Assembly (NCBI RefSeq): GCF_023806485.1
Contig: NZ_JAMSLR010000001.1
Span: 372,001 to 436,000 of the forward strand
Length of the DNA stretch: 64,000 nucleotides
Source: Thermalbibacter longus
GTDB lineage: Bacteria; Chloroflexota; Chloroflexia; Thermomicrobiales; Thermomicrobiaceae
Reading direction: 5' to 3'
Below the pieces are notes generated by a model. That model saw only the letters and a list, made by a program, of their open reading frames with translations. It did no database searches and was not told where the DNA came from. Made by a program: the position numbers and the translations under genes. This document shows, piece by piece, positions 1 through 64,000 of this stretch (position 1 is its first letter; each line of letters begins with the position of its first letter).

Positions 1-942
1 GAGAACGCCGGCCTGGTCACAGCTCGGCGCCAGCTCCGCCGGGGGCGGCTCCGGGTAGAGGCAGCGGTAGCACGGGCCTTCGCCGGGCTTGTAGACCGTC
101 ACCTGGCCGTCGAAGCGGAAGATGCTGCCATCGACCACCGGCTTGCCCAGCAGCACGGCAGCGTCGTTTACCAGGTAGCGCGTCGGGAAGTTGTCGGCAC
201 CGTTGACGATCACGTCGTAGTCCGCGAGCACGTCCATGATCGACTGGCTCGTGAGCCAGACATCGTGGGTGATGACTTTGACATCGGGATTGAGCGCGGT
301 AAGTGCCTCGCGCGCCGACTCTGTCTTGGGGCGGCCGACCCGATCGGTAGTGTGCAGCACCTGTCGCTGCAGGTTACTGAGATCGACCACATCGGCATCG
401 ACGATTCCGATGGTGCCGACGCCGGCCGCTGCCAGGTACAGACCAGCCGGAGAGCCGAGCCCACCGGCACCGATGAGCAACACCCTGGAGTCGAGCAGCT
501 TGGCCTGGCCCTCCTCGCCGACCTCCGGGATGAGGAAGTGGCGGCTGTAGCGCTGGAGCTGCTCGCGTGTCCACTGGCGCGGGGTCACGAACGGGTAGCC
601 GGCGTGCTTCCAGGCGCTGAACCCGCCGGCAACCGAGTAGACGTTGCGGTAGCCCATCTCTTCGAGCGTCTTGGCCGCGAAGGCCGAGCGCACTCCACCG
701 GCGCAGTAGACGTAGACCGGCGTGTCCTTATCGGGCACCTTGTCCTCGATCTGCATCTCGAGGTAGCCGCGCGGGATGAACAGCGCCCCTGGGACGTATC
801 CCTGCTCCCACTCCTCGCGCTCGCGGACGTCGACGATTACTGGCCGCCGGCCGGAGCGTAGCTCCTGGTAGAGCGCGTTGACGTCGACCTCACGGATCGA
901 GCGCTTGATGTCCTGAAACAACCGGTCGTAGAGCTTTACCAT
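1..942 (-). CDS. moeB: Rhodanese-MoeB/ThiF fusion, sulfur-carrier adenylyltransferase (3' end outside window)
   Basis: Proteins of this family adenylate the C-terminal glycine of MoaD/ThiS-like sulfur carriers. The ATG at 942 follows a GGAGG-type site. Residues about 10-115 form a rhodanese domain with active-site loop CAGGVRS. A ThiF/MoeB domain follows, with the nucleotide-binding GAGGLGS motif, the DxxxxSNLQRQ segment and the NGADNFPTRY region. The first zinc-type CxxC (CYRC) is present; the catalytic cysteine and second CxxC would lie beyond the window edge. Rhodanese before MoeB is the reverse of the better known MoeBR/MOCS3 order. Family assignment is strong; the exact carrier partner is not shown, but a MoaD-like gene lies at about 15 kb. 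Confidence 0.9.
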   Translation of the reverse strand, partial: MVKLYDRLFQDIKRSIREVDVNALYQELRSGRRPVIVDVREREEWEQGYVPGALFIPRGYLEMQIEDKVPDKDTPVYVYCAGGVRSAFAAKTLEEMGYRNVYSVAGGFSAWKHAGYPFVTPRQWTREQLQRYSRHFLIPEVGEEGQAKLLDSRVLLIGAGGLGSPAGLYLAAAGVGTIGIVDADVVDLSNLQRQVLHTTDRVGRPKTESAREALTALNPDVKVITHDVWLTSQSIMDVLADYDVIVNGADNFPTRYLVNDAAVLLGKPVVDGSIFRFDGQVTVYKPGEGPCYRCLYPEPPPAELAPSCDQAGVL

Positions 943-1178
943 CGATGTTCCTCCGGGTTTGGCGCCTGGTTCGTGCAAGCGTGCGATCCTTTCTATTCTA
1001 CCTGAACGCGCAAGCTGCATAGCTATTCCGCTCGCGGCATGCATCGCCCCGGAGCGAGACCGGCGTGTCGCTCGCCCAGCTCTGTTTTCGACGGCAGGCG
1101 CCGAGAGACCATCTGGGCGGCTAGAATCGGGTGCGCTGGCCACCTGGCGACGGCTTGGGGAAGACCACGGGAGGAACG

Positions 1179-1634
1179 ATGAGCGAACGGGCGCGCGTGA
1201 ACACGATCACCGATCACGGCTGCTTCGGCTGTGGCGAGCAGAACCCGATCGGGCTCAGGCTCGCCTTCTTCCGCGATCGCGATGCAGTAGAGGCGGAGTT
1301 CACGCCGCGGCCCGAGCACGAGGGCTATGCCGGATTGGTGCACGGCGGCATCATCAGCGCACTGCTCGATGAGGCGATGAGCTGGGCGGTGATCGCGGAC
1401 GGCCGGCTAGCCGTCACGGCCCAGATGTCGCTTAGCTTTCGCCGGCCGGTCGAGGTGGGGATGCCGCTGCGGGTGCGCGGGTGGGTCGTCGGGGAGCGCG
1501 GGCGGATCGTCGAGGCCCAGGGCGAGCTCGTGGACAGCGACGGCGCCGTCCTGGCCGAGGCCAGCGGCACCTTCGTGCGGGTCAGCCAGGCCCAGCAGCG
1601 CGCCTGGGAGGAGCGATATCTGCGGCGCGGCTGA
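1179..1634 (+). CDS. PaaI-family hotdog-fold thioesterase
   Basis: A 151-residue single-domain protein of the acyl-CoA thioesterase (PaaI/YbgC-like) hotdog superfamily, expected to hydrolyse a CoA or aryl-CoA thioester in the cytoplasm. The HGGIISALLDEAM segment (about residues 50-63) is the signature helix, with the usual catalytic Asp/Glu in LLDEA. An N-terminal HGCFGCGEQNPIG segment with two cysteines is common in this subgroup. The ATG at 1179 is preceded by GGAGGAAC and is preferred over an upstream in-frame ATG at 1131. It diverges from moeB. The substrate cannot be told. Confidence 0.85.
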   Translation: MSERARVNTITDHGCFGCGEQNPIGLRLAFFRDRDAVEAEFTPRPEHEGYAGLVHGGIISALLDEAMSWAVIADGRLAVTAQMSLSFRRPVEVGMPLRVRGWVVGERGRIVEAQGELVDSDGAVLAEASGTFVRVSQAQQRAWEERYLRRG

Positions 1635-1650
1635 CCGACGGAATGCGTGG

Positions 1651-2535
1651 TCAGCCTCGGATGTGGACGAACCGCCTCACCCGCTCGTCATTGATCCGGC
1701 CGCTAACAGTTGTGCAGACGAATGCCCGAGTCACAGGTGGTACCAGACGAGCCACGTCTCGGGCAGACGAGAAGTCGCCCGTCACGGCGAACAGCGCGGG
1801 GCCGGCGCCGGTAGGCCAGATCCAGTGCGCACCGGCTTCGCGCAGCGCCTCGGCCGCCTGGCGTACCTCCGGGTATGCTTCGAGCGCGCGGATGAAGGGG
1901 TTGCGAACCAGCTCAGGGTCGAGCGGGAGCCCCTGGCGCAGCCGCTCGGCTTGCGCTCGCGTCGCCGAGCCGTCGCTGAAGTCGCCCGGTTCGAGCGCTT
2001 GGTACAGCCGCCGCGTCTTATCCGGCAGGTGTAACCTCGGTACCACGACGACGAACCAGCCGGAGGATGTCGGGAGCGGCTCCAGCTCGGTGCCGCGGCC
2101 GGTGGCCAGCGCGGTTCCGCCCCGCACGAAGAAGGGGACATCCGAACCGAGCCCGGACGCGATCTCGTCGATGAGCGCACGCGGGACTCCGGCGATGGCC
2201 AACGCGCCGAGCAGCGTACCGGCGTCGCTGCTGCCGCCGCCCAGCCCAGCGGCGATCGGGATCTGCTTATCCAGCCTGATCCGCGCCGCGATCTCGATTC
2301 CCCGGCGTGAGAGCTCATCCAGGGCCCGCGCCACGAGGTCGTCGGCGATGCCCGGCGGCGGCTGATACTCCAGTCCTGCGGACGGAGTCAGCTCGATCCG
2401 GTCGAACAGGCTCACTGTCTGGAGGATCGTGACCACCTCGTGGTAGCCGTCGGGACGCCTACCGATCACTTCCAGCCCGAGGTTCAGCTTGGCCGGGGCG
2501 AACAGCGTGAGCGGCCAGCACAGCTCAATCCGCAT
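1651..2535 (-). CDS. ispE: 4-diphosphocytidyl-2-C-methyl-D-erythritol kinase
   Basis: A GHMP kinase that phosphorylates CDP-methylerythritol in the MEP isoprenoid pathway. The start reads LTLFAPAKLNLGLEVIGRRPDGYHEV, the conserved IspE N terminus (given here as a region, about residues 9-34), and the ATP-binding glycine-rich loop GLGGGSSDAG sits near residue 100. Length (294 aa) is normal. The start codon overlaps the 3' end of rsmA by 11 nt, so the two are probably co-transcribed and translationally coupled. Assignment is firm. Confidence 0.95.
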   Translation of the reverse strand: MRIELCWPLTLFAPAKLNLGLEVIGRRPDGYHEVVTILQTVSLFDRIELTPSAGLEYQPPPGIADDLVARALDELSRRGIEIAARIRLDKQIPIAAGLGGGSSDAGTLLGALAIAGVPRALIDEIASGLGSDVPFFVRGGTALATGRGTELEPLPTSSGWFVVVVPRLHLPDKTRRLYQALEPGDFSDGSATRAQAERLRQGLPLDPELVRNPFIRALEAYPEVRQAAEALREAGAHWIWPTGAGPALFAVTGDFSSARDVARLVPPVTRAFVCTTVSGRINDERVRRFVHIRG

Positions 2536-3478
2536 GGTGCACCTGCTTTCGCAGCGCCTGGTACACGTTCAGCCACTCCTCGAGCGAGAGGGTCTCGGCA
2601 CGGCGTCCGGGGTCGATACCGGCCGCTACCAGCGCTGCCTCGACAGTCTGTTTCGGCAACCCGAGGCCGGCGGCCAGCGCGTTCGCCAGTTGCTTGCGCC
2701 GTTGGGCGAAACCTGCCCGCACCATCTGGAAGAAAGGAGCGTGCTCCTCGCGGGGCAGCGGCGTCTCCGCGCGGCGCTCCAGAACGATCACCGCTGACTC
2801 GACCTTCGGTGGCGGCACGAAGGCGCCGGTGCCGATTCGGAAGGCGATGCGCGGCGTAGCGTAGAACTGTGCCGCCACCGAGAGCAGAGCCATGTCAGGC
2901 GGGCGAGCAGCCAGGCGTTCCGCTACCTCGCGCTGTACCATCACCACCAGCCGCGCGGGCGGGTGCTCGCCTGTCAGTAGTCGCTCGATGATGGCCGTGG
3001 CCACCGAATACGGAAGGTTGGCGACGACCTGGTACGGCTGTCCTCCGGTCAGTTCGGCGTAGTCGACCGCGAGCGCGTCGCCGTGGACGATCTCGACATT
3101 CGTGCCTGCGAACTGTCGGCGCAGGTATTCGGCTAGCCTCGCATCCAGCTCGATGGCGATGACCCTTCCGGCGCGAGCCGCCAGCGCCCGGGTCAGCACG
3201 CCGAGGCCCGGGCCGATCTCGACGACGAGGTCACCGTGGCCCAAGCCGGCCAGCTCGGCGATCCGGTGCACGATCTTCTGGTCATGCAGGAAATGCTGGC
3301 CGAGTGCCTTGCTGGGCCGGAGATCCAGGTCGCGCAGCAGCTCACGGATCGGAACGACGTCCACTGTGGCGATCCTCGCTGTTCGGGCCGCGCCGCGCGG
3401 TTGCTGGCGACGAGCTCCCGAGCCGCCGGGGCCCAGCGTTGTCCGGCGACCGGCCAGGCTCTCGCCGAGCTGGATCAC
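2525..3478 (-). CDS. rsmA: 16S rRNA (adenine1518/1519-N6)-dimethyltransferase RsmA/KsgA
   Basis: Dimethylates two adenines in helix 45 of 16S rRNA during small-subunit maturation. The SAM motif VEIGPGLGVLTRAL, the substrate-side motif NLPYSVAT and the N-terminal KALGQHFLHD segment are all present. The GTG at 3478 overlaps the selD stop (GTGA), which supports coupling but gives a 40-residue low-complexity extension; a GTG at 3364 would give the more usual N terminus and is an alternative. Gene order selD-rsmA-ispE runs on the minus strand. Confidence 0.93.
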   Translation of the reverse strand: MIQLGESLAGRRTTLGPGGSGARRQQPRGAARTARIATVDVVPIRELLRDLDLRPSKALGQHFLHDQKIVHRIAELAGLGHGDLVVEIGPGLGVLTRALAARAGRVIAIELDARLAEYLRRQFAGTNVEIVHGDALAVDYAELTGGQPYQVVANLPYSVATAIIERLLTGEHPPARLVVMVQREVAERLAARPPDMALLSVAAQFYATPRIAFRIGTGAFVPPPKVESAVIVLERRAETPLPREEHAPFFQMVRAGFAQRRKQLANALAAGLGLPKQTVEAALVAAGIDPGRRAETLSLEEWLNVYQALRKQVHHAD

Positions 3479-4539
3479 CCGGCGAGCTTGGGGAGAATTA
3501 CCAGCCCGAGCCCCTCTTCGACTCTCCCGATGCGCCAGAGCGTCTCGCCTGCCTGGTGGAACGCGGCTTCGAGGGCCGATGCGCGTTCCCGTGGGATCGT
3601 GAAGAGCAGCCCACCTGACGTGACTGGGTCGAAGAGCAGATCCCAGAGCGCTGCCGGAACCTCCGGCGACGAGGTCAGCACGCTCGCCGGCCCCTCGCCG
3701 TAGTACGCGCGGTTGCGCCGCGCACCGCCAGGAAGCAGTCCCTCGCGGGCGTAGCGCTCGGCTCCCTCGAGAAGCGGCACTTCGGCAGCGCCGATGACCA
3801 GCCTGACCTGGCTTTTGACAGCAACTTCAGTCGAGTGGCCGATCAGGCCGAAACCGGTCACATCGGTGCAGGCGTGTGCGCCGTGCTCCACCACCAGCTC
3901 GGAAGCCCGGCGATTGAGGCGGAGCATCGAGGCTACCGCGCCCTCCAGGTGAGCGCGGTCGACCTTACCGGCCTTGTGCGCGGTGGTGATCACCCCAGTG
4001 CCGATCGGCTTGGTCAGGTAGATCAGGTCGCCAGGCTGGGCGCCCGCCTTCGTCAGGATGCGCTGGGGGTGAATCTTCCCGGTGACCACCAGCCCGTACT
4101 TCGGTTCGTCATCAGTCACGGTGTGGCCGCCAGCGATGACGATCCCGGCCTCGGCCGCCTTATCGGAGCCCCCCTCGAACACCCGGGTCAGGTAGTCGAG
4201 CGGCTGATCCTCCGGCCAGGCGGCTATGTTCAGCGCCAGCAGCGGCTGCCCGCCCATCGCGTAGATATCGCTCAGCGCGTTGGCCGCCGCGATGGCCCCG
4301 TAGGTGTACGGATCGTCCACGACCGGCGGGAAGAAGTCGACCGTCTGCACCAGCGCGAGCTCGTCGCTCAAACGGTAGACGGCAGCATCGTCGCTGGTCT
4401 GGAGACCAACGAGCACGTTCGGGTCGACACGCTGCTCGAGCGGGCGCAGAACCTGCGCCAGGGCCGCTGGGCCCAGTTTGCCCGCTCAACCGGCGCAGCT
4501 TGCGAGTGTGGTGAGCCGGATCTCGTCGCGCGTGTGCAC
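3475..4539 (-). CDS. selD: Selenophosphate synthetase, probably a selenoprotein (in-frame UGA)
   Basis: Makes selenophosphate from selenide and ATP for selenocysteine and selenouridine synthesis. The frame opens with IRLTTLASCAG, then a TGA at 4486-4488, then AGKLGPAALAQVL. This aligns with the SelD active-site loop HGAGCGCKISP, and the TGA falls on the catalytic Cys17 of E. coli SelD. Downstream, TSDDAAVY, ISDIYAMGG, AGGHTVTDDEP, TDVTGFGLIGH and DPVTSGGLL are all SelD hallmarks. A conventional ORF call starts at a GTG at 4416 and loses the active site. The start chosen is GTG 4539, with GAGGG six bases upstream; TTG 4545 is possible. Selenocysteine decoding is inference from the alignment. 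Confidence 0.88.
4441..4484 (-). promoter_or_regulatory. Candidate bacterial SECIS hairpin in selD
   Basis: Directly after the UGA the minus strand can fold. An outer stem CGGGC/GCCCG encloses an inner stem GGGCC/GGCCC with the four-base loop CAGC. The loop begins 17 nt after the UGA, at the short end of the spacing known for bacterial SECIS elements, and it contains a guanine. The fold is by eye only. Confidence 0.45.
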
Positions 4540-4713
4540 GAGCAACCCTCGAACACGCCGAGGCCACCGTTCGGCGGCCAGGCCGATCTCTCGTTGAATT
4601 GTACGCTCCCTACCTCGCAGGGTCAAACCGAGGGATCAGAGCTGGTCAGGGACCCACAGGACGCAACATGACATAAGCCAAATCGCGATCTGCTCCCTCC
4701 GAGTCGTTACACG

Positions 4714-5199
4714 CTAAGGCGAGGTCCGCAATCGCCAGACGATACTGCCGGCGAGAAGCGTCTCAGTGACCAGGAATACAGCCCACACCAGCGCCAGTTT
4801 CCCGGTATCCCACCGGTAGGAGCTTTGGTGCTGGGTGACAGTCGTTTCTCCCACCACTACACCGAAGAGCGAGCGCCAGACGACACGGCCTTCTACATGG
4901 TATGGGGTAGGGCCAACCATGCGAGCATCGACCACCTGGGGTGACAGCAGCCAGGCTATCTCGACTCCCGCCGCCGCTTGTGTTCGTAGCCGCCGCAGCG
5001 CCTCATTCGAGACCTCAGGTGCCTGGTCTGGGAAGACCAGAATCGGGATGGCGAAGGCGGCGAAAGACAGCCCAAGCATCGCCATGAAGGCAAGCTGGAG
5101 GAGGCTGGCCCGTGGGCTCACCCGTTTGCTCCCTCGACGGAGCGAGCATCGGACGCGCGGCGTGGAGCGAACACCGCGATCGGTCAGGTGTCGCGTCAC
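4714..5199 (-). CDS. Hypothetical membrane protein, two TM segments
   Basis: A 161-residue protein of no family I recognise. A basic N terminus is followed by a hydrophobic segment (about residues 35-55, LQLAFMAMLGLSFAAFAIP). A soluble region of about 75 residues follows, then a second hydrophobic segment (about 133-153, LALVWAVFLVTETLLAGSIV), so the middle is probably extracytoplasmic. The GTG start overlaps the lysJ stop (GTGA), which suggests it is the last gene of the lysine operon and translationally coupled. No functional link to lysine is visible. Confidence 0.7.
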   Translation of the reverse strand: MTRHLTDRGVRSTPRVRCSLRRGSKRVSPRASLLQLAFMAMLGLSFAAFAIPILVFPDQAPEVSNEALRRLRTQAAAGVEIAWLLSPQVVDARMVGPTPYHVEGRVVWRSLFGVVVGETTVTQHQSSYRWDTGKLALVWAVFLVTETLLAGSIVWRLRTSP

Positions 5200-6374
5200 G
5201 CCGCGTCGAGCGCCGCGGCGATGCCGGCAACGGCTTCGTCTACCTGCTCGCGGGTGATGATCAGCGGCGGCAACAGGCGCACTACCACTGTGCCCGCGGG
5301 GAGAGCGAGCAGGCCGCGCTCCTGCATCGCCTTGAGCACCGGGGTCGATCGGCTCTTCAGCTCGATGCCCAGCATCAGTCCCCGGCCGCGAACCTCGCGC
5401 ACGGCCGGATGTTCGAGCTCGCGCAGCCGGCGCAGAAAGTGGGCACCCACGTCGGCGCTATGCGGGATCAGGCTGTCGACGGCGAGCGTCTCGAGCGTGG
5501 CCAGCCCGGCCGCGCAGGCCAGCGGGTTCCCGCCGAAGGTACTGCCATGCACGCCGGCTGGCAGCGCTGCGGCGATCTCCTCGGTCATCAGCGTCGCGCC
5601 GATGGGCACTCCGTTGGCTAGTCCCTTGGCGACGCACAGCAGGTCGGGTGTGACGCCCGCGTGCTGGCAGGCGAACCAGGCGCCGGTGCGGAAGGCTGTC
5701 TGCACCTCGTCGAAGATCAAGAGCGCGCCTGCCTGGCGCGTCAACTCGCGAGCCGCGCGCAGGTACTCGTCGGGAGCCGGGTAGATGCCGCTTTCGCCCT
5801 GCACCGGCTCGAGGATCACCGCAGCCGTGTGCTCGTCGAGCGCCGCTGTAAGGGTCCCGATGTCGCCGTACGGGACGTGCTCGGCCTCAGCCAGCAGTCC
5901 CGCAAACGGCTCACGGTACTTTTTCTCGGCGGTCGCCGCTAGCGCGCCTAGCGTACGTCCGTGATAGCCGCGCCGCGCAGCCACGATCCTGCGCCGGCCG
6001 GTGGCTGCCCAGGCGAACTTGAGCGCCGCCTCGACTGCTTCCGTCCCCGAGTTCGAGAGGAACGCTCGGGTCAGCCCTGCCGGCGCGACCGCCAGCAGTC
6101 GCTCCAGGAACGCCGCGCGCACGTCACTGGCGAACGACTGGTGGCAGCTCAGCAACCGGCTCGCCTGCTCGATGATGGCGGCGGTGACACGAGGGTGGGC
6201 GTGACCGAGGATGTTCACCCCGTAGTTGCTCATCAGGTCGAGGTAGCGACGGCCATCGGCGTCCCAGAGCCAGATCCCCTCGCCGCGAACCAGTGCCAGG
6301 CCGCGCTTGGCGTACAGGGGCGGCTGCAGCTCGCGGTCGAGCGCGACGATCACCTCAGTGCTTCGGGCAATCAT
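5196..6374 (-). CDS. lysJ: [LysW]-aminoadipate semialdehyde/ornithine aminotransferase
   Basis: A class III PLP aminotransferase of the ArgD/LysJ group, 392 aa. In the LysW pathway it converts LysW-gamma-aminoadipate semialdehyde to LysW-gamma-lysine. SNSGTEAVEAALKFA binds cofactor phosphate, FDEVQTAFRTG is the conserved Asp region, and the PLP lysine lies in CVAKGLANGVPIG. The ATG at 6374 overlaps the lysZ stop (ATGA). A longer open frame upstream is read through in the lysZ region and is not coding. LysJ rather than ArgD is inferred from the lysWXYZK neighbours; in such organisms one set may serve both lysine and arginine. Confidence 0.93.
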   Translation of the reverse strand: MIARSTEVIVALDRELQPPLYAKRGLALVRGEGIWLWDADGRRYLDLMSNYGVNILGHAHPRVTAAIIEQASRLLSCHQSFASDVRAAFLERLLAVAPAGLTRAFLSNSGTEAVEAALKFAWAATGRRRIVAARRGYHGRTLGALAATAEKKYREPFAGLLAEAEHVPYGDIGTLTAALDEHTAAVILEPVQGESGIYPAPDEYLRAARELTRQAGALLIFDEVQTAFRTGAWFACQHAGVTPDLLCVAKGLANGVPIGATLMTEEIAAALPAGVHGSTFGGNPLACAAGLATLETLAVDSLIPHSADVGAHFLRRLRELEHPAVREVRGRGLMLGIELKSRSTPVLKAMQERGLLALPAGTVVVRLLPPLIITREQVDEAVAGIAAALDAA

Positions 6375-7207
6375 GAGCGTACCCCGATCGGGCTGCGCGC
6401 GAGCAGTACCGTGCCCTCGCCGGCCAGCGCCCGGCGGATCGGCTGCGGTACCCGCGCGTCGGCGAAGACAACCTGACCGATACCGGCGCGCACCGCCCGG
6501 CAGCCGGCCTCGACCTTCTTCTTCATCCGCCCGCGCGCGGCCGCCATGGCCGCTTGGATGCTCATCTCGTCGGCGACGTCGATCTCGCGGATGAGCGATG
6601 CTGGGTCGCTCAGGTCGCGGAGCAGCCCCGGCGTGTTCGAGAGGATGACCAGCGCGTCGGCTTGGAGGGCCAGCGCGAGCTGCAGCGAGAGCTTGTCGCC
6701 GTCGACGTTGATCGCCTCGCCGCCGTAGCTCAGCGCCGGAGGGGTGAGGACTGGCAAGTAGCCGTGATCGAGGAGGAGCAGGAGCAGCGAGGGGTCGACT
6801 TCCTCGATGCTCCCGGCGTAGTCGCCGCGCAGCACCTTCGGCTTGCCGTTCTCGATCGCTCTCAAGGTGTCCTTGCGCGGCCCGCGGGCGATCCGGCCGT
6901 CCAGTGCCGCCAGGCCGACCGCGTTGACGCCGCGCGCCTGCAAGCCCTCCACCAGCCGCTTGTTGACCAGGCCGGCGTACACCGCCAGCATCAGATCCAT
7001 CGTCTCGCGGTCGGTGAAGCGGCTCACCTGCCCAGTCGACGACTCGACCAGCCGTGGCTCGCGGCCGAGCCGCCTCGTCCACTCGTCCAGCACGGCGTTG
7101 GCCCCGTGGACGAAGACGATCTTCTCTTCCTGGCTCAGCTCGGCCAGGTCGTCGAGCGTGAAAGCCGGGTCGATCCCGGCGCTGCCTCCGAGCTTGACGA
7201 CGAGCAC
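6371..7207 (-). CDS. lysZ: [LysW]-L-2-aminoadipate 6-kinase
   Basis: An amino-acid kinase of the ArgB/LysZ family that phosphorylates the LysW-bound alpha-aminoadipate side chain. VVKLGGS at the N terminus binds ATP, FVHGANAVLDEW is the LysZ version of the substrate loop, and the NVDGDKLSLQLA and GRMKKKVEAG motifs are intact. I prefer the GTG at 7207 (giving MLVVKLGGS, with GGGAGGGA upstream) over a TTG at 7228. The gene overlaps lysJ by four bases and follows lysY. Confidence 0.92.
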   Translation of the reverse strand: MLVVKLGGSAGIDPAFTLDDLAELSQEEKIVFVHGANAVLDEWTRRLGREPRLVESSTGQVSRFTDRETMDLMLAVYAGLVNKRLVEGLQARGVNAVGLAALDGRIARGPRKDTLRAIENGKPKVLRGDYAGSIEEVDPSLLLLLLDHGYLPVLTPPALSYGGEAINVDGDKLSLQLALALQADALVILSNTPGLLRDLSDPASLIREIDVADEMSIQAAMAAARGRMKKKVEAGCRAVRAGIGQVVFADARVPQPIRRALAGEGTVLLARSPIGVRS

Positions 7208-7271
7208 TTGCGCTCCCTCCCGTGCCAATCGATCGGTACGTCCGGGTCCTGGCTCTGGCGACGATGCTGTC

Positions 7272-8327
7272 TCACAGCGGATGCAGGCCGGGGAACTCCA
7301 AACCGAGCGTCTCCGGGAAGCCCAGCCGGATGTTCATCGCCTGTACCGCCTGCCCGGCCGCCCCCTTCATCAGGTTGTCGATCGCGGACATCACCACGAT
7401 CCGCTGGCGGCCGTTCAAGTCCTCCAGCTCCCAGCCGACGTCGCAATAGTTGGAGCCGGTCAGGATCTTCGGCTCAGGATACCGGTGGATGCCGGTAACC
7501 TCCTTGACGATGCGGACGAACGGCTCCTGGCCGTACATCGCGCGGTAGATCTGCCACAGATCCTTGTCGGTCAGCTCGCGGTTCGGGAAGACGTGCGCGG
7601 TGGCGAGGATGCCACGCACCGCCTCGACGCTCGTCACGCTCAGCCCGATCTGCGGTGCTCTCCCACAGACGGCCAGCTCCTGCAGTACCTCGGCCGTATG
7701 CCGGTGGCCGCTCGGCTTGAAGGGCCGGATCACGCCGCTGCGCTCCGGATGGTGGCTGGCCGGCCCGGCTTCGCCTCCGGCTCCGGATGAACCGACCTTG
7801 GCTTCTATCACGATCGGCATGTCGAGGTCGATGACGCCGGCCCGCGCGAGCGGGGCCAGCCCCAGGATCGCCGCGGTGGAGTTGCAACCCGGCGAGGCGA
7901 TGTACCGCGCCGCGCGGATCTCCTCGCGGTGCAGCTCTGGCAGGCCGTAGACTGCCTGCGCAAGCAGGTCGGGCCGGGGATGCGTCCAGCGGTACCAGGT
8001 CTCGTAGGCGGCCGGATCCCGGAGCCGGAAGTCGGCGCTCAGGTCGATGACGATAGAACCGAGTTCGAGCAGCCGGTCGACCTGCGGCGCGGTCTCGCCG
8101 TGCGGGAGGCAGGCGAAGAGAACGTCGACGCGCTCCAGCTCGTCGGGCGAGACGAACTTGAGCTGGGTGCGCTTGCGGAGGTTCGGGTGGACGGTGTGGA
8201 CGAACTTGCCGGCTCGCGAGCGAGAAGTGACCTGCTTCACCCGCACTTCGGGGTGGCCCAGCAGTAGCCGCAGGAGCTCGCCACCGGTGTAGCCTGACCC
8301 TCCGAGAATAGAGACCTCGATCGTCAT
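7272..8327 (-). CDS. lysY: [LysW]-L-2-aminoadipate 6-phosphate reductase
   Basis: An NADPH-dependent semialdehyde dehydrogenase of the ArgC/LysY family, 351 aa, which reduces the acyl phosphate made by LysZ. GGSGYTGGELLRLL is the nucleotide fold, ASPGCNSTA carries the catalytic cysteine, and the SSGAGGEAGPASHHPE segment followed by HRHTAEV is typical of the family. It starts with ATG at 8327, 25 nt after lysX. The LysY call over ArgC rests on operon context. Confidence 0.93.
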   Translation of the reverse strand: MTIEVSILGGSGYTGGELLRLLLGHPEVRVKQVTSRSRAGKFVHTVHPNLRKRTQLKFVSPDELERVDVLFACLPHGETAPQVDRLLELGSIVIDLSADFRLRDPAAYETWYRWTHPRPDLLAQAVYGLPELHREEIRAARYIASPGCNSTAAILGLAPLARAGVIDLDMPIVIEAKVGSSGAGGEAGPASHHPERSGVIRPFKPSGHRHTAEVLQELAVCGRAPQIGLSVTSVEAVRGILATAHVFPNRELTDKDLWQIYRAMYGQEPFVRIVKEVTGIHRYPEPKILTGSNYCDVGWELEDLNGRQRIVVMSAIDNLMKGAAGQAVQAMNIRLGFPETLGLEFPGLHPL

Positions 8328-8352
8328 GAAGTCGTCCTGCCCTCGCTTCCCG

Positions 8353-9243
8353 TCATGCCACAGATGCCCGCATGGCTGGTGCCAGCACCGACCCGCGGGC
8401 TCGCTGGATCACGTAGTCCGCGATCGCTCCGGCGATGTCGATGTGCGTGGTCTGCATCAGTCCTTTGAACTCCACCCCGCCGTTGACTTCGATCACCTTG
8501 AGACCGTCCGGCGTCTCCACGAGATCGACCCCGGCGATCTCGAGCCGGACGACCCGGGCCGCGCGGCAGGCGAGCTGGGCGATCTCCGGCGTCACCGGGC
8601 ACGGTCGCGAGACCGCGCCGCGGGCGACGTTGGTAACCCAGTGCTCGGCTTCACGGTACGACGCGGCGATCACGTCATCGCCGACCACGAAGACACGCAG
8701 ATCGCGTCCGGGTTTGTCGACGTACTCCTGGATGTAAAAGATCCCGTGGTGGAAGGAGCCGAGCGCCCGTTTATGCTCGAGCAGGCTGCGGGCAGCCTGC
8801 GGCGAGTTGACGCGAGCCAGCAGCCGGCCCCAAGAGCCGGTCACCGGCTTGATCACGGCCGGGTAGCCGATCCGCTCCAGCGCCGCGAGCGCTGATTCGG
8901 TGTCGAAGGCGACCGCGGAGTGCAGGGTGGGCAGTCCCGCAGCAGCCAGCACTCGCGTAGTCGCGACTTTGTCATCGGCAGTCGCCATCGCCTGGCTGGT
9001 GTTGACCGTAGGGATGCCTACCGATTCGAAGAGGCGCAGTGCCGTGGCACCCCGGCTGTGTGCCATGCAGCGATCGAGCACCAGGTCGGGCTTCGGCAAG
9101 TCCGCGGGGTCGGTGAGATCGAACACGAGGAACCGGTCGTACAGGCGGATCGGCTCCACTCCACGGTCCGACAGCGCCCGGAGGAGCAGCTTCTCCTCCT
9201 CACGTACCTGCGACAGCAGGACCCCGATGCAGACCTCGCTCAC
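8353..9243 (-). CDS. lysX: Alpha-aminoadipate-LysW ligase
   Basis: An ATP-grasp ligase that joins the alpha-amino group of aminoadipate to the C-terminal glutamate of LysW. ATP-grasp features are intact: KPVTGSWGRLLARV, EYVDKPGRDLRVFVVG, and the metal-binding EVNGGVEFKGL near the C terminus. The LMQTTHIDIA stretch that follows is typical of the LysX/ArgX group. I prefer GTG 9243 (MSEVCIGVLL, with GGGAGCGG upstream); an ATG at 9258 overlaps lysK. A second, degenerate copy lies two genes upstream. Confidence 0.92.
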   Translation of the reverse strand: MSEVCIGVLLSQVREEEKLLLRALSDRGVEPIRLYDRFLVFDLTDPADLPKPDLVLDRCMAHSRGATALRLFESVGIPTVNTSQAMATADDKVATTRVLAAAGLPTLHSAVAFDTESALAALERIGYPAVIKPVTGSWGRLLARVNSPQAARSLLEHKRALGSFHHGIFYIQEYVDKPGRDLRVFVVGDDVIAASYREAEHWVTNVARGAVSRPCPVTPEIAQLACRAARVVRLEIAGVDLVETPDGLKVIEVNGGVEFKGLMQTTHIDIAGAIADYVIQRARGSVLAPAMRASVA

Positions 9244-9245
9244 CG

Positions 9246-10334
9246 CTACCGCTCCCATCGACCGCTACTCATCTGGCCGGCGACCCGCTCGATCGCCAGC
9301 CGCAGAACCGATACCGCTCGCTCGAACTCCTCGATCGACACGTGCTCGTTGGGCGTATGGTCGAGGCGCGAGTCGCCCGGCCCGTAGGCCACGATCGGAC
9401 ATCCCCAAGCTGGGCCGACGATGTTCATATCCGACGTTCCGGTCTTCACCTTCAGCCGCGGCTCGCCCCCTGCTTCGCGGATCGCCGCAAGGAAGGCGCG
9501 GACGAGCGGCGACCGCTTGTCGACCCGGAAGGCCGGAGCGTTCACCGTGACGTTGACCTCACCGGGGCCGGCCAGCCGGCGGGCTGCGGCCACGGCCTCC
9601 TCCGGCGGGACTCCGGGCGGCAACCGGAGACTGGCCCGGAGCCAGGCCTGTTCGGTCAACCCGTCGCTGGCAGTGTTCAGCGCGAGGAGCGTCGGGGTGA
9701 CCTGGTCGAATGATCGAGCCTGGCCGTCACTGCGGGCGAGAGCCCAGTCTCGCAGGGCCAGCCAGTAGCGGACGGCCAGCTCGGCGGCAGTCGTCTCTGG
9801 GCCAGCGGAATGGCCCATGGGGCGGGCGACCCCGTATTCGATCGCGACCGAGCCCTTGTAGCCCAGGACGACGCCGTCCCAGCCACTCGGCTCACCGATC
9901 ACCACCGCAGCGGGCGCCGGCCGGTTCTCGATCAGCCAGTGAGCGCCGCGCGAGCTCATGACCTCTTCCTCGACCGCGCCGACGACGGTGAGCCGCACGC
10001 CGGGCGGCAGCGCTGCCTGGGCCCCCGCCAGCACGAACGCGGCCAGGGGCCCCTTGGCATCGACAGCACCCCGGCCGTAGAGCACGCCGTCGACCCGCCG
10101 CACCGGTACCCAGCCGGGCACCGTGTCGATGTGGCCGAGCAGCATGAGTTCCTGCGGCCCCTCGCCACGGGTACCGACGGCGTTCCCCGCGCCGTCGGGG
10201 CCAGCCTGATAGCCGAGCTCGCGCATCCGCTCGCACAGCCACTCCACCGCGGCCGCCTCCTGGCACGAGAGGCTGGGAATGCGGAGGAACGCTTCGAGAA
10301 ATCCGGCTGTGTCGATCGCCGCGAATGCTGCCAT
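9246..10334 (-). CDS. lysK: [LysW]-lysine/ornithine hydrolase
   Basis: An M20-family metallopeptidase that releases lysine (or ornithine) from LysW, the last step of the pathway. [11 protein letters not shown] carries a zinc His and Asp, [14 protein letters not shown] is the second metal site, [13 protein letters not shown] holds the catalytic glutamate, and DHTPNEHVS near the C terminus supplies the last histidine. Length 362 aa is normal. The ATG directly abuts the stop of the upstream lysX-like gene. Confidence 0.92.
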
Positions 10335-11192
10335 CTAGGCCGACACCCCCTCGCTCGGGATCGCGCTCACCTCGGCCCCCTCCGTCACCACCTCGAGGAG
10401 ATGCTCCACGATCGCCTCAGCGACCGGTACGCCCAGCTCGGCCAGCGAGCGAAACTCGACCAGGTTGCCCGCTGAGATGACCACCTGGCCAGCATCCATC
10501 TCCGCGGCTTCGATCTCGTAGACGCCGCTCCCCAGCCGCTGTGTCACTGCGGCGGCCAGTCGCTCCCACGTTCCGGTCTCGACGAGTTGCCAGCGCTCGT
10601 CCACCAGGCGAGCTGCCGCGATCAGCCGCTGCCCGGCGACGACCAGCCGCACGGTTTGGCTCGGGTCAGCCACTGCTTTCTGCACTAGCACCGCTCGCTC
10701 GTCACCGAGTACCGACCGGTGCTCGACCAGCGCCTCGGCGGCGTCCCGATCCTCGACCAGCGCCACTGGCATCGGCGGGCCGGCACTCAACGATTTGAGG
10801 TAGACCGGATACCCGAGCGTCTCGATCGCCCGGAGGGTCGACTCCGGGCCGAAGCTCGCAACTGTTGGTGGGACGGCGATCTGGCCAGCGAGCATATGCC
10901 GGAGAAAGGCGAGCCGATCGGCCAGCAGCCGGGTCGTCGCGGTTCGGTTGACGACGGTCGTTCCCGTCGATGACAGCAAGGCGGAGAGCGCCACGCTCTC
11001 CGGCGTGGCCAAGGTCCGATCCAGGACTGCCGGCGGCAGGTCGGGTGTATCCACTGCCTGTAGCGCCTGGAGGGGCAGGGCGAGATCGGCTGGCCGCAGC
11101 AGCGTCGCCTCCCAACCGTGGCGAGCCAGAGCGGCGGTGAGTAGCCGCTCTTCGACCCGAAGCCGCTCTGCCAGCAGCGCCACCCGGCTCAT
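10335..11192 (-). CDS. LysX-like ATP-grasp paralogue, probably catalytically dead
   Basis: A 285-residue homologue of LysX lying between lysW and lysK. It keeps the overall LysX plan: RVEERLLTAAL, the TVVNRTATTRLLADR switch region, and VYLKSLSAGPPM where LysX has its ATP-binding KP loop. The acidic and asparagine metal ligands in EVNGGVEFKGL become ISAGNLVEFRSL, and the GSWGR loop is lost. It therefore has the shape of a regulatory or scaffold subunit rather than a ligase. An ArgX role is an alternative but would need those residues. Its place in the operon argues that it is kept for a reason. Confidence 0.8.
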   Translation of the reverse strand: MSRVALLAERLRVEERLLTAALARHGWEATLLRPADLALPLQALQAVDTPDLPPAVLDRTLATPESVALSALLSSTGTTVVNRTATTRLLADRLAFLRHMLAGQIAVPPTVASFGPESTLRAIETLGYPVYLKSLSAGPPMPVALVEDRDAAEALVEHRSVLGDERAVLVQKAVADPSQTVRLVVAGQRLIAAARLVDERWQLVETGTWERLAAAVTQRLGSGVYEIEAAEMDAGQVVISAGNLVEFRSLAELGVPVAEAIVEHLLEVVTEGAEVSAIPSEGVSA

Positions 11193-11196
11193 CGCG

Positions 11197-11352
11197 CTAC
11201 TCGCCCCAATCCTCTTCCTCCGCTGGGGCGAGACCTAGCTCCAGCGGATCCACTGACAGCACCTCGAGGTCGGCGCCGCAGTCCGCGCACTGCACGATCT
11301 CACCGACCTCGACGTCCGATAGGTTCAGCTCGGCACCGCACTCTGGGCACAT
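11197..11352 (-). CDS. lysW: Amino-group carrier protein LysW
   Basis: A 51-residue acidic protein carrying biosynthetic intermediates on its C-terminal glutamate. It begins [10 protein letters not shown], has a second CADCG pair (a small zinc-binding fold), and ends EEEDWGE, the EDWGE tail that defines LysW. AGAGGAG lies upstream of the ATG. It is too short for default gene length cut-offs. It is the first gene of the operon, separated by four bases from the LysX-like gene. Confidence 0.97.
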
Positions 11353-11403
11353 CGTTGAAACCGCTCCTCTCTACTGCGCCTGTTCCGGCGCCATCTTCGG
11401 TCA

Positions 11404-11440
11404 ATGAAAAACGGCGGTGAGTCTCGAAGGCTCACCGCCG
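11404..11440 (-). terminator. Intrinsic terminator in the lysW leader
   Basis: On the minus strand a perfect 10-bp stem (CGGCGGTGAG with CTCACCGCCG, 9-nt loop) is followed by TTTTT. It lies about 50 nt before lysW and downstream of the promoter at 11683-11711, so it sits inside the leader and probably acts as an attenuator for the operon rather than as a gene end. Confidence 0.85.
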
Positions 11441-11682
11441 CCGGGGATCTGCGTTACGCTGCGGAGTCTCAGGCTATGCCGGTTACAGCCATCGACCTCC
11501 CGCTCCCCCGAATGCGGCAGGAGCCCCCAGGCGCCTGGGGGCAGGGATAGGTGCGGGGGTAGCCAGAACGGCACAGACCCCGGCACGAGTCGCGCCAGGT
11601 TTCTCTACCGTCCAGATGAGCGTTTCTCGATTCCGCATCGTAACCGTTCCCTGGTCTCCTGCCACTCGGGACCAGCAGGGAC

Positions 11683-11711
11683 ACTCTAGCACAAGCTGGT
11701 ACAACGCGCAA
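11683..11711 (-). promoter_or_regulatory. Promoter of the lysW operon
   Basis: TTGCGC (11706-11711) and TAGAGT (11683-11688) on the minus strand are separated by exactly 17 bases. Transcription would start near 11676, leaving a leader of about 320 nt before lysW. The leader contains several inverted repeats, a GGAGAC-preceded 51-codon open frame without lysine codon runs, a CCCCCAGG/CCTGGGGG hairpin and the terminator. I do not recognise a known riboswitch consensus. Confidence 0.7.
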
Positions 11712-11771
11712 GCACGTTTCGAGCTCAGGGGCGATCAGAATGCACGCGTTGGCGGCGCGTGCGCTCGCCTG

Positions 11772-11889
11772 GCCCGGCGCTGAAACACCGGGCTCATTTC
11801 CCCAAGCCCCCTCGAAGGGGGCTCATTCTCCTGCACACCGAGCCGGCTTCCTGCCGGCTGTGGCCGGTGAACGCGGGGCTTCAGCCCCG
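11772..11889. repeat. Cluster of four consecutive hairpins in a non-coding region
   Basis: The 783-nt stretch between lysW and the copper ATPase holds, besides the two promoters, four inverted repeats: 11772-11793 (GCCCGG/CCGGGC), 11805-11823 (AGCCCCC/GGGGGCT), 11841-11859 (AGCCGGC/GCCGGCT) and 11874-11889 (CGGGGC/GCCCCG, loop TTCA). No coding frame in the stretch looks real. It could be a structured RNA, a bidirectional terminator cluster or a REP-like element. Confidence 0.6.
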
Positions 11890-12043
11890 TGCTCGACGGT
11901 GCCGGGAGACCAGCACGGCAGGTGAAGAGGCAGTGGATCGAGCTATCTCGATCAGTCCGGCGTCGCTCGATCAATCCATAAAGGCCGGAAAGCACGCCAC
12001 TGCCGCGTGCTGACAGGTGGTTGAGCAGACAGGAGGGTAACCC

Positions 12044-12072
12044 TTGGTGTATATACCCCTAGGGGGTATAAT
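12044..12072 (+). promoter_or_regulatory. Copper-responsive promoter with CsoR-like operator
   Basis: TTGGTG and TATAAT are spaced by 17 bases. The -10 and spacer overlap a dyad, TATACCCCTAGGGGGTATA (12052-12070), which has the AT-flanked, C-run/G-run layout known for CsoR operators. It lies 64 nt before the copper ATPase gene, so repression by a CsoR-type regulator relieved by Cu(I) is likely. No csoR gene is in the window. Confidence 0.75.
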
Positions 12073-12135
12073 CCTGGTCGAGCAGTGATGCCCCGGCAGC
12101 GATGCCGAGGTCGAAGGTAGTCCGAAGGAGCTGTC

Positions 12136-14286
12136 ATGCACGCAGAGCATCACACCCACGGCGGGGAGCAGCCGGAAGCAGGCGCCACTCGCCATGAGGC
12201 ATCCCCGACGGAGCACGCTCATCACCACCACCCGATGCCGCCGCATGGGGTAGCGCACGCCGTCCATCTCGCCGGTTCAGCCGAGGGCCAGCGCGTGCCC
12301 CACGCGGAGCACGCCGAGCACGCGATGCATAGCCCGGAGGTCTTCCGGCGCCAGTTCTGGGTCTCGCTGATCCTCAGCGTCCCGGTGATCCTCTACGCCG
12401 AGACGGTGCAGAGCCTGCTGGGCTATCGCGCGCCCGAGTTTCCCGGCTCGACGTGGATCTCGCCGTTGCTCAGCGCAGTCGTCTTCCTTTACGGTGGCAG
12501 CGTCTTCTTGCGCGGCGCGGCCGACGAGCTGCGGTCCCGGCTGCCGGGGATGATGACGCTCGTCGGACTGGCCATCAGCGTCGCCTTCGCTTACAGCCTG
12601 GCGACCACGCTCGGTCTACCTGGCGAGCCGTTCTACTGGGAGCTTGTGACGTTGATCGATGTCATGCTGCTGGGGCACTGGCTCGAGATGCGGGCGGTGG
12701 GGCGCGCTCGCGGCGCGCTGGCCGAGCTGGCCAAGCTCCTCCCTAGCACCGCCGAGCGGATCGTCGATGGCAGAACTGAAGAGATCCCGGTAAGCGAGCT
12801 GCGGCCTGGCGACCTGGTGCTGGTGCGGCCCGGCGCCAAGGTGCCGGCCGACGGAGTGGTGGAGAGCGGGGAGTCCGAGGTCAACGAGGCGATGGTGACC
12901 GGCGAGTCGCGGCCGGTCGCCAAGAGGCCGGGTGACCGCGTCATCGGTGGGACAGTAAACGGGAACGGTTCTCTGCGGGTCCGAGTAACGAACATCGGAG
13001 AAGAGTCGTTCCTCGGGGAGGTAATGCGGATCGTCGAGCAGGCGCAGCAGTCGCGCACCCGGATGCAGCGGCTCGCCGATCGGGTGGCGTTCTGGTTGGT
13101 GCTGGTGGCGCTCTCGGTCGGCGCGATCAGCTTCGTCGCCTGGCTGGTGACGACAGGTTCGCTGACCGAGGCAGTCGCCCGCGCGGTCACCGTCATGGTG
13201 ATCGCCTGCCCGCACGCGCTGGGGCTGGCCATTCCGCTGGTCATCGCCATCTCGACCGCGCTCTCGGCTCAACGCGGCATTCTGGTGCGCGACCGTACCG
13301 CCTTCGAGCGTGCCCGGCTCGTCACGACGGTGGTCTTCGACAAGACCGGGACGCTCACTCGTGGGGAGCTGGGAGTCACCGATGTCGCTGTCGAGCCGGC
13401 ATGGGACGAGCAAGAAGCGGTTCGGCTCGCAGCCTCGATCGAGGCCGAGTCGGAGCATCACATCGCGCGGGCCATCCGGCGACTGGCCGAGGAGCGCCGG
13501 CTGGATCTCGTGCCTGCCGTGAAGGTCGAGGCGCTGCCCGGGCGTGGCATCCAGGCTCAGGTGGACGGTCGCCCGATGCAGGTAGGGGGCCCACAGCTCC
13601 TCAGAGAGTTGAATCTGGCACTCCCTCGTGCGCTGGACGAGCAAGTGCGCCGCTGGGGCGAGGAGGGGAAGTCGATCGTCTACCTGATTGCCGACGGCAG
13701 CGTGGCAGCAGCCTTCGCGCTGGCCGACCAGATCCGGCCTGAGTCGTACGAGGCGGTGCGACAGCTCAAGCACATCGGTGTGCGGGTGGCGATGTTGACC
13801 GGGGACAGCGAGGACGTGGCTCGCTGGGTGGCACGGGAGCTCGGCATCGATGAGTACTTCGCGCAGGTGCTGCCGGCGGAGAAGGCGGACGTGGTCGAGA
13901 AGCTGCAAGGCCGGGGTGAGTCCGTGGCGATGGTGGGTGACGGCATCAACGACGCGCCGGCTCTGGTGACCGCCGACGTCGGAATCGCCATCGGCGCCGG
14001 GACGGACGTGGCCATCGAGAGCGCCGACATCGTGCTCGTCCGCAACGACCCGCGGGATGTTGTCACGGTGCTGGCGCTGAGCCGGACCAGCTACCGGAAG
14101 ATGGTACAAAACCTGCTCTGGGCCACCGGCTACAACGCGGTCGCGATCCCTCTGGCCGCCGGCGTGCTGGCGCCGGTCGGAGTAGTCCTGGCACCAGCGG
14201 TCGGCGCGCTCTTGATGTCAGTAAGCACGATTATCGTTGCGATCAACGCGCTGCTGCTGCGCCGGGGAACCATGTCCGCAGCCTGA
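12136..14286 (+). CDS. copB: Copper-translocating P-type ATPase, CopB (CPH) class
   Basis: A P1B-type ATPase of 716 aa exporting copper across the cytoplasmic membrane. It has a His-rich N terminus (about residues 1-60) instead of CxxC metal-binding domains. The membrane metal site is CPH (about residues 358-360), with actuator loop MVTGES, phosphorylation motif DKTGT (Asp about 402), SEHHIARAI in the nucleotide domain, and hinge [15 protein letters not shown] with a His-rich tail is the CopB subclass, linked to Cu(I)/Cu(II) or Ag export. The CsoR-like operator upstream fits this role. Confidence 0.94.
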
Positions 14287-14335
14287 GGGCCGTTGGCTAC
14301 AGGGTTTCCCCTTGGTGTGCGCTTGCTCAGGTAAC

Positions 14336-14366
14336 GAGGCGGCGGGGGTTAGCCCCCCACCGCCTC
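14336..14366. terminator. Inverted repeat between convergent genes
   Basis: GAGGCGG and CCGCCTC enclose GGGGG/CCCCC with loop TTAG. It lies 50 nt after the ATPase stop and 28 nt beyond the 3' end of the facing small gene. There is no U-run on either strand, so termination is inferred from position and stem strength. Confidence 0.5.
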
Positions 14367-14393
14367 TGCTCGACGGGCGTCAACTCGAACGGC

Positions 14394-14600
14394 TCAGGTG
14401 GTGGCTGTGAGGCTGTCCGCGGCCGAGAGGCCAGCGACGCGGGCGCCCAGCCGCATCAGTGCTAGCCCGAACGAACGCCGCAGCGAGCGACGCTGCCGGT
14501 TGATCGCGAGCGCCCGCAGGGCACGTTCCTGCTCCGCCTGGAGCAGGCGTTCGCGGCGTATCGTCTCCGCGACGAGTTCGGACAAGGGCGTCATGATCAT
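14394..14600 (-). CDS. Small basic helical protein, unknown
   Basis: A 68-residue protein starting MIMTPLSELVAETIRRERLL. It is rich in Arg, Gln, Glu and Leu and is likely to be one amphipathic helix or coiled coil up to about residue 45, then a hydrophobic SFGLALMRLGARVAGL segment. ATG 14600 has GGAAGGACC nine bases upstream. A longer in-frame extension to 14729 has no ribosome site. No family recognised. Confidence 0.55.
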   Translation of the reverse strand: MIMTPLSELVAETIRRERLLQAEQERALRALAINRQRRSLRRSFGLALMRLGARVAGLSAADSLTATT

Positions 14601-14777
14601 CGTGGTCGGTCCTTCCGGGTTAGCAGGCCGGTGGAGCGAAATTATGGTTGCCCGCGCCTGCGCGCGGGGAGAGGGCAACCTTGGCCACCGGACGACCAGG
14701 TGGCCGGGGCACGACAGCCCGGTCGACACACTCCCCGTCCGCTAGGGGGCAAAAGCCGCTGTGGCCAGGGCTGCCAG

Positions 14778-14801
14778 GCGGGGCTCGCGAGCGAGCCCCG
14801 C
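14778..14801. terminator. 11-bp perfect hairpin after the MoaD-like gene
   Basis: GCGGGGCTCGC and GCGAGCCCCGC are separated by two bases, four bases after the stop of the minus-strand MoaD-like gene. No U-run follows on the minus strand; TGTTTC follows on the plus strand. It is probably a terminator or RNA 3'-end protector. Confidence 0.5.
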
Positions 14802-14805
14802 TGTT

Positions 14806-15108
14806 TCAGCGTCGCCCGCCGGCGACGGCTGCCATGATCACCAGCGGCTCCAGGCCCGTGGCGACGGCATCGGGAAGCGGGTCGTCAGGCGGCTGGTGGG
14901 ACAGATCCTGCTGGCACGCGAAGAACCGCAAGAACGGCCTCCGCCGCTGCGTGGCCTGGTCGCGGATGGTGCCGCGCAGCACCGGGTAGGCAGCTTCGAG
15001 GGCGTCGAGCACTGAGCCCAGGGTCACAGCTCCGTCAACCTCGACCTGGAGTTCACCTTCTATCCGCACCAGTGATCGCAGGTGAGGAGGAAGCACGACT
15101 CGAATCAT
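14806..15108 (-). CDS. MoaD/ThiS-like ubiquitin-fold protein
   Basis: A 100-residue beta-grasp protein, [14 protein letters not shown] to the C-terminal VAGGRR. The [18 protein letters not shown] helix and the closing hydrophobic strand are typical of MoaD/ThiS carriers. The double glycine is not terminal but is followed by two arginines, so activation would need trimming or the protein may not be a sulfur carrier. The ATG overlaps the stop of the upstream BNR-repeat gene (ATGA), so the two are translationally coupled. Confidence 0.8.
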
Positions 15109-16220
15109 GGCAGTGTCTGCACTTCCACGGATAGGACGGCGGGAAGATCGCGCACGATGGGCTGCCAGCTTTCGCCAGCGTCAGCGGACACGTAGACCTG
15201 GCCACCGGTCGTGCCGAAGTAGATCCCGCACGGGTCGAGCGTGTCCACGGCCATCGCCTCGCGGAGGACATTGACGTAACAGTGGCTCTGCGGCAGGCCG
15301 TTCGTCAGCGGTTCCCACTCGTGTCCACCCGTCCGGCTCCGGTAGACGCGCAGCTTGCCCTCGGGAGGGTAGTGCTCCTCGTCGTTCTTGAGCGGGATGA
15401 CGTAGATCATTTCCGGCTCGTGGGCGTGCACGGCGAGCGGGAAGCCGAAATCGCTCGGCAGGTTCCCGCTGATGTCGTACCAGGACTCGCCAGCATCGTC
15501 GCTGCGCATCACCCCCGGGTGCTTTTGCATGAACAGGACGTCAGGGCGCGATGGGTGGAACGCGATGCGGTGCACGCAGTGTCCGACCTCTGCCTCTGGA
15601 TCGGGGAGGTAGTCGGAGCGCAGGCCACGGTTCATCGCCCGCCAGGTCTGGCCGTAGTCATCGCTGCGGAAGACACCTGCGGACGAGATGGCCACGAAGA
15701 TCCGGCCCTGGTTGACCGGATCGAGGAGGACAGTATGGAGGCAGATCCCACCGGCGCCGGGGTGCCAGAGATGCCCGGAGGTGCCCTGGCGTAGCCCGGA
15801 GAGTTCGTGCCAGGTGTGCCCGCCGTCGGTGGATCGGAACAGCGCCGCGTCTTCCACGCCGGCGTAGACGGTGTCTGGATCATCAGGCGACGGCTCGAAG
15901 TGCCAGACTCTGGCGAACTCCCAGGGGTGCTGGGTGCCGTCGAACCACTGGTGCGTCCCCAGCTCTCCCTCGTACTCGAAGCGGTTGCCCACCGGTTGCC
16001 AGGTCTGACCGCCGTCATCGGATCGCTGGACGATTTGGCCGAACCAGCTCACCGTTTGCGAGACGTAGATGCGATCCGGATCGGACGGCGAGCCGTTGAT
16101 GTGGTAAATCTGCCAGCCAGAGAAGTAAGGGCCGTCGATCGTCCAGTTGTCACGCTTACCATCTGCAGTGAGGATGAAGGCCCCCTTGCGCGTCCCGACG
16201 AGCACCCGTACGCGGCTCAT
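15105..16220 (-). CDS. BNR/Asp-box repeat beta-propeller protein
   Basis: A 371-residue protein of the sialidase-like/WD40-YVTN-BNR group. At least five Asp-box repeats of the S-x-D-x-G-x-T/S-W form are visible ([40 protein letters not shown]), indicating a beta-propeller. No signal peptide is seen, so it is probably cytoplasmic. Catalytic sialidase residues are not evident. Coupling to the MoaD-like gene suggests a shared task that I cannot name. Confidence 0.82.
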
Positions 16221-16461
16221 TCGTTCCCCCTTCGGTTCCCCTGCTAGTACGCCGCCTCAGGTATCACGCTCGTTCCCTGATTTCTGCTGGTCGAGAGAGC
16301 GAGGGGGCACTCAGTGCCAGTCCTCGCTCTCCATCGTCTGCCTGGCGGACGAGATCCGATGGCCGCTCCGCCTGTCGTCCGCGACCAATCTTCAGGAGCG
16401 TACGTACGCGAACCAGTGTACCATGTCGCGCCCTGTCGACGAAGGCTGTCTACCCGCTGTG

Positions 16462-16905
16462 TCAACGCACCCGGCGGTACTCGACGGTCATGAAGCGAAT
16501 CCACTGGCCGTCTTCACCGAGCACGTACGAGGACAGCTTCCGGTGGTCGTCGTCGACGATCTCGTACACGTCCCGGTAGCGCGCGGAGGACCCCGGGGCC
16601 ATGCCCGGCCCCTCGGCTTCCAGTGGGAGTGACTTGCCCGACTCGTCGAGCTGGCCCTCGTAGAGCCAGAGATGCGTCATCATCGACCCGATCCAGGTCC
16701 CGACGTACCGCTGCTTCTCGGGATCGTAGCCGAGCGTCATCATCCAGGTGTCCGGGCCACCGCCGGCCATTTCACCCTCCCCCTCGACCACGATCCACAG
16801 GTCGCCGAGTGGTCGGACGCGTTCCCTGCCGGCGTGTCGCATCACCTGCTGGTCCGGGCCGATCGACTCGCCCTCGAACGTCCATTCGCCGACGAGTTTC
16901 TGCAA
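16462..16905 (-). CDS. DUF1579 family protein
   Basis: A 147-residue protein with the DUF1579 pattern: LVGEWTFEGES, WIVVEGEGEM, TLGYDPEKQRYVGTWIGSM and the closing FMTVEYRRVR. The frame stays open upstream and reads AQPQQEHQWLQ before the TTG chosen here. Those residues resemble the usual family N terminus, so the true start may be a rare ATA codon at 16938, six bases after GAGAGGAG. Function unknown. A paralogous gene lies 86 nt further upstream on the same strand. Confidence 0.75.
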   Translation of the reverse strand: MQKLVGEWTFEGESIGPDQQVMRHAGRERVRPLGDLWIVVEGEGEMAGGGPDTWMMTLGYDPEKQRYVGTWIGSMMTHLWLYEGQLDESGKSLPLEAEGPGMAPGSSARYRDVYEIVDDDHRKLSSYVLGEDGQWIRFMTVEYRRVR

Positions 16906-17024
16906 CCACTGGTGCTCCTGCTGGGGCTGTGCGAATATTCTTGACTCCTCTCGGTCGTCGTCGACTTATTCACCCCGCTTGGGAGTTGGGCCGCTGGCCC
17001 GCACCCCTATCCGGTCGCCCCGCC

Positions 17025-17501
17025 CTACCGGGCCCTCCGGTAGCTCATGTCGAAGTCGTGCTCCCACGTCGCGCCGCCCTCGGACTTCTCCCAGCGGCCG
17101 CTTATGAGCTGACCGCTCTCGCTCAGGACGCCGGTGAAGCGCTGGGAAAACCCGGGCGAGTCTCGCCAGATGGCCCACTGGCTGTCGCGGAAGCTCGTCG
17201 CATAGACCCGGTGGACGCCGCGCGAATCGAAGAAGTGCATGGCCCACTCACTACCAGAATCGCCGCGGCCGATGACGGCGATGCCGTCCGGGAAGTCCGG
17301 GTGCTCCACCTCCCAGCGGTGGATGAGGAAACTCCGGTCCCCCAGCCACTCGAAGTTCGCCTTCCCGCGGATCGTGCTCCCGGGTGCGAGTGGGTGAACG
17401 ATCTCTGTCGTCCAGGTGCCAACGAGTGCGTCGAGCAGGTGGGCTGTCTCATTGGGTCGTGGCTCTCCGGGGAAACCGGATTCACTCGAACCGTTCGGCA
17501 T
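17025..17501 (-). CDS. DUF1579-like protein, second copy
   Basis: A 158-residue relative of the neighbouring DUF1579 protein. It keeps LLDALVGTWTTE, the FEWLGDRSFLIHRWE strand, a central FDSRGVHRVYATSF segment and the final FDMSYRRAR. The ATG at 17501 (MPNGSSESG) is preferred; a start at 17528 adds nine residues. The family adopts a lipocalin-like barrel, but a ligand cannot be predicted. Confidence 0.75.
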   Translation of the reverse strand: MPNGSSESGFPGEPRPNETAHLLDALVGTWTTEIVHPLAPGSTIRGKANFEWLGDRSFLIHRWEVEHPDFPDGIAVIGRGDSGSEWAMHFFDSRGVHRVYATSFRDSQWAIWRDSPGFSQRFTGVLSESGQLISGRWEKSEGGATWEHDFDMSYRRAR

Positions 17502-17646
17502 AGCGATGCTCTCTTCTCGCTTCAGCACTCGGTGAGATTCCCGAGCTGCTGCTCTTACCTTCAGTGACAGGTCCCCGGCGACGGGCAGGCGACAAGGTGT
17601 GTCGCCGGGGACGCCAACGGCTGGGAGGGGCGAACCGGCCAGCGGC

Positions 17647-18054
17647 CTACGATCTGGATGGTGGTTCGAAAGGCCGAACGTTCTTGGCGAACATCAAGTG
17701 ATATCCGTCAGGATCTTGCACCGTGAACGTCCGATCTCCCCACTCCTGGTCCTGGATCGGATCGACGATCCGCGCTCCGGCCGCGCGCACCCGCTGGTAG
17801 AACGCGTCGATGTCATCGTCGTTGTCGGTGATGTAGAGGGTCACACCGGCGCCGAGGAGCGAGCGGGCTGCTTCCGAGAGTCCCGACGCCGGGCCGAGCA
17901 TCAGCGCCGCGCCGTTGCGACTGAGCTCGGCATGTACGAGCTGGCCCGTGTCATCGGGGACGGTCAGACTGACCGAGAACTCTAGGACATCCCGGTAAAA
18001 GGCGATCGACGCCTCCATGTTCGCGACCTGCAGAATCGGTTGGAGTGTTGCCAT
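17647..18054 (-). CDS. VOC-fold glyoxalase/dioxygenase superfamily protein
   Basis: A 135-residue single VOC protein: LQPILQVANMEASIAFYRDVLEF at the start and DRTFTVQDPDGYHLMFAKNV at the end, the paired beta-alpha-beta modules of this superfamily. Likely metal ligands include the Glu in HAELS and residues in the DPDGYHLMF strand. ATG 18054 has GAGGAG six bases upstream. The substrate is unknown; it resembles the bleomycin-resistance/extradiol subgroup. Confidence 0.85.
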   Translation of the reverse strand: MATLQPILQVANMEASIAFYRDVLEFSVSLTVPDDTGQLVHAELSRNGAALMLGPASGLSEAARSLLGAGVTLYITDNDDDIDAFYQRVRAAGARIVDPIQDQEWGDRTFTVQDPDGYHLMFAKNVRPFEPPSRS

Positions 18055-18343
18055 CCGGAACTCCTCTCTCCACTTCCCGAGCGAGTGGTCCCGCAGCGGG
18101 CGCGCCCCGGCGGCGCAACGGATCCTCGCTTCGGGTCGTGTACCCAGTCCCTGTCTCTCCGGCGCCGGAACAGGCCTCGGTGGATGATCGATCATCTGTT
18201 CTAGAGTATACGTACAGGTGACCGCCTGTCAATAGGCGCGGTGCACAATTTTGGAACTCGTGTTCGCATTGACGGCTGGAGTTGTTCTCACCCTTCGGTG
18301 CCCTGCACAAGGGCAAGGATGTGGGGCAGTATTCGCCCGCTCG

Positions 18344-18823
18344 CTATGGCAGGGCCTTGAGATAGGCAAGGAGGTCGTTCAACTGCCGCTCCGTCATCTG
18401 CCAGCGGGGCATCGGCCAGGCGAGCGGCCGCCCTTCGGCGTCGATCCCCTGCGTGATGGCGCGCTCGATCAGCTCATCCGTGTAGGTATGCCCGCGCGAG
18501 CCGTCCGACTCCACCATCCCGGCCGGATCGGTCAGATTGCGGTAGCGGATATCCGGGCTGACGAACATCGGCGTGCGCAGGCCGCGGCCGTCCGGCCCGT
18601 GGCAGTCGGCGCAGCTCATGTGCATCATCATGCCACCGCTGGCGGGGATAGGGATTCCGGTGTCAGGATCGGTGCCGGTTCGGTAGATCCATGCGCCGCG
18701 CGCTTCAGCGCCTTCTGGGCGAGAGCGGACCGCCGGCACAATGGCTCCGACTACGAGCAGTCCGGTGAGCCCTATGCCGATAAGGGCCAGGGAGAGGATG
18801 AGGAGACGCCAGGAGCTCGTCAT
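18344..18823 (-). CDS. Membrane-anchored c-type cytochrome
   Basis: A 159-residue protein with an N-terminal membrane anchor (about residues 7-30, LILSLALIGIGLTGLLVVGAI) and one haem motif CADCH (about residues 72-76). Axial methionine candidates lie in WPMPRWQMTERQL. The C-terminal MTERQLNDLLAYLKALP helix is typical of mono-haem cytochromes c. The ATG overlaps the stop of the SHOCT-domain gene (ATGA), so both are made together. Confidence 0.88.
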   Translation of the reverse strand: MTSSWRLLILSLALIGIGLTGLLVVGAIVPAVRSRPEGAEARGAWIYRTGTDPDTGIPIPASGGMMMHMSCADCHGPDGRGLRTPMFVSPDIRYRNLTDPAGMVESDGSRGHTYTDELIERAITQGIDAEGRPLAWPMPRWQMTERQLNDLLAYLKALP

Positions 18824-19185
18824 GGTTGGGTCGGCGCTTCGAGGTCGCGCCGCATCTGCTCGTACTGCTCCCGGGTAATCTCCCCGCGGGCATAGCGCTC
18901 CTGCAGGATCTCGATCGCTCGGGATCGGCCGCCTCCGCCAGCGCCGGCCGCGAGCTGGCGGATGCCCCAGGCCACCAGCAGCACGATCCCGATAATGAAG
19001 AAGACCCAGAAGATCAGCATGACGAGGCCCCACCAGCCGAAGCCGGGTCCCCAGCCGCCCATCATCCCGCCGCCCATCATCGGCCACCACCCTCCCATCA
19101 TCCCCATGCCGAGCATCGGCAGGAAGAAGAGTGCGCCCAGGACGATCATGGTCGCTGCCACAATCCATACGACGCTGTCCCGCAT
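18820..19185 (-). CDS. Met/Gly/Trp-rich membrane protein with C-terminal SHOCT domain
   Basis: A 121-residue protein. Residues about 8-24 form one hydrophobic segment, then comes a striking MMGGWWPMMGGGMMGGWG stretch, a second membrane segment (about 50-75), and a C-terminal SHOCT helix pair (AIEILQERYARGEITREQYEQMRRDL). ATG 19185 has AGGAGA upstream. SHOCT proteins often act in membrane or envelope contexts. The Met-rich loop between membrane segments could bind copper, which fits a cytochrome partner but is inference. Confidence 0.8.
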   Translation of the reverse strand: MRDSVVWIVAATMIVLGALFFLPMLGMGMMGGWWPMMGGGMMGGWGPGFGWWGLVMLIFWVFFIIGIVLLVAWGIRQLAAGAGGGGRSRAIEILQERYARGEITREQYEQMRRDLEAPTQP

Positions 19186-19399
19186 GGGATCTCTCCTGAA
19201 GGTTGCCAGTGTCACTGAAGTAAAGTGTAGCACAGTGTATCGAGCCTGAACCCAGTGAACGCAGCGACCGATGCTACGGTTCTTCCATCGCCACCCAGGC
19301 ATGGCAAGTCGGCGGCTCCCATGCGACCATAGTCCCAGTCCTGCGGTGGTGGGATCCACCGGGTAGAGGATGGGCAGTTCACAGGTCAGGGAGGGAGCC

Positions 19400-20101
19400 A
19401 TGACGGTGAACCAGCGCCCGTGGCGGGACGACGACGAGCTGTTCACCACGATCCGTGCCGAGCTCTTCACGGCCGTCGTGGGCGATGTTCTCGATCTGAT
19501 GGGGCTGACGCATCAGTTCTTGCCGCCGGAAATTCGGCCCCTGCACCAGGACATGACCCTGGTGGGCCGCGCTATGCCGGTGCTGGAAGCGGATGTCTTC
19601 GCTGGCGAGAGCGAAGGCCCCGGCCCGCTCTCCGCCAAGACCTTCGGATTGATGCTGGAGGCGCTCGATGACCTGAGACCCGGCGAGGTTTACCTGGCCA
19701 CCGGCGGATCCCCGCGCTACGCGCTCTGGGGCGAGCTGATGTCGACGCGGGCCCAGCGCCTCGGTTGCGCCGGCGCGGTCCTCGACGGCTACACCCGCGA
19801 TACCCGCGGTATCCTGCGCCTCGGCTTCCCGGTCTTCTGCTACGGCTCCTACGCACAGGACGAGCGCGTGCGTGGCAAAGTGATCGACTTCCGCGTCCCG
19901 GTGGAGGTGGGTGGGGTACGAGTGGAGCCTGGCGACCTCGTCCTCGGCGACGTCGATGGAGTGCTGGTCGTGCCGCGCGCTGCCGAGGAGGAGGCGATCC
20001 GCCGGGCACTAGAGAAGGTGCGCACGGAGAACCTGGTGCGCAAGGCAATCGAGGAGGGGATGAGCGCGACCGAGGCCTTTCGAACCTTCGGGGTGATGTG
20101 A
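19400..20101 (+). CDS. RraA-like family protein
   Basis: A 233-residue protein of the RraA/HMG-aldolase fold, once annotated as demethylmenaquinone methyltransferase. The LGCAGAVLDGYTRDTRGI segment carries the catalytic-type Arg-Asp pair, and VEPGDLVLGDVDGVLVVPRA is the family signature near the C terminus. ATG 19400 follows GGGAGGGAGCC. Likely activity is retro-aldol or oxaloacetate decarboxylation with a divalent metal; the substrate is not shown. A true RNase E inhibitor role is unlikely because the protein is longer than RraA. Confidence 0.8.
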   Translation: MTVNQRPWRDDDELFTTIRAELFTAVVGDVLDLMGLTHQFLPPEIRPLHQDMTLVGRAMPVLEADVFAGESEGPGPLSAKTFGLMLEALDDLRPGEVYLATGGSPRYALWGELMSTRAQRLGCAGAVLDGYTRDTRGILRLGFPVFCYGSYAQDERVRGKVIDFRVPVEVGGVRVEPGDLVLGDVDGVLVVPRAAEEEAIRRALEKVRTENLVRKAIEEGMSATEAFRTFGVM

Positions 20102-20124
20102 GCGATCAAGGCGCGGGAGGAGCC

Positions 20125-20409
20125 ATGAGCGAGGAGCGACAGCCACTCGACCCGACCCGCCGGCTGCTGCGGGTCTTCGGGGTCAGCGTGACCAACTATG
20201 AGGAGCGCACCGCTCGCCTGCTCGAACGCGCAGCGGACCCCAGCGTCACGCTCGAGGAGCTCGCAGACGTCGTCGCGCAGGCACTGCAGCTCACCGTCGA
20301 CCTGGACCAGCGCCTGCGCGACATAACCGGACACGTGCTGGAGTGCCAGATGGACACGCTATCCCGTCTGCAGGAGATCATCGCCCGGCGCCGAGCGAGC
20401 GGAAGCTGA
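20125..20409 (+). CDS. Hypothetical helical protein
   Basis: A 94-residue, charged, helix-forming protein with no recognised family. It starts at ATG 20125 after GGGAGGAGCC, 23 nt behind the RraA-like gene, so the two are probably one transcript. Heptad-like Leu spacing in LLRVFGVSVTNYEERTARLL and LTVDLDQRLRDITGHVL suggests a small coiled-coil bundle. Confidence 0.65.
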   Translation: MSEERQPLDPTRRLLRVFGVSVTNYEERTARLLERAADPSVTLEELADVVAQALQLTVDLDQRLRDITGHVLECQMDTLSRLQEIIARRRASGS

Positions 20410-20740
20410 ACCCGGGACACGCTTGTGCCCACCGCGTGGGCTGGAATTGACGGCATTCCGCTCGGCGTGTAGGCTTGATGCGGAACGTGCACGTGCTGGG
20501 TGCGACGAGCGAGAGAGCGTCTGCGTGCGCGGATTCATAGTCGACGACAGCAGAGATCCGTTGAATCGCCCGGAGCGATGGGCTGCGCTGCCCGACCTGC
20601 CGAGTGGTCAGGTAGTAGGCCCGTAGCCGGGCGACCGTTGCCGTAATCCGGCACAGAGCGGGCGCCCGTCCTCAGATGCGAGGACGGTCTTTTGTCATTC
20701 GGCGCTCGTCGCATCTGGCCCGCGCGGTGGAGGGGTATCG
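20410..20740 (+). promoter_or_regulatory. Structured leader of valS, candidate attenuator or T-box
   Basis: This 331-nt gene-free stretch contains a run of adjacent inverted repeats: GGGC/GCCC near 20580, ACCTG/CAGGT near 20600, GCCCG/CGGGC near 20625 and TGCCG/CGGCA near 20640. It ends in an intrinsic terminator 47 nt before the valS start. A terminator inside an aminoacyl-tRNA synthetase leader suggests regulation by charged tRNA. I could not find the full T-box core motif, so the class is open. Confidence 0.5.
20666..20694 (+). terminator. Intrinsic terminator upstream of valS
   Basis: A perfect 8-bp stem CCGTCCTC/GAGGACGG with loop AGATGC is followed by TCTTTTG. It lies in the valS leader in the sense orientation, so valS expression should depend on read-through. 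Confidence 0.8.
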
Positions 20741-23419
20741 ATGAGCCAGAGAGCGCGATCGGGAGAGCTGGCACCGACGTATCAGCCCCGCGACGTCGAG
20801 TCTCACTGGTACGACTGGTGGGAGTCGAGCGGCTATTTCACGCCCGAGATCGACCACACGAGGAAGCCTTTCGTTATCATCATGCCGCCCCCCAACGTCA
20901 CTGGTGAGCTGCATATGGGCCACGCGCTATTCGTCGCGGTCGAGGACCTGCTGATCCGGTGGCGGCGCATGCAGGGATATCCCACGTTGTGGCTGCCAGG
21001 AGCCGACCACGCTGGCATAGCCGGCCAGTGGGTCGTCGAGCGCGAGCTGCTGGCCGAGGGGCTGACCCGGCATGATCTCGGGCGCGAGAAGTTCCTGGAG
21101 CGCGTGTGGGACTGGATGAACCGTTACCGTGGCCGCATCCGGGAGCAGCTCCGGATTCTCGGCGCGTCCTGCGACTGGACTCGCTTCCGCTTCACGATGG
21201 ACCCCGGCCCCTCCCGCGCCGTTCGGACGGCGTTCAAGCGGCTCTACGATAAGGGGCTCATCTACCGGGGCGAGCGGTTGATCAACTGGTGCCCGCGGTG
21301 CATGACCGCACTCTCCGACCTCGAAGTCGACCACGAGGAGATCGACTCGAAGCTCTGGTTTATCCGCTATCCGATCGAGGGTTCGGATCGCTTCATCGAG
21401 GTCGCGACGACCCGGCCGGAGACGATGCTCGGTGACACCGGGGTGGCGGTCCATCCCGACGACCGGCGCTACGGGGATCTTGTCGGTAAGACGGCGATCC
21501 TGCCGATCCTGGGGCGGCGGCTCGCAATCGTCGCTGATGAGGCGGTGGATCCGGAGTTCGGCACCGGGGCGGTCAAGGTGACCCCGGCTCACGACTTCAA
21601 CGACTTCGAGATTGCCCAGCGCCACGGCTTGCCGGCGGTCAATATCTTGAATCTCGATGGCACGCTCAACGAGAACGCCGGTCCCTACGCCAGCCTGCCC
21701 AACTTCGAGGCGCGCAAGCGGATCGTCGAGCAGCTCGACCGCGAGGGGTATCTGTCGCGGGTCGAGGACCACCGGCACTCGGTCGGACGCTGCCAGCGCT
21801 GCGGCACTGTCGTCGAGCCGATCATCAGCAAGCAGTGGTTCGTGAAGATGGAGCCACTGGCCCGGCCGGCCATCGAGGTGGTGAAGAACGGCACCGTGCG
21901 CTTCGTGCCCGACCGCTTCACCGGCGTCTACCTGCACTGGATGGAGAACGTCCGCGACTGGTGCATCTCGCGGCAGCTCTGGTGGGGTCACCGGATTCCG
22001 GTCTGGTATTGCCGTGACTGCGGCGAGGTGACGGTCACGGACGAGGAGACGCTGGAGCGGTGCGGGCACTGCGGCAGCACGAAGATCGAGCAGGATCCCG
22101 ACGTGCTCGATACCTGGTTCAGTTCCGGGCTGTGGCCCTTCAGCACGCTGGGCTGGCCGGAAGACACCGAAGATCTCCGGTACTTCTACCCCAGCTCGGT
22201 GATGGAGACTGGCTACGACATCCTCTTCTTCTGGGTCGCCCGGATGGTCTTCCTCGGACTCGAGTTCATGGGCGACGTGCCCTTCTATACCGTCTACTTG
22301 CACGGTACCGTCCGCGACGAGACCGGGCAGCGCATGAGCAAGACCAAGGGCAACGTGATCGACCCGACCGACGTGACCGAGCAGTACGGCAGCGATGCCC
22401 TGCGCTTCACGCTGCTCACCCTCGCCGGGCCGGGGACCGACATGAAGCTGAGCCTGCCGCGGGTGGAGTCGAACCGGAACTTCGCGAACAAGATCTGGAA
22501 CGCGACCCGTTATACCCTGCGCGCGCTCAACAGTGGACCGCTCGCAACCGCCTCCGATGGCGCGCCGCTGCCACCTGACCGGGAGAGCATGAGCCTGGCC
22601 GACCGCTGGGTTCTCAGCCGGCTGCACCGTGTGATCGGCGAGGTGACCGATCTCATGGAGCGCTACCAGTTCCACGAGGCCGGCCGGCAGCTCTACGAGT
22701 TCCTCTGGTCGGAGTTCTGCGACTGGTACATTGAAGCGAGCAAGGTGGCCATCGCTGAGGAAGGCGTTGGCGCGCCGGCTGCTCGCCAGACGCTCGCGAC
22801 CGTGCTGGAGCAGGCGCTGCGGCTGCTGCACCCGTTCATGCCCTTCGTGACCGAGGAGCTGTGGCAGCGGCTGCCGCATGCCGGCGACAGCATTATGGTC
22901 GCTCCGTGGCCGGCTGTCGATCCGGCCTGGATCGACGAGGAGGCGGAGCGCGAGTTCGGCTTCCTGATGGAAGCCATCCGGGCAATCCGCAACGCCCGGG
23001 CCGAGGTGGGCGTCGAGCCAGCGCGGTGGATCCACGCCACGATCTACCCGGGTTCGCATCGCGTCACCCTAGAGCAGAGCGAGCCGGTCTTCCGCTTCTT
23101 GGCGCGGGTGGCCGAAGGTGGCGTGCAGTACCTGGACGAGCTGCTGGAGGCTCCGGAGCAGGTGGTTACACTGGTGGTCGATGATGCCGTGATCTATTTG
23201 CCGCTGCGTGGCATGATCGACCTCGATGCTGAACGGGAGCGGCTGCGCCGGGAGATCGATGAGGCGCTGGTCGAGGTCGACCGGGCTCGCCAGCTTCTAA
23301 CGAACGAGCAGTTCATCACCCGCGCTCCCGCCCATGTGGTGGAACGGCAGCGTGCCCGGCTGGCCGAGGCGGAGGAGCGAGTGAGCTTGCTCCAGGCGCG
23401 TCTGGCTGAACTGGGGTGA
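20741..23419 (+). CDS. valS: Valyl-tRNA synthetase
   Basis: Charges tRNA-Val with valine; class I synthetase, 892 aa. The HIGH-type signature is HMGHA (about residues 57-61, after PPNVTGE) and the KMSKS-type loop is RMSKT (about 531-535). Editing-domain residues (TTRPETMLGDTGVAVHP), zinc-type CxxC pairs (CQRCG, CRDCG, CGHCG) and the C-terminal coiled coil (DLDAERERLRREIDEAL) are intact. ATG 20741 follows GGTGGAGGGG. Expression is probably controlled by the upstream leader. Confidence 0.97.
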   Translation: MSQRARSGELAPTYQPRDVESHWYDWWESSGYFTPEIDHTRKPFVIIMPPPNVTGELHMGHALFVAVEDLLIRWRRMQGYPTLWLPGADHAGIAGQWVVERELLAEGLTRHDLGREKFLERVWDWMNRYRGRIREQLRILGASCDWTRFRFTMDPGPSRAVRTAFKRLYDKGLIYRGERLINWCPRCMTALSDLEVDHEEIDSKLWFIRYPIEGSDRFIEVATTRPETMLGDTGVAVHPDDRRYGDLVGKTAILPILGRRLAIVADEAVDPEFGTGAVKVTPAHDFNDFEIAQRHGLPAVNILNLDGTLNENAGPYASLPNFEARKRIVEQLDREGYLSRVEDHRHSVGRCQRCGTVVEPIISKQWFVKMEPLARPAIEVVKNGTVRFVPDRFTGVYLHWMENVRDWCISRQLWWGHRIPVWYCRDCGEVTVTDEETLERCGHCGSTKIEQDPDVLDTWFSSGLWPFSTLGWPEDTEDLRYFYPSSVMETGYDILFFWVARMVFLGLEFMGDVPFYTVYLHGTVRDETGQRMSKTKGNVIDPTDVTEQYGSDALRFTLLTLAGPGTDMKLSLPRVESNRNFANKIWNATRYTLRALNSGPLATASDGAPLPPDRESMSLADRWVLSRLHRVIGEVTDLMERYQFHEAGRQLYEFLWSEFCDWYIEASKVAIAEEGVGAPAARQTLATVLEQALRLLHPFMPFVTEELWQRLPHAGDSIMVAPWPAVDPAWIDEEAEREFGFLMEAIRAIRNARAEVGVEPARWIHATIYPGSHRVTLEQSEPVFRFLARVAEGGVQYLDELLEAPEQVVTLVVDDAVIYLPLRGMIDLDAERERLRREIDEALVEVDRARQLLTNEQFITRAPAHVVERQRARLAEAEERVSLLQARLAELG

Positions 23420-23427
23420 GTTGAGCC

Positions 23428-24117
23428 GTGCCCATCGCAGCCAGTGAGACGCGTATAGGCAGCGAGCAGATGGTGACTGCCAGCGAGCCCATCATCTCGC
23501 CGGAGCGTGCCCTGGGGCTGGACTGGTATGCGCGGCCGGCCGAGCAGGTTGCGATCGACCTGCTCGGCTGTCTCCTGGTGACTGCGATTGGGGGGCACGT
23601 CACAGCGGGTTGGGTCGTGGAGACCGAGGCCTACGGCGGTCCGGAGGATCCGGCGTCGCACGCCTCTTTCCGCCGCCACGGCCTCGTCCGGGCGATGTGG
23701 GGCCCGCCGGGGCGCGCCTACGTCTACCGGGCCTATGGGGTGTTCCCCTGCTTCAACGTGGTTACCGGCCAGCCCGGTGAAGCGAGCGCCGTGCTGGTCC
23801 GCGCCATCGAGCCGGTCATGGGTATAGAGGAGATGGCCCGGCGGCGCGGCGTGCCTGCCGGCCCGCGCATCGCTGCCGGACCGGGCAAGCTCGGCCGCGC
23901 GCTGGGGTTAGCCGTGGAGTACAACGGTCTGGCGTTGGACCGACCGCCGGTCTGGATCCAACCCGGGCGGCTGGTCGAACAGATGGCCTGTGGGCAACGG
24001 ATCGGCGTGCGCCGGGGCGCCGATCGGCCCTGGCGTTTCGGCATCGCCGGCCACCCGGCTCTCTCGCGCCCCTTTCCCGTCGTCACGCCGCCGTACCCGG
24101 CACCTGCGACGCGGTGA
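23428..24117 (+). CDS. 3-methyladenine DNA glycosylase (MPG/AAG family)
   Basis: Removes alkylated purines from DNA in base-excision repair; 229 aa. VAIDLLGCLLVT, WVVETEAYGGPEDPASHA (catalytic Glu region), GRAYVYRAYGVFPCFNVVTG and AAGPGKLGRALGL are family signatures. GTG 23428 lies eight bases after the valS stop; ATG 23470 is an alternative start. It is probably co-transcribed with valS. Confidence 0.93.
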   Translation: MPIAASETRIGSEQMVTASEPIISPERALGLDWYARPAEQVAIDLLGCLLVTAIGGHVTAGWVVETEAYGGPEDPASHASFRRHGLVRAMWGPPGRAYVYRAYGVFPCFNVVTGQPGEASAVLVRAIEPVMGIEEMARRRGVPAGPRIAAGPGKLGRALGLAVEYNGLALDRPPVWIQPGRLVEQMACGQRIGVRRGADRPWRFGIAGHPALSRPFPVVTPPYPAPATR

Positions 24118-24162
24118 CTGTCCTGTATGGCTGCCGGCGGGAGACCTAAACCGGCTCGCCGG

Positions 24163-25458
24163 TCAGCCCTCGACAATCTCTGCGGAAGCCGGGCGGGATG
24201 CGACACGGTAGCCCAGGATCCGTAGCACGGCGAACCCGACAGCTCCGGCGACAGCCGAGGCAGCGATGATTCCCACTTTGGCGATATTGAGGCGTTCGGC
24301 GTCGGGGAACGCCAGACCGGCGATGAAGATCGACATCGTGAAGCCGATGCCCGCCAACCAGCTCACGCCGTAGACGTGGAGGAGCCCGAGCCCGGTGGGC
24401 AGGTCACCGAGTCCTAAGCGGGTGACCAGCCAGGCCGCAAGGGTGATCCCGATCTGCTTGCCCACGATGAGGCCGGCGACGATGCCGAGCGCGATGCGGT
24501 CTCCCAGCGTGGAGAGCAGGCCAGCTTCGATCGTGACGCCCGCGTTCGCCAGGGCGAAGATCGGCATGATCCCGAATGCGACCCAGGGATTCAGCGCATG
24601 CTCGATCCGCTCCAGCAGCGATCCTCCACCGTGGCCGTCGACGGTTACCTCCTGGGGTTGCTCCTGACGGACCTCCGGGCCGCCGCGGGCGGGAATCGTC
24701 ATCGCGAGAAGGACGCCGGCTACGGTAGGGTGGACACCCGATTCGAGGAAACTCGCCCACAGGGCCAGCCCGAGCGCGAGGTACACGCTGACCCGGCAAA
24801 CGCCCAACAGGTTGGCCACAACCAGGGCCGCGAAGACGAGCGCTCCTGCAGCCAGGCTGGCCCACGACAGCGCTCCACTGTAGAAGAGCGCGATCACCAG
24901 CACGGCGATCAGGTCGTCGACGATGGCCAGAGCAGCCAGGAAGATCCGAAGTAGCAGGGCGGCCGGGCCGCCCACGAGAGAGAGAACCCCGAGAGCGAAG
25001 GCGATATCGGTCGCCATCGGTATGCCCCAGCCGGAGGATCCGGGAGTGCCGGCGTTGAGCAGGGTGTAGATGACGGCTGGTGCGAGCGCGCCACCGACCG
25101 CGGCAGCCGCGGGTAATGCGGCACGGCGAGGAGAGGCGAGCTCGCCGAGCAGCAGCTCGCGCTTGATCTCCAGGCCGACCAGGAAGAAGAAGCCGACCAT
25201 CAGCGCGTCCTTCACCCAGCTCTGCAGCGATTTGGCCAGCTCGAGGTCGCCGAGCCGGATACCCAGCGTGGTCGCCCACAGGCGATGGTAGCTCTCGCTC
25301 CAAGGCGAGTTGGCCCAGATGAGCGCGAGCGCGGCGCATCCCAGGAGCACGACCCCGCCGGCCGCCTCGGTCCTGAAGAACTCCAGGAATGGCAGGGAAA
25401 GGGTGGCGTTGCCACGCTGGCGCTGCGAGAAGCGCCTGTTGCTTGCTGGCTGAGGCAT
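24163..25458 (-). CDS. nhaA: Na+/H+ antiporter NhaA
   Basis: An electrogenic sodium/proton antiporter of the inner membrane, 431 aa, with about eleven hydrophobic segments. The functional core is visible: KDALMVGFFFLVGLEIKREL, MATDIAFALGVLSL and FLAALAIVDDLIAVLVIALF, the last holding the paired aspartates that bind sodium. ATG 25458 follows AGGAAGGGA. An upstream in-frame extension to 25521 lacks a ribosome site. It converges on the glycosylase gene. Confidence 0.95.
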   Translation of the reverse strand: MPQPASNRRFSQRQRGNATLSLPFLEFFRTEAAGGVVLLGCAALALIWANSPWSESYHRLWATTLGIRLGDLELAKSLQSWVKDALMVGFFFLVGLEIKRELLLGELASPRRAALPAAAAVGGALAPAVIYTLLNAGTPGSSGWGIPMATDIAFALGVLSLVGGPAALLLRIFLAALAIVDDLIAVLVIALFYSGALSWASLAAGALVFAALVVANLLGVCRVSVYLALGLALWASFLESGVHPTVAGVLLAMTIPARGGPEVRQEQPQEVTVDGHGGGSLLERIEHALNPWVAFGIMPIFALANAGVTIEAGLLSTLGDRIALGIVAGLIVGKQIGITLAAWLVTRLGLGDLPTGLGLLHVYGVSWLAGIGFTMSIFIAGLAFPDAERLNIAKVGIIAASAVAGAVGFAVLRILGYRVASRPASAEIVEG

Positions 25459-25709
25459 CGTTAGTCCCTTCCTGTCGTGGGACGGAAACGGGCGCACTCG
25501 GGTGTTACCCGTTAAGGGCAACGCTGCCCGTCGCGGAGCTGAAACCGGTCGCTCACCTTCTCACACGACCAGCCCGTCCTGGCTCAGCAGGGTGGGCTGT
25601 GACCCGGCGGATCTGCATGCTCTCCCGAGCCTACCAATCGGGTACGCCAGCGGCAAGCGCTCTCGCCAGCGCTAAGGCGCAGACCCGCACGCTGGTCTTC
25701 GTCGGGCGC

Positions 25710-25721
25710 TGCTATACTCGC
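25710..25721 (+). promoter_or_regulatory. Extended -10 promoter of mutL
   Basis: TGCTATACTCGC, with TATACT at 25713-25718 and TGC directly before it, stands 24 nt ahead of the mutL ATG. No good -35 hexamer is present at 17 bases, so it would act as an extended -10 promoter. The same 12-mer recurs at 50289 and 50870. Confidence 0.6.
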
Positions 25722-25741
25722 GCCCAGGAGGCGCAGCGGCG

Positions 25742-27502
25742 ATGGCGATTCAGGTGCTCGACGAGGCGACGATCGGCAAGATCGCGGCCGGCGAGGTCAT
25801 CGAGCGGCCAGCCTCGGTCGTCAAAGAGCTGGTAGAGAATGCGCTCGATGCCAGTGCCCGCTCAATAGTGGTAGAGATTGCGGCTGGTGGTCGCGAGTGC
25901 ATCCGGGTGCGCGATGACGGTCTCGGCATCTCCGCCGCGGATCTGCCGCTCGCGATCGAGCGGCATGCCACATCGAAGCTTCGCCGGTTCGAGGATCTGG
26001 CCAGCCTGCGCACGTTCGGCTTCCGCGGCGAGGCGCTGGCCAGCATCGCGGCCGTGAGTGACCTCGAGATCATCAGCCGCCCACCTGACGCCGTGCATGG
26101 CGTGCGGCTGCGTTCCGTCTTCGGGCGGCGCACCGCCCTCGAGCCGGTCGCCGCGGCGCCGGGAACGGTCGTCACCGTGCGCGACCTGTTCGCCAACGTG
26201 CCTGCCAGGCGGAGCTTCCTGCGGCAGGAGAGTACCGAGACGGCGTACATCCAGCGGGTGGTCGGTGCCTGCGCGCTGGCTCACCCGGAAGTGCGCTTCG
26301 AGCTCGTGGTCGACGGGCGCACCGTTCTCGCCACCGATGGGAGCGGCAGTCTGGAGAACGTGCTCGTCGGGGTCTTCGGCGCGGAGGCGGCCGCACAGAT
26401 GGTACCGATTCAGCCGACCGATGACCTCGGGGATCAGGCCAGGCCTCTTCGGCTAGAGGTGCACGGCTGCGTCGGCCTGCCGACTCTCACGCGCAGCAAC
26501 CGCCTGGGGATGCTCTTCTTCGTCAACCGCCGCTGGATCGAAAGCCGGCCGCTGGGGGTGGCCGTGGAGCAGGCGTACCACACGTTGATCATGGTCGGGC
26601 GTTATCCAGTGGCAGTCATCCACCTCGAGCTCCCGCCGGGTTCCGTGGACGTCAATGTCCATCCCACGAAGCGAGAGGTTCGCTTCTCCGACGAGCGCGC
26701 GGTGTTCAACGCGGTTCAAGCGGCTGTCCGCCGCACGCTCGCGCAGCATGTCCCGGCGCAGAGCGTGCCTTCGGTCAGCTTCAGCCCGCTTTCCCCGCCG
26801 GCAGTACAGCGCCGGCTCGTGCTGGCAGACCCCACCCGCGTCTCGCGGCCGGTCATCAGGGTCGAAGCCGAAGAGAAGCTACATACTGATGCTTCGCCAA
26901 CCCCATCTTCCAGCGCGAGCGGTGAGCGGCTGCTGCCTGTGCTGCGGGTACTGGGCCAGTTGCACGGCACGTACATCATCGCCGAGGGGCCGGACGGCCT
27001 GTATCTGATCGACCAGCATGCTGCCCACGAGCGCGTGCTGCTCGAACAGCTCATGGTGCAGTACGAGCGAGCGGCGGTGGACGCCCAGGTGCTCCTAGAG
27101 CCGCTGGTTGTCGAGCTCACTTCGGCCCAGCTCGCCGTGCTCGAGGACTACCAGGAGGAGTTGCGGCAGCTCGGCTTCCAGCTCGAGCCGTTCGGGGGGA
27201 GCGCGGTCGCCATCCGAGCTGTTCCGGCAGTGATGCATCGCCGGTCGCCGAACACGACGCTGCTCGCCATTCTGGATGAGCTGGCCAGCGGTGGTCGCGG
27301 CACGAGCCGGCTGGAGGCGCTGGCGATCAGCACGGCGTGTCACTCGGCCATCCGGGCGGGCCAGGAGCTAACGTTAGCCGAGATGCGGGAGCTGGTCAGA
27401 CAGCTCGAGGAGTGCACCGCGCCGCGGGCCTGTGGCCATGGCCGTCCCACGATGCTGCACCTCAGCCAGCAGGAGCTGGAACGGCAGTTCGCCCGGCGCT
27501 AG
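25742..27502 (+). CDS. mutL: DNA mismatch repair protein MutL
   Basis: Couples mismatch recognition to strand incision; 586 aa. N-terminal GHKL ATPase motifs ELVENALDA, RDDGLGI and TFGFRGEAL are intact. The C-terminal domain has DQHAAHERVLLEQ (about residue 424), ACHSAIRAGQ and CGHGRPT, the endonuclease metal-site motifs of MutL from organisms without MutH. No mutS is adjacent. The stop codon lies at the centre of a 22-bp palindrome. Confidence 0.96.
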   Translation: MAIQVLDEATIGKIAAGEVIERPASVVKELVENALDASARSIVVEIAAGGRECIRVRDDGLGISAADLPLAIERHATSKLRRFEDLASLRTFGFRGEALASIAAVSDLEIISRPPDAVHGVRLRSVFGRRTALEPVAAAPGTVVTVRDLFANVPARRSFLRQESTETAYIQRVVGACALAHPEVRFELVVDGRTVLATDGSGSLENVLVGVFGAEAAAQMVPIQPTDDLGDQARPLRLEVHGCVGLPTLTRSNRLGMLFFVNRRWIESRPLGVAVEQAYHTLIMVGRYPVAVIHLELPPGSVDVNVHPTKREVRFSDERAVFNAVQAAVRRTLAQHVPAQSVPSVSFSPLSPPAVQRRLVLADPTRVSRPVIRVEAEEKLHTDASPTPSSSASGERLLPVLRVLGQLHGTYIIAEGPDGLYLIDQHAAHERVLLEQLMVQYERAAVDAQVLLEPLVVELTSAQLAVLEDYQEELRQLGFQLEPFGGSAVAIRAVPAVMHRRSPNTTLLAILDELASGGRGTSRLEALAISTACHSAIRAGQELTLAEMRELVRQLEECTAPRACGHGRPTMLHLSQQELERQFARR

Positions 27503-27511
27503 CGCCGGGCG
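27490..27511. terminator. 22-bp perfect palindrome centred on the mutL stop codon
   Basis: CGCCCGGCGCT is followed directly by its reverse complement AGCGCCGGGCG, with the TAG stop across the centre. It lies between convergent mutL and the response-regulator gene. There is no U-run, so a terminator role for both genes is inferred from position and stem strength. Confidence 0.5.
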
Positions 27512-27543
27512 ATGCTATCAGAGTACCTCGCCTCGTGGAGGAA

Positions 27544-28290
27544 CTAGCTCCGCCCGTTACGCTCTCGCGAGAGCGTGCCGAGCGTGGAGGTGTCGGAGCC
27601 GGACTCGGTCTCCTCGTCCAGGCGGATCCAGCCGTGGCGCAAGGCATAGATGACTGCCTGCGTACGATCGTTGACTGCCAGCTTGCGCAGGATCGAGGTG
27701 ATGTGATTTTTCACCGTCTGATCGCTGATGTTCAGGAGTTGGGCAATCTCCTTGTTGCTGTGCCCGCGAGCCACGCAGTCCAGGATCTCGATCTCCCGTG
27801 GGGTCAGCGGGGAGAAGAAGCCGGTCGAGGAGCGATCCATCCGTGAGAGCTCGCGGAACTGATCGAGCACGCGCGAGGCGACGAACGGCCTGGAGAGGAC
27901 CATCTCGTTGATCAGGTACTCGCCGCGGGCGACCCGGGTGATGACCTCGATCAGGTCCGATGGCTCGATATCCTTAGTACAGTAGGCCGAAGCTCCCGCC
28001 CGGATCGCGTTGAAGAGTTGCTCGTCGTCCTGGTGCATCGTGAGGATGATGACACCGGCCTGGGGCTGGCGCCGCTTCAGCGCCCGGGCCACCTCCAGCC
28101 CGTTCATGCCTGGCAGGCTGAGGTCCACGAGAATCACATCGGGCGATCGCTCGTCGGCTAGCCGAATCGCCTCGCCCCCGTCACCTGCCTCGCCCACGAT
28201 CCGGAAATTAGGCACCTGCTCGAGGCTCCAGCGAATGCCGCTGCGAAACAGCGGGTGATCGTCGACGATGAGGATGTCGATTCGGTTCAT
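27544..28290 (-). CDS. NarL/DegU-type response regulator
   Basis: A 248-residue transcription regulator. The receiver domain has the acidic pair in LIVDDHP, the phospho-acceptor in VILVDLSLPGMNG, and the conserved Lys in AYCTKD. The C-terminal LuxR helix-turn-helix is LTPREIEILDCVARGHSNKEIAQLL through ITSILRKLAVNDRTQAVIYALR. Its ATG overlaps the kinase stop (ATGA), so the two form a coupled pair. Targets unknown. Confidence 0.94.
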   Translation of the reverse strand: MNRIDILIVDDHPLFRSGIRWSLEQVPNFRIVGEAGDGGEAIRLADERSPDVILVDLSLPGMNGLEVARALKRRQPQAGVIILTMHQDDEQLFNAIRAGASAYCTKDIEPSDLIEVITRVARGEYLINEMVLSRPFVASRVLDQFRELSRMDRSSTGFFSPLTPREIEILDCVARGHSNKEIAQLLNISDQTVKNHITSILRKLAVNDRTQAVIYALRHGWIRLDEETESGSDTSTLGTLSRERNGRS

Positions 28291-29375
28291 CCAACCCGCT
28301 CCTTCTCCGCGTGCTCCGCGTGCGGGAGTTCCCGCGCCGCTGCCTGCGACTTTTCCCTTGCCGATCCGAGCGGAACCACCAGCGTTATGGTCGTTCCCTG
28401 ACCCGGCTCGCTCCGTATCGTCAACTGGGCCCCGATAACCTCTGCGCGCTCCCGCATGCCATGCAGGCCAAAGCCTCCGGCGGAGGTCGAGGCGACAGCG
28501 GACGGGCGGAATCCCTGACCATCGTCCTCCACCATGATAACCATTTCGGCAGGACCGACAGAAATCCTTAGCCCGATTCTCCTAGCCCGCGCGTGGCGCT
28601 GCACGTTGTGCAGGGCTTCCTGGATAATCCGGAAGATCGCCAATTCTTGCTCCGGCGTCAGTGGCGGGAGCGAGTCCGGCAGATCGAGTTCGATTTGCCC
28701 AGGGAAGAGCCGCCGGTACGACTCGATATAGCTGCGCAGCGTGACCAGCAGGCCTTGCTCTTTCAGCATAGTGGGTTGGAGGTCGACGATGAAGCGGCGG
28801 GTCTCGCTGAGGCCATCACGCAGCACCTGCTCGATCCGTTCCAGCTCCTCGCGCAGCGAGTCTGGGATTCCCTGGGGGGTTCGGGCCAGGACGCGTGCCG
28901 CGAACTGAACACTGAGGATGGCGTTGGCGAGTACCTGAGCGGGGCCATCGTGGATCTCGCGGGCGAGCCTTCGACGCTCATCTTCTTGAGCGCGAATCAT
29001 CGCTTGGCGGACAGTGAGTCGCTGCGCGGCCTCCAGCCCCGGTAGCGACCCAGCCTCGCCCCATTGCTGCCGGGTAATGCTGAGGAGCTGGAGAAAGTCA
29101 CTCAATTGCCGGCTCACCGTCGATGCGCGGGTCAGGTTCTCCGTAAGCCGGTCCTCCGTTGTGCGCAAGCGCTGCAGCTCGTCCTCGCCGCCCTCTGGCT
29201 GGTCGATCAAAAGCTCCTCGATACGCGTCTGGACGCGCGTTCGTTCGCGCTCGATCTCTTCGAGCAGGGCAGCGGCATGCTGGCGCAGCTCCCCGATCTG
29301 AGTCTCGAACGATGAGATCGCATCCTTTATCTTTCGATCGATCTCGTCGAGTCGCTTGGCAGCGTGCTCGCTCAC
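28287..29375 (-). CDS. Cytoplasmic sensor histidine kinase, DegS-like (HisKA_3)
   Basis: A 362-residue kinase without membrane segments. Residues about 1-100 are a long coiled coil, as in DegS. The dimerisation/phospho-acceptor helix is RRLAREIHDGPAQVLANAI (His in EIHDG), and the ATPase domain holds QEALHNVQRHARA, MVEDDGQGF and GFGLHGMRERAE. It probably senses a cytoplasmic signal and phosphorylates the coupled regulator. The GTG at 29375 is the start. Confidence 0.93.
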   Translation of the reverse strand: MSEHAAKRLDEIDRKIKDAISSFETQIGELRQHAAALLEEIERERTRVQTRIEELLIDQPEGGEDELQRLRTTEDRLTENLTRASTVSRQLSDFLQLLSITRQQWGEAGSLPGLEAAQRLTVRQAMIRAQEDERRRLAREIHDGPAQVLANAILSVQFAARVLARTPQGIPDSLREELERIEQVLRDGLSETRRFIVDLQPTMLKEQGLLVTLRSYIESYRRLFPGQIELDLPDSLPPLTPEQELAIFRIIQEALHNVQRHARARRIGLRISVGPAEMVIMVEDDGQGFRPSAVASTSAGGFGLHGMRERAEVIGAQLTIRSEPGQGTTITLVVPLGSAREKSQAAARELPHAEHAEKERVG

Positions 29376-29538
29376 CCGTCACCCCGTTTGCTGCCCGTCA
29401 AGGTACTACGGCTAGGAGTCGGTATCCGACTCTACCATGACCTTTCTCCCGCACTGGCAGTCTCATGATACCATGCATTTGTATGCGAGTTGGCAAGCGT
29501 AAGGCGAACCTGACAATGCCAGGCTGGGAGAGTTGCAC

Positions 29539-30228
29539 ATGGCTACGATCGGCTTCCTCACGATCGGACAATCTCCGCGCCCCGACATCCTCGACTCGAT
29601 GTTCGGGGCGAGCCCAGCGTGGGCGCGGCAATACGGTGCTCTCGATGAGCTCAACCGTGCCGAGATCGCTGCGCTCGAGCCGGCTGCTGGTGAGCATCCC
29701 CTGGTGACCAGGTTGAGATCCGGTGAGGAAGTCACCGTTGCAAAGGAACGGCTCTTACCGTATTTGCACCGTGCGGCCGATGACGCCGTGCGTGCGGGTG
29801 CGGCGTTCCTTGTCGTCCTCTGTACCGGGACATTCTCCAACTTGCATGCTCCGGTGCCGATCCTCTACCCGGATCGTATTCTGGTGAACACCGTGAACGC
29901 GCTCCTGCCCGAGGGGACGCTCGGTGTCGTGATGCCCCATCCGGGCCAGTACGAGGCTATGCAGCGCAAATGGGCGCTTCCGGGTCGGCGTTTCGTGGGC
30001 GCGTCCGCCTCGCCCTATACCGGGCAAGCGGAGCTAGCCAGTATTGCCGGGACGCTTGCCGAAGAGGGGGTCGACCTGATCGTCCTCGATTGCATGGGCT
30101 TTACTCGAGCCATGAAGCGGATCATGGCGGAGGCCAGCGGGCGGCCAGTGGTGCTGGCGAACCGGCTCGTGGGGCGCCTGATCGAGGAACTCATCGATGC
30201 CGAGATTTCGTCCCCGGTGACGGCCTGA
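29539..30228 (+). CDS. AroM family protein
   Basis: A 229-residue protein starting MATIGFLTIGQSPRPDI, the AroM family N terminus, with VLCTGTFSNL and VVMPHPGQ segments and a closing DCMGFTRAMKRIM. The fold resembles Asp/Glu racemases, and the family is often found near amino-acid catabolism genes. Its activity is not established. ATG 29539 is preferred over a TTG six bases upstream. The last 38 bases overlap the 3' end of the convergent carboxypeptidase gene. Confidence 0.82.
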   Translation: MATIGFLTIGQSPRPDILDSMFGASPAWARQYGALDELNRAEIAALEPAAGEHPLVTRLRSGEEVTVAKERLLPYLHRAADDAVRAGAAFLVVLCTGTFSNLHAPVPILYPDRILVNTVNALLPEGTLGVVMPHPGQYEAMQRKWALPGRRFVGASASPYTGQAELASIAGTLAEEGVDLIVLDCMGFTRAMKRIMAEASGRPVVLANRLVGRLIEELIDAEISSPVTA

Positions 30229-31747
30229 ATTCGGCCAACGTCACCGCGACGGCGTCTTCAATGCTCTTCGGTGGCTCTCCCACATAGTTGTTGATCAGTA
30301 GTGTAAAGACCAGGCGCTGCCCACCTTCACTCGTCACGTAGCCACTGAGCGTCGAAACTCCGGGCGCAGTCCCGCTCATGGCGCGCAGGTTGCCCTGCGC
30401 GGCGGTGAACCGCAAGCGCGTGCTCAGCGTTCCCCCCTCCATGCGGTCGGGTGGTCCGGCTACCGGCAACGCTTCATAGAATGCGGGAAACCAATCCTCG
30501 CGCTGAACGGCGAACAGCAACCACGTGAGCTCGCCAGCGGTCTGCAGGTTGAGCCGCGAGACTCCCGAACCGTCGCGCAGGCGGAGCGTGGCCACGTTGA
30601 CGCCGACTGAGGCGAGGTACTGCTCAACAACCTCGAGCCCGGCTTCCCAGCTCCCCTCGCCGCGTCGCTCGCGGCCCATCGTCTTCACCAGGATCTCGGC
30701 GATCCCGTTGTTTCCGAGCTTCAAAAAGGGAATGACGATATCGGCGAGCCGCGGTGATTCGAGCTGCGCCAGCACACGAGCACCGGCGGGCGTCGGACCG
30801 AAGCTCGTTTCTCCCTGGACAGCGATACCCTGGCGAGCCAGCGCATCGCGGAAGATGGCGGTCGCGTAGCCGGTGGGCTCGCGAACTGCGACCCACTCTG
30901 CGGTACCGTCGCTATCCTGGGGAAGGCGGCCGCTGACCACGATGACATTCGTCCCCCGGCGTCGCTCGACAGCAATGCTCTCCTGGGTTCCGCCTGGCGC
31001 AGTGATGGCTCGGTTCTCGACGGTGACGTAGCCCGTCTGCGGCACGAGAGCGACATCGACCGGAGCCCCGGGCTCGGCGCCAGGCCGTACTTCCACGATC
31101 ACCGTGCCGATGTCGAGGTCCTGGCCGGGGGCGACCGTCAGCGCGGAGATCTCGACAGCGTTCGATGAGCTACCGTCTGTCCAGGACCAGTCGGGATGCA
31201 GGCGTTCGTCGTCGAACCAGGTGTCGTCAGCGATCAACTTTCCCTCGACCGAACGGATGCCGTGACCGGCCAGCACCGCGGCGAGCTCCTCGTAGCGTCG
31301 CGGAAGCATCGTAGGGTCACCGGTACCCTTCAAGTAGAGGTTGCCGGCCAAAATCTCGCCCCGCTGCTCTCCGTCGGTCAGCACGGTCGTCTGGAAGCGG
31401 TAGTCCGGACCGAGGATCTCCAGCGCCGCGGCGGCGACCAGGAGCTTTTGAGTCGAGCCCGGAACCAGACGAGCTTCGTCTCCCCTCGCGTAGAGCACCT
31501 CCCCGGTCTCGGCGTCGCGCACCGTGATCCCGATCTGCGCTCCGGCCAACCGCGAACTACGGAGGATGCGGTCCAGGCACTCCGAAAGCGCGTCGCCTTC
31601 TTGCGCGGGGTCGACCCGCGTCGACTGCCACGCGCCTCGTTCCAGATCGAACTCGCCGGGCGCTGCCATCGCGGTGCCCGGCGTAACCAGGAGCATGATC
31701 GCGAGCAAGAGCGGTAGGACCAGCCGGTCGCGTTCGCTGATCGCCAT
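30191..31747 (-). CDS. dacB: D-alanyl-D-alanine carboxypeptidase, PBP4/DacB family
   Basis: A class C penicillin-binding protein of 518 aa that trims or cleaves peptidoglycan cross-links outside the membrane. It has a signal peptide (about residues 8-25, VLPLLLAIMLLVTPGTAMAA). The active-site SxxK is LVPGSTQKLLVAA, the second motif is LKLGNNGIAEILVK (SxN type, with N), and DGSGVSRLN marks the family; the KTG-equivalent is in MSGTAPGVSTLSGYV. ATG 31747 follows GGAGGAGG. Confidence 0.9.
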   Translation of the reverse strand: MAISERDRLVLPLLLAIMLLVTPGTAMAAPGEFDLERGAWQSTRVDPAQEGDALSECLDRILRSSRLAGAQIGITVRDAETGEVLYARGDEARLVPGSTQKLLVAAAALEILGPDYRFQTTVLTDGEQRGEILAGNLYLKGTGDPTMLPRRYEELAAVLAGHGIRSVEGKLIADDTWFDDERLHPDWSWTDGSSSNAVEISALTVAPGQDLDIGTVIVEVRPGAEPGAPVDVALVPQTGYVTVENRAITAPGGTQESIAVERRRGTNVIVVSGRLPQDSDGTAEWVAVREPTGYATAIFRDALARQGIAVQGETSFGPTPAGARVLAQLESPRLADIVIPFLKLGNNGIAEILVKTMGRERRGEGSWEAGLEVVEQYLASVGVNVATLRLRDGSGVSRLNLQTAGELTWLLFAVQREDWFPAFYEALPVAGPPDRMEGGTLSTRLRFTAAQGNLRAMSGTAPGVSTLSGYVTSEGGQRLVFTLLINNYVGEPPKSIEDAVAVTLAEFRPSPGTKSRHR

Positions 31748-31876
31748 GCCGTCCTCCTCCACTGACCCCCAACATGCCTCCGGGACGGCTCTCACCATTC
31801 GGGTGAACCGGTTTTCATCGCTGGAAAAGGTGCTGGGAACCAAACGCTCGCCGAGCTCGGGCAGCCCGTGCCCGTT

Positions 31877-32677
31877 CTATCGATCGTAGCGGCCACGCAG
31901 GCTGTTCAGTCGCACCATGACGACGTCGCGCAGCATGATGAGCGCGTCGATGCCCGGGCGCACTTTGCTGCCCTCGACGTGGCGCCAGACGACCGGGAGC
32001 ACGGCCAGTCGATATCCGCGACGGCGCGCCAGGTAGAGGATCTCGACGTCGAAGCCGGTCACCAGCGGCCCGCGCACCGGTCGAGCTCCATTGTGGTAGA
32101 GCCGCGAGCGACTGAAGAGATCACGCGCCACGTCGGCCCGGAAACCTTTGAAACCGCACTGCGTATCCTGAACACCGGGCAGCGCCAGGAGCTGGACGAT
32201 CCGGTTGAAGACGCGCCCCATCAAGTGACGGTGCAGTGGTTCTCCGATCCGGCGTGCCTCGGCTCCCTCGCGCGACCCGATCACGATATCCCATCCGTCA
32301 TGGAGCAGCGCGCTGGCAGGCTCGAGGTACTCGATCGGAGTGGAGAGGTCGGCGTCAGTGAAGATGACGATGCGGCCTCGAGATGCGAGGATCGCTTCCC
32401 GAACAGCCACGGCTTTACCCTGGTGCGGCAGGCGGAGATGGCGCACGCGCCCCTCGCGACGGCTCCAGTCGGCCGCGATGAGCGGTGTCCGATCTTCGCT
32501 GCCATCGTCAGCGATAATTACTTCCCACGAGTACGGCTGTGATGAGAGATAGGTAACGACGGTTTCCAGAGTGGCAGGTAGTCGAGCCTCCTCGTTGTAC
32601 GCCGGGATGACCAGGCTGAGTTCGACTGCCGCCGCTCGCTGCGGGTCCAGGCCCGACTGTGGAGACCGGGAGAACAC
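31877..32677 (-). CDS. GT2 glycosyltransferase, dolichyl/polyprenyl-phosphate glucosyltransferase-like
   Basis: Transfers a sugar, probably to a polyprenyl phosphate at the inner membrane face. LSLVIPAYNEEARLPATLE and IIADDGSEDRT form the nucleotide-sugar fold, TDADLSTPIEYLEPA holds the DxD-type metal site, and DTQCGFKGFRADVARDLF with TGFDVEILYLARR is typical of the Alg5-like subgroup. GTG 32677 (GGAGGG upstream) gives 266 aa; an open extension to 32869 is low complexity and unlikely. Confidence 0.88.
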   Translation of the reverse strand: MFSRSPQSGLDPQRAAAVELSLVIPAYNEEARLPATLETVVTYLSSQPYSWEVIIADDGSEDRTPLIAADWSRREGRVRHLRLPHQGKAVAVREAILASRGRIVIFTDADLSTPIEYLEPASALLHDGWDIVIGSREGAEARRIGEPLHRHLMGRVFNRIVQLLALPGVQDTQCGFKGFRADVARDLFSRSRLYHNGARPVRGPLVTGFDVEILYLARRRGYRLAVLPVVWRHVEGSKVRPGIDALIMLRDVVMVRLNSLRGRYDR

Positions 32678-33040
32678 CGTGCCCTCCGCCGTGCCGCTCG
32701 GCTGCCCTGCCGTACGATTGTAGCAGCGGCTACGACTCTCGTATCCCGCCGAGCTGCGTCTCTGTCCCACACGCTCGCCAGGGACATCGTAACCGGTTAC
32801 GAAGCGAGGGATGAGTCGCGCCGGGGCGAACAGCCTCGCCCCGGCGCTTGCTCGGTCGCGCGCATGCAAGACGGCGTGCTGGTTCGAGCCGCGAGGCTTC
32901 AGCGGGTTGGTGTCGAGCGCGAGAGGGCGCGCTCAGCAGGGAGATCGGAGACCAACTTCAGCGGCCACACAAGCGGAACATCGAGCTCGATGCTGGACGA
33001 CCTCCACCGGATTCAGCCCCCTCCCCTGCTGACTGGGCAG
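32678..33040. other. Gene-free stretch with a 12-bp hairpin
   Basis: No convincing gene is present. A perfect 12-bp inverted repeat at 32818-32847 (GCGCCGGGGCGA/TCGCCCCGGCGC, loop ACAGCC) follows the minus-strand SnoaL-like gene at about 190 nt. It may be a terminator or processing signal; there is no U-run. Confidence 0.45.
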
Positions 33041-33478
33041 CTACGATCGGCTCCCGGCGGGGCTCGGGATAGCACCGATTTGCTGGAGCAGACCGAGCTC
33101 ATCCCATTCGCTCCATCGCTCCACGATCTTTCCGCCCTCGACACGGGCTATGTGTATCTCGGTGAAGCGGACGCGCCGGCCGCTAGCTGGTATGCCCATC
33201 ATCTCGCCCTGGTGAGTGGCGTGCACGGTTATGCGATCTGCGACCACATCGCCCTCGGCGATCATCTCCTCGAACGTGACGCGCATGTCGGGGAAGGCGG
33301 CGCGAAACATCGGAAGCACCTGCTTGAGGCCGGCCATGTCCGAAGGCAACCCGGGACCGTGGTGGACGACTGACGGCGAAACGACCTCGTCGAAGAGATC
33401 GACGTTTCCTGTGCGCCAGTACTCTTTCAGAAGCTCGTAGAAGCGACGAATGACCGCCTTGCTCTCCTCCGCTGGCAT
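33041..33478 (-). CDS. SnoaL-like / ester cyclase family protein
   Basis: A 145-residue NTF2-fold protein. AVIRRFYELLKEYWRTGN opens the alpha-beta cone. VVHHGPGLPSDMAGLKQVLPMFRAAFPDMRVTFEEMIAEGDVVADRIT (about residues 38-85) follows the SnoaL/ester-cyclase pattern, and FTEIHIARVEGGKIVERWSEWD closes it. ATG 33478 is the start. Such proteins are often cyclases or isomerases; the substrate is unknown. Confidence 0.85.
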   Translation of the reverse strand: MPAEESKAVIRRFYELLKEYWRTGNVDLFDEVVSPSVVHHGPGLPSDMAGLKQVLPMFRAAFPDMRVTFEEMIAEGDVVADRITVHATHQGEMMGIPASGRRVRFTEIHIARVEGGKIVERWSEWDELGLLQQIGAIPSPAGSRS

Positions 33479-33955
33479 GGTGTACTCCTTTCTGTGCCTG
33501 GCGATTCGATCATCGCGCGGTCGGGCTGCCGGATGACCGTTGCCCGCGGTGACGGAATGGCCACATGCCTCGTGGCCAGGTCGGAGACGCGTGCCCACCG
33601 CCATCTGGGCTGTGACTCTCGATCGCCGGCTTGCGCCTAACCTCCGCGAGTGCCCAGCCTGTGCAGCGTACCGCGTGCATCGGGTTCGGCCCCAGCGTCG
33701 ACCACCGTCTTCAGGCTAGCGAGTCATCGTCAAAACAACGTGAAAGCGGGCATGTGCCGCCAGAGTGCGAGCGGCGTGCCTGCCACTCGCCGCGAGCGGC
33801 TACATGGCCTGCTGGGCACCACTCACCCAGATGGCGTCCGGCTTCTGCTTTTCGAGCACGGGCCGAGACTGGGGAACCCCTGTCTTCCCGTCGACGGGCT
33901 AGGCTGTGATCGCGGGGTATCCGGGCGGGCTGCCCAGTGCGGGTCACAGGCCGTC

Positions 33956-33983
33956 TTGCGCCTGCCGGGAGCCGATTTATACT
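33956..33983 (+). promoter_or_regulatory. Promoter of the cas operon
   Basis: TTGCGC (33956-33961) and TATACT (33978-33983) are 16 bases apart, about 80 nt before cas6. The rest of the 584-nt stretch 33479-34062 holds no gene I can support. Confidence 0.65.
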
Positions 33984-34062
33984 CAGGCAGTGTGACCATC
34001 GAGCGTGGAGCATCAGGTTCGGTGCCGTACCGCTGCGGCACCGATCGTGGAGGGTGCATCCC

Positions 34063-34830
34063 ATGCGGCTCGAGATTCGCCTGGAACCGGTCGAAGTCGG
34101 GACGCTGCCGCCGAACTATCGAGAGGCGCTGCAAGCGGTGATCTACCGCAACCTGCCGTCGCCCCTGGCGGACGCCCTGCACGATGGCCGCTACTGGGAA
34201 GGGCGACGGCCCGTGAAGCCGTTCGTCTTCTCCCAGCTCAGCGGCTCGATCACCTACCAGCGAGCTGACGGCTTCAGCGTCGGTGGGCCAGTCTGGTTTC
34301 GCTTCGCGTCACCTGCGGCGGATCTCGTGCAGGCGCTGGCCGAAGGCCTGCTGCGTAACGGAGCGACCCAGATCGCGACGCTGCGGTTTGCCGTGCAAGA
34401 GGTTGCTGCGCTGTCTGACCCTCCACTTAAACCGCCGCTCGTAGTACGCACGCTCTCCCCCATCACCGTCTACCGCACCGTCGAGCAGGACGGGCGTCGG
34501 CGGACGCAGTACTACAACCCGCTCGCCCGCGAGTTCGCGGAGCTCGTCTCCGCCAACCTTGCGCGCAAGGCGGAGATCCTTCGTCTGCCCTGCTCAGAGC
34601 CGATCCAGATCCGCCCGCTCGGGATCGGGCCGCGGAACCGTCGTCTGGAGCAGTACAAGGGCACCTGGATCGAAGCCTGGGCAGGAAGTTTCCGGCTGGA
34701 GGGGCCCGAGCCGATGCTCTGGCTCGCGCTCCATGCCGGGCTAGGCGCCAAGAACAGCCAGGGCTTCGGCTTCGTCGACGTCGAACCCCAGCGCGAGTCA
34801 CGACACACGCACGAGGAGAAGCAGCGATGA
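34063..34830 (+). CDS. cas6: CRISPR repeat-processing endoribonuclease Cas6
   Basis: Cleaves the CRISPR transcript within each repeat to give crRNAs; 255 aa, RAMP fold. The C-terminal glycine-rich loop GLGAKNSQGFGFVDV (about residues 225-240) is the Cas6 signature. A histidine near residue 40 (ALHDGRYW) is placed like the general-base histidine of many Cas6 proteins. ATG 34063 follows TGGAGGG. First gene of the operon; its stop overlaps the start of cas8b (ATGA). Confidence 0.93.
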   Translation: MRLEIRLEPVEVGTLPPNYREALQAVIYRNLPSPLADALHDGRYWEGRRPVKPFVFSQLSGSITYQRADGFSVGGPVWFRFASPAADLVQALAEGLLRNGATQIATLRFAVQEVAALSDPPLKPPLVVRTLSPITVYRTVEQDGRRRTQYYNPLAREFAELVSANLARKAEILRLPCSEPIQIRPLGIGPRNRRLEQYKGTWIEAWAGSFRLEGPEPMLWLALHAGLGAKNSQGFGFVDVEPQRESRHTHEEKQR

Positions 34831-36908
34831 TCCAGAGCATCCGCGCGCTCGGCCAGTCTGTCCGACGGGCACTGCCGGACGACCCAGCGGAGGTCGTGGA
34901 GCAACTTGCCCTGGCCTCCGACGACGAGGAGCCCGGCGACGGTGTGGAGCAGCAGCGCTACCTGGCCGTCCTCGACGTCTACCCCGCTCAGCGCCTGCTC
35001 CGCCACGTGCTCGTCGAGGCGTCGAGCGCCGCGTTGCGACGGTTCCTCTATCTCAACCTGATGAAGTCAGAACCGGGTGGGGACGTGCGGGACGTCACCG
35101 TGCGCGACTTGCGGCACCTGCTCGGGCTGGTGTTCGTCGGCCTCGCTCACGGCCTTCTCCTAGGCGAGCGCGCCGGCGTTCCGGCTCGGCTAGCCGAGCT
35201 CGAACCCGTCCTCACTCCTATGAAGCCAGCACTCCGTGACTTCGGGCAGGGGACTGACCGGCGAGCGCGCTTCCTGCTCGACCTAGACGGCTTCCGACTG
35301 GAGCCACCGCCGGCAGTCGCGACCACCGAGTACCTCACGTCCGACGCGGCCGGCAGGCTCAGCGTCTCCTGGCAGGCACTCGAGCGCCTCGAGCCGAAGA
35401 AGCGCTCGGACGCGCTCGCGCGGTCGCTGCGCTCGCTCCTCTCCTGGGGCCGCGACGTCGCCTACTTCACGCTGGCGCTCGACGGTCGCCCGCTGGCGGA
35501 AGAACCGGCGTATCGCCGCTACGTGTTTTGGTACCTCGTGGAGCGTCCCTTCGCTGAGGCAACGCTGGGTCACTGCCACCTCTGCGCTCGAGAGCGCCCG
35601 GTGACCAGCGACTTCCGCCGCTTCCGCATCAAGACTTATATCATCGACAAGACCAGTTTCGCCTCCGGGCTCGTCCAGGCCGGCTTCACCCGCTGCTACG
35701 TGGTCTGCCAGGACTGCTACCTCGACCTGCTGCTCGGCGACCGGCTGCTGGAACAGCAGCTCGAGACGAGGTTGCTTCAGACGCCGGTGTTCGTCATCCC
35801 TGAGTTCGCGGTCGACGCCCCGATGAACTACGAGGCGGTCGTCCGACGGCTTGCCCTCGTGCGACAGGAAGCGACGGAACTCGATAGGTTGCGGGAGCTG
35901 CGCCGCGCGCCCGAAGACCTGGCGCGCGCCGGCCGCGAGCGCTCCCAGCTCTACGCCTACCTCACCCTGCTCTTCCACGAGAAGCAGAACATGGCGGTCA
36001 AAGTCCGCGAGGTGGTGGCGGAGGTGCCGCCCTCGCGCGTCCAGGCGGTGATCGTCGCCATGAACCGGCTCAACGATATCGCGCAGCGCGAAGAGTGGGC
36101 GAGGCCCTTTGCACATGAGCGAGATGGCTGGATCGGTGGATTGCGCGACCTGCTGTACGTCCTCCCGCTCCGCCGCCAGCGCGGCGCTCCCGAAGTCCGC
36201 CCGGCCCTCACGCTCGTGCGCCAGCTCCTCCAGCAGGAGCCGGTCGACGAGCGCAGCCTCGTGGCGAGCTTCCTGGAAGCAGCGCGCGCGATCGCGAGCC
36301 AGCACGTCGGCTACTGGCTCGTGCCCGAGCGCTGGGGAAGACAGACGGCGTCCCAGCGAGAGGTGGACGCGGCCTTGAGACAGTTCCTGAACCGGACGCT
36401 CGCTCTTCGACTGTTGTTGGCGGATCTCGGCTGTGTCACGAGAGGGGGTGTGGCCGTGGATCACCAGATACCCGAACCGTATCGCAGTGCCGTGGAAGGA
36501 CTCCAACTCAACGCCCAAGAGCGGGCCCTCTTCCTGCTGGGCGTCCTGCTGGGCCGGGTGGCCCATCGGCAGTTCGTGGACTCGGACGGCGGCACTAAAC
36601 CGGTGCTGGAGAAGCTCAACTACAGTGGCATGTCGCTACCGCGAGTCCTCACCTTCGCCACCGAGCTCTTCGACAAGATGCGCCAGTACCGGCTCCTAAC
36701 GGAGCACAACCCGGCCGAGAACGAGCTCCTGTACTCGATCGCCAGCCTCCTGCTGGCCGCCGAGCGAACGAAGTGGAGGTTGACCGATCAGGAGAACGTC
36801 TACTATCTGCTCACCGGATACGCATACGAGACCGGGCGGATCATCCAGCGCGGCGGGCAACGGGATGCCACGGCGGCCGACTCGAGACCTCAACCGGCTG
36901 CCTCGTGA
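34827..36908 (+). CDS. cas8b: Type I-B Cascade large subunit Cas8b (Csh1-type)
   Basis: The 693-residue large subunit, expected to recognise the PAM and recruit Cas3. Two zinc-type pairs are visible, CHLC (about residue 250) and CQDC (about 294). The C-terminal LFLLGVLLGRVAHRQF and KLNYSGM stretches match the TM1802/Csh1 group. Its place between cas6 and cas7 fixes the subtype as I-B. Large subunits diverge fast, so the family call leans partly on context. Confidence 0.88.
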   Translation: MIQSIRALGQSVRRALPDDPAEVVEQLALASDDEEPGDGVEQQRYLAVLDVYPAQRLLRHVLVEASSAALRRFLYLNLMKSEPGGDVRDVTVRDLRHLLGLVFVGLAHGLLLGERAGVPARLAELEPVLTPMKPALRDFGQGTDRRARFLLDLDGFRLEPPPAVATTEYLTSDAAGRLSVSWQALERLEPKKRSDALARSLRSLLSWGRDVAYFTLALDGRPLAEEPAYRRYVFWYLVERPFAEATLGHCHLCARERPVTSDFRRFRIKTYIIDKTSFASGLVQAGFTRCYVVCQDCYLDLLLGDRLLEQQLETRLLQTPVFVIPEFAVDAPMNYEAVVRRLALVRQEATELDRLRELRRAPEDLARAGRERSQLYAYLTLLFHEKQNMAVKVREVVAEVPPSRVQAVIVAMNRLNDIAQREEWARPFAHERDGWIGGLRDLLYVLPLRRQRGAPEVRPALTLVRQLLQQEPVDERSLVASFLEAARAIASQHVGYWLVPERWGRQTASQREVDAALRQFLNRTLALRLLLADLGCVTRGGVAVDHQIPEPYRSAVEGLQLNAQERALFLLGVLLGRVAHRQFVDSDGGTKPVLEKLNYSGMSLPRVLTFATELFDKMRQYRLLTEHNPAENELLYSIASLLLAAERTKWRLTDQENVYYLLTGYAYETGRIIQRGGQRDATAADSRPQPAAS

Positions 36909-36959
36909 GATGTGCGAGTGAACGAGCACGGATCGGCTGGAGAGATGGGAGGTAGTGTC

Positions 36960-37937
36960 ATGGACGACGGCGTCATCCGAAACGCAGACATCGTGTTCCT
37001 GTACGATGCCAAGCTCACTAACCCGAACGGCGACCCGGACGACGAGAACCGGCCGCGGATGGATCCGTTCACGCGACGCGCTCTGGTGAGCGATGTGCGG
37101 CTGAAGCGTTACCTGCGCGACTACTGGATCGGGCAAGGGCTCGACGTGTGGGTGCGCACGCGCGAGGACGGGACTCGGCTGGACGCCTCCACCCGGCTAG
37201 AAGACCTGCGCCAGGCGTATGCGCAGGAAACCGGGCAACAGGCCGGGCGCCGTACCCGCGACGAGGCCGGGTTCCGCGACTGGTTCCTCGATCGCCTGAT
37301 CGACGTGCGGCTGTTCGGAGCGACGCTCCCGATCAAAGCCGAGGACGGCGGCCGTGGTCTCTCCGAGCAGTACACGGGGCCGGTGCAGTTCGCCTGGGGC
37401 TACTCGCTCCACGAAGTCGAGCTCAACCCGTCGAACAGCATCACCTCGACCTTCGCTGGCCGCGGTGGCGAGAAGGGCGAATACGGCACGATCGGCAAGG
37501 ACTGGCGGCTCTTGTACGCGCTGATCGGCTTCTGGGGGCACGTGGCTTCCCAGCGGGCCCGCCACACGCGCATGACGCCAGCGGACCTAACTACCCTCGA
37601 ACAGGGGCTACTGCGCTGCTTGACCAGCGAGGCGACGACGCGCAGCAAGGTGGGGCAGACGCCGCGGCTGTACGTCAGGGTCGACTGGCGCGACCACTCG
37701 CCGCCCTTCGGCGACCCCCGGGACGGGTTGAAGCTGCTCCCAGTCAGCGAAGAGCTCCCGGTCGAGCGGTGGCGCAGCATCGAAGAGTACGTGCTCGATC
37801 TCCAGCCGCTGGTCGACCGTCTGATGCGCTATCGCGACCAGATCGCCGGTATCCGGTACTGGCGGCACGACGAGCTGAACGTCCGCGGCGAGGAACTGCT
37901 GCGCGCGCTCGATGGCTTCTCGATGGTACGCGCGTGA
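36960..37937 (+). CDS. cas7: Type I-B Cascade backbone subunit Cas7 (Csh2)
   Basis: A RAMP protein that coats the crRNA spacer; 325 aa. DIVFLYDAKLTNPNGDPDDENRPRMD at the start (about residues 12-37) is the Csh2/DevR N terminus; VDVRLFGATLPIK and TGPVQFAWGYSLHEVE follow. ATG 36960 has GGGAGGT seven bases upstream, preferred over an earlier GTG. A 51-nt gap separates it from cas8b. Confidence 0.95.
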   Translation: MDDGVIRNADIVFLYDAKLTNPNGDPDDENRPRMDPFTRRALVSDVRLKRYLRDYWIGQGLDVWVRTREDGTRLDASTRLEDLRQAYAQETGQQAGRRTRDEAGFRDWFLDRLIDVRLFGATLPIKAEDGGRGLSEQYTGPVQFAWGYSLHEVELNPSNSITSTFAGRGGEKGEYGTIGKDWRLLYALIGFWGHVASQRARHTRMTPADLTTLEQGLLRCLTSEATTRSKVGQTPRLYVRVDWRDHSPPFGDPRDGLKLLPVSEELPVERWRSIEEYVLDLQPLVDRLMRYRDQIAGIRYWRHDELNVRGEELLRALDGFSMVRA

Positions 37938-37945
37938 GGTCGGCC

Positions 37946-38671
37946 ATGGAGCAGGTCGTCCGGTTCACCCTGCGGGGGAAGTTCGCGCACTTCCGCCGCT
38001 TCTACACGAACTCGTCGTCGCTCACCTACCCGATCCCGCCGCCGACCGTCATCCGGGGGATCGTCGGGGCTGCTTTGGGCCTCTCCCGTGCCGAATACCC
38101 GGCTGTGCTGGCTGACCTCCGCGTGGCCGTGCGGCCGAGGGGGCAGGCGCGCACGGTCTTTCAGGGCATCAACGCGCTGAAAGTGGTCAACAGTACCGAC
38201 CGCGAGCTGCGTGGCCTAGAACCGCGGACACAGATTCCGACCCAGTTCCTGCTGCCTCGCACTCTAGACGACGCCTTGGGGTTCGAGGTCGTGCTCCTGC
38301 CGGGTCGGCAGGCAAGTGCCGGAGAGCTGGCTGCCGGGCTCCGCGCTCCGGTCTATCCGCCGACGCTCGGGACCGCGTACTGTCTCGGCTGGATCGAGGA
38401 CGTCCAGGTGATCGACGCTCGCTACCACGAGCAGGGTACTGAGGAGAGGGCACTGTACTGCGGCGCGCTCTACGCGGACGCGGTTGCCGCGCTGAGCGTG
38501 GTCGACGGTCAACGGCTCTCCCGCGACCGTTACCCGATCAGGCTGAGCGCGGAGCGCCGGCTCGAAGCCGCGCGCGACTTGCTCGTCGAGCTGAGCGGGA
38601 CGCCGATCGCTTGTCAGTATCGCGGCGCCTGGCTGGAACTGGGAGAGGAGCGTTGGGGGCTGATCGGGTAA
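37946..38671 (+). CDS. cas5: Type I-B Cascade subunit Cas5
   Basis: Caps the 5' handle of the crRNA; 241 aa. VVRFTLRGKFAHFRRFYTNSSSLTYPIPPPTVIRGIVGAALGL (about residues 3-46) is the classical Cas5 N terminus, including the glycine-bearing PPTVIRGIVGA loop. ATG 37946 begins eight bases after the cas7 stop. Longer open frames upstream run antiphase through cas7 and are not coding. Confidence 0.94.
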   Translation: MEQVVRFTLRGKFAHFRRFYTNSSSLTYPIPPPTVIRGIVGAALGLSRAEYPAVLADLRVAVRPRGQARTVFQGINALKVVNSTDRELRGLEPRTQIPTQFLLPRTLDDALGFEVVLLPGRQASAGELAAGLRAPVYPPTLGTAYCLGWIEDVQVIDARYHEQGTEERALYCGALYADAVAALSVVDGQRLSRDRYPIRLSAERRLEAARDLLVELSGTPIACQYRGAWLELGEERWGLIG

Positions 38672-38673
38672 GG

Positions 38674-41064
38674 ATGGCGGTCGAAGGCTGGTTGGCGCAC
38701 GAAGGTGAGCTGCTGGTCGACCACCTCCGGGGGGTCGGGGCGCTCGCGCGTCGGTTCGCTCCTTTAGCCCTAGCGGACGCGGCGGAGCTGGCGGGGCGCG
38801 TCCATGACCTCGGCAAGGCGACCCCCTTCTTCCAGGCGCGACTTCGGGGCCAGGACGGAGGCGGGGCCGAGGCGAACCATGCCTACCTCGGGGCCCTCTA
38901 CGGGGCGTGGGTGGCCGAGGCGCGCGACTGGGACGCGCTGGCCGTCTTCGTCGCGGTCGCGCGGCACCACGGCCCCCTCCGCACGCCACGCGAGCTCTTG
39001 CCCCACCCGAGCGATATCGACCCGCCGGACTTCCCGTCGGTCGAGCGGTTCGGTTTGCGCCGCACCTTGCGTGCCTTGCCGGCCCAGTTGTCGGCCGCGC
39101 GGGAGAGCTGGCCAGCGCTGTGCCGGGCACTCGCGCTGCCGGATCCGGCCTCGTTCCTCGACGGGGAGGTGTGGGACACGCTGCGGCACCTGGCTCAGGA
39201 GGCGCTCGACCTGAGCTACCTGGGGGAATACGATGGCCTCGACCCGGCCGCGCGCCAGCGGTATTGGGAGACCAACATCCTCTTCTCGGCCCTTATCGAC
39301 GCGGACAAGAAGCTGGCTGCCCGCTACCAGGAGCCTCCCCGGCGCGCGCTCGCGCCCGACCTCGTGGATCGGTTCGTCCTGGGCCTGCCGCAGGATAGCC
39401 CGCTGGCCAGCTTTCGCCAGGCGCTCTACCGCGCGGTCGACGACCGGATCCGCAGCGAGCCCCTCAGCCGGCTCTATCCCGCGCTGCTGACGCTCACCGC
39501 GCCGACCGGCGCTGGGAAGACGCTCGCCGTCCTCAACGCCGCACTCAAGCTGCGCGGGCGGGTCGAGCGAGAGCTCGGCGTGAGCCCGCGCATCGTCTAC
39601 GCGCTGCCGTTCATCAACTTGGTCGAGCAGACGGCCGAGGTCGTGCGCGACGTCTTGACGGGCGCGGGGATCGACCCGGCGGACGTGATGGTGGCCCACC
39701 ACCACCTCGCGCCGCTCGCATCACCCGCGAGCGCCGCCCCGCCGTCGAGCGCGTCGTCCAGCCTCCCAGTGGCCCTAGGCGAGGAAGACCTGGACGTCGA
39801 CGAGGCGCTGCTCCTGGTCGAATCGTGGGACGCCGAGATCGTGCTCACGACGTTCGTCCAGGTCTTCCACACGCTCATCGGTTACCAGAACCGGATGCTC
39901 AAGAAGCTCCACACCCTCGCACAGGGAGCCATCCTCGTCCTGGACGAGGTGCAGGCCCTCGACGCTCGCTACTGGCCGCTCGTCCGCGCTGTCCTCGACG
40001 ACCTGCCGCAGTGGGGTGTGACGGTCGTCCTGATGACGGCCACTCAGCCGGCGCTCGTCGACCGCGAGCGGGCGCTCGAGCTGGCGCCGGAGCTGCACGG
40101 CTACCCGCCCCGCGTCGTCCTGACGCCCGCCGAGCCGCGGACGGTGGCTGAGCTGAGCGAAGCCGTGGCGGCGGAGGCCGGGCAGAGCCAGCTCATCGTG
40201 GTCAACAGCGTGCGGCTGTCGCTCGAGCTCTTCGATGCGCTGCGACGCCTGGGGTTGCCGCACCTGTTCTACCTCTCCACCAACGTCACGCCCCGAGACC
40301 GGAAGGCTCGGCTCGAACAGATCAGGGAGCTCCTGGATCGCGGAGCGCCGGTCGTGCTCGTGGCCACCCAGGTGGTCGAAGCCGGGGTCGACGTGGACTT
40401 CGACTCCGGATGGCGGGAGTGGGGCCCGCTGGAAGCCCTCGTGCAAGTCGCCGGGCGGATCAACCGCAACGCGCTCGAGGCCACAGGGCCGCGCCCTCTC
40501 CGTATCGTCGGACTCGACGAGGGGCAGGGGCACCTGGTCTACGGCCGCGTCTTGCTGGACGCGGCTCGAGAAGTCCTCCGCCAGCCGCTCGTCGACCGGG
40601 AGGTCGAGCGGATCCTGGAGGCGTACTTCGGCACGATCGAGCAGCGCGTCGCCCAGGAGCGGGCCCAGCGCCTCCTGGGGGCTTTCCCGCGGCTCGACTA
40701 CGACCGTGACGGCGTCGACTGCCGGCGCGGCAGCAGCCTGCCCATCCGGTGCTTCCAGTTGATCGAGGAGCCACCGACGCTAAGCATCTTCGTCGAGCAG
40801 GACGAGCAGGCGACCGCGGTGCTCGAGTCCTTCCGCGCGGCGTACCGCTTGCCCGACCCGAACGAGCGGCGTCTCGCGCTGCGTCGCCTGCGGCCGTCCG
40901 TCGAACTGTACACGGTCACGCCGCTCTTGCGTCGTGCCCTGGGCAACTTGCCACGACCGCTCTTCCACGACCGCGAAGACCCGCGGCTCGTCAGGAGGGA
41001 GGAACTGGAATCGTTCTACGACGCGCAGACGGGGTTCAAATGGGAGATCAGCCAGTTCCTGTAA
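38674..41064 (+). CDS. cas3: Cas3 nuclease-helicase (HD domain fused to helicase)
   Basis: Unwinds and degrades target DNA after Cascade binding; 796 aa. The N-terminal HD nuclease has His17, the HD pair in RVHDLGK (44-45) and ARHHG (98-99). The SF2 helicase has Walker A TAPTGAGKT (about 275-283), DEVQ (424-427), TATQP, and motif VI QVAGRINRN. ATG 38674 lies just after the cas5 stop. The domain order is that of most type I Cas3 proteins. Confidence 0.96.
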   Translation: MAVEGWLAHEGELLVDHLRGVGALARRFAPLALADAAELAGRVHDLGKATPFFQARLRGQDGGGAEANHAYLGALYGAWVAEARDWDALAVFVAVARHHGPLRTPRELLPHPSDIDPPDFPSVERFGLRRTLRALPAQLSAARESWPALCRALALPDPASFLDGEVWDTLRHLAQEALDLSYLGEYDGLDPAARQRYWETNILFSALIDADKKLAARYQEPPRRALAPDLVDRFVLGLPQDSPLASFRQALYRAVDDRIRSEPLSRLYPALLTLTAPTGAGKTLAVLNAALKLRGRVERELGVSPRIVYALPFINLVEQTAEVVRDVLTGAGIDPADVMVAHHHLAPLASPASAAPPSSASSSLPVALGEEDLDVDEALLLVESWDAEIVLTTFVQVFHTLIGYQNRMLKKLHTLAQGAILVLDEVQALDARYWPLVRAVLDDLPQWGVTVVLMTATQPALVDRERALELAPELHGYPPRVVLTPAEPRTVAELSEAVAAEAGQSQLIVVNSVRLSLELFDALRRLGLPHLFYLSTNVTPRDRKARLEQIRELLDRGAPVVLVATQVVEAGVDVDFDSGWREWGPLEALVQVAGRINRNALEATGPRPLRIVGLDEGQGHLVYGRVLLDAAREVLRQPLVDREVERILEAYFGTIEQRVAQERAQRLLGAFPRLDYDRDGVDCRRGSSLPIRCFQLIEEPPTLSIFVEQDEQATAVLESFRAAYRLPDPNERRLALRRLRPSVELYTVTPLLRRALGNLPRPLFHDREDPRLVRREELESFYDAQTGFKWEISQFL

Positions 41065-41636
41065 GTGGCACGCTGATCTGGTACGTCGCGATCTGCCGGC
41101 GGCAGGCCTGGCTCATGGGGCATGCGATCGAGCCGTACCGCGATCACGAGCTGCTGGCGCTGGGGCGCCTGCTCCAAGAGACGGCGTACCAGCGGCAGCG
41201 CAGAGAGCTCAGTCTGCCGGGCATGAAGGTCGACTTGATCACTCCGCGTGAGGGCGACGCCCTGCTCGTCGGTGAGGTCAAGCGTTCGCCGCGGATGCAA
41301 CACGCCCAGCGGCTCCAGCTCGGCTACTACCTGCTGCGCCTGCGCGAGGCGGGCGTGGCGGCGCGTGGCGAGCTTCGCTATCCCGAACAGCGGATCGTCG
41401 AGCCCGTCGAGCTGACCCCAGAGCTCGAGTCGGCGGTGCAAGCCGCGGTCAGCGAGGTGGAGTCACTGCTGAGGTTGCCGGTTCCCCCGCCGGCAGTGCC
41501 CATTCCGGCCTGCGCCAACTGCGCGTACTACGAGTTCTGCTGGGTAGACGAGCCAGCGGACGGAGAAGCGGGGTCGGGTCAGCAACGACGGTCTCGGCGG
41601 CGAGACAGGCGAGAGGGCGGATCGGAGGGCGCGTGA
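41040..41636 (+). CDS. cas4: CRISPR adaptation exonuclease Cas4
   Basis: A RecB-like iron-sulfur exonuclease that trims prespacers and helps choose PAM-bearing DNA; 198 aa. One cysteine near residue 19 (AICRRQ) and the C-terminal CANCAYYEFC group provide the four cluster ligands. MKVDLIT and LLVGEVKRS supply the nuclease Asp and Glu-x-Lys. ATG 41040 overlaps the cas3 3' end by 25 nt. The C-terminal 25 residues are a basic, Arg-rich tail. Confidence 0.94.
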   Translation: MGDQPVPVSGTLIWYVAICRRQAWLMGHAIEPYRDHELLALGRLLQETAYQRQRRELSLPGMKVDLITPREGDALLVGEVKRSPRMQHAQRLQLGYYLLRLREAGVAARGELRYPEQRIVEPVELTPELESAVQAAVSEVESLLRLPVPPPAVPIPACANCAYYEFCWVDEPADGEAGSGQQRRSRRRDRREGGSEGA

Positions 41637-42619
41637 AACCCGTGTATCTGTTCTCCTCGGGCACGCTCGGACGGAGCCAGAACACGATCGTGCTCGAGAC
41701 CGAGTCCGGCAAACGCTACGTGCCGGTCGAACAAGTGTCCGAGCTGTACTGCTTCAGCGAGGTCGACCTGAACAAGCGGTTTCTGGAGTTCCTCACCGCG
41801 CACGGCATCCTGCTGCACGTCTTCAACCGGTACGGCTTCTACGCGGGCACCTATTACCCGCGCGAGCACCTCATGAGCGGGTACCTCGTCCTGCGCCAGG
41901 CCGAGCACTACCTGGACGTCGAGCGGCGGCTCGCCCTCGCGCGCGCCTTCGTCCACGGGTCGCTGCGCAACCTGCGGAGCGTCTTGAGGTACTACCGCCG
42001 GCGCGGTGTTCCAGTGGAGGGGCCGCTCACCGAAATCGAGCGCCTAGCAGCCGGGATCGATCTGGCCACCAGCCCGGCCGGGCTGATGGCGATCGAGGGC
42101 AACGCGCGCGAGGCGTACTACGCGGCATGGCCGGCGATCATGGAGGCGGAGTTCCCGTTCGGCCCGCGCAGCCGGCGTCCGCCGCGCGACGAGACCAACG
42201 CGCTGATCAGCTTCGGCAACTCGCTGCTCTACACGGCGGTTCTCGGCCAGATCTACCAGACTCACCTCGACCCTCGCATCGGCTACTTGCACGAGACGAA
42301 CTTTCGCCGGCATACGCTGAACCTCGACGTCGCCGAGGTGTTCAAGCCGGTCTTGGTCGACCGGCTGATCTTCCGTCTGGTCAACCGGGGACAACTACAG
42401 CGCCGCCACTTCGTCACCGGAGCTGAGGGCGTCTTCCTCGACGACGATGGGCGCCGGCTGTTCGTCGAGGAGTGGGAAAAGACGCTGCAGGAGACCTACC
42501 GTCACCCCGTGCTCAAGCGCTCCGTGTCGTACCGCACGACGATCCGCCTGGAGCTATACAAGATCGAGAAGCACCTGCTGGGCGACCGGCCCTACTCGCC
42601 GTTCGTGCTCCGCAGCTAG
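41633..42619 (+). CDS. cas1: CRISPR integrase Cas1
   Basis: Integrates new spacers together with Cas2; 328 aa. Metal-binding candidates Glu155 (LMAIEGNARE), His220 (YLHETNF) and Asp243 (VLVDRLIF) are in place. The type I-B N terminus MKPVYLFSSGTLGRSQNTI is clear. The GTG start overlaps the cas4 stop (GTGA). Followed by 185 nt without a gene before cas2. Confidence 0.97.
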   Translation: MKPVYLFSSGTLGRSQNTIVLETESGKRYVPVEQVSELYCFSEVDLNKRFLEFLTAHGILLHVFNRYGFYAGTYYPREHLMSGYLVLRQAEHYLDVERRLALARAFVHGSLRNLRSVLRYYRRRGVPVEGPLTEIERLAAGIDLATSPAGLMAIEGNAREAYYAAWPAIMEAEFPFGPRSRRPPRDETNALISFGNSLLYTAVLGQIYQTHLDPRIGYLHETNFRRHTLNLDVAEVFKPVLVDRLIFRLVNRGQLQRRHFVTGAEGVFLDDDGRRLFVEEWEKTLQETYRHPVLKRSVSYRTTIRLELYKIEKHLLGDRPYSPFVLRS

Positions 42620-42804
42620 TCGGCGCGGAGACCCGCTACGGCCTAGATGCCGGCATCAGTCCTCCCGTGGGGAGCGGTCGACCGCTGGCCGAGCGAGCGG
42701 TCGACGACTGTGACCCCGAAGCGACGCGTGCCGGGCGCGGCGGCCCGCGCGGACGGCACAGCGCCCAGCCGAGGAGGAGGGACACCAACTGGAAAGGGGC
42801 GTCG

Positions 42805-43068
42805 ATGTACGTCATCCTCGCGTACGACGTGGCGGTCGAACGCAACGGGCGAGTGTTGAAGACCGCGCGGCGGTACTTGACCTGGGTGCAGAACTCCTTG
42901 CTGGAAGGGGAGTTGAGTCCGGCGCAGCTCAGGCGCCTGCAGCACGAGCTCGAGCGCGCGATCGATCCTCAGAGCGACAGCGTGCAGATCTACGTCCTGC
43001 CGCAGGCGTCGGCTGCGCGGCGGGTCTGTCTCGGGGTCGTGAAAAACGAGCCGAGCCAGTTCGTGTGA
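42805..43068 (+). CDS. cas2: CRISPR adaptation protein Cas2
   Basis: The 87-residue structural partner of Cas1. MYVILAYDVAVERNGRVLK has the conserved strand and Asp8; SDSVQIYVLPQ and the C-terminal GVVKNEPSQFV match the family. ATG 42805 follows GGAAAGGGG. Last cas gene, about 200 nt before the first repeat. Confidence 0.95.
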   Translation: MYVILAYDVAVERNGRVLKTARRYLTWVQNSLLEGELSPAQLRRLQHELERAIDPQSDSVQIYVLPQASAARRVCLGVVKNEPSQFV

Positions 43069-43206
43069 CAGGTCACGCGGGGGACGGCGAATGGGGGCAC
43101 GTGCGGCTGCGTCGACCTCCAATCGTGCACAAACCCCGGGGGGTCGACGCACGGCGGAGGGGAGCCTGGATCGCCGTCGGCACGCGAAAAACGGCTGAAG
43201 AGGGGC

Positions 43207-43235
43207 TTGCGCGCGCCGGGATTTCCCGCTATACT
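43207..43235 (+). promoter_or_regulatory. CRISPR leader promoter
   Basis: TTGCGC (43207-43212) and TATACT (43230-43235) are exactly 17 bases apart, and transcription would start about 34 nt before the first repeat. The leader spans 43069-43275. The orientation agrees with the repeat ending in GGCTTGAAAC, a type I-B-like 5' handle. Confidence 0.8.
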
Positions 43236-43275
43236 GCGGGTGACGAGACCCCGATGCTGGCGCGGATCTGGCTGG

Positions 43276-46200
43276 GTTTCGACAGTACCTATGAGGGCTT
43301 GAAACCATGGGGACAGGCGTCAAGGTGCGCCCGCTCCCGTTCGTTTCGACAGTACCTATGAGGGCTTGAAACGACAGCGGGATCAGGTGATCGGGACAAG
43401 CCCACCCTTGTTTCGACAGTACCTATGAGGGCTTGAAACTCTCTTCCCGCAGTGTAACTGCCATCCGGGGATCAACGTTTCGACAGTACCTATGAGGGCT
43501 TGAAACGCCGCCCTGCTCGACATGGTTCCTCCTCTCTCAGAGTTTCGACAGTACCTATGAGGGCTTGAAACCGAGTTTTGCGAACGCAGGGGCGAAATGA
43601 TTTGCGGTTTCGACAGTACCTATGAGGGCTTGAAACTCATTGGGTCACCTCCCATGTGAGCTGTCCAACCGTGTTTCGACAGTACCTATGAGGGCTTGAA
43701 ACCTCTCCGGTCGTCCGAACGGCCGTTCGCCTACCTGGCCGTGTTTCGACAGTACCTATGAGGGCTTGAAACCTACTATCGACGGCCGCCAGCCGACGGC
43801 GGCTACAGTTTCGACAGTACCTATGAGGGCTTGAAACTTGCAACGGCGCGCGGAGTGACCAAAGCATGCCTGTTTCGACAGTACCTATGAGGGCTTGAAA
43901 CGCATCACCAAGAACGTGAAGTCGAAGTTCCGGAACCCGAGTTTCGACAGTACCTATGAGGGCTTGAAACCGACCCGGCAGACCTGGACACGGCGCTGCC
44001 GCAGCGTTTCGACAGTACCTATGAGGGCTTGAAACTCGCGTCTTCCGCTGCGGGAGCGAGAGCGACCCGAAGGTACGGTTTCGACAGTACCTATGAGGGC
44101 TTGAAACGCGGATAATTTCGAAGTTCAATCCGAAAAGTCTACCTGTTTCGACAGTACCTATGAGGGCTTGAAACCTGGCATGAGGGGAGCGAACGCCATG
44201 ATCCAGAGCGTGTTTCGACAGTACCTATGAGGGCTTGAAACCAACAAGTTCAACGTCTTCTCGGAGGATCTCATCAAGTTTCGACAGTACCTATGAGGGC
44301 TTGAAACGGGTTGACGTTGTCCTCGCTGGAGAACGCGACCGCCCACTGGTTTCGACAGTACCTATGAGGGCTTGAAACCAGTCATGGACAGAGGAGATGG
44401 TCATGAGACCACCAGTTTCGACAGTACCTATGAGGGCTTGAAACGGAGATGAAGCTCGCTGAGAACTGGTTCGTCCCGGTTTCGACAGTACCTATGAGGG
44501 CTTGAAACATCGAGTTGCCTGTCTCGTCAGTCGCCTGCGCCGTGGGTTTCGACAGTACCTATGAGGGCTTGAAACACACCACGGTCACGTGCCACCGCTG
44601 CGGGGTGGTGGACCGTTTCGACAGTACCTATGAGGGCTTGAAACCAGTCACGGCCTGGGCGTGGTGCCCAAGGCGGTGATCGCGAGTTTCGACAGTACCT
44701 ATGAGGGCTTGAAACAATGCCGCCGCGGTAGTACTGATAGCCACGGGAGAGGTTTCGACAGTACCTATGAGGGCTTGAAACAGGCGCTGCCGGTCGAGCT
44801 GGCGCGGCAGCATCCGGGTTTCGACAGTACCTATGAGGGCTTGAAACTTTCGCGAGAGCCCGCCAGAGTCAGTCGATTCCGAGGTTTCGACAGTACCTAT
44901 GAGGGCTTGAAACGCACCTCCACATCGACTACCCGGGCCCACTCCGGGTTTCGACAGTACCTATGAGGGCTTGAAACTTACACAGCCTTCGTCACGCAGG
45001 CAGGATCGTTCCGGGGTTTCGACAGTACCTATGAGGGCTTGAAACCGACATGTGGCCGCACCACCGGCACAACGTCACCGCAGTTTCGACAGTACCTATG
45101 AGGGCTTGAAACAACGTCACGAACGCGTCTGCGCCACTGATCAGAATTCGTTTCGACAGTACCTATGAGGGCTTGAAACTCGTCGACGCCCAGCCGGCGC
45201 GTGAGGCGCTGCCGGTGTTTCGACAGTACCTATGAGGGCTTGAAACGGACTAGGACAGCAGGATGTACCCCCATCTCGAATACCCGTTTCGACAGTACCT
45301 ATGAGGGCTTGAAACCGGCGATCCCCGGGAGTCGTTCATGCGGCACTCAGGTTTCGACAGTACCTATGAGGGCTTGAAACCGTCCCAGGCGGTGAGATTA
45401 GCGCGGAAATAGGTAACCGTTTCGACAGTACCTATGAGGGCTTGAAACCCGGATCGCTAGCTCCTCGGAACCTAGTAGCTATACGGTTTCGACAGTACCT
45501 ATGAGGGCTTGAAACTGAAGTCGTCATGCCTGACAACGTGACCCTCCGATTGTTTCGACAGTACCTATGAGGGCTTGAAACATCTCGGCGAGATCCGCCT
45601 TGACCAGGTCGAGCGCGTTTCGACAGTACCTATGAGGGCTTGAAACATCCTGTGCCGTTCACGCTCACGGTCGGCTCGCCCCAGTTTCGACAGTACCTAT
45701 GAGGGCTTGAAACATCACCTTCCCAGAGACAGGAAAGCGTCTCGGCGGAGGTTTCGACAGTACCTATGAGGGCTTGAAACCCGGCAGCCCGCCGTATCCG
45801 GCCATCCTCTTCCGGCGGTTTCGACAGTACCTATGAGGGCTTGAAACTTCTTGGTGAGCGCGATCTGCCCGTACGGCTGGCCGGTTTCGACAGTACCTAT
45901 GAGGGCTTGAAACTCGTCAGCACCGGCCTGCCCCTCTCCCAACAGCCGCGTTTCGACAGTACCTATGAGGGCTTGAAACCCATGTCGTGCCTCCTCTCTC
46001 TCACCGTCACCCGTGTTTCGACAGTACCTATGAGGGCTTGAAACCGGTGCTGCGCCGCGACAGGCCGCAGCCCGCGCACACCGTTTCGACAGTACCTATG
46101 AGGGCTTGAAACCCACGTCTGGGCGATCGGGGGGCGGGCGCTGAAGCGGTTTCGACAGTACCTATGAGGGCTTGAAACCAAGCGAGCGAAGACGATATCG

Positions 46201-47577
46201 CGAATCGTTTCGCGTTTCGACAGTACCTATGAGGGCTTGAAACCGACCATCCGAGCTGCACGGCTCTCGCAACCTATCGTTTCGACAGTACCTATGAGGG
46301 CTTGAAACCAGCATGGCTGAACAGTGGACGTCCCACGACCTCGCAGTTTCGACAGTACCTATGAGGGCTTGAAACCTGTCTACGCGTACAGAGCACGCGT
46401 AGCGTAGGCGCGCGTTTCGACAGTACCTATGAGGGCTTGAAACCTCTCTCGCTCCGCTAGTGCCTCTCGTCGCCTGCTGTTTCGACAGTACCTATGAGGG
46501 CTTGAAACGCTATCAGCGCCGCTGGGCAGGCGTTGCAAAGCAGGTTTCGACAGTACCTATGAGGGCTTGAAACTCGGCTGGCTGCACGCCCCAGAGGGCC
46601 CCATCGCCATGTTTCGACAGTACCTATGAGGGCTTGAAACATTGGTTGCCAACGCTGTGATGGTCGCCCAGGTCGTGGTTTCGACAGTACCTATGAGGGC
46701 TTGAAACTGAGGGCCAGCCCGAGCCGCTGGCGCAGGCCCCGGTGGGTTTCGACAGTACCTATGAGGGCTTGAAACCCGCCTCGTCTGGTGTCTCGCCCTC
46801 TGCGAACGTGAAGTTTCGACAGTACCTATGAGGGCTTGAAACTACTGCGTCGCGAGGAGAGGAGGCGCGCGATGTCAAGGTTTCGACAGTACCTATGAGG
46901 GCTTGAAACCGGGGAGAACCGGAGCGAACGATGCCCTGCAGTGTGTTGTTTCGACAGTACCTATGAGGGCTTGAAACAACGGAGAAGGCGCTGGACCGAG
47001 CCGTGCCGAACGGTTTCGACAGTACCTATGAGGGCTTGAAACCTACCGAGGGCGTGGAAGCGGATCACCCAGGGGTAACCCGTTTCGACAGTACCTATGA
47101 GGGCTTGAAACCGAGATGACCCGCACGAGCGACAATGGGCGACGCGAGTTTCGACAGTACCTATGAGGGCTTGAAACTTGCGCCGCCACCTGGCGCTCCT
47201 CCTCCGGGAGCTGGTTTCGACAGTACCTATCAGGGCTTGAAACCACGACGACGATGGGTTTCCAGTCCATGAGCCCATGTTTCGACAGTACCTATGAGGG
47301 ATTGAAACATCGTCCCGCCGCGTCTCCCGGAGCTGCCGCACGAGGCTTTGACAGTACCTATGAGGGCTTGAAACCCGCCTCGCCGCCAGGAGGAGTTCCT
47401 GGACGCCTAGTTTCGACAGTACCCATGAGGGCTTGAAATTAGGGAGGGAGGGATTGGGATAAGCGAGGTCAGCGCGCTGCGTTTCCACAGTGCGGATGAG
47501 GGCTTGAAGCTCTGTCTTCCACGAGAGTTCGGGGGGCAGCCCGGTTGGTTCCGATTGTACCTGGGTGGGCGCAAGAC
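43276..47577 (+). CRISPR. Type I-B CRISPR array, 65 repeat units with a decayed distal end
   Basis: The repeat is 30 nt, beginning GTTTCGACAG and ending GGCTTGAAAC. By direct counting there are 59 identical copies from 43276 to 47177. Then come single- or double-mismatch copies at 47214, 47279, 47345 and 47410, a five-mismatch copy at 47481 and a vestige at 47548 (20 of 30 matches). Units repeat every 64-72 nt, giving 64 spacers of about 34-42 nt. The decay at the end far from the leader fits addition of new spacers next to cas2. No two spacers looked identical. Confidence 0.98.
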
Positions 47578-47968
47578 TGCCCTCATCGTCTGGCCTATCG
47601 CGTCGACAGTCTGGACGACCACCGTGTGAGGCGGCTGCCCAGTAGTGGAGCCCGCATCGAATCGGGAAATAGTGCGAATGATGGGCAGCGTGCCAAACAC
47701 TTTGAGGGGGACGTCGTGCTCTGGGGAGAGCGATTGGCATGACAGCGTCGCCGATTGCAAGGCTGGTCAATTGGGAGACGCCGGTCCGAACAGGCCGAAT
47801 ATGCGGTCGCTGATCGTCGACGACTTCATGTCACGGTATGGAGACGCGAAGAGTTTGCGACCTCGCTGATCCGTCGCTAGGGCAGAAGGGAGGGGAGCGA
47901 AATGCCGACCGGCGTCTGAGATCGCGGGAGCCTCGCCAAGAGGAAAGACGTGGAGAGGGAGGTTGAAA
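47578..47968. other. Gene-free stretch after the array
   Basis: 391 nt with only short open frames lacking ribosome sites. A TCGACAGT match at 47603 could be another worn repeat but is too short to call. Nothing else is supported. Confidence 0.5.
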
Positions 47969-48277
47969 GTGCGAGTAGGTTGGAGAAGGTGGTGGCGACT
48001 TCTCGTTCCCCTTCTGGTTACGCTGGCACTTTTGATGGTGCCGATGGCCAACGTTGCGGCCAAACCGCCGTCCGATAGGCCAGCGGAGGCTTGTGTTGGG
48101 GCGGTCACGTCTCTATCGGCTTCCTACTACAAGTTTCCTCCTTCAAGTATGGCTAATATGTACCCCGATTTATGGGGAAACGCGGGTGATTTTCTCCAGG
48201 ATGTAAGACGTGGCCATTTTCTCTTATATGATCCGTACAATGAGGGGAATCTCATCTCGTGTCCTTTCCAGCTCTAG
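47969..48277 (+). CDS. Small secreted protein, orphan
   Basis: A 102-residue protein with a clear signal peptide: basic MRVGWRRWWR, hydrophobic LLVPLLVTLALLMVPMA, then a likely cut after NVAA. The mature part is about 70 residues with two cysteines and several aromatics, and matches no family I know. GTG 47969 has GGGAGG six bases upstream; TTG 47963 is less likely. The second half is visibly richer in A and T than its neighbours, a sign of recent transfer. It lies alone beyond the CRISPR array. Confidence 0.65.
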   Translation: MRVGWRRWWRLLVPLLVTLALLMVPMANVAAKPPSDRPAEACVGAVTSLSASYYKFPPSSMANMYPDLWGNAGDFLQDVRRGHFLLYDPYNEGNLISCPFQL

Positions 48278-48350
48278 TATCGTGTCCCGAGTGCATCCGC
48301 TCTCGGTGAAATGACGGGCGCCTCGGTCCACAGCGAAGTCAAGGTAGGAA

Positions 48351-48375
48351 CGGCGGCCGATTCAGTCGGCCGCCG
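48351..48375. terminator. 10-bp perfect hairpin between convergent genes
   Basis: CGGCGGCCGA and TCGGCCGCCG flank the loop TTCAG, 73 nt after the orphan secreted-protein gene. No U-run. The remaining gap 48278-48694 before the facing aldehyde dehydrogenase gene holds nothing else I can support. Confidence 0.45.
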
Positions 48376-48694
48376 CGCGGTCGCATCATAAAATCGAAAC
48401 GGCTTAGCCTGCGCAAGCCTAGCAGTCGGCGCAGGGCAACACTCTGGCTCGCGCGAATGACGATAGCGCTCCAGAAACGTGGCCTGCGCGAAGACGTAAG
48501 CGGTTCAATCGCGCCGTGCGTGTCGCCCTAACGGTTCGATGCGTTTAGGCGGGCGATCCGCTGGCCAGGCATTCTCTCACCCCGGGCTCGGAGCTCGCGC
48601 GCAGGGCAGGCTAGCTACGCCCGACCCGCTCGCAGCGCCAGCCGGTCGGGGCCGCGTGCTCGTTCTGGCGACGTGCGCCGGACGCGCCCTGCCG

Positions 48695-50197
48695 TCAGTC
48701 GTTGCCGATCGGCAGGTGCTCGACGTCGATCTGGGCGCGCTGCAGCCGCCCGCTGTAGTCGATATAGATCGACTGCCACTCGCTGAACACGTCCAGCGCC
48801 GCCTGACCCGCCTCCCGGTGCCCGTTGCCGGTCGCCTTGGTGCCGCCGAACGGCAGGTGTACCTCGGCGCCGATGGTGCCGGCATTGACGTACAGGATGC
48901 CGGTGTACACGTCCTCGATCGCCCGGAAGGCCTTGTTGATGTCGCGCGTGTAGATCGACGCGGAGAGTCCGTAGCGCACGCCGTTGCAGACCTGGATCGC
49001 CTCCTCGAGGCTCCGCACGGTGATCAGCGCCGTGACCGGGCCGAAGATCTCCTCCTGGGCGATCCGCATGTCGGGCCGCACGTTGATGAAGACCGTCGGC
49101 TCGTGGAAGTGCCCGCGGGCGAGCTCGCCCTGCGTGGCGATCTTCCCGCCGACCAGGATCTCGGCTCCCTCCTGCTGCCCGATCTCTACGTAGCGGTGCA
49201 CGCGCTGGAGCTGCGAGTCGCTAACCACCGGGCCGACGTCGGTCTGCGGATCGAGCCCGTTGCCGAGACGCAGCGCGCTCACCCGGGCGTCGAGCTGGTC
49301 GGCGAGCTCACGGAAGACGCCCTCGTGCACGATCACGCGGCTGGCTGCGGTGCAGCGCTGGCCCGAGGTGCCGAACGCGCTCCAGACGATGCCGTCGAGC
49401 GCGAGCTTCAGGTCAGCGTCGTCCATCACGATGATCGCGTTCTTGCCACCCATTTCGAGTGAAACCCGCTTGCCCAGGCGGGCACATTCGACGGCGACCT
49501 GCTGGCCGACGTCGTTCGACCCGGTGAACGAGATGAGCGCCACGTCGGGGTGCTGCACCAGCGCGTTGCCGACCGTCTCGCCGCTGCCGAGCACGAGGTT
49601 CAGTACCCCGGGCGGAAGGCCAGCCTCCTCGAAGAGCTCGACCAGCCGGACGGCCGACCGCGAGGTGTAGCTCGCTGGCTTGAAGACGACCGTGTTGCCG
49701 CAGATGAGTGCCGGCATGATCTTCCAGGTCGGGATGGCCAGCGGGAAGTTCCAGGGTGTGATCAGGCCAACGACGCCGAGCGGCTTGCGCACCGACATGT
49801 TCCACTTGCTCGGCAGCTCCGAGGGCGTCGTCTGGCCCCAGAGGCGGCGACCCTCTCCGGCCATGTAGAAGGTCATGTCGATGCCTTCCTGGACGTCGCC
49901 GCGGGTCTCTGCGAGAACCTTCCCCATCTCCTCCGTCATCTCCCGGGCGAGCTGCTCCTTGCGCTCGATCAGCATCTGCCCCACCCGGAAGAGGATCTCA
50001 CCCCGCTTCGGCGCCGGAGTCTTGCGCCAGCGGTCGAAGGCAGCCTTGGCCGCCGCGACCGCGGCATCGACATCGGCCGAGCCGCTCTTGGCGAAGGTGC
50101 CGATTAGCTCGCCCGTCGCCGGGTTGCGGCGCTCGAACTCCTCTCCGCTCTGGGCGTCGACCCACTCCCCGTTGATGTAGTTCTTGAACTGAGCCAT
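48695..50197 (-). CDS. NAD(P)-dependent aldehyde dehydrogenase
   Basis: A 500-residue ALDH-superfamily enzyme oxidising an aldehyde to the acid. [18 protein letters not shown] is the cofactor-site signature, [12 protein letters not shown] holds the general-base Glu, GQRCTAASR the catalytic Cys, and EEIFGPV the conserved Phe region. ATG 50197 ([12 protein letters not shown]) has GGAGGG upstream; a longer open frame to 50281 is not needed. The substrate is uncertain: semialdehyde-type enzymes such as ketoglutarate semialdehyde dehydrogenase look closest. Confidence 0.92.
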
Positions 50198-50288
50198 ACG
50201 ACCCTCCCTCAGCGTGACCAGCCTCAGCTCTCTAGTGTCCTCGGCGCGCTCGAATCGAGCTTGTCGCCACCAGTCTAGCATGCGCGCC

Positions 50289-50300
50289 TGCTATACTCGC
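50289..50300 (+). promoter_or_regulatory. Extended -10 promoter of the SH3b-protein gene
   Basis: TGCTATACTCGC with TATACT at 50292-50297, identical over 12 bases to the elements before mutL and tyrA. No clear -35. Confidence 0.6.
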
Positions 50301-50348
50301 TTCTCTGGAAAGAAGAGAGCGCTTGTCCGATCCCAGAGTGGGAGCACG

Positions 50349-50855
50349 ATGATCGAGCACGATCTCAGCGCGCGCCTCCGCCAGCGCTCCCGAACATCGG
50401 GGATACTGGTCGGCCTGAGCATGGCCCTGACCATCATCATCGCGCTCACGGCGTTCATCTGGCTCTATGTCCGGCTCGGTCCCTACCTCGGCGATTTCAT
50501 CCCCCGGGCGACAGAGGTCACGACGCCGACGCCGGGCCCTGCTGCCGCCGGTGCCGAGACCCCCGCGAGCGAGGAAGCCAATGCCAGTAAGTCGCAACCG
50601 ACGCCGACTCCGCTGCCTTCGCCCACCCCGGTCTGGCAACCGACGCACCGGGTTGCCGAGGGCACTCCGGTCAATTTCCGATCGGGTCCCGGCACCGACA
50701 CCGAGGTCGTCCAGGTGCTCGAGCCGGGAACGCCGCTGATGTTCCTGGGGGAGCAGGAGCAGGCGGCCGGCGCGACCTGGCTGCACCTCGCGCTCGAGGA
50801 CGGAACCGATGGCTGGATCCGCACGATCGACCTGGAGCCGCTCGAAGCGCCGTGA
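50349..50855 (+). CDS. Membrane-anchored SH3b-domain protein
   Basis: A 168-residue protein: short cytoplasmic N terminus, one membrane helix (about residues 18-43, GILVGLSMALTIIIALTAFIW), a Pro/Thr-rich linker (about 56-100) and a C-terminal bacterial SH3 domain (THRVAEGTPVNFRSGPGTDTEVVQVLEPG onward). The SH3b domain likely faces outward and binds cell-wall or protein ligands. ATG 50349 follows GGGAGC. Confidence 0.85.
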   Translation: MIEHDLSARLRQRSRTSGILVGLSMALTIIIALTAFIWLYVRLGPYLGDFIPRATEVTTPTPGPAAAGAETPASEEANASKSQPTPTPLPSPTPVWQPTHRVAEGTPVNFRSGPGTDTEVVQVLEPGTPLMFLGEQEQAAGATWLHLALEDGTDGWIRTIDLEPLEAP

Positions 50856-50869
50856 GATCCCTACGGCGG

Positions 50870-50881
50870 TGCTATACTCGC
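50870..50881 (+). promoter_or_regulatory. Extended -10 promoter of tyrA
   Basis: TGCTATACTCGC with TATACT at 50873-50878, about 45 nt before the tyrA ATG and the third copy of this 12-mer. No -35 hexamer at the usual distance. Confidence 0.6.
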
Positions 50882-50925
50882 GGCAATGCGTGCACCGGGC
50901 TTGTCAGTGAGGTAGGGTTCGTGCC

Positions 50926-51975
50926 ATGCAGCAGGTTTCCATCATCGGCCTCGGCTTGATCGGCGCCTCGATCGGGCTCGGCCTCCGACGCTGGGCGACC
51001 GATGACGGCAAGCGTTCCCCCGTGGTCGAGCTAACGGGGTTCGATATCGACCTGGCGCACCAGAACTACGCCAAGAAGATCAAGGCGGTCGACCGCACGG
51101 AGTGGAACCTCCGCGGCGCTGTCGAGCGTGCCGACTTCATCATCATCGCCACCCCTGTGGGCTCGGTGCGCGAGATCTTCGAGGCCATCGCCGAGTACGG
51201 CAAGCAGGGCGTGGTCGTCACCGATACGTGCAGCACGAAGGCGGCAGTATTGGCCTGGGCCCGCGAGCTCCTGCCAGCGAGCGTCCACTTCGTCGGTGGC
51301 CACCCGATGGCCGGCAAGGCGCAGAGCATCGAAGGTGCCGAAGCTGACCTGTTCCAAGGCGCGACCTGGTGCGTCACGCCGCTCGTCTCCGCCAGCGAGG
51401 AGGCGGTCCAGACTGTTCTCGGCATGATCTCCGCGCTCGGCGCCGAGCCACTCTTTATCGACGCGGACGAGCACGACAGCTATGTGGCTGGAATAAGCCA
51501 CCTGCCCTTCCTGCTCTCGGTGGCGCTGATGCGCGTTGTCAGCCGGGACGCGTCCTGGCGGGAGATGCGCAAGTTGACCGCGAGCGGCTTCCGGGACGCA
51601 ACGAGGCTGGCGGCCGGCAGCCCCGAGATGCATCGCGATATCTGCGTGACCAACAGCGCGAACATCGTTCGCTGGCTGGACACGACGCTGGCCGAACTGC
51701 ACCACCTGCGGGACCTGATCGCGGCCGGGAACGAAGAGACGATCGCGACGCTGCTCCAGGCCTTCGAGCAGGCGCGCGACGCGCGCGCGGAGTGGGCGAC
51801 TCAGGAACGTCGCCCAGGCGAGCTGGTACAGGATACCGCCACCGAACTAGTGAATATCTCGTTCGGCCAGCAGATGCAGCAGCTCTTCTTCGGCAACCTG
51901 CTCCGCCGCCCGCGCCCAGGCACGCGAGAGCCGCGCGAGGAGGGGCGGGACCGGCGGCCGCCCTCATCTCGCTGA
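50926..51975 (+). CDS. tyrA: Prephenate dehydrogenase
   Basis: Oxidatively decarboxylates prephenate (or arogenate) in tyrosine synthesis; 349 aa. NAD-binding SIIGLGLIGASIGLGLRR opens the protein, ADFIIIATPVGSVREIF and TDTCSTKAAV follow, the catalytic-His region is HFVGGHPMAGK, and DEHDSYVAGISHLPFLLS is the dimer-helix motif. A Pro/Arg-rich tail of about 25 residues ends it. No ACT domain is present, so tyrosine feedback through one is unlikely. The aroF gene lies 1.8 kb downstream. Confidence 0.93.
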   Translation: MQQVSIIGLGLIGASIGLGLRRWATDDGKRSPVVELTGFDIDLAHQNYAKKIKAVDRTEWNLRGAVERADFIIIATPVGSVREIFEAIAEYGKQGVVVTDTCSTKAAVLAWARELLPASVHFVGGHPMAGKAQSIEGAEADLFQGATWCVTPLVSASEEAVQTVLGMISALGAEPLFIDADEHDSYVAGISHLPFLLSVALMRVVSRDASWREMRKLTASGFRDATRLAAGSPEMHRDICVTNSANIVRWLDTTLAELHHLRDLIAAGNEETIATLLQAFEQARDARAEWATQERRPGELVQDTATELVNISFGQQMQQLFFGNLLRRPRPGTREPREEGRDRRPPSSR

Positions 51976-52165
51976 CGCCAGTGCCCACATCTTTCCTCGT
52001 TGGACTTCGACTTAGCCGCGCTCGCCTCCGCGAGCAGACGTGCCGGCTCGGCGCGTGGTCTTCCCGTCAAGATGTGCCACGCACAGCGACGGTATCGCCC
52101 ACGCGGTTGGCAGGCCCTCTGCCCAGGCAGCGGGTTTACGTGAGCGCCGTACGCTGGCCAATCGC

Positions 52166-53008
52166 TCAGCGTGCTCCTGGAACCTGGATCCCGAACGCCT
52201 GGAGCAGGATCGTGGTGGCCAGGTAGAGCAAGATCACGATGAGGATCCGGCTGAGGACGCGTCCTCGAACCCGCCTGGCAAGCCGCGAGCCGGTCTGCGA
52301 TCCGAGGAAGACGCCCATGATGGCGGGGGCGGCCACCTCCGGGCTGATCAGGCCGGCGGTGTAGTAGAGCAGCGCGCTCGCAACAACCGTGATTCCGACC
52401 ATGAACACGCTCGTGGCCGCGGCAGCCTTGACTGGCACGCGCATGATGGTGTTCATCAAGGGTACCTGCACGGCACCCCCACCGATCCCGAGGAGCCCCG
52501 AGACGACGCCGGCGATCGTGCTCAGACCCATGCCCGGCAGCACGCGCATCGGGACATAGGTGACCTCTTCGCCGCGAGCCGGATCGTAGTAGCTCGCCCG
52601 CAGGCCCAGCGGGTCGTCAGTCAGTTCGGCTCCCTCGGCAGTCGCGCGTTGGCGGAGCATCATCGCAACCATGGCGTAGAGTGTGACGGCGAAGACCACG
52701 CGCAGCGCGTCGACCGGAGCACTGAGCACCAGTAGACCACCGAGGATCGCGCCGAGTGTCGTCGAGATCAGCAGCAGGAGCCCGAGCTTGAGGTTGACCA
52801 TTCGGTGTCGCAGGTAGACCGCCGCGCCGCCGAGCGAGTTGACGACCACGCTCACGGCGCTGGCCGCGATGGCCGTCTTCAGCGGGATGCCCAGGAAGGC
52901 GGAGAAGATCGGTACCATGAAGACGCCACCGCCTAGCCCCACCATCGAGCCCAGGATGCCGGCTCCCAACGCCACCAGGAGAATGGCGAGCTCGACTCCG
53001 ACCGTCAC
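52166..53008 (-). CDS. TauE/SafE (TSUP) family membrane transporter
   Basis: A 280-residue membrane protein with eight or so hydrophobic segments and the duplicated TSUP motifs SMVGLGGGVFMVPIFSAFLGIPLKTAIA and SGLLGIGGGAVQVPLMNTIMRVP. The family moves sulfite, sulfoacetate or similar organic sulfur anions. GTG 53008 follows the stop of the DUF1634 gene directly, and the two form a conserved pair. Confidence 0.9.
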   Translation of the reverse strand: MTVGVELAILLVALGAGILGSMVGLGGGVFMVPIFSAFLGIPLKTAIAASAVSVVVNSLGGAAVYLRHRMVNLKLGLLLLISTTLGAILGGLLVLSAPVDALRVVFAVTLYAMVAMMLRQRATAEGAELTDDPLGLRASYYDPARGEEVTYVPMRVLPGMGLSTIAGVVSGLLGIGGGAVQVPLMNTIMRVPVKAAAATSVFMVGITVVASALLYYTAGLISPEVAAPAIMGVFLGSQTGSRLARRVRGRVLSRILIVILLYLATTILLQAFGIQVPGAR

Positions 53009-53413
53009 TCATCCACCTCGCAGCAGCCGAATCAGCGGGACACTGCCGACGATGACGAGTACCAGCAGCGCCAATAGTCCCGATCGCCGGTCGCCGGAGC
53101 GGAAGTAGGAGATGGCCAGTGCCAGCACCCCGAGCACCGGGCCAGCGAGGAATACGAGGATGCCTAGCGTCAATAACGCGTTGCCATCGCCCTCGAGCAG
53201 TAGTCGAGGTACCTCGCTTGCCGGGATTGTCTGCTCGGGCAACCGGCCATCGCTCGCGATCTCCAGCAGGCTGCCGGCGACCACGAGCAGGAGTCCCAAC
53301 CCGAGCATAACCTGGAAGATTCTTGCAAGCAGGGTAACGATCGCCGTTTCGCCGGCGAGAGTCGCCGCGGGCTCCTCGCGCTCGCGCCGCAATCGGGTTA
53401 CCGCACGCACCAT
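53009..53413 (-). CDS. DUF1634 membrane protein, partner of TauE
   Basis: A small protein with three hydrophobic segments: IFQVMLGLGLLLVVAGSLL, ALLTLGILVFLAGPVLGVLALAI and LLALLVLVIVGSVPLI. DUF1634 proteins sit next to TauE-type transporters and may be an accessory subunit. I chose ATG 53413 (MVRAVTRLRRE) because ACGAGG precedes it; ATG 53470 and GTG 53497 give longer forms that run towards the divergent aroF promoter. Confidence 0.78.
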   Translation of the reverse strand: MVRAVTRLRREREEPAATLAGETAIVTLLARIFQVMLGLGLLLVVAGSLLEIASDGRLPEQTIPASEVPRLLLEGDGNALLTLGILVFLAGPVLGVLALAISYFRSGDRRSGLLALLVLVIVGSVPLIRLLRGG

Positions 53414-53503
53414 GACCTCGTACTTCAGTTTTGGTGTCGCCTGCCCAGTCGAGGGCACGGCTCCCACCATACCATGCTGGTGGCATATTGTCAGCACAGG
53501 CTC

Positions 53504-53532
53504 TTGACAGCGCGCGAGCCGGCGGCTATTCT
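53504..53532 (+). promoter_or_regulatory. Promoter of the aroF attenuator transcript
   Basis: A consensus TTGACA (53504-53509) is 17 bases from TATTCT (53527-53532). Transcription should begin within a few bases of the leader-peptide ATG at 53542, so the leader peptide would be read from an almost leaderless RNA. Confidence 0.8.
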
Positions 53533-53541
53533 AGGGGCGGT

Positions 53542-53634
53542 ATGGACGCGATGACTGCTCAGCACCAGTACTGGTTCGCGTATTACTTTAGCCCGCCGGC
53601 GTTGCTGGTGGGCCGCGAGGTGCTGAGCGGCTGA
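53542..53634 (+). CDS. Aromatic-rich leader peptide of aroF
   Basis: A 30-codon frame starting MDAMTAQHQYWFAYYFSPP. Codons 10-16 read Tyr-Trp-Phe-Ala-Tyr-Tyr-Phe, six aromatics in seven, right in front of the first arm of a 16-bp hairpin. The peptide has no role of its own to suggest. Its place between a consensus promoter and a terminator ahead of DAHP synthase marks it as a ribosome-stalling sensor for aromatic aminoacyl-tRNAs. Confidence 0.85.
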   Translation: MDAMTAQHQYWFAYYFSPPALLVGREVLSG

Positions 53635-53696
53635 TCGCGTAGCCCACAAACCAGCAACGCCGGCGAGCAGAGGTTTCGGCCTCTGCTCTTTTGTTT
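53594..53696 (+). promoter_or_regulatory. aroF attenuator: long hairpin plus intrinsic terminator
   Basis: Arm 1 (53594-53609) and arm 2 (53650-53665) form a perfect 16-bp stem, CGCCGGCGTTGCTGGT with its complement. The terminator stem GAGCAGAGG/CCTCTGCTC (53665-53673 and 53680-53688, loop TTTCGG) is followed by TTTTGTTT. A segment at 53631-53638 (CTGATCGC), which contains the leader stop codon, can pair 7 of 8 bases with GCGAGCAG at 53663-53670 and so block the terminator. That gives the classical choice between anti-terminator and terminator, set by the position of the ribosome. Pairings were found by eye. Confidence 0.75.
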
Positions 53697-53752
53697 AGAG
53701 GGAAGCGCGGCTAAGGGATCGGGTGGTTGGCGCGGTGGAAAGGGGCAGCGCG

Positions 53753-54778
53753 ATGATCGTGCGGATGAGTCCAGAAGCGGATGACCGGCAGCGGGAGCGT
53801 ATCCTGCACCTGCTCCGCGAGCGTGGCTACGAGGTGATGGCCCTCGGGCGCGGCGGCTCGCCGGTCATCGGCGTCAACGGCAAGCCGCTCGCCGAAGACC
53901 TGCCGGCCTTCCTGAGCGGGCAGCCAGGCGTGGAGCAGGTCGTCCAGACCGACCGGGCCTACAAGCTGGCTGCGCGCGAGGTTCGTCCGGCCGGCACGGT
54001 CGTCCGGGTGGGTGAGGTTGCCTTCGGTGGCCCGGAGCCGGTCATCATCGCTGGGCCGTGCACGGTCGAGGATCGCGACCAGCTCCTGCGAACCGCTGAA
54101 GCGGTGCGCCGCGCCGGCGCGTCGATGTTGCGGGGAGGTGCTTTCAAGCCGCGCACCTCCCCCTACAGTTTCCAGGGGCTCGGTGAGACCGGTCTCGAGC
54201 TACTGGCCGAGGCCCGGGCCCTGACGGGCCTGCCGGTCGTGACCGAGGTGCTGGATACCGAGCACGTCGAGCTCGTCGCCGAGTATGCCGACATGCTCCA
54301 GATCGGCAGTCGCAACATGATGAACTTTGCGCTGCTCCGCCGCGTGGCCGCCACCGGAAAGCCGGTCTTGCTCAAGCGTGGCTTCGCCGCGACGATCGAA
54401 GAGTGGCTTCTCTCCGCCGAGTATCTCCTGGCCGGCGGGAACGACCAGATCGTCCTCTGCGAGCGCGGCGTCCGCGGCTTCGACACGGCCACGCGCTTCA
54501 CCCTCGACTTGAACGCTGTCCCCCTGGTGCGCCAGCTCAGCCACCTGCCGGTCATCGTCGATCCCAGCCACGGCACCGGGCGCCGCGAGCTGGTTCCCCC
54601 GATGTCGCTCGCCGCGGTCGCCGCTGGCGCGCACGGCTTGATCATCGAGGTTCACCCTGAACCAGAGCAGGCGCTGGTCGACGGTCGCCAGACGATCACA
54701 CCGGAGACGCTGGCCGATCTGGTGCGTCGCGTGCGCGCGCTCAACGCGGTGACTGCGGGAGTCCTAGCCGGAGTCTGA
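53753..54778 (+). CDS. aroF: 3-deoxy-7-phosphoheptulonate (DAHP) synthase, AroF type Ibeta
   Basis: First step of the shikimate pathway, joining PEP and erythrose 4-phosphate; 341 aa. An N-terminal ferredoxin-like regulatory domain (about residues 1-70, with [14 protein letters not shown]) is fused to the barrel. The catalytic region has [51 protein letters not shown] and [12 protein letters not shown]. The regulatory domain suggests tyrosine or phenylalanine feedback. ATG 53753 follows GGAAAGGGG. Transcription is probably set by the aromatic attenuator upstream. Confidence 0.95.
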
Positions 54779-54825
54779 CGTTTACATCGCATCCTCACGT
54801 GCGGCGCGAGCCCCTGGCAGTTCGG

Positions 54826-55887
54826 TCAGGGGCTCGCTGTAAGGCGAAGGGGGCGCTCCTCGCGCAGCCGCTCGTCGATCTCGGCACGGTGCTGCTCGAC
54901 GAACTGCAGGCACTGGGGGCAGCGCGACGCGATCCGCTGCAGGCCCTCTTGAGCTCGACCGATCCTGGCGTAATGCGCGTAGACGCCGATCGCGGCTGCC
55001 TGGCGGACGATCTCGTCGCTCTCGGGGTGACTCAGCATGTCCTCGTAGTGCGTGGCCGACTGCTCGACGACAACCGGGAACCTCGTGGTGCAATCTTCCA
55101 GCGTTCTGTCCCCAACCAGGCAGAGCACCAGGGGCAGGTAGGGGGCTAATGCCAGGGGAATCTCCCCGAACATCAGCAGGCGGTCGTCGACGGCCAGGAT
55201 CTCGGCCGTTCCGTCGCCATCGAGGTCGCCGATCCCCTGGATTCCCCCGTTGCCGAGCGCGATGGCATCCAGCGTGGTGATTCCCGATGCGTCGCTCGCA
55301 AGGATGTAGTAGTTACTGCAACAGTGCGCGCCACCGGTGAAGTCGTGGACGATCGCTTCATCTCGCCAGTCGCCGTCGAGGTCGTGTACGTACCCGATGC
55401 CGATGAAATGGAACAGGGCGAAGGGCATCGGGTCGTTGACCGGCAGTTCGGTCGACTCGAGGCCATCGCTCACCAACACTCGTAGTGCGTACCGGTCGGG
55501 CTCGCGACCGACCTCGGGCTCGTAGCTGGCGAGCTCATGGGATGTAGCCCCTTCAGCGATGACCTGGCCATCGCGTAGGAGCTGGAGGAGCAAGCTCCAG
55601 CGCGGCGCGGGGAGAACCGTCGCGGTTGGAGAGGGGGCCACTGTCGGGGTCGGAGGCGACTGGGTCGGAGCCGGTGGGGGCGCTGTGGGCGCTGCGGTGG
55701 GCGTCGCTGCTGGAGGCGAGGGGGTGCTCGCGGGCGGGGGCGTCTCGATGGGCTCGGTCGCGGTCGCCAGGTCGTCCGCCAGCCTGGTGACTGTCGAGTC
55801 GGCTTCCGACCTCCCCGGGACGCAGGCAAAGAGGATGAAGACCAGCAATAGGAGAGCGCAACGTCTCGTCACGGTATTCCCTCGCAC
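54826..55887 (-). CDS. Lipoprotein with Pro/Thr linker, unknown function
   Basis: A 353-residue protein. A lipoprotein signal (LLLLVFILFACVPG, lipobox Cys about residue 22) is followed by a Pro/Thr/Ala-rich linker (about 45-95) and a globular domain. That domain contains GYVHDLDGDWRDEAIVHDF and IGDLDGDGTAEILAVDD, two FG-GAP/VCBS-like calcium-binding repeats, and a CC pair plus late CPQC. It is anchored outside the membrane. No family name beyond that. Confidence 0.78.
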   Translation of the reverse strand: MRGNTVTRRCALLLLVFILFACVPGRSEADSTVTRLADDLATATEPIETPPPASTPSPPAATPTAAPTAPPPAPTQSPPTPTVAPSPTATVLPAPRWSLLLQLLRDGQVIAEGATSHELASYEPEVGREPDRYALRVLVSDGLESTELPVNDPMPFALFHFIGIGYVHDLDGDWRDEAIVHDFTGGAHCCSNYYILASDASGITTLDAIALGNGGIQGIGDLDGDGTAEILAVDDRLLMFGEIPLALAPYLPLVLCLVGDRTLEDCTTRFPVVVEQSATHYEDMLSHPESDEIVRQAAAIGVYAHYARIGRAQEGLQRIASRCPQCLQFVEQHRAEIDERLREERPLRLTASP

Positions 55888-55947
55888 TGGCGACGGTCGT
55901 TCATTCTTGGCGGTGACGCCTGCCCGCTGCGACAGTAAACACGTGAC

Positions 55948-56955
55948 TCAGCCAGACCGCCAAGGGGCTCGATCGGCGAGTTGCGTTGCCCGGTGCAGGG
56001 CTGCCAGGACCTCCGTGACCTGCGTTGCGGCTTCGAGAGTCGCCGTGGAGTCCCAGGCCAGCGCGGCGTCGGCCGTGTCGAGCGCGAGCGCGGCAAGCTG
56101 AGCGACTACGTAGAAGGGCAGGTTCTCGAGCGAGTGCGGCGAGAGCTGAAGGTAACTAGCGAGCAGCGTCTGCAGGAAGAGGTCGGCGTCGTCCGGCGAA
56201 AGCCCGAGGTGGCGCGCCTGGTACGGCAGCAGGGCCAGATCGGTGGCGGGGTCGGAGACATGAGCGCGCTCCCATCCATAGAGACCGCTGATCTCGTCGT
56301 GATCCAGGAAAACCGTGTCGAGGCTGAAGCCCCCGTGGCAGAGACAGAGCGACGACATCACTGGTCGCCGGAGATCGAGCCAGGCGAGTGCCCGGACGAC
56401 GGCCTCGCGCCAGGACGAGGGCAAGCGCTCGGATCGGGTCGCGAGGCCCTCTATGAGCGTGTCGACCTGCTCGTCGATCACGTCTTCCGGAGGCGTGTCC
56501 TGATCTGCGAGCCAGGGGGCGATGCTGTGCCAGTCGAGCCGGTGGAGGCTGGCCAGGGCTCGGGCCAGCGTGACTGCCAGCGCGCTGATTTCCCATCGCA
56601 GCCTCGTATGAGCGAGCACGCGGGCGGCTGGCTGGCCGGGGGCTGTTTCGAAGAGGAGCAGGCTCTGGGTCGGATCCGCCGAAACGCCTACCAGCGCGGG
56701 CACCCGGATGCCGGTCGCATCCAGACGGTGTCCGAGTTCGGACAGGCGGGACGGGTCGGCCGCGCCTGGGACCGTTCGCGCGACGAACGTGTCGAGATAC
56801 CGCATCCCCCCAGCTAGCCAGGTGAGCCGAACGCTCCACTGCCTGTAGCTGGGCTGCCCTCCCATCTCCTCCAGGCCCACGATCCGGACTTGCTCGAGAG
56901 CAGGGTTGTCTCGCCTTAGGCTCTCTGCCGCGAGTTCGGTGAGCCGGTCGAGCAT
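55948..56955 (-). CDS. Phosphotransferase (APH)-fold protein lacking the catalytic motif
   Basis: A 335-residue protein with the aminoglycoside phosphotransferase fold: MGGQPSYRQWSVRL in the N lobe, LLLFETAPGQPAARVL at the hinge, and LCHGGFSLDTVFLDHDEISGLYGWERAHVSDPATDLALLP (about residues 236-275) as the catalytic block. In active members this block reads HGD...N...IDWE. Here the Asp is Gly, the Asn position differs, and the metal-binding Asp is Gly, so phosphotransfer is doubtful. ATG 56955 follows GGAGGAG. Role unknown. Confidence 0.8.
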   Translation of the reverse strand: MLDRLTELAAESLRRDNPALEQVRIVGLEEMGGQPSYRQWSVRLTWLAGGMRYLDTFVARTVPGAADPSRLSELGHRLDATGIRVPALVGVSADPTQSLLLFETAPGQPAARVLAHTRLRWEISALAVTLARALASLHRLDWHSIAPWLADQDTPPEDVIDEQVDTLIEGLATRSERLPSSWREAVVRALAWLDLRRPVMSSLCLCHGGFSLDTVFLDHDEISGLYGWERAHVSDPATDLALLPYQARHLGLSPDDADLFLQTLLASYLQLSPHSLENLPFYVVAQLAALALDTADAALAWDSTATLEAATQVTEVLAALHRATQLADRAPWRSG

Positions 56956-57155
56956 GATTCTCCTCCGCTCCTGCCGGGCGGCCAGGTCCCTGCAACGATA
57001 GCGCACCAGGAAAGCGCTCGGCAGGGGCCGGCAGTCCGGAGGTCGTGCTGAGCATTGCTCAGTGGCCATTGTTCGCGAAATGGAGGGCCGCTGCCGGAAG
57101 CCGGTTGGTACAATCGCCACGATCGACGGGTGATACAGGTAGAAGGGATCCGGTG

Positions 57156-58574
57156 ATGGCCGCGGCGCATGGTGAGATCGAGCGGCAGGTGCTGGGCGAG
57201 ATCTGGACTTCCGACGAGCCGTATCGGAACCTGCTGCAGCTTTGTGATGGCATCGGCCATCGCTTTGGTGGCAGCGCCAGCGAGCACGCGGCGGCCGAGT
57301 TCCTCCAGCGCACGCTGCGCGAGTACGGCCTGGAGCGGGTTCGACTGGAGGAGTTCCCAGTCTATAGCTGGGAGCGCGGCGAGTGTTTCTTCGCCCTGTC
57401 CACGCCGGTCGAGCGGAGCTTCAGCGCGCTCGCCATGCCGTACTCCGGCACGGCTGATATCGAAGGGGTGATCGTGGACGTCGGCGCGGGGGAGGCGTCG
57501 GACTTCGCCGAGGCCGGCGACCGCGTGCGCGGCTCGATCGTCCTCACGGACGCAGAGACGGACTTGCCTGGAGTCGAGGGGAGTCACCGTACCGAAAAGT
57601 ATCGCCGGGCGGTCGAAGGCGGCGCGATCGCCTGTGTCTTCACCAACCGCAATCCGGGGATGCTGCGCATAACCGGAGCGCTCTACGCTCGTAACCCGGG
57701 TGGATCGAGCGCGCTCGACTACACCGCTCCGATCCCAGGCCTCGGGATCAGCTACGAGGCTGGGGAGATGATCCGACGCCTGGCAGCGCACGGCGAGCTC
57801 CGAGGGCGAATCAGGCTGCGTAACCGGGTCTTTCGCTCTCATGCCTACAATGTCGTGGCCGATGTCCCGGGCAAAGACGGGACCTCGGAGCTGGTGCTCG
57901 CTGGCGCCCACTACGACGGGCACGACATCGCGCAGGGAGCGACCGACAATGCGGCTGGGGCTGTCGTTGCCCTCGAGTTGGCCCGAGTCCTTGCCCCGCA
58001 TGCCGGGCGACTGCGGCGCACGATCCGGCTACTCTGGTTTGCCTGTGAAGAGCTCGGCTTGCTCGGGTCCTGGCATCACTGCGACCGCTACGCTCAGGGG
58101 GACGAGCAGGAGACGGTCGGCTTCATGCTCAACCTGGATGGCGCAGGTCGAGGCCAGGGCGGGAACGAGCAGGTGACGGTCACTGGCCACCCGGATCTCG
58201 CACGCTACTTCCGCGAGCTTGCCGGGCAGTTGCGCTACCCATTCGGCGTTCGTGACCGCATCTCGCCACACTCGGATCATTTCCCCTTTTTCCTGGCTGG
58301 CTATCCCACTGCCACACTCCAGAGCCGCGACGCGACGCAAGGGATGATCGGTCGTGGCTGGGGGCACACCGAGGCTGATACCGTGGACAAGGTGACGCGG
58401 CGTGGCTTGCAGATGGGAACGGCGCTGGCTGCTCGGCTGCTGCTGCGCCTGGCCAGCGATGACCGGCTCCCGGTTGCGCGCCGTAGCCCGGACGAGATTC
58501 GGCAGGTGCTGGACGCCGCTGGGCTGGCCGATGTTCTCGAGCACCACTGGGGTCGTGCCAATAGGGTCGCCTGA
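57156..58574 (+). CDS. M28-family zinc peptidase with PA-type insert
   Basis: A 472-residue aminopeptidase-like enzyme. Zinc ligands are visible in GAHYDGHD, GATDNAAG, FACEELGLLGS (catalytic and metal Glu), LNLDGAG and SPHSDHFPF. A protease-associated domain lies between about residues 100 and 220. No signal peptide is seen, so it may act in the cytoplasm. ATG 57156 is the start; GTG directly before is possible. Diverges from the phosphotransferase-like gene. Confidence 0.9.
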   Translation: MAAAHGEIERQVLGEIWTSDEPYRNLLQLCDGIGHRFGGSASEHAAAEFLQRTLREYGLERVRLEEFPVYSWERGECFFALSTPVERSFSALAMPYSGTADIEGVIVDVGAGEASDFAEAGDRVRGSIVLTDAETDLPGVEGSHRTEKYRRAVEGGAIACVFTNRNPGMLRITGALYARNPGGSSALDYTAPIPGLGISYEAGEMIRRLAAHGELRGRIRLRNRVFRSHAYNVVADVPGKDGTSELVLAGAHYDGHDIAQGATDNAAGAVVALELARVLAPHAGRLRRTIRLLWFACEELGLLGSWHHCDRYAQGDEQETVGFMLNLDGAGRGQGGNEQVTVTGHPDLARYFRELAGQLRYPFGVRDRISPHSDHFPFFLAGYPTATLQSRDATQGMIGRGWGHTEADTVDKVTRRGLQMGTALAARLLLRLASDDRLPVARRSPDEIRQVLDAAGLADVLEHHWGRANRVA

Positions 58575-58823
58575 GACATACACCCATCACCGGAGTCGCT
58601 CTCAGCCCGTCTCGGCTTGTGCCGGCGAGGCGAGTGTGGTAGACATAACTTCATCCCGGCGTTGAGCCTGGCGGTGATGCCCGGGGTAGGGAGCCAGAGC
58701 GTACCGGTACCGGCAGGGCCAAATAGCTGTCGGAAGGGCGGCAGCGGTGTCGAGGCTCGGTGCGGCTCCCGCGCGTCGAGTGGTCGAGACGAGGTTGGCG
58801 ATAACCCGGAAGGAGACACGATC

Positions 58824-59333
58824 ATGGCGACCCAGGCGATTCGAAGCCCACAGGATCTCTTCGTCCATGAGCTCGCGACGACGTACGACGCCGAGCAACG
58901 CATCCTGCAGATGCTGAACCAGACGGCTGGCATGGAGCAGAACGCTCAGGTGAAGCAGGCACTGGAGCATCACCGGCAGGAAACGCAGCAGCAGATCCAG
59001 AACCTCGAGCAAGCCTTTCATGCCCTGGGCATCCCGCCACAGCGGGTTCCGTGCTATGCGGTCGAGGGACTGCACCAGGATCACCAGCAGTTTGCCCAGC
59101 AAAGCGTCCCGGCGAATCTCATGACCCTATACCATCTGGGCGCGGCAGCGAAGACCGAGCACTTCGAGGTCGCCACGTACCAGGGCCTGATCGAGCAGGC
59201 GAAGCGGATGGGACATCCACAGGTTGCCCAACTCCTGCAAGAGAATCTGCGCCACGAGCAGGAGATGGCGCGGAAGGTCGAGCAGATGGAGCAGCAGCTC
59301 GGACAACAGATGTCGCAACAGACCGGACCGTAA
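58824..59333 (+). CDS. DUF892 (YciE/YciF) ferritin-like protein
   Basis: A 169-residue four-helix protein. SPQDLFVHELATTYDAEQRILQML, the ALEHHRQETQQQIQNLEQAF helix, and EHFEVATYQGLIEQAKRMG with ENLRHEQEMARKVEQM carry the Glu/His ligands of a di-iron ferritin-like site. Members are stress-induced. ATG 58824 follows AAGGAGA; a GTG-rich extension from 58617 is not supported. Gln-rich composition at the C terminus is unusual. Confidence 0.85.
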   Translation: MATQAIRSPQDLFVHELATTYDAEQRILQMLNQTAGMEQNAQVKQALEHHRQETQQQIQNLEQAFHALGIPPQRVPCYAVEGLHQDHQQFAQQSVPANLMTLYHLGAAAKTEHFEVATYQGLIEQAKRMGHPQVAQLLQENLRHEQEMARKVEQMEQQLGQQMSQQTGP

Positions 59334-59478
59334 CGGCTGGCTGGCGCTCGCCTCGGGCGTCTCCGCACGCAGGCTCACGATTCTCGCTCGATACCCGCGA
59401 GACCCTGGCTGTAAGCGGCGGAGGTATCGTCGAGACCAGCTCTCGCCAGAGACTGAGCTCTTCGAGCAGATCGGGTAG

Positions 59479-59511
59479 ACTCCCGGCTGGCCTCCCTCGC
59501 CGGCCGGGAGT
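59479..59511. terminator. Inverted repeat between DUF892 and glycosyltransferase genes
   Basis: ACTCCCGGC and GCCGGGAGT (9 bp perfect, further inner pairing) lie about 150 nt after the DUF892 stop. No U-run; a terminator role is inferred. Confidence 0.4.
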
Positions 59512-59593
59512 GCTCTATGCCATGATGCGCATTGAGGCAAACGGCGACGAGCTCGCGGCAGTCCTCGGGGGAGCAAAGGGGCGTCTGGGACAC

Positions 59594-60832
59594 ATGCGGG
59601 TATTGTTCGTAACACCATACCTCCCGGCGCCACCGGATTTCGGCGGCGCAATCCGCATGTATGCTCTAATCCGCGAGGTTGCCAAGGCGCACGAGGTGAC
59701 GATCCTCAGCCTGGCTGGGCCAGGCGATGACCCTGCTCTCACTGAGCGCGAGCTCGGCACCACAATTGCGGTGCGAGTCCCGTGGACTGGCCGGCAACCG
59801 CCGAGCGCGGCCAAGCGTCTCGGACAGCTTCGCGCGCTCTTCTCCCCCCGCTCGGCCCAGCACCGGCAGATGATTCATCCAGCGCTCCAGTCGGCGCTCG
59901 ATCGGCTGCTGCGCGAACAGCCGGTCGACCTCGTCCACTTCGAGTTCTCGCTCACCGCCCTCTACCGCCTGCCAAGCGATCTTCCAGTCGTACTCGACGT
60001 GCACAACGTGGAGCACGACCTGGTGAGGCAGATCGGCAGGCACGGCTCGGTCATACGCCGGTGGTTCAACGGGATCGAATGGCGTAAGCTGCGACGCGAC
60101 GAGATCGAAGCCTGGCGTCGCGCATCTCTCTGCCTGGCGACCTCGGTGGCCGATAGCCAGGTCATCGAGGCGGCCACCGGTCGCACCGCCATCGTTATCC
60201 CGAATGGGATCGACCTTGAGCGTGTGCCACGTCGCCCGCTCACGCTGGGCCGGCCCGAGCGCCTCGTGTTCGTCGGCACGCTCCGGTACTGGCCCAATGC
60301 TGAAGGCGTGCGATTCTTCGTCTCACGAGTCTTACCGCTCCTCCGAAACAAGATCCCCGACGTCGAATTCGTCGCGGTCGGAGCGGACCCACCGGCTGAA
60401 CTGGCAGCGATGGCGAGAGCGGCAGGGGTACGCCTGGTCGGACGCGTGCCTGATCCCCAGCCTTGGTTGGAGCGAGCGGGGATCGTTGTCGTGCCGCTGC
60501 TCAGCGGCGGCGGCACCAGGCTCAAGATACTGGAGGCGTTCGCCGCTGGCCGGCCAGTCGTGTCGACCCGGCTGGGTGCGGCTGGACTGGAGGTCGAGGA
60601 CGGCGTCCACCTGTTGCTCGCCGATTCCCCGGAAGAGTTCGCGCAGGCAGTGACTCGCCTAGTGGAGTCGCCCCAGCTACGAGAGAGCCTGGTCGAGAAC
60701 GCCTGGCGACTGGTGAATCAACGTTACCGGTGGACGACGATCGGCCAGCGCCTGCTCGATACCTACGACCGTCTCATTTCGGGGCCACGACCGGGCGACG
60801 AGCGGGTTGAGGCGGCGGTTCACACGGACTGA
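59594..60832 (+). CDS. GT4-family glycosyltransferase
   Basis: A 412-residue GT-B enzyme. VLFVTPYLPAPPDFGGAIRMYALIR forms the N-terminal acceptor domain, VLDVHNVEHDL is a typical central strand, and IVIPNGIDLERV, LVFVGTLRYWPNAEGVRFF and LLSGGGTRLKILEAFAAGRPVVST contain the nucleotide-sugar site. Likely builds a cell-surface glycan. ATG 59594 matches the family N terminus; an open frame further upstream is not coding. The nearest relatives are probably sugar transferases of exopolysaccharide clusters. Confidence 0.9.
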   Translation: MRVLFVTPYLPAPPDFGGAIRMYALIREVAKAHEVTILSLAGPGDDPALTERELGTTIAVRVPWTGRQPPSAAKRLGQLRALFSPRSAQHRQMIHPALQSALDRLLREQPVDLVHFEFSLTALYRLPSDLPVVLDVHNVEHDLVRQIGRHGSVIRRWFNGIEWRKLRRDEIEAWRRASLCLATSVADSQVIEAATGRTAIVIPNGIDLERVPRRPLTLGRPERLVFVGTLRYWPNAEGVRFFVSRVLPLLRNKIPDVEFVAVGADPPAELAAMARAAGVRLVGRVPDPQPWLERAGIVVVPLLSGGGTRLKILEAFAAGRPVVSTRLGAAGLEVEDGVHLLLADSPEEFAQAVTRLVESPQLRESLVENAWRLVNQRYRWTTIGQRLLDTYDRLISGPRPGDERVEAAVHTD

Positions 60833-60839
60833 ACTGGTC

Positions 60840-61697
60840 TCACCGAGCGGCTGCGCGCGCCGCAGAGGGGCCGGGGAGCTGCTTCGGGGCATAGATGTGC
60901 CCCTCGGTAGCGAGCGGCGGTTCGACTTCGAGCGCGTTGCGGACAGCCCAGGCGGTATAGAGCGCGATCAAGCTGTCGAGCGCGTCGCCGCCAGCATCGT
61001 GCAACGCCCGCTCGCCCACCAGTGCCGGCAGTTGCATCCCCAGCTCTTGCAAGAGCTCGACGAGGCGCCGTCGCTCGAGGCGCTGGCGCTCCCCTGGCCC
61101 CTTGTAGTGCCAGTTGTGCAGCCCGAGCCGGCGCAGAGTGACGGCCGGACAGACCTCGATCAGCCAGGGGCGGCCACGGCTCGGGCGCTGGAACGGCAGG
61201 ACAGATGCAGCGCCCGCCTGGATGAGCGGCGACAGCACGTCCCGGATGCCGTAGTAGGTCTGCCGGTAGAGTCGGAGGTTGCCAGGCGCGAGCGGAGCGC
61301 GAGTTTCGCGGTCTGTCTGCCGTCGGCGCTCCCGACCGCTCTGGTCATGGCAGGCTGATCTCAGCTCCTCGGCCGTCGGGAAGCGCCGGAGGAAGGCACG
61401 GACGAGTGTCTCCCAACCCTCGCCGCCCGTCACCCCTCGTGGCAAGCTGAACGGGAAATCGCAGCCGATCAAGCATTGGCCTCGCTGGCTGATCCAGTGC
61501 GCGAGGGCGGGGAGACAGACGTCACGCCCGACCCCAGACCCCGGTAGCTCGGCGACCGGCCGGCAATCCCACACCTCCAGCCGCCGGAGACGGCGTCGAC
61601 CCTGGCTGACCCAGGCGTGCCTGCCGGCGTCGCGCGCGCCGCTGAAATCGAGACCGGCGAATGAGTTCGGCCTGGGCAGACCGCTGTCGCTCTTCAC
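60840..61697 (-). CDS. DUF429 family protein (RNase H-like fold)
   Basis: A 285-residue protein: FAGLDFSGARDAGRHAWV opens an RNase H-like sheet, LIGCDFPFSLPRG follows, and the C-terminal HDAGGDALDSLIALYTAWAVRN helix carries conserved acidic residues. These match DUF429, whose activity is not established. The GTG at 61697 overlaps the stop of the upstream gene (GTGA), so the two are translationally coupled; longer forms to 61883 run antiphase through that gene. Confidence 0.78.
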   Translation of the reverse strand: MKSDSGLPRPNSFAGLDFSGARDAGRHAWVSQGRRRLRRLEVWDCRPVAELPGSGVGRDVCLPALAHWISQRGQCLIGCDFPFSLPRGVTGGEGWETLVRAFLRRFPTAEELRSACHDQSGRERRRQTDRETRAPLAPGNLRLYRQTYYGIRDVLSPLIQAGAASVLPFQRPSRGRPWLIEVCPAVTLRRLGLHNWHYKGPGERQRLERRRLVELLQELGMQLPALVGERALHDAGGDALDSLIALYTAWAVRNALEVEPPLATEGHIYAPKQLPGPSAARAAAR

Positions 61698-62122
61698 GGA
61701 TCGACGTCGCTCTCCGGCCGAGGCTGCCGCTCCAGCTCCCGCTCGATGGCCTGGTACAGGTCCCAGAGCGAGGGTGGTGACGCCCGGCGGTAGAAACGCT
61801 CTACGAGCTGGACGACATCTAGTCGAAACCTGCCGGCGAGAACGAGATGGGGCGGAGCACTCGGCGCTTCGCTGATGTACCACTCGCCGCCGAGCGCGCG
61901 GCGGAACACTTCACCGGCGTAGGCGGCCGTGGGCAGGGCATAGGCGCTGAGATCCAGTGCCTCGGCTCCGGCGTACACCTCGGCCAGGTGGAGCCACTGA
62001 TCGACCAGGCTGTCGAGGGCAGCGAGCGAGGCTGGCGAGAAGTCTAAGTGTTCACCGCTCAGATCGCTGATGCTCGACGCGAACGTCTCGGCGAGACGTA
62101 CCAGATCCTCAGCAGACTCCAT
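61694..62122 (-). CDS. Hypothetical protein coupled to DUF429 gene
   Basis: A 142-residue acidic protein of no family I recognise, predicted mostly helical at the N terminus (ESAEDLVRLAETFASSISDL, LAALDSLVDQWLHLAEVYAG) with a strand-rich centre (GEVFRRALGGEWYI, PHLVLAGRFRLDVVQLVERF). It resembles the small DUF3806-like or immunity-type folds only loosely. ATG 62122; overlaps the next gene by four bases. Confidence 0.7.
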   Translation of the reverse strand: MESAEDLVRLAETFASSISDLSGEHLDFSPASLAALDSLVDQWLHLAEVYAGAEALDLSAYALPTAAYAGEVFRRALGGEWYISEAPSAPPHLVLAGRFRLDVVQLVERFYRRASPPSLWDLYQAIERELERQPRPESDVDP

Positions 62123-62365
62123 CTCCTTGGTCTCCCGGTGGGCAGTCGCGGTCGCCCGGTAACCGCAGCCAGCGTCGACTTCTCTCGCGCCTGAAGGATA
62201 CCCGAGCCTCGTCGGGGGCCGGGCACTCTGCCCTCGATCGAGACGGCTGAGTTCGGTGCACCGCGCTGGATGCTGGCGACCGGTCTATCGATCACCTGGA
62301 GCAGGATCGGCTCCCCTCCTGGTATGCTGTGGCGGCTGAACGGATAGCTGGATCCGGAGGGGGAA

Positions 62366-63286
62366 ATGGTCGCGTATCCCCAGCGGAGCGTGCTCTCGGT
62401 GCCGGGCTCGCGGCCGAATATGATCGAGAAGGCGCTACGGAGCGAGGCGGATCTGGTGTTCATCGACCTCGAGGATGCGGTGGCTCCCGAGGCCAAGGCC
62501 AGCAGCCGGGACAACGTCATTCGTGCCCTGCGAGAGCTGGACTGGCGCGGCCGCCCACGCGCCTTCCGCGTGAATGCCCTCGACACGCCCTATTTCTACC
62601 GAGACCTGATCGAGGTCGTCGAAGCGGTGGGGGAACAGGTCGATCTGGTGATCCTGCCCAAGATCGAGCGGGGGGCCGATGTCTACCTGGTTGCCACGCT
62701 GCTCGGCCAGCTCGAGGCTGTCGTCGGGAGAGACCAGCCCGTCCGTCTCCAGGCGCAGATCGAGACCGCCCGGGGTCTCCTGAATTGTGGCGAGATCGCG
62801 ATGGCGCGCGAGCGGCTCGATGCCCTCGTCTTCGGACCGGGCGACTATGCGGCTTCCGTTCAGATCCCATCGACTGCGATCGGCACGCCCGACGAGTGGG
62901 ATCAACACTACCCTGGTCACCGGTTCGGATACGCCATGCATCAGATCCTAGTGGTGAGCCGAGCGGCCGGCCTTCAAGTCATCGACGGCCCGTACGCCGA
63001 CTTCCGGGATCTTGAGGGGTTGCGTGCTTCCTGCCTGCGGGCGCGAGCGCTCGGTTACGATGGCAAGTGGTGTATTCACCCCGCCCAGATCCCGGTGATC
63101 AACCAGGTCTTCACCCCCACGATGGAGGAGGTGCGTTGGGCGCAGGAGGTGCTGGCGGCGTATGAGCAAGCTCGCTCCAGTGGGCAGGGCGCTCTGGCGA
63201 TCGGCACCACGATGATCGATGCCGCCAGCATACGCGTGGCCGAGCGCACCATCGCTCGCGCGCGCGTCGCTAGGCTGATCGAGTAG
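62366..63286 (+). CDS. CitE-like HpcH/HpaI aldolase (malyl-CoA/citramalyl-CoA lyase type)
   Basis: A 306-residue lyase of the citrate-lyase beta/L-malyl-CoA lyase family. RSVLSVPGSRPNMIEKAL and VFIDLEDAVAPEAKASSR (metal Glu/Asp) open the barrel, LPKIERGADVYL and QIETARGLLNCGEIA hold further ligands, and FGPGDYAAS and GKWCIHPAQI are family signatures. It probably cleaves a 3-hydroxyacyl-CoA to acetyl- or propionyl-CoA and glyoxylate or pyruvate. ATG 62366 follows GGAGGGGG. Confidence 0.9.
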   Translation: MVAYPQRSVLSVPGSRPNMIEKALRSEADLVFIDLEDAVAPEAKASSRDNVIRALRELDWRGRPRAFRVNALDTPYFYRDLIEVVEAVGEQVDLVILPKIERGADVYLVATLLGQLEAVVGRDQPVRLQAQIETARGLLNCGEIAMARERLDALVFGPGDYAASVQIPSTAIGTPDEWDQHYPGHRFGYAMHQILVVSRAAGLQVIDGPYADFRDLEGLRASCLRARALGYDGKWCIHPAQIPVINQVFTPTMEEVRWAQEVLAAYEQARSSGQGALAIGTTMIDAASIRVAERTIARARVARLIE

Positions 63287-63408
63287 GAGATCTGGCTGCC
63301 CAGTCCATCGCTCGTCCGCGGGCAGAATTGCTTTGTCCATTCACTGAATTCGTGCTACGGTTGCACCGGTGCCCGTGAGCGAAGAACGCGCCGCAACGGA
63401 GGGCTACT

Positions 63409-63864
63409 GTGCCGCTCGACATCCGGCTAGGCTTGCTCATCGTCCTGTGTGTCATCATGCTGCTGACCATCGAAGTCACCGAGGACTACGTCGAGCAGGA
63501 TTGGCCGCGGCTGCGTCGGCCGCCGGATGGCTGGAGCCACGCGGAAGCTCTTCGCATGTTCTGGACCGGGGTGGGGTTACTGGTCTTCCCCGGGCTGGTC
63601 CTGGTGATTCTCAACCTGGCGCTGCTGATCGCGCAGGACCTGCCGCAGACGCCGGTGCAGGTGCTCGGGGGGTTCCTGGTCTTGCTCGGCTGGGCGATCT
63701 TCGTAGCCGTGGTTAGCCAGTTCGGTGCGCTCAGCGACTACATCGAGGATCTCGGCCCGGTGGCGCCGCTGGCCGTGTCAGCGTTGCTGGTGATGGGTGA
63801 TCTCTTGCTCCTGATCGAGCTGTTAGGGTTGATCCCGAACGACCTGCGCGCGCTCCTCCCGTAG
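63409..63864 (+). CDS. Small integral membrane protein
   Basis: A 151-residue protein with four hydrophobic segments (LGLLIVLCVIMLLTIEV, TGVGLLVFPGLVLVILNLALLIA, VLGGFLVLLGWAIFVAVV and VAPLAVSALLVMGDLLLLIELLGLI). A conserved-looking charged stretch between the first two (TEDYVEQDWPRLRRPPDGW) probably lies in one compartment. GTG 63409 is the start. No family recognised. Confidence 0.75.
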   Translation: MPLDIRLGLLIVLCVIMLLTIEVTEDYVEQDWPRLRRPPDGWSHAEALRMFWTGVGLLVFPGLVLVILNLALLIAQDLPQTPVQVLGGFLVLLGWAIFVAVVSQFGALSDYIEDLGPVAPLAVSALLVMGDLLLLIELLGLIPNDLRALLP

Positions 63865-63871
63865 CACCAGC

Positions 63872-64000
63872 CTAGGCGCGGAAACTGCCAGGAGTTCGCC
63901 CGCCGTTGCTGCCTGGCCACGACGTGGTGAACGAGCCTGGCGACAGGACCGAATCAGGTATCGGTGCCGGCTCGAGGTAATAGGTCAGGCTCTGGAGCGC
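63872..64000 (-). CDS. Possible C terminus of a gene beyond the window
   Basis: The minus strand is open from the window edge to a TAG at 63872-63874, reading ALQSLTYYLEPAPIPDS and ending GRTPGSFRA. Codon third positions are GC-rich, as in the neighbours, and the gene would be convergent with the membrane-protein gene. Too short to assign. Confidence 0.35.
   Translation of the reverse strand, partial: ALQSLTYYLEPAPIPDSVLSPGSFTTSWPGSNGGRTPGSFRA

Follow-up and report, generated by a model that had tools for sequence, protein, structure and literature searches.

The leader of the lysW operon of Thermalbibacter longus probably controls an ornithine/arginine operon of the LysW-carrier type by ribosome-mediated transcription attenuation. 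It was studied in a window of 64,000 nucleotides (contig NZ_JAMSLR010000001.1, positions 372,001 to 436,000), whose numbering is used throughout, and was compared with the leaders of related genomes. This sequence comparison establishes a short ORF, a peptide motif within it, an intrinsic terminator, alternative RNA pairings, and their conservation.

The lysW operon, its promoter and its likely product

The leader and the operon lie on the minus strand. The elements of the leader are:

11706-11711, minus strand: -35 hexamer TTGCGC, from sequence
11683-11688, minus strand: -10 hexamer TAGAGT, from sequence; the TGTGC before it is extended -10-like
11656-11663, minus strand: GGCAGGAG, Shine-Dalgarno-like region 5' of the leader ORF, able to pair with strand 2
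11483-11638, minus strand: leader ORF, 51 aa, ATG...TAA, MRNRETLIWTVEKPGATRAGVCAVLATPAPIPAPRRLGAPAAFGGAGGRWL; a homologous in-frame ORF is present in 16/16 relatives
11516-11557, minus strand: conserved 14-codon motif PAPIPAPRRLGAPA, from comparison of the relatives' leaders
11534-11536, minus strand: invariant AGG arginine codon, putative control codon, AGG in 16/16
11523-11542, minus strand: hairpin GCCCCCAG/CUGGGGGC within the motif (strand 1 and part of strand 2), from folding
11517-11524, minus strand: strand 2, GCUCCUGC, the A-P-A codons and 5' half of the antiterminator, from pairing in relatives
11429-11441, minus strand: strand 3, GCGGCGGUGAGCC, 3' half of the antiterminator and 5' arm of the terminator, from pairing in relatives
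11407-11442, minus strand: intrinsic terminator hairpin and U tract, from folding and conservation in relatives

The promoter was found as originally predicted (TTGCGC-17-TAGAGT, 11711-11683, spacing 17 nt), and the predicted leader length of about 320 nt agrees with the ∼324 nt between the lysW ATG at 11352 and a start inferred near 11676. These leader coordinates were correct, but the ORF within them had been overlooked. The promoter is weak by consensus, and a sigma-70 scan lists none there. A -10-like hexamer occurs at a near-constant distance, 123-134 nt 5' of the peptide motif, in 15 of 16 relatives (no match in L012), and is preceded by TTGCGC or TTGCAC in eight of the 16. The whole leader folds with an MFE z-score of -2.98, equaled by none of 100 shuffles.

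Several features were also observed outside the leader. GC-rich inverted repeats (GGGGCTTCAGCCCC and similar) are clustered at 11800-11900, in the stretch that separates the lysW promoter from a copper/heavy-metal P-type ATPase gene (12136-14286); L004 has a similar repeat 5' of its lysW. Just before the ATPase gene is the palindrome TATACCCCTAGGGGGTATA (12052-12070), which resembles a CsoR-type operator. A single repeat matches Rfam CRISPR-DR2 at 47279-47308 (minus strand, 37.2 bits, gathering score 37).

The operon comprises the following genes:

11197-11352, minus strand: lysW, amino-group carrier protein, first gene of the operon (TIGR01206, 76.7 bits, over cut-off)
10335-11192, minus strand: diverged LysX-like ATP-grasp gene (TIGR02144, 86.3 bits, below the cut-off of 275.6)
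9246-10334, minus strand: lysK-type [LysW]-lysine/ornithine hydrolase (NF003367, 453 bits)
8353-9258, minus strand: lysX/argX (TIGR02144, 304.8 bits, over cut-off)
7272-8327, minus strand: argC/lysY reductase (TIGR01850, 404.9 bits)
6371-7228, minus strand: argB/lysZ kinase (NF010659, 407.3 bits)
5196-6395, minus strand: argD/lysJ transaminase, start approximate (TIGR00707, 420.7 bits, over cut-off)

L038 shares the order of the first four genes, and in L034 lysW is followed by ORFs of the corresponding kinds (lysK and lysX recognized by eye only); the diverged LysX paralogue lies directly 3' of lysW in both, as it does in the window.

LysW pathways can serve either lysine or arginine, and the lysine context assumed in the original prediction is probably wrong here. 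Among the 21 genomes of the window's family (f1), LysA and ArgG each score over the cut-off in 17, the window's own included, and ArgJ in none; in a sister family (L015), an ornithine carbamoyltransferase gene (353 bits) stands directly before lysW. Taken together, these observations make it most likely that lysine comes from diaminopimelate and that the lysW operon supplies ornithine for arginine. A lysine role could still hold in two genomes, since G122 (99% complete) has no LysA match and G125 has a homocitrate-synthase match over the cut-off. Genes named argW and argX are described in a haloarchaeon (PMC10433800).

A conserved peptide encoded in the leader

Searches for lysW succeeded in 123 of the 158 class genomes, and within f1 in 16 of 21. 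In all 16 of these lysW-bearing genomes, an in-frame ORF upstream of lysW encodes the motif P-A-x-[I/K]-[P/R]-A-P-R-x-x-x-[A/T]-P-A, 174-268 nt before the lysW start. Neither lysW nor the motif was found in the five others (G106, G108, G109, G119 and G121; completeness 54-87%). As a DNA pattern, the motif matches 17 of the 158 class genomes, namely the 16 of f1, upstream of lysW, and G042 of family f7, and 12 of 400 genomes in a phylum sample, namely ten of f1 and two others; the G042 match and the two other phylum-sample matches are taken as chance. The reversed pattern has no match in either set, and the leader peptide has none among plasmid records.

In the window, the ORF runs from an ATG at 11638 to a TAA at 11485-11483, between the promoter and the terminator. 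The inferred start codon is ATG in 12 and GTG in four of the 16 leaders and lies 69-90 nt (23-30 codons) before the motif in every one. Counts out of 16 were computed on all 16 leaders, which include near-identical rows (12 distinct 42-nt blocks, seven distinct 24-nt blocks) and so do not represent 16 independent events. The peptide alignment (A1) holds 13 of them, with L008, L010 and L016 left out.

Conservation within the ORF follows the codons. Seven of the 14 motif codons keep one residue in all 16 leaders (P, A, A, P, R, P, A). The arginine codon among them is AGG in every leader, and the other six show changes at the third base alone. Between genera, amino-acid identity exceeds nucleotide identity in codons 0-7 (0.87 vs 0.81) and in codons 11-13 (0.96 vs 0.86), and falls to 0.18 vs 0.39 over the 23 codons before the motif and to 0.27 vs 0.39 over codons 14-22 after it. 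Residue agreement is 191 in the ORF frame vs 157 and 153 in frames 1 and 2. The agreement observed in the 42-nt block was equaled by none of 2000 column shuffles, and that in codons 0-7 (seven distinct rows) by 18 of 5000, counts that are not strict probabilities because shuffling disregards relatedness. By these comparisons, the motif is under coding selection and belongs to an ORF placed, as in an attenuator, between promoter and terminator.

Codon choice is also restricted. AGG makes up 12 of 345 arginine codons (3.5%) in 13 window genes and five of the 63 other arginine codons in the 16 leaders, and each leader carries this rare codon once in invariant position, without a run of control codons. 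Proline codons at the motif positions are CCC or CCT in 75 of 75 cases, and CCG accounts for 153 of 254 proline codons in the window genes. The invariance of a rare AGG, together with the exclusive use of CCC and CCT, indicates that nucleotides are constrained as well as residues.

Competing RNA pairings and ribosome position

The strong U-tailed terminator of the original prediction is borne out by folding: the hairpin at 11442-11407 has an energy of -22.4 kcal/mol (z = -5.2; equaled by none of 200 shuffles) and is followed by UUUUU. A pattern scan for terminators had no match there, presumably because the loop exceeds the limit of the scan. Conservation had been named beforehand as a point on which the prediction could fail; the arm GCGG[C/T]GGTGAG and the terminator hairpin are common to all 16 relatives, with U tracts broken up in several (L005, L006, L008 and L010).

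The 5' arm of this terminator has a second predicted partner. Strand 2, GCUCCYGC in the RNA, can pair with strand 3 around one bulged U, and nine pairs are standard in 16/16 leaders. The comparison of leaders proposed as a covariation check revealed two pairs changed on both sides, one from G-C to U-G in two leaders and the other from G-C to A-U in one leader, with G-U in two others. The energy of the 2:3 duplex is equaled or bettered by no more than 27 of 300 shuffles in 14 of the leaders; in L013 and L014 it is no better than in shuffles (136 and 140 of 300). By sequence, the leaders thus carry a conserved antiterminator and a conserved terminator that are mutually exclusive, the arrangement of an attenuator, and this competition supports the predicted control by premature termination.

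Two further pairings are less general. The segment 11560-11516, which contains the motif hairpin, folds with -17.9 kcal/mol, but its z-score is only -1.2. Pairing of strand 2 with the Shine-Dalgarno-like region stands above shuffles (at most 10 of 300 as good) in only 7/16 leaders, so no universality is claimed for it; sequestration of this region was therefore rejected as a general second state.

The predicted antiterminator was folded with the ribosome in several positions. For a ribosome with AGG in the A site and RNA ending at strand 3, strands 2 and 3 pair with a mean probability of at least 0.94 in every one of the 16 leaders, at 37 as well as at 60 °C. If the ribosome is left out and the RNA again ends at strand 3, the value spans 0.00 to 1.00. 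When codon 13 occupies the P site, the ribosome hides strand 2, which makes the probability zero by construction, and a ribosome at the stop codon gives mixed values among leaders; footprint lengths for masking are assumed values. In the trp leader, a ribosome that has reached the stop codon covers strand 2, a feature not common to all attenuators. In the window leader, ∼30 nt separate strand 2 from the stop codon 3' of it, and a ribosome at that codon would thus leave strand 2 uncovered, unlike in trp. Once strand 4 is included, the terminator prevails at equilibrium in almost every leader, even when the A site holds AGG, and the switch is seen only in RNA that ends at strand 3; the proposed switch must therefore be kinetic, relying on the order of synthesis.

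These data suggest a mechanism for which we infer translation of the ORF, stalling within it, arginine as the signal and the direction of control. RNA polymerase would make the leader with a ribosome trailing on the ∼50-codon ORF. When arginine, or Arg-tRNA for the rare AGG, is scarce, the ribosome would wait in the proline-rich P-A-P-R stretch, leaving strand 2 (the A-P-A codons) free to pair with nascent strand 3; this pairing would block the terminator, and lysW and the genes behind it would be transcribed. When arginine is plentiful, the ribosome would move on, perhaps pausing over A-P-A, and cover strand 2, so that strand 3 would pair with strand 4 and transcription would stop. Several observations count against this mechanism. 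Textbook attenuators have several control codons, and here there is just one invariant arginine codon; the position of the stop codon past strand 2, the predominance of the terminator at equilibrium, the unremarkable 2:3 energies of L013 and L014, the interrupted U tracts and the G122 and G125 exceptions weigh in the same direction.

The attenuator could be operated in two ways, whose support is about equal: a hungry-codon version is favored because AGG is rare and invariant, and an arrest-peptide version because the P and A residues are conserved. Under the second, a possibility given somewhat more than one chance in three, the nascent chain P-A-x-[I/K]-P-A-P-R-x-x-x-A-P-A would itself stall the ribosome with A-P-A at the peptidyl-transferase center, and free arginine (or ornithine) would help the stall, so that strand 2 is covered and the terminator forms (arginine high, operon off). 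The six residues that are invariant in 16/16 besides arginine, between variable flanks, argue for such a role, as does the end of the motif, which is where a ribosome would cover strand 2 and where, by construction, codon 13 in the P site masks it. The 23-30 codons from start to motif in all 16 leaders also fall in the length range of known regulatory nascent chains. However, RNA pairing of GCUCCYGC partly accounts for the A-P-A conservation, a peptide effect would not need AGG to be invariant as a codon, the motif has no RAPP/RAGP-type arrest sequence, and the uniform CCC/CCT usage (75/75) suggests further nucleic-acid constraints.

Under the purely codon-based, classical version, put at about one chance in three, only Arg-tRNA charging at AGG would matter, and RNA structure would keep the other residues. 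This version agrees with the rarity and invariance of AGG and with the folding result that a stall there frees strand 2 in 16/16 leaders, but it does not account for codons 0, 1, 5 and 6, which keep their residue and vary at the third base in a way unexplained by RNA structure; moreover, the sequences of the g4 leaders show no evident local AGG hairpin of the same form. Both sets of observations would fit a mixed version, with the proline-rich chain slowing the ribosome just at AGG and so sharpening a single-codon sensor.

Other readings fare less well than attenuation. The original prediction had suggested a new RNA sensor; this is not the best reading, because the leader encodes a conserved peptide, which makes a translating ribosome the likelier sensor. 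An RNA-only riboswitch binding a metabolite would explain why the alternative pairings are stable and conserved, but it is improbable given that conservation is codon-periodic in the ORF frame, that the coding sequence flanking the motif drops to 39% nucleotide identity between genera, that no conserved ligand core was seen, and that the leaders scanned match no Rfam family. At gathering thresholds, a cmscan of the window returned nothing in the lysW leader, and a permissive scan of 11180-12140 gave rsmX, PVT1_4, a sobemovirus element and BASRCII26, all far below their gathering scores. Five homologous leaders (L002, L005, L010, L011 and L013), whose loci were searched whole, likewise gave no Rfam match. 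The T-box (RF00230) and lysine riboswitch (RF00168) models match neither the window leader nor these five, as the original prediction had anticipated. A programmed +1 frameshift at CCC-AGG, by which a ribosome short of Arg-tRNA would run through and melt the terminator, is consistent with the invariant CCC/CCT-AGG and with a +1 frame open past the terminator in L001, but such read-through is rejected because of +1-frame stops before the terminator in 6/16 leaders (L005, L006, L009, L010, L012 and L016), leaving this reading a negligible chance.

Some other lysW genes of the phylum have different leaders. In another family of the class, L019 carries a T-box-like leader before lysW (2029-1747, minus strand; 68.2 bits against RF00230, E 5.8e-14, below the gathering score of 93), with a specifier that resembles AAG (Lys) by eye from the alignment. 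Two Ardenticatenia contigs (L042 and L049) share a different small ORF, noted by eye, which ends in KSK..KKPDPGSG*, lies at most ∼250 nt before lysW (match at 3001) and is followed 3' by a hairpin with a T run; it is possibly a lysine leader peptide. The L019 leader and the L042/L049 ORF together suggest that lysW operons in the phylum may have acquired different amino-acid sensors.

Relation to known attenuators and arrest peptides

Searches of the open-access literature, which takes in few subscription papers, yielded no report of such a leader. The closest architecture is that of the trp, his, leu and thr leader peptides, which are ribosome-mediated transcription attenuators. The lysW leader shares with them a promoter, a short ORF and a mutually exclusive antiterminator and terminator before an amino-acid operon. 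It differs in its one invariant AGG, the putative control codon, in place of a run, its conserved multi-residue peptide motif, a stop codon past strand 2, and an operon of the LysW-type ornithine/arginine kind. Ribosome-mediated attenuation of an arginine operon would, if confirmed, be placed in Chloroflexota, arginine synthesis in Thermomicrobia would gain a ribosome-based switch, and the likely pathway is corrected from lysine to ornithine/arginine.

SpeFL is an amino-acid-sensing arrest peptide, and so is TnaC (PMC8429421). Both resemble the lysW leader in having conserved residues in a short leader peptide before an amino-acid gene, but they differ from it in motif, and the lysW leader, in which arrest is putative, would repress biosynthesis rather than induce catabolism. 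ApdA, ApdP, ApcA and SecM are RAPP-like arrest peptides (PMC10987492; PMC10951233), which likewise have a conserved uORF stretch rich in Arg, Ala and Pro; the lysW leader, in contrast, precedes metabolic and not sec/yidC genes, and its motif is PAPR...APA, with no R-A-P-P or R-A-G-P found near the C-terminus of the leader peptide. RAPP-like motifs feature in a survey of sec/yidC arrest peptides, whose main text contains no words beginning Chloroflexi, Thermomicrobi or Sphaerobacter (PMC10987492).

T-boxes (RF00230) share amino-acid-responsive antitermination and have a likeness before lysW in L019, but the window's lysW leader has no match to them. A comparative study of Actinobacteria reported that no conserved RNA structure precedes their arginine operons, and it cites arginine T-boxes from elsewhere (PMC1262725).

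A more novel reading, given a little more than one chance in four, is that free arginine is sensed by the leader peptide within the ribosome by way of a new arrest motif, PAx[I/K]PAPRxxxAPA, which would end transcription of the arginine operon. Because the compact peptide is conserved as amino acids, the hungry-codon and arrest-peptide models can be told apart directly. In fungi, the arginine attenuator peptide is an upstream peptide responding to arginine, as is proposed for the lysW leader; the lysW leader is likened to it by description, and differs in being bacterial and in its predicted action by transcription termination. If the arrest-motif reading is true, the lysW leader would be a bacterial, convergent counterpart of the fungal peptide in a thermophilic lineage.
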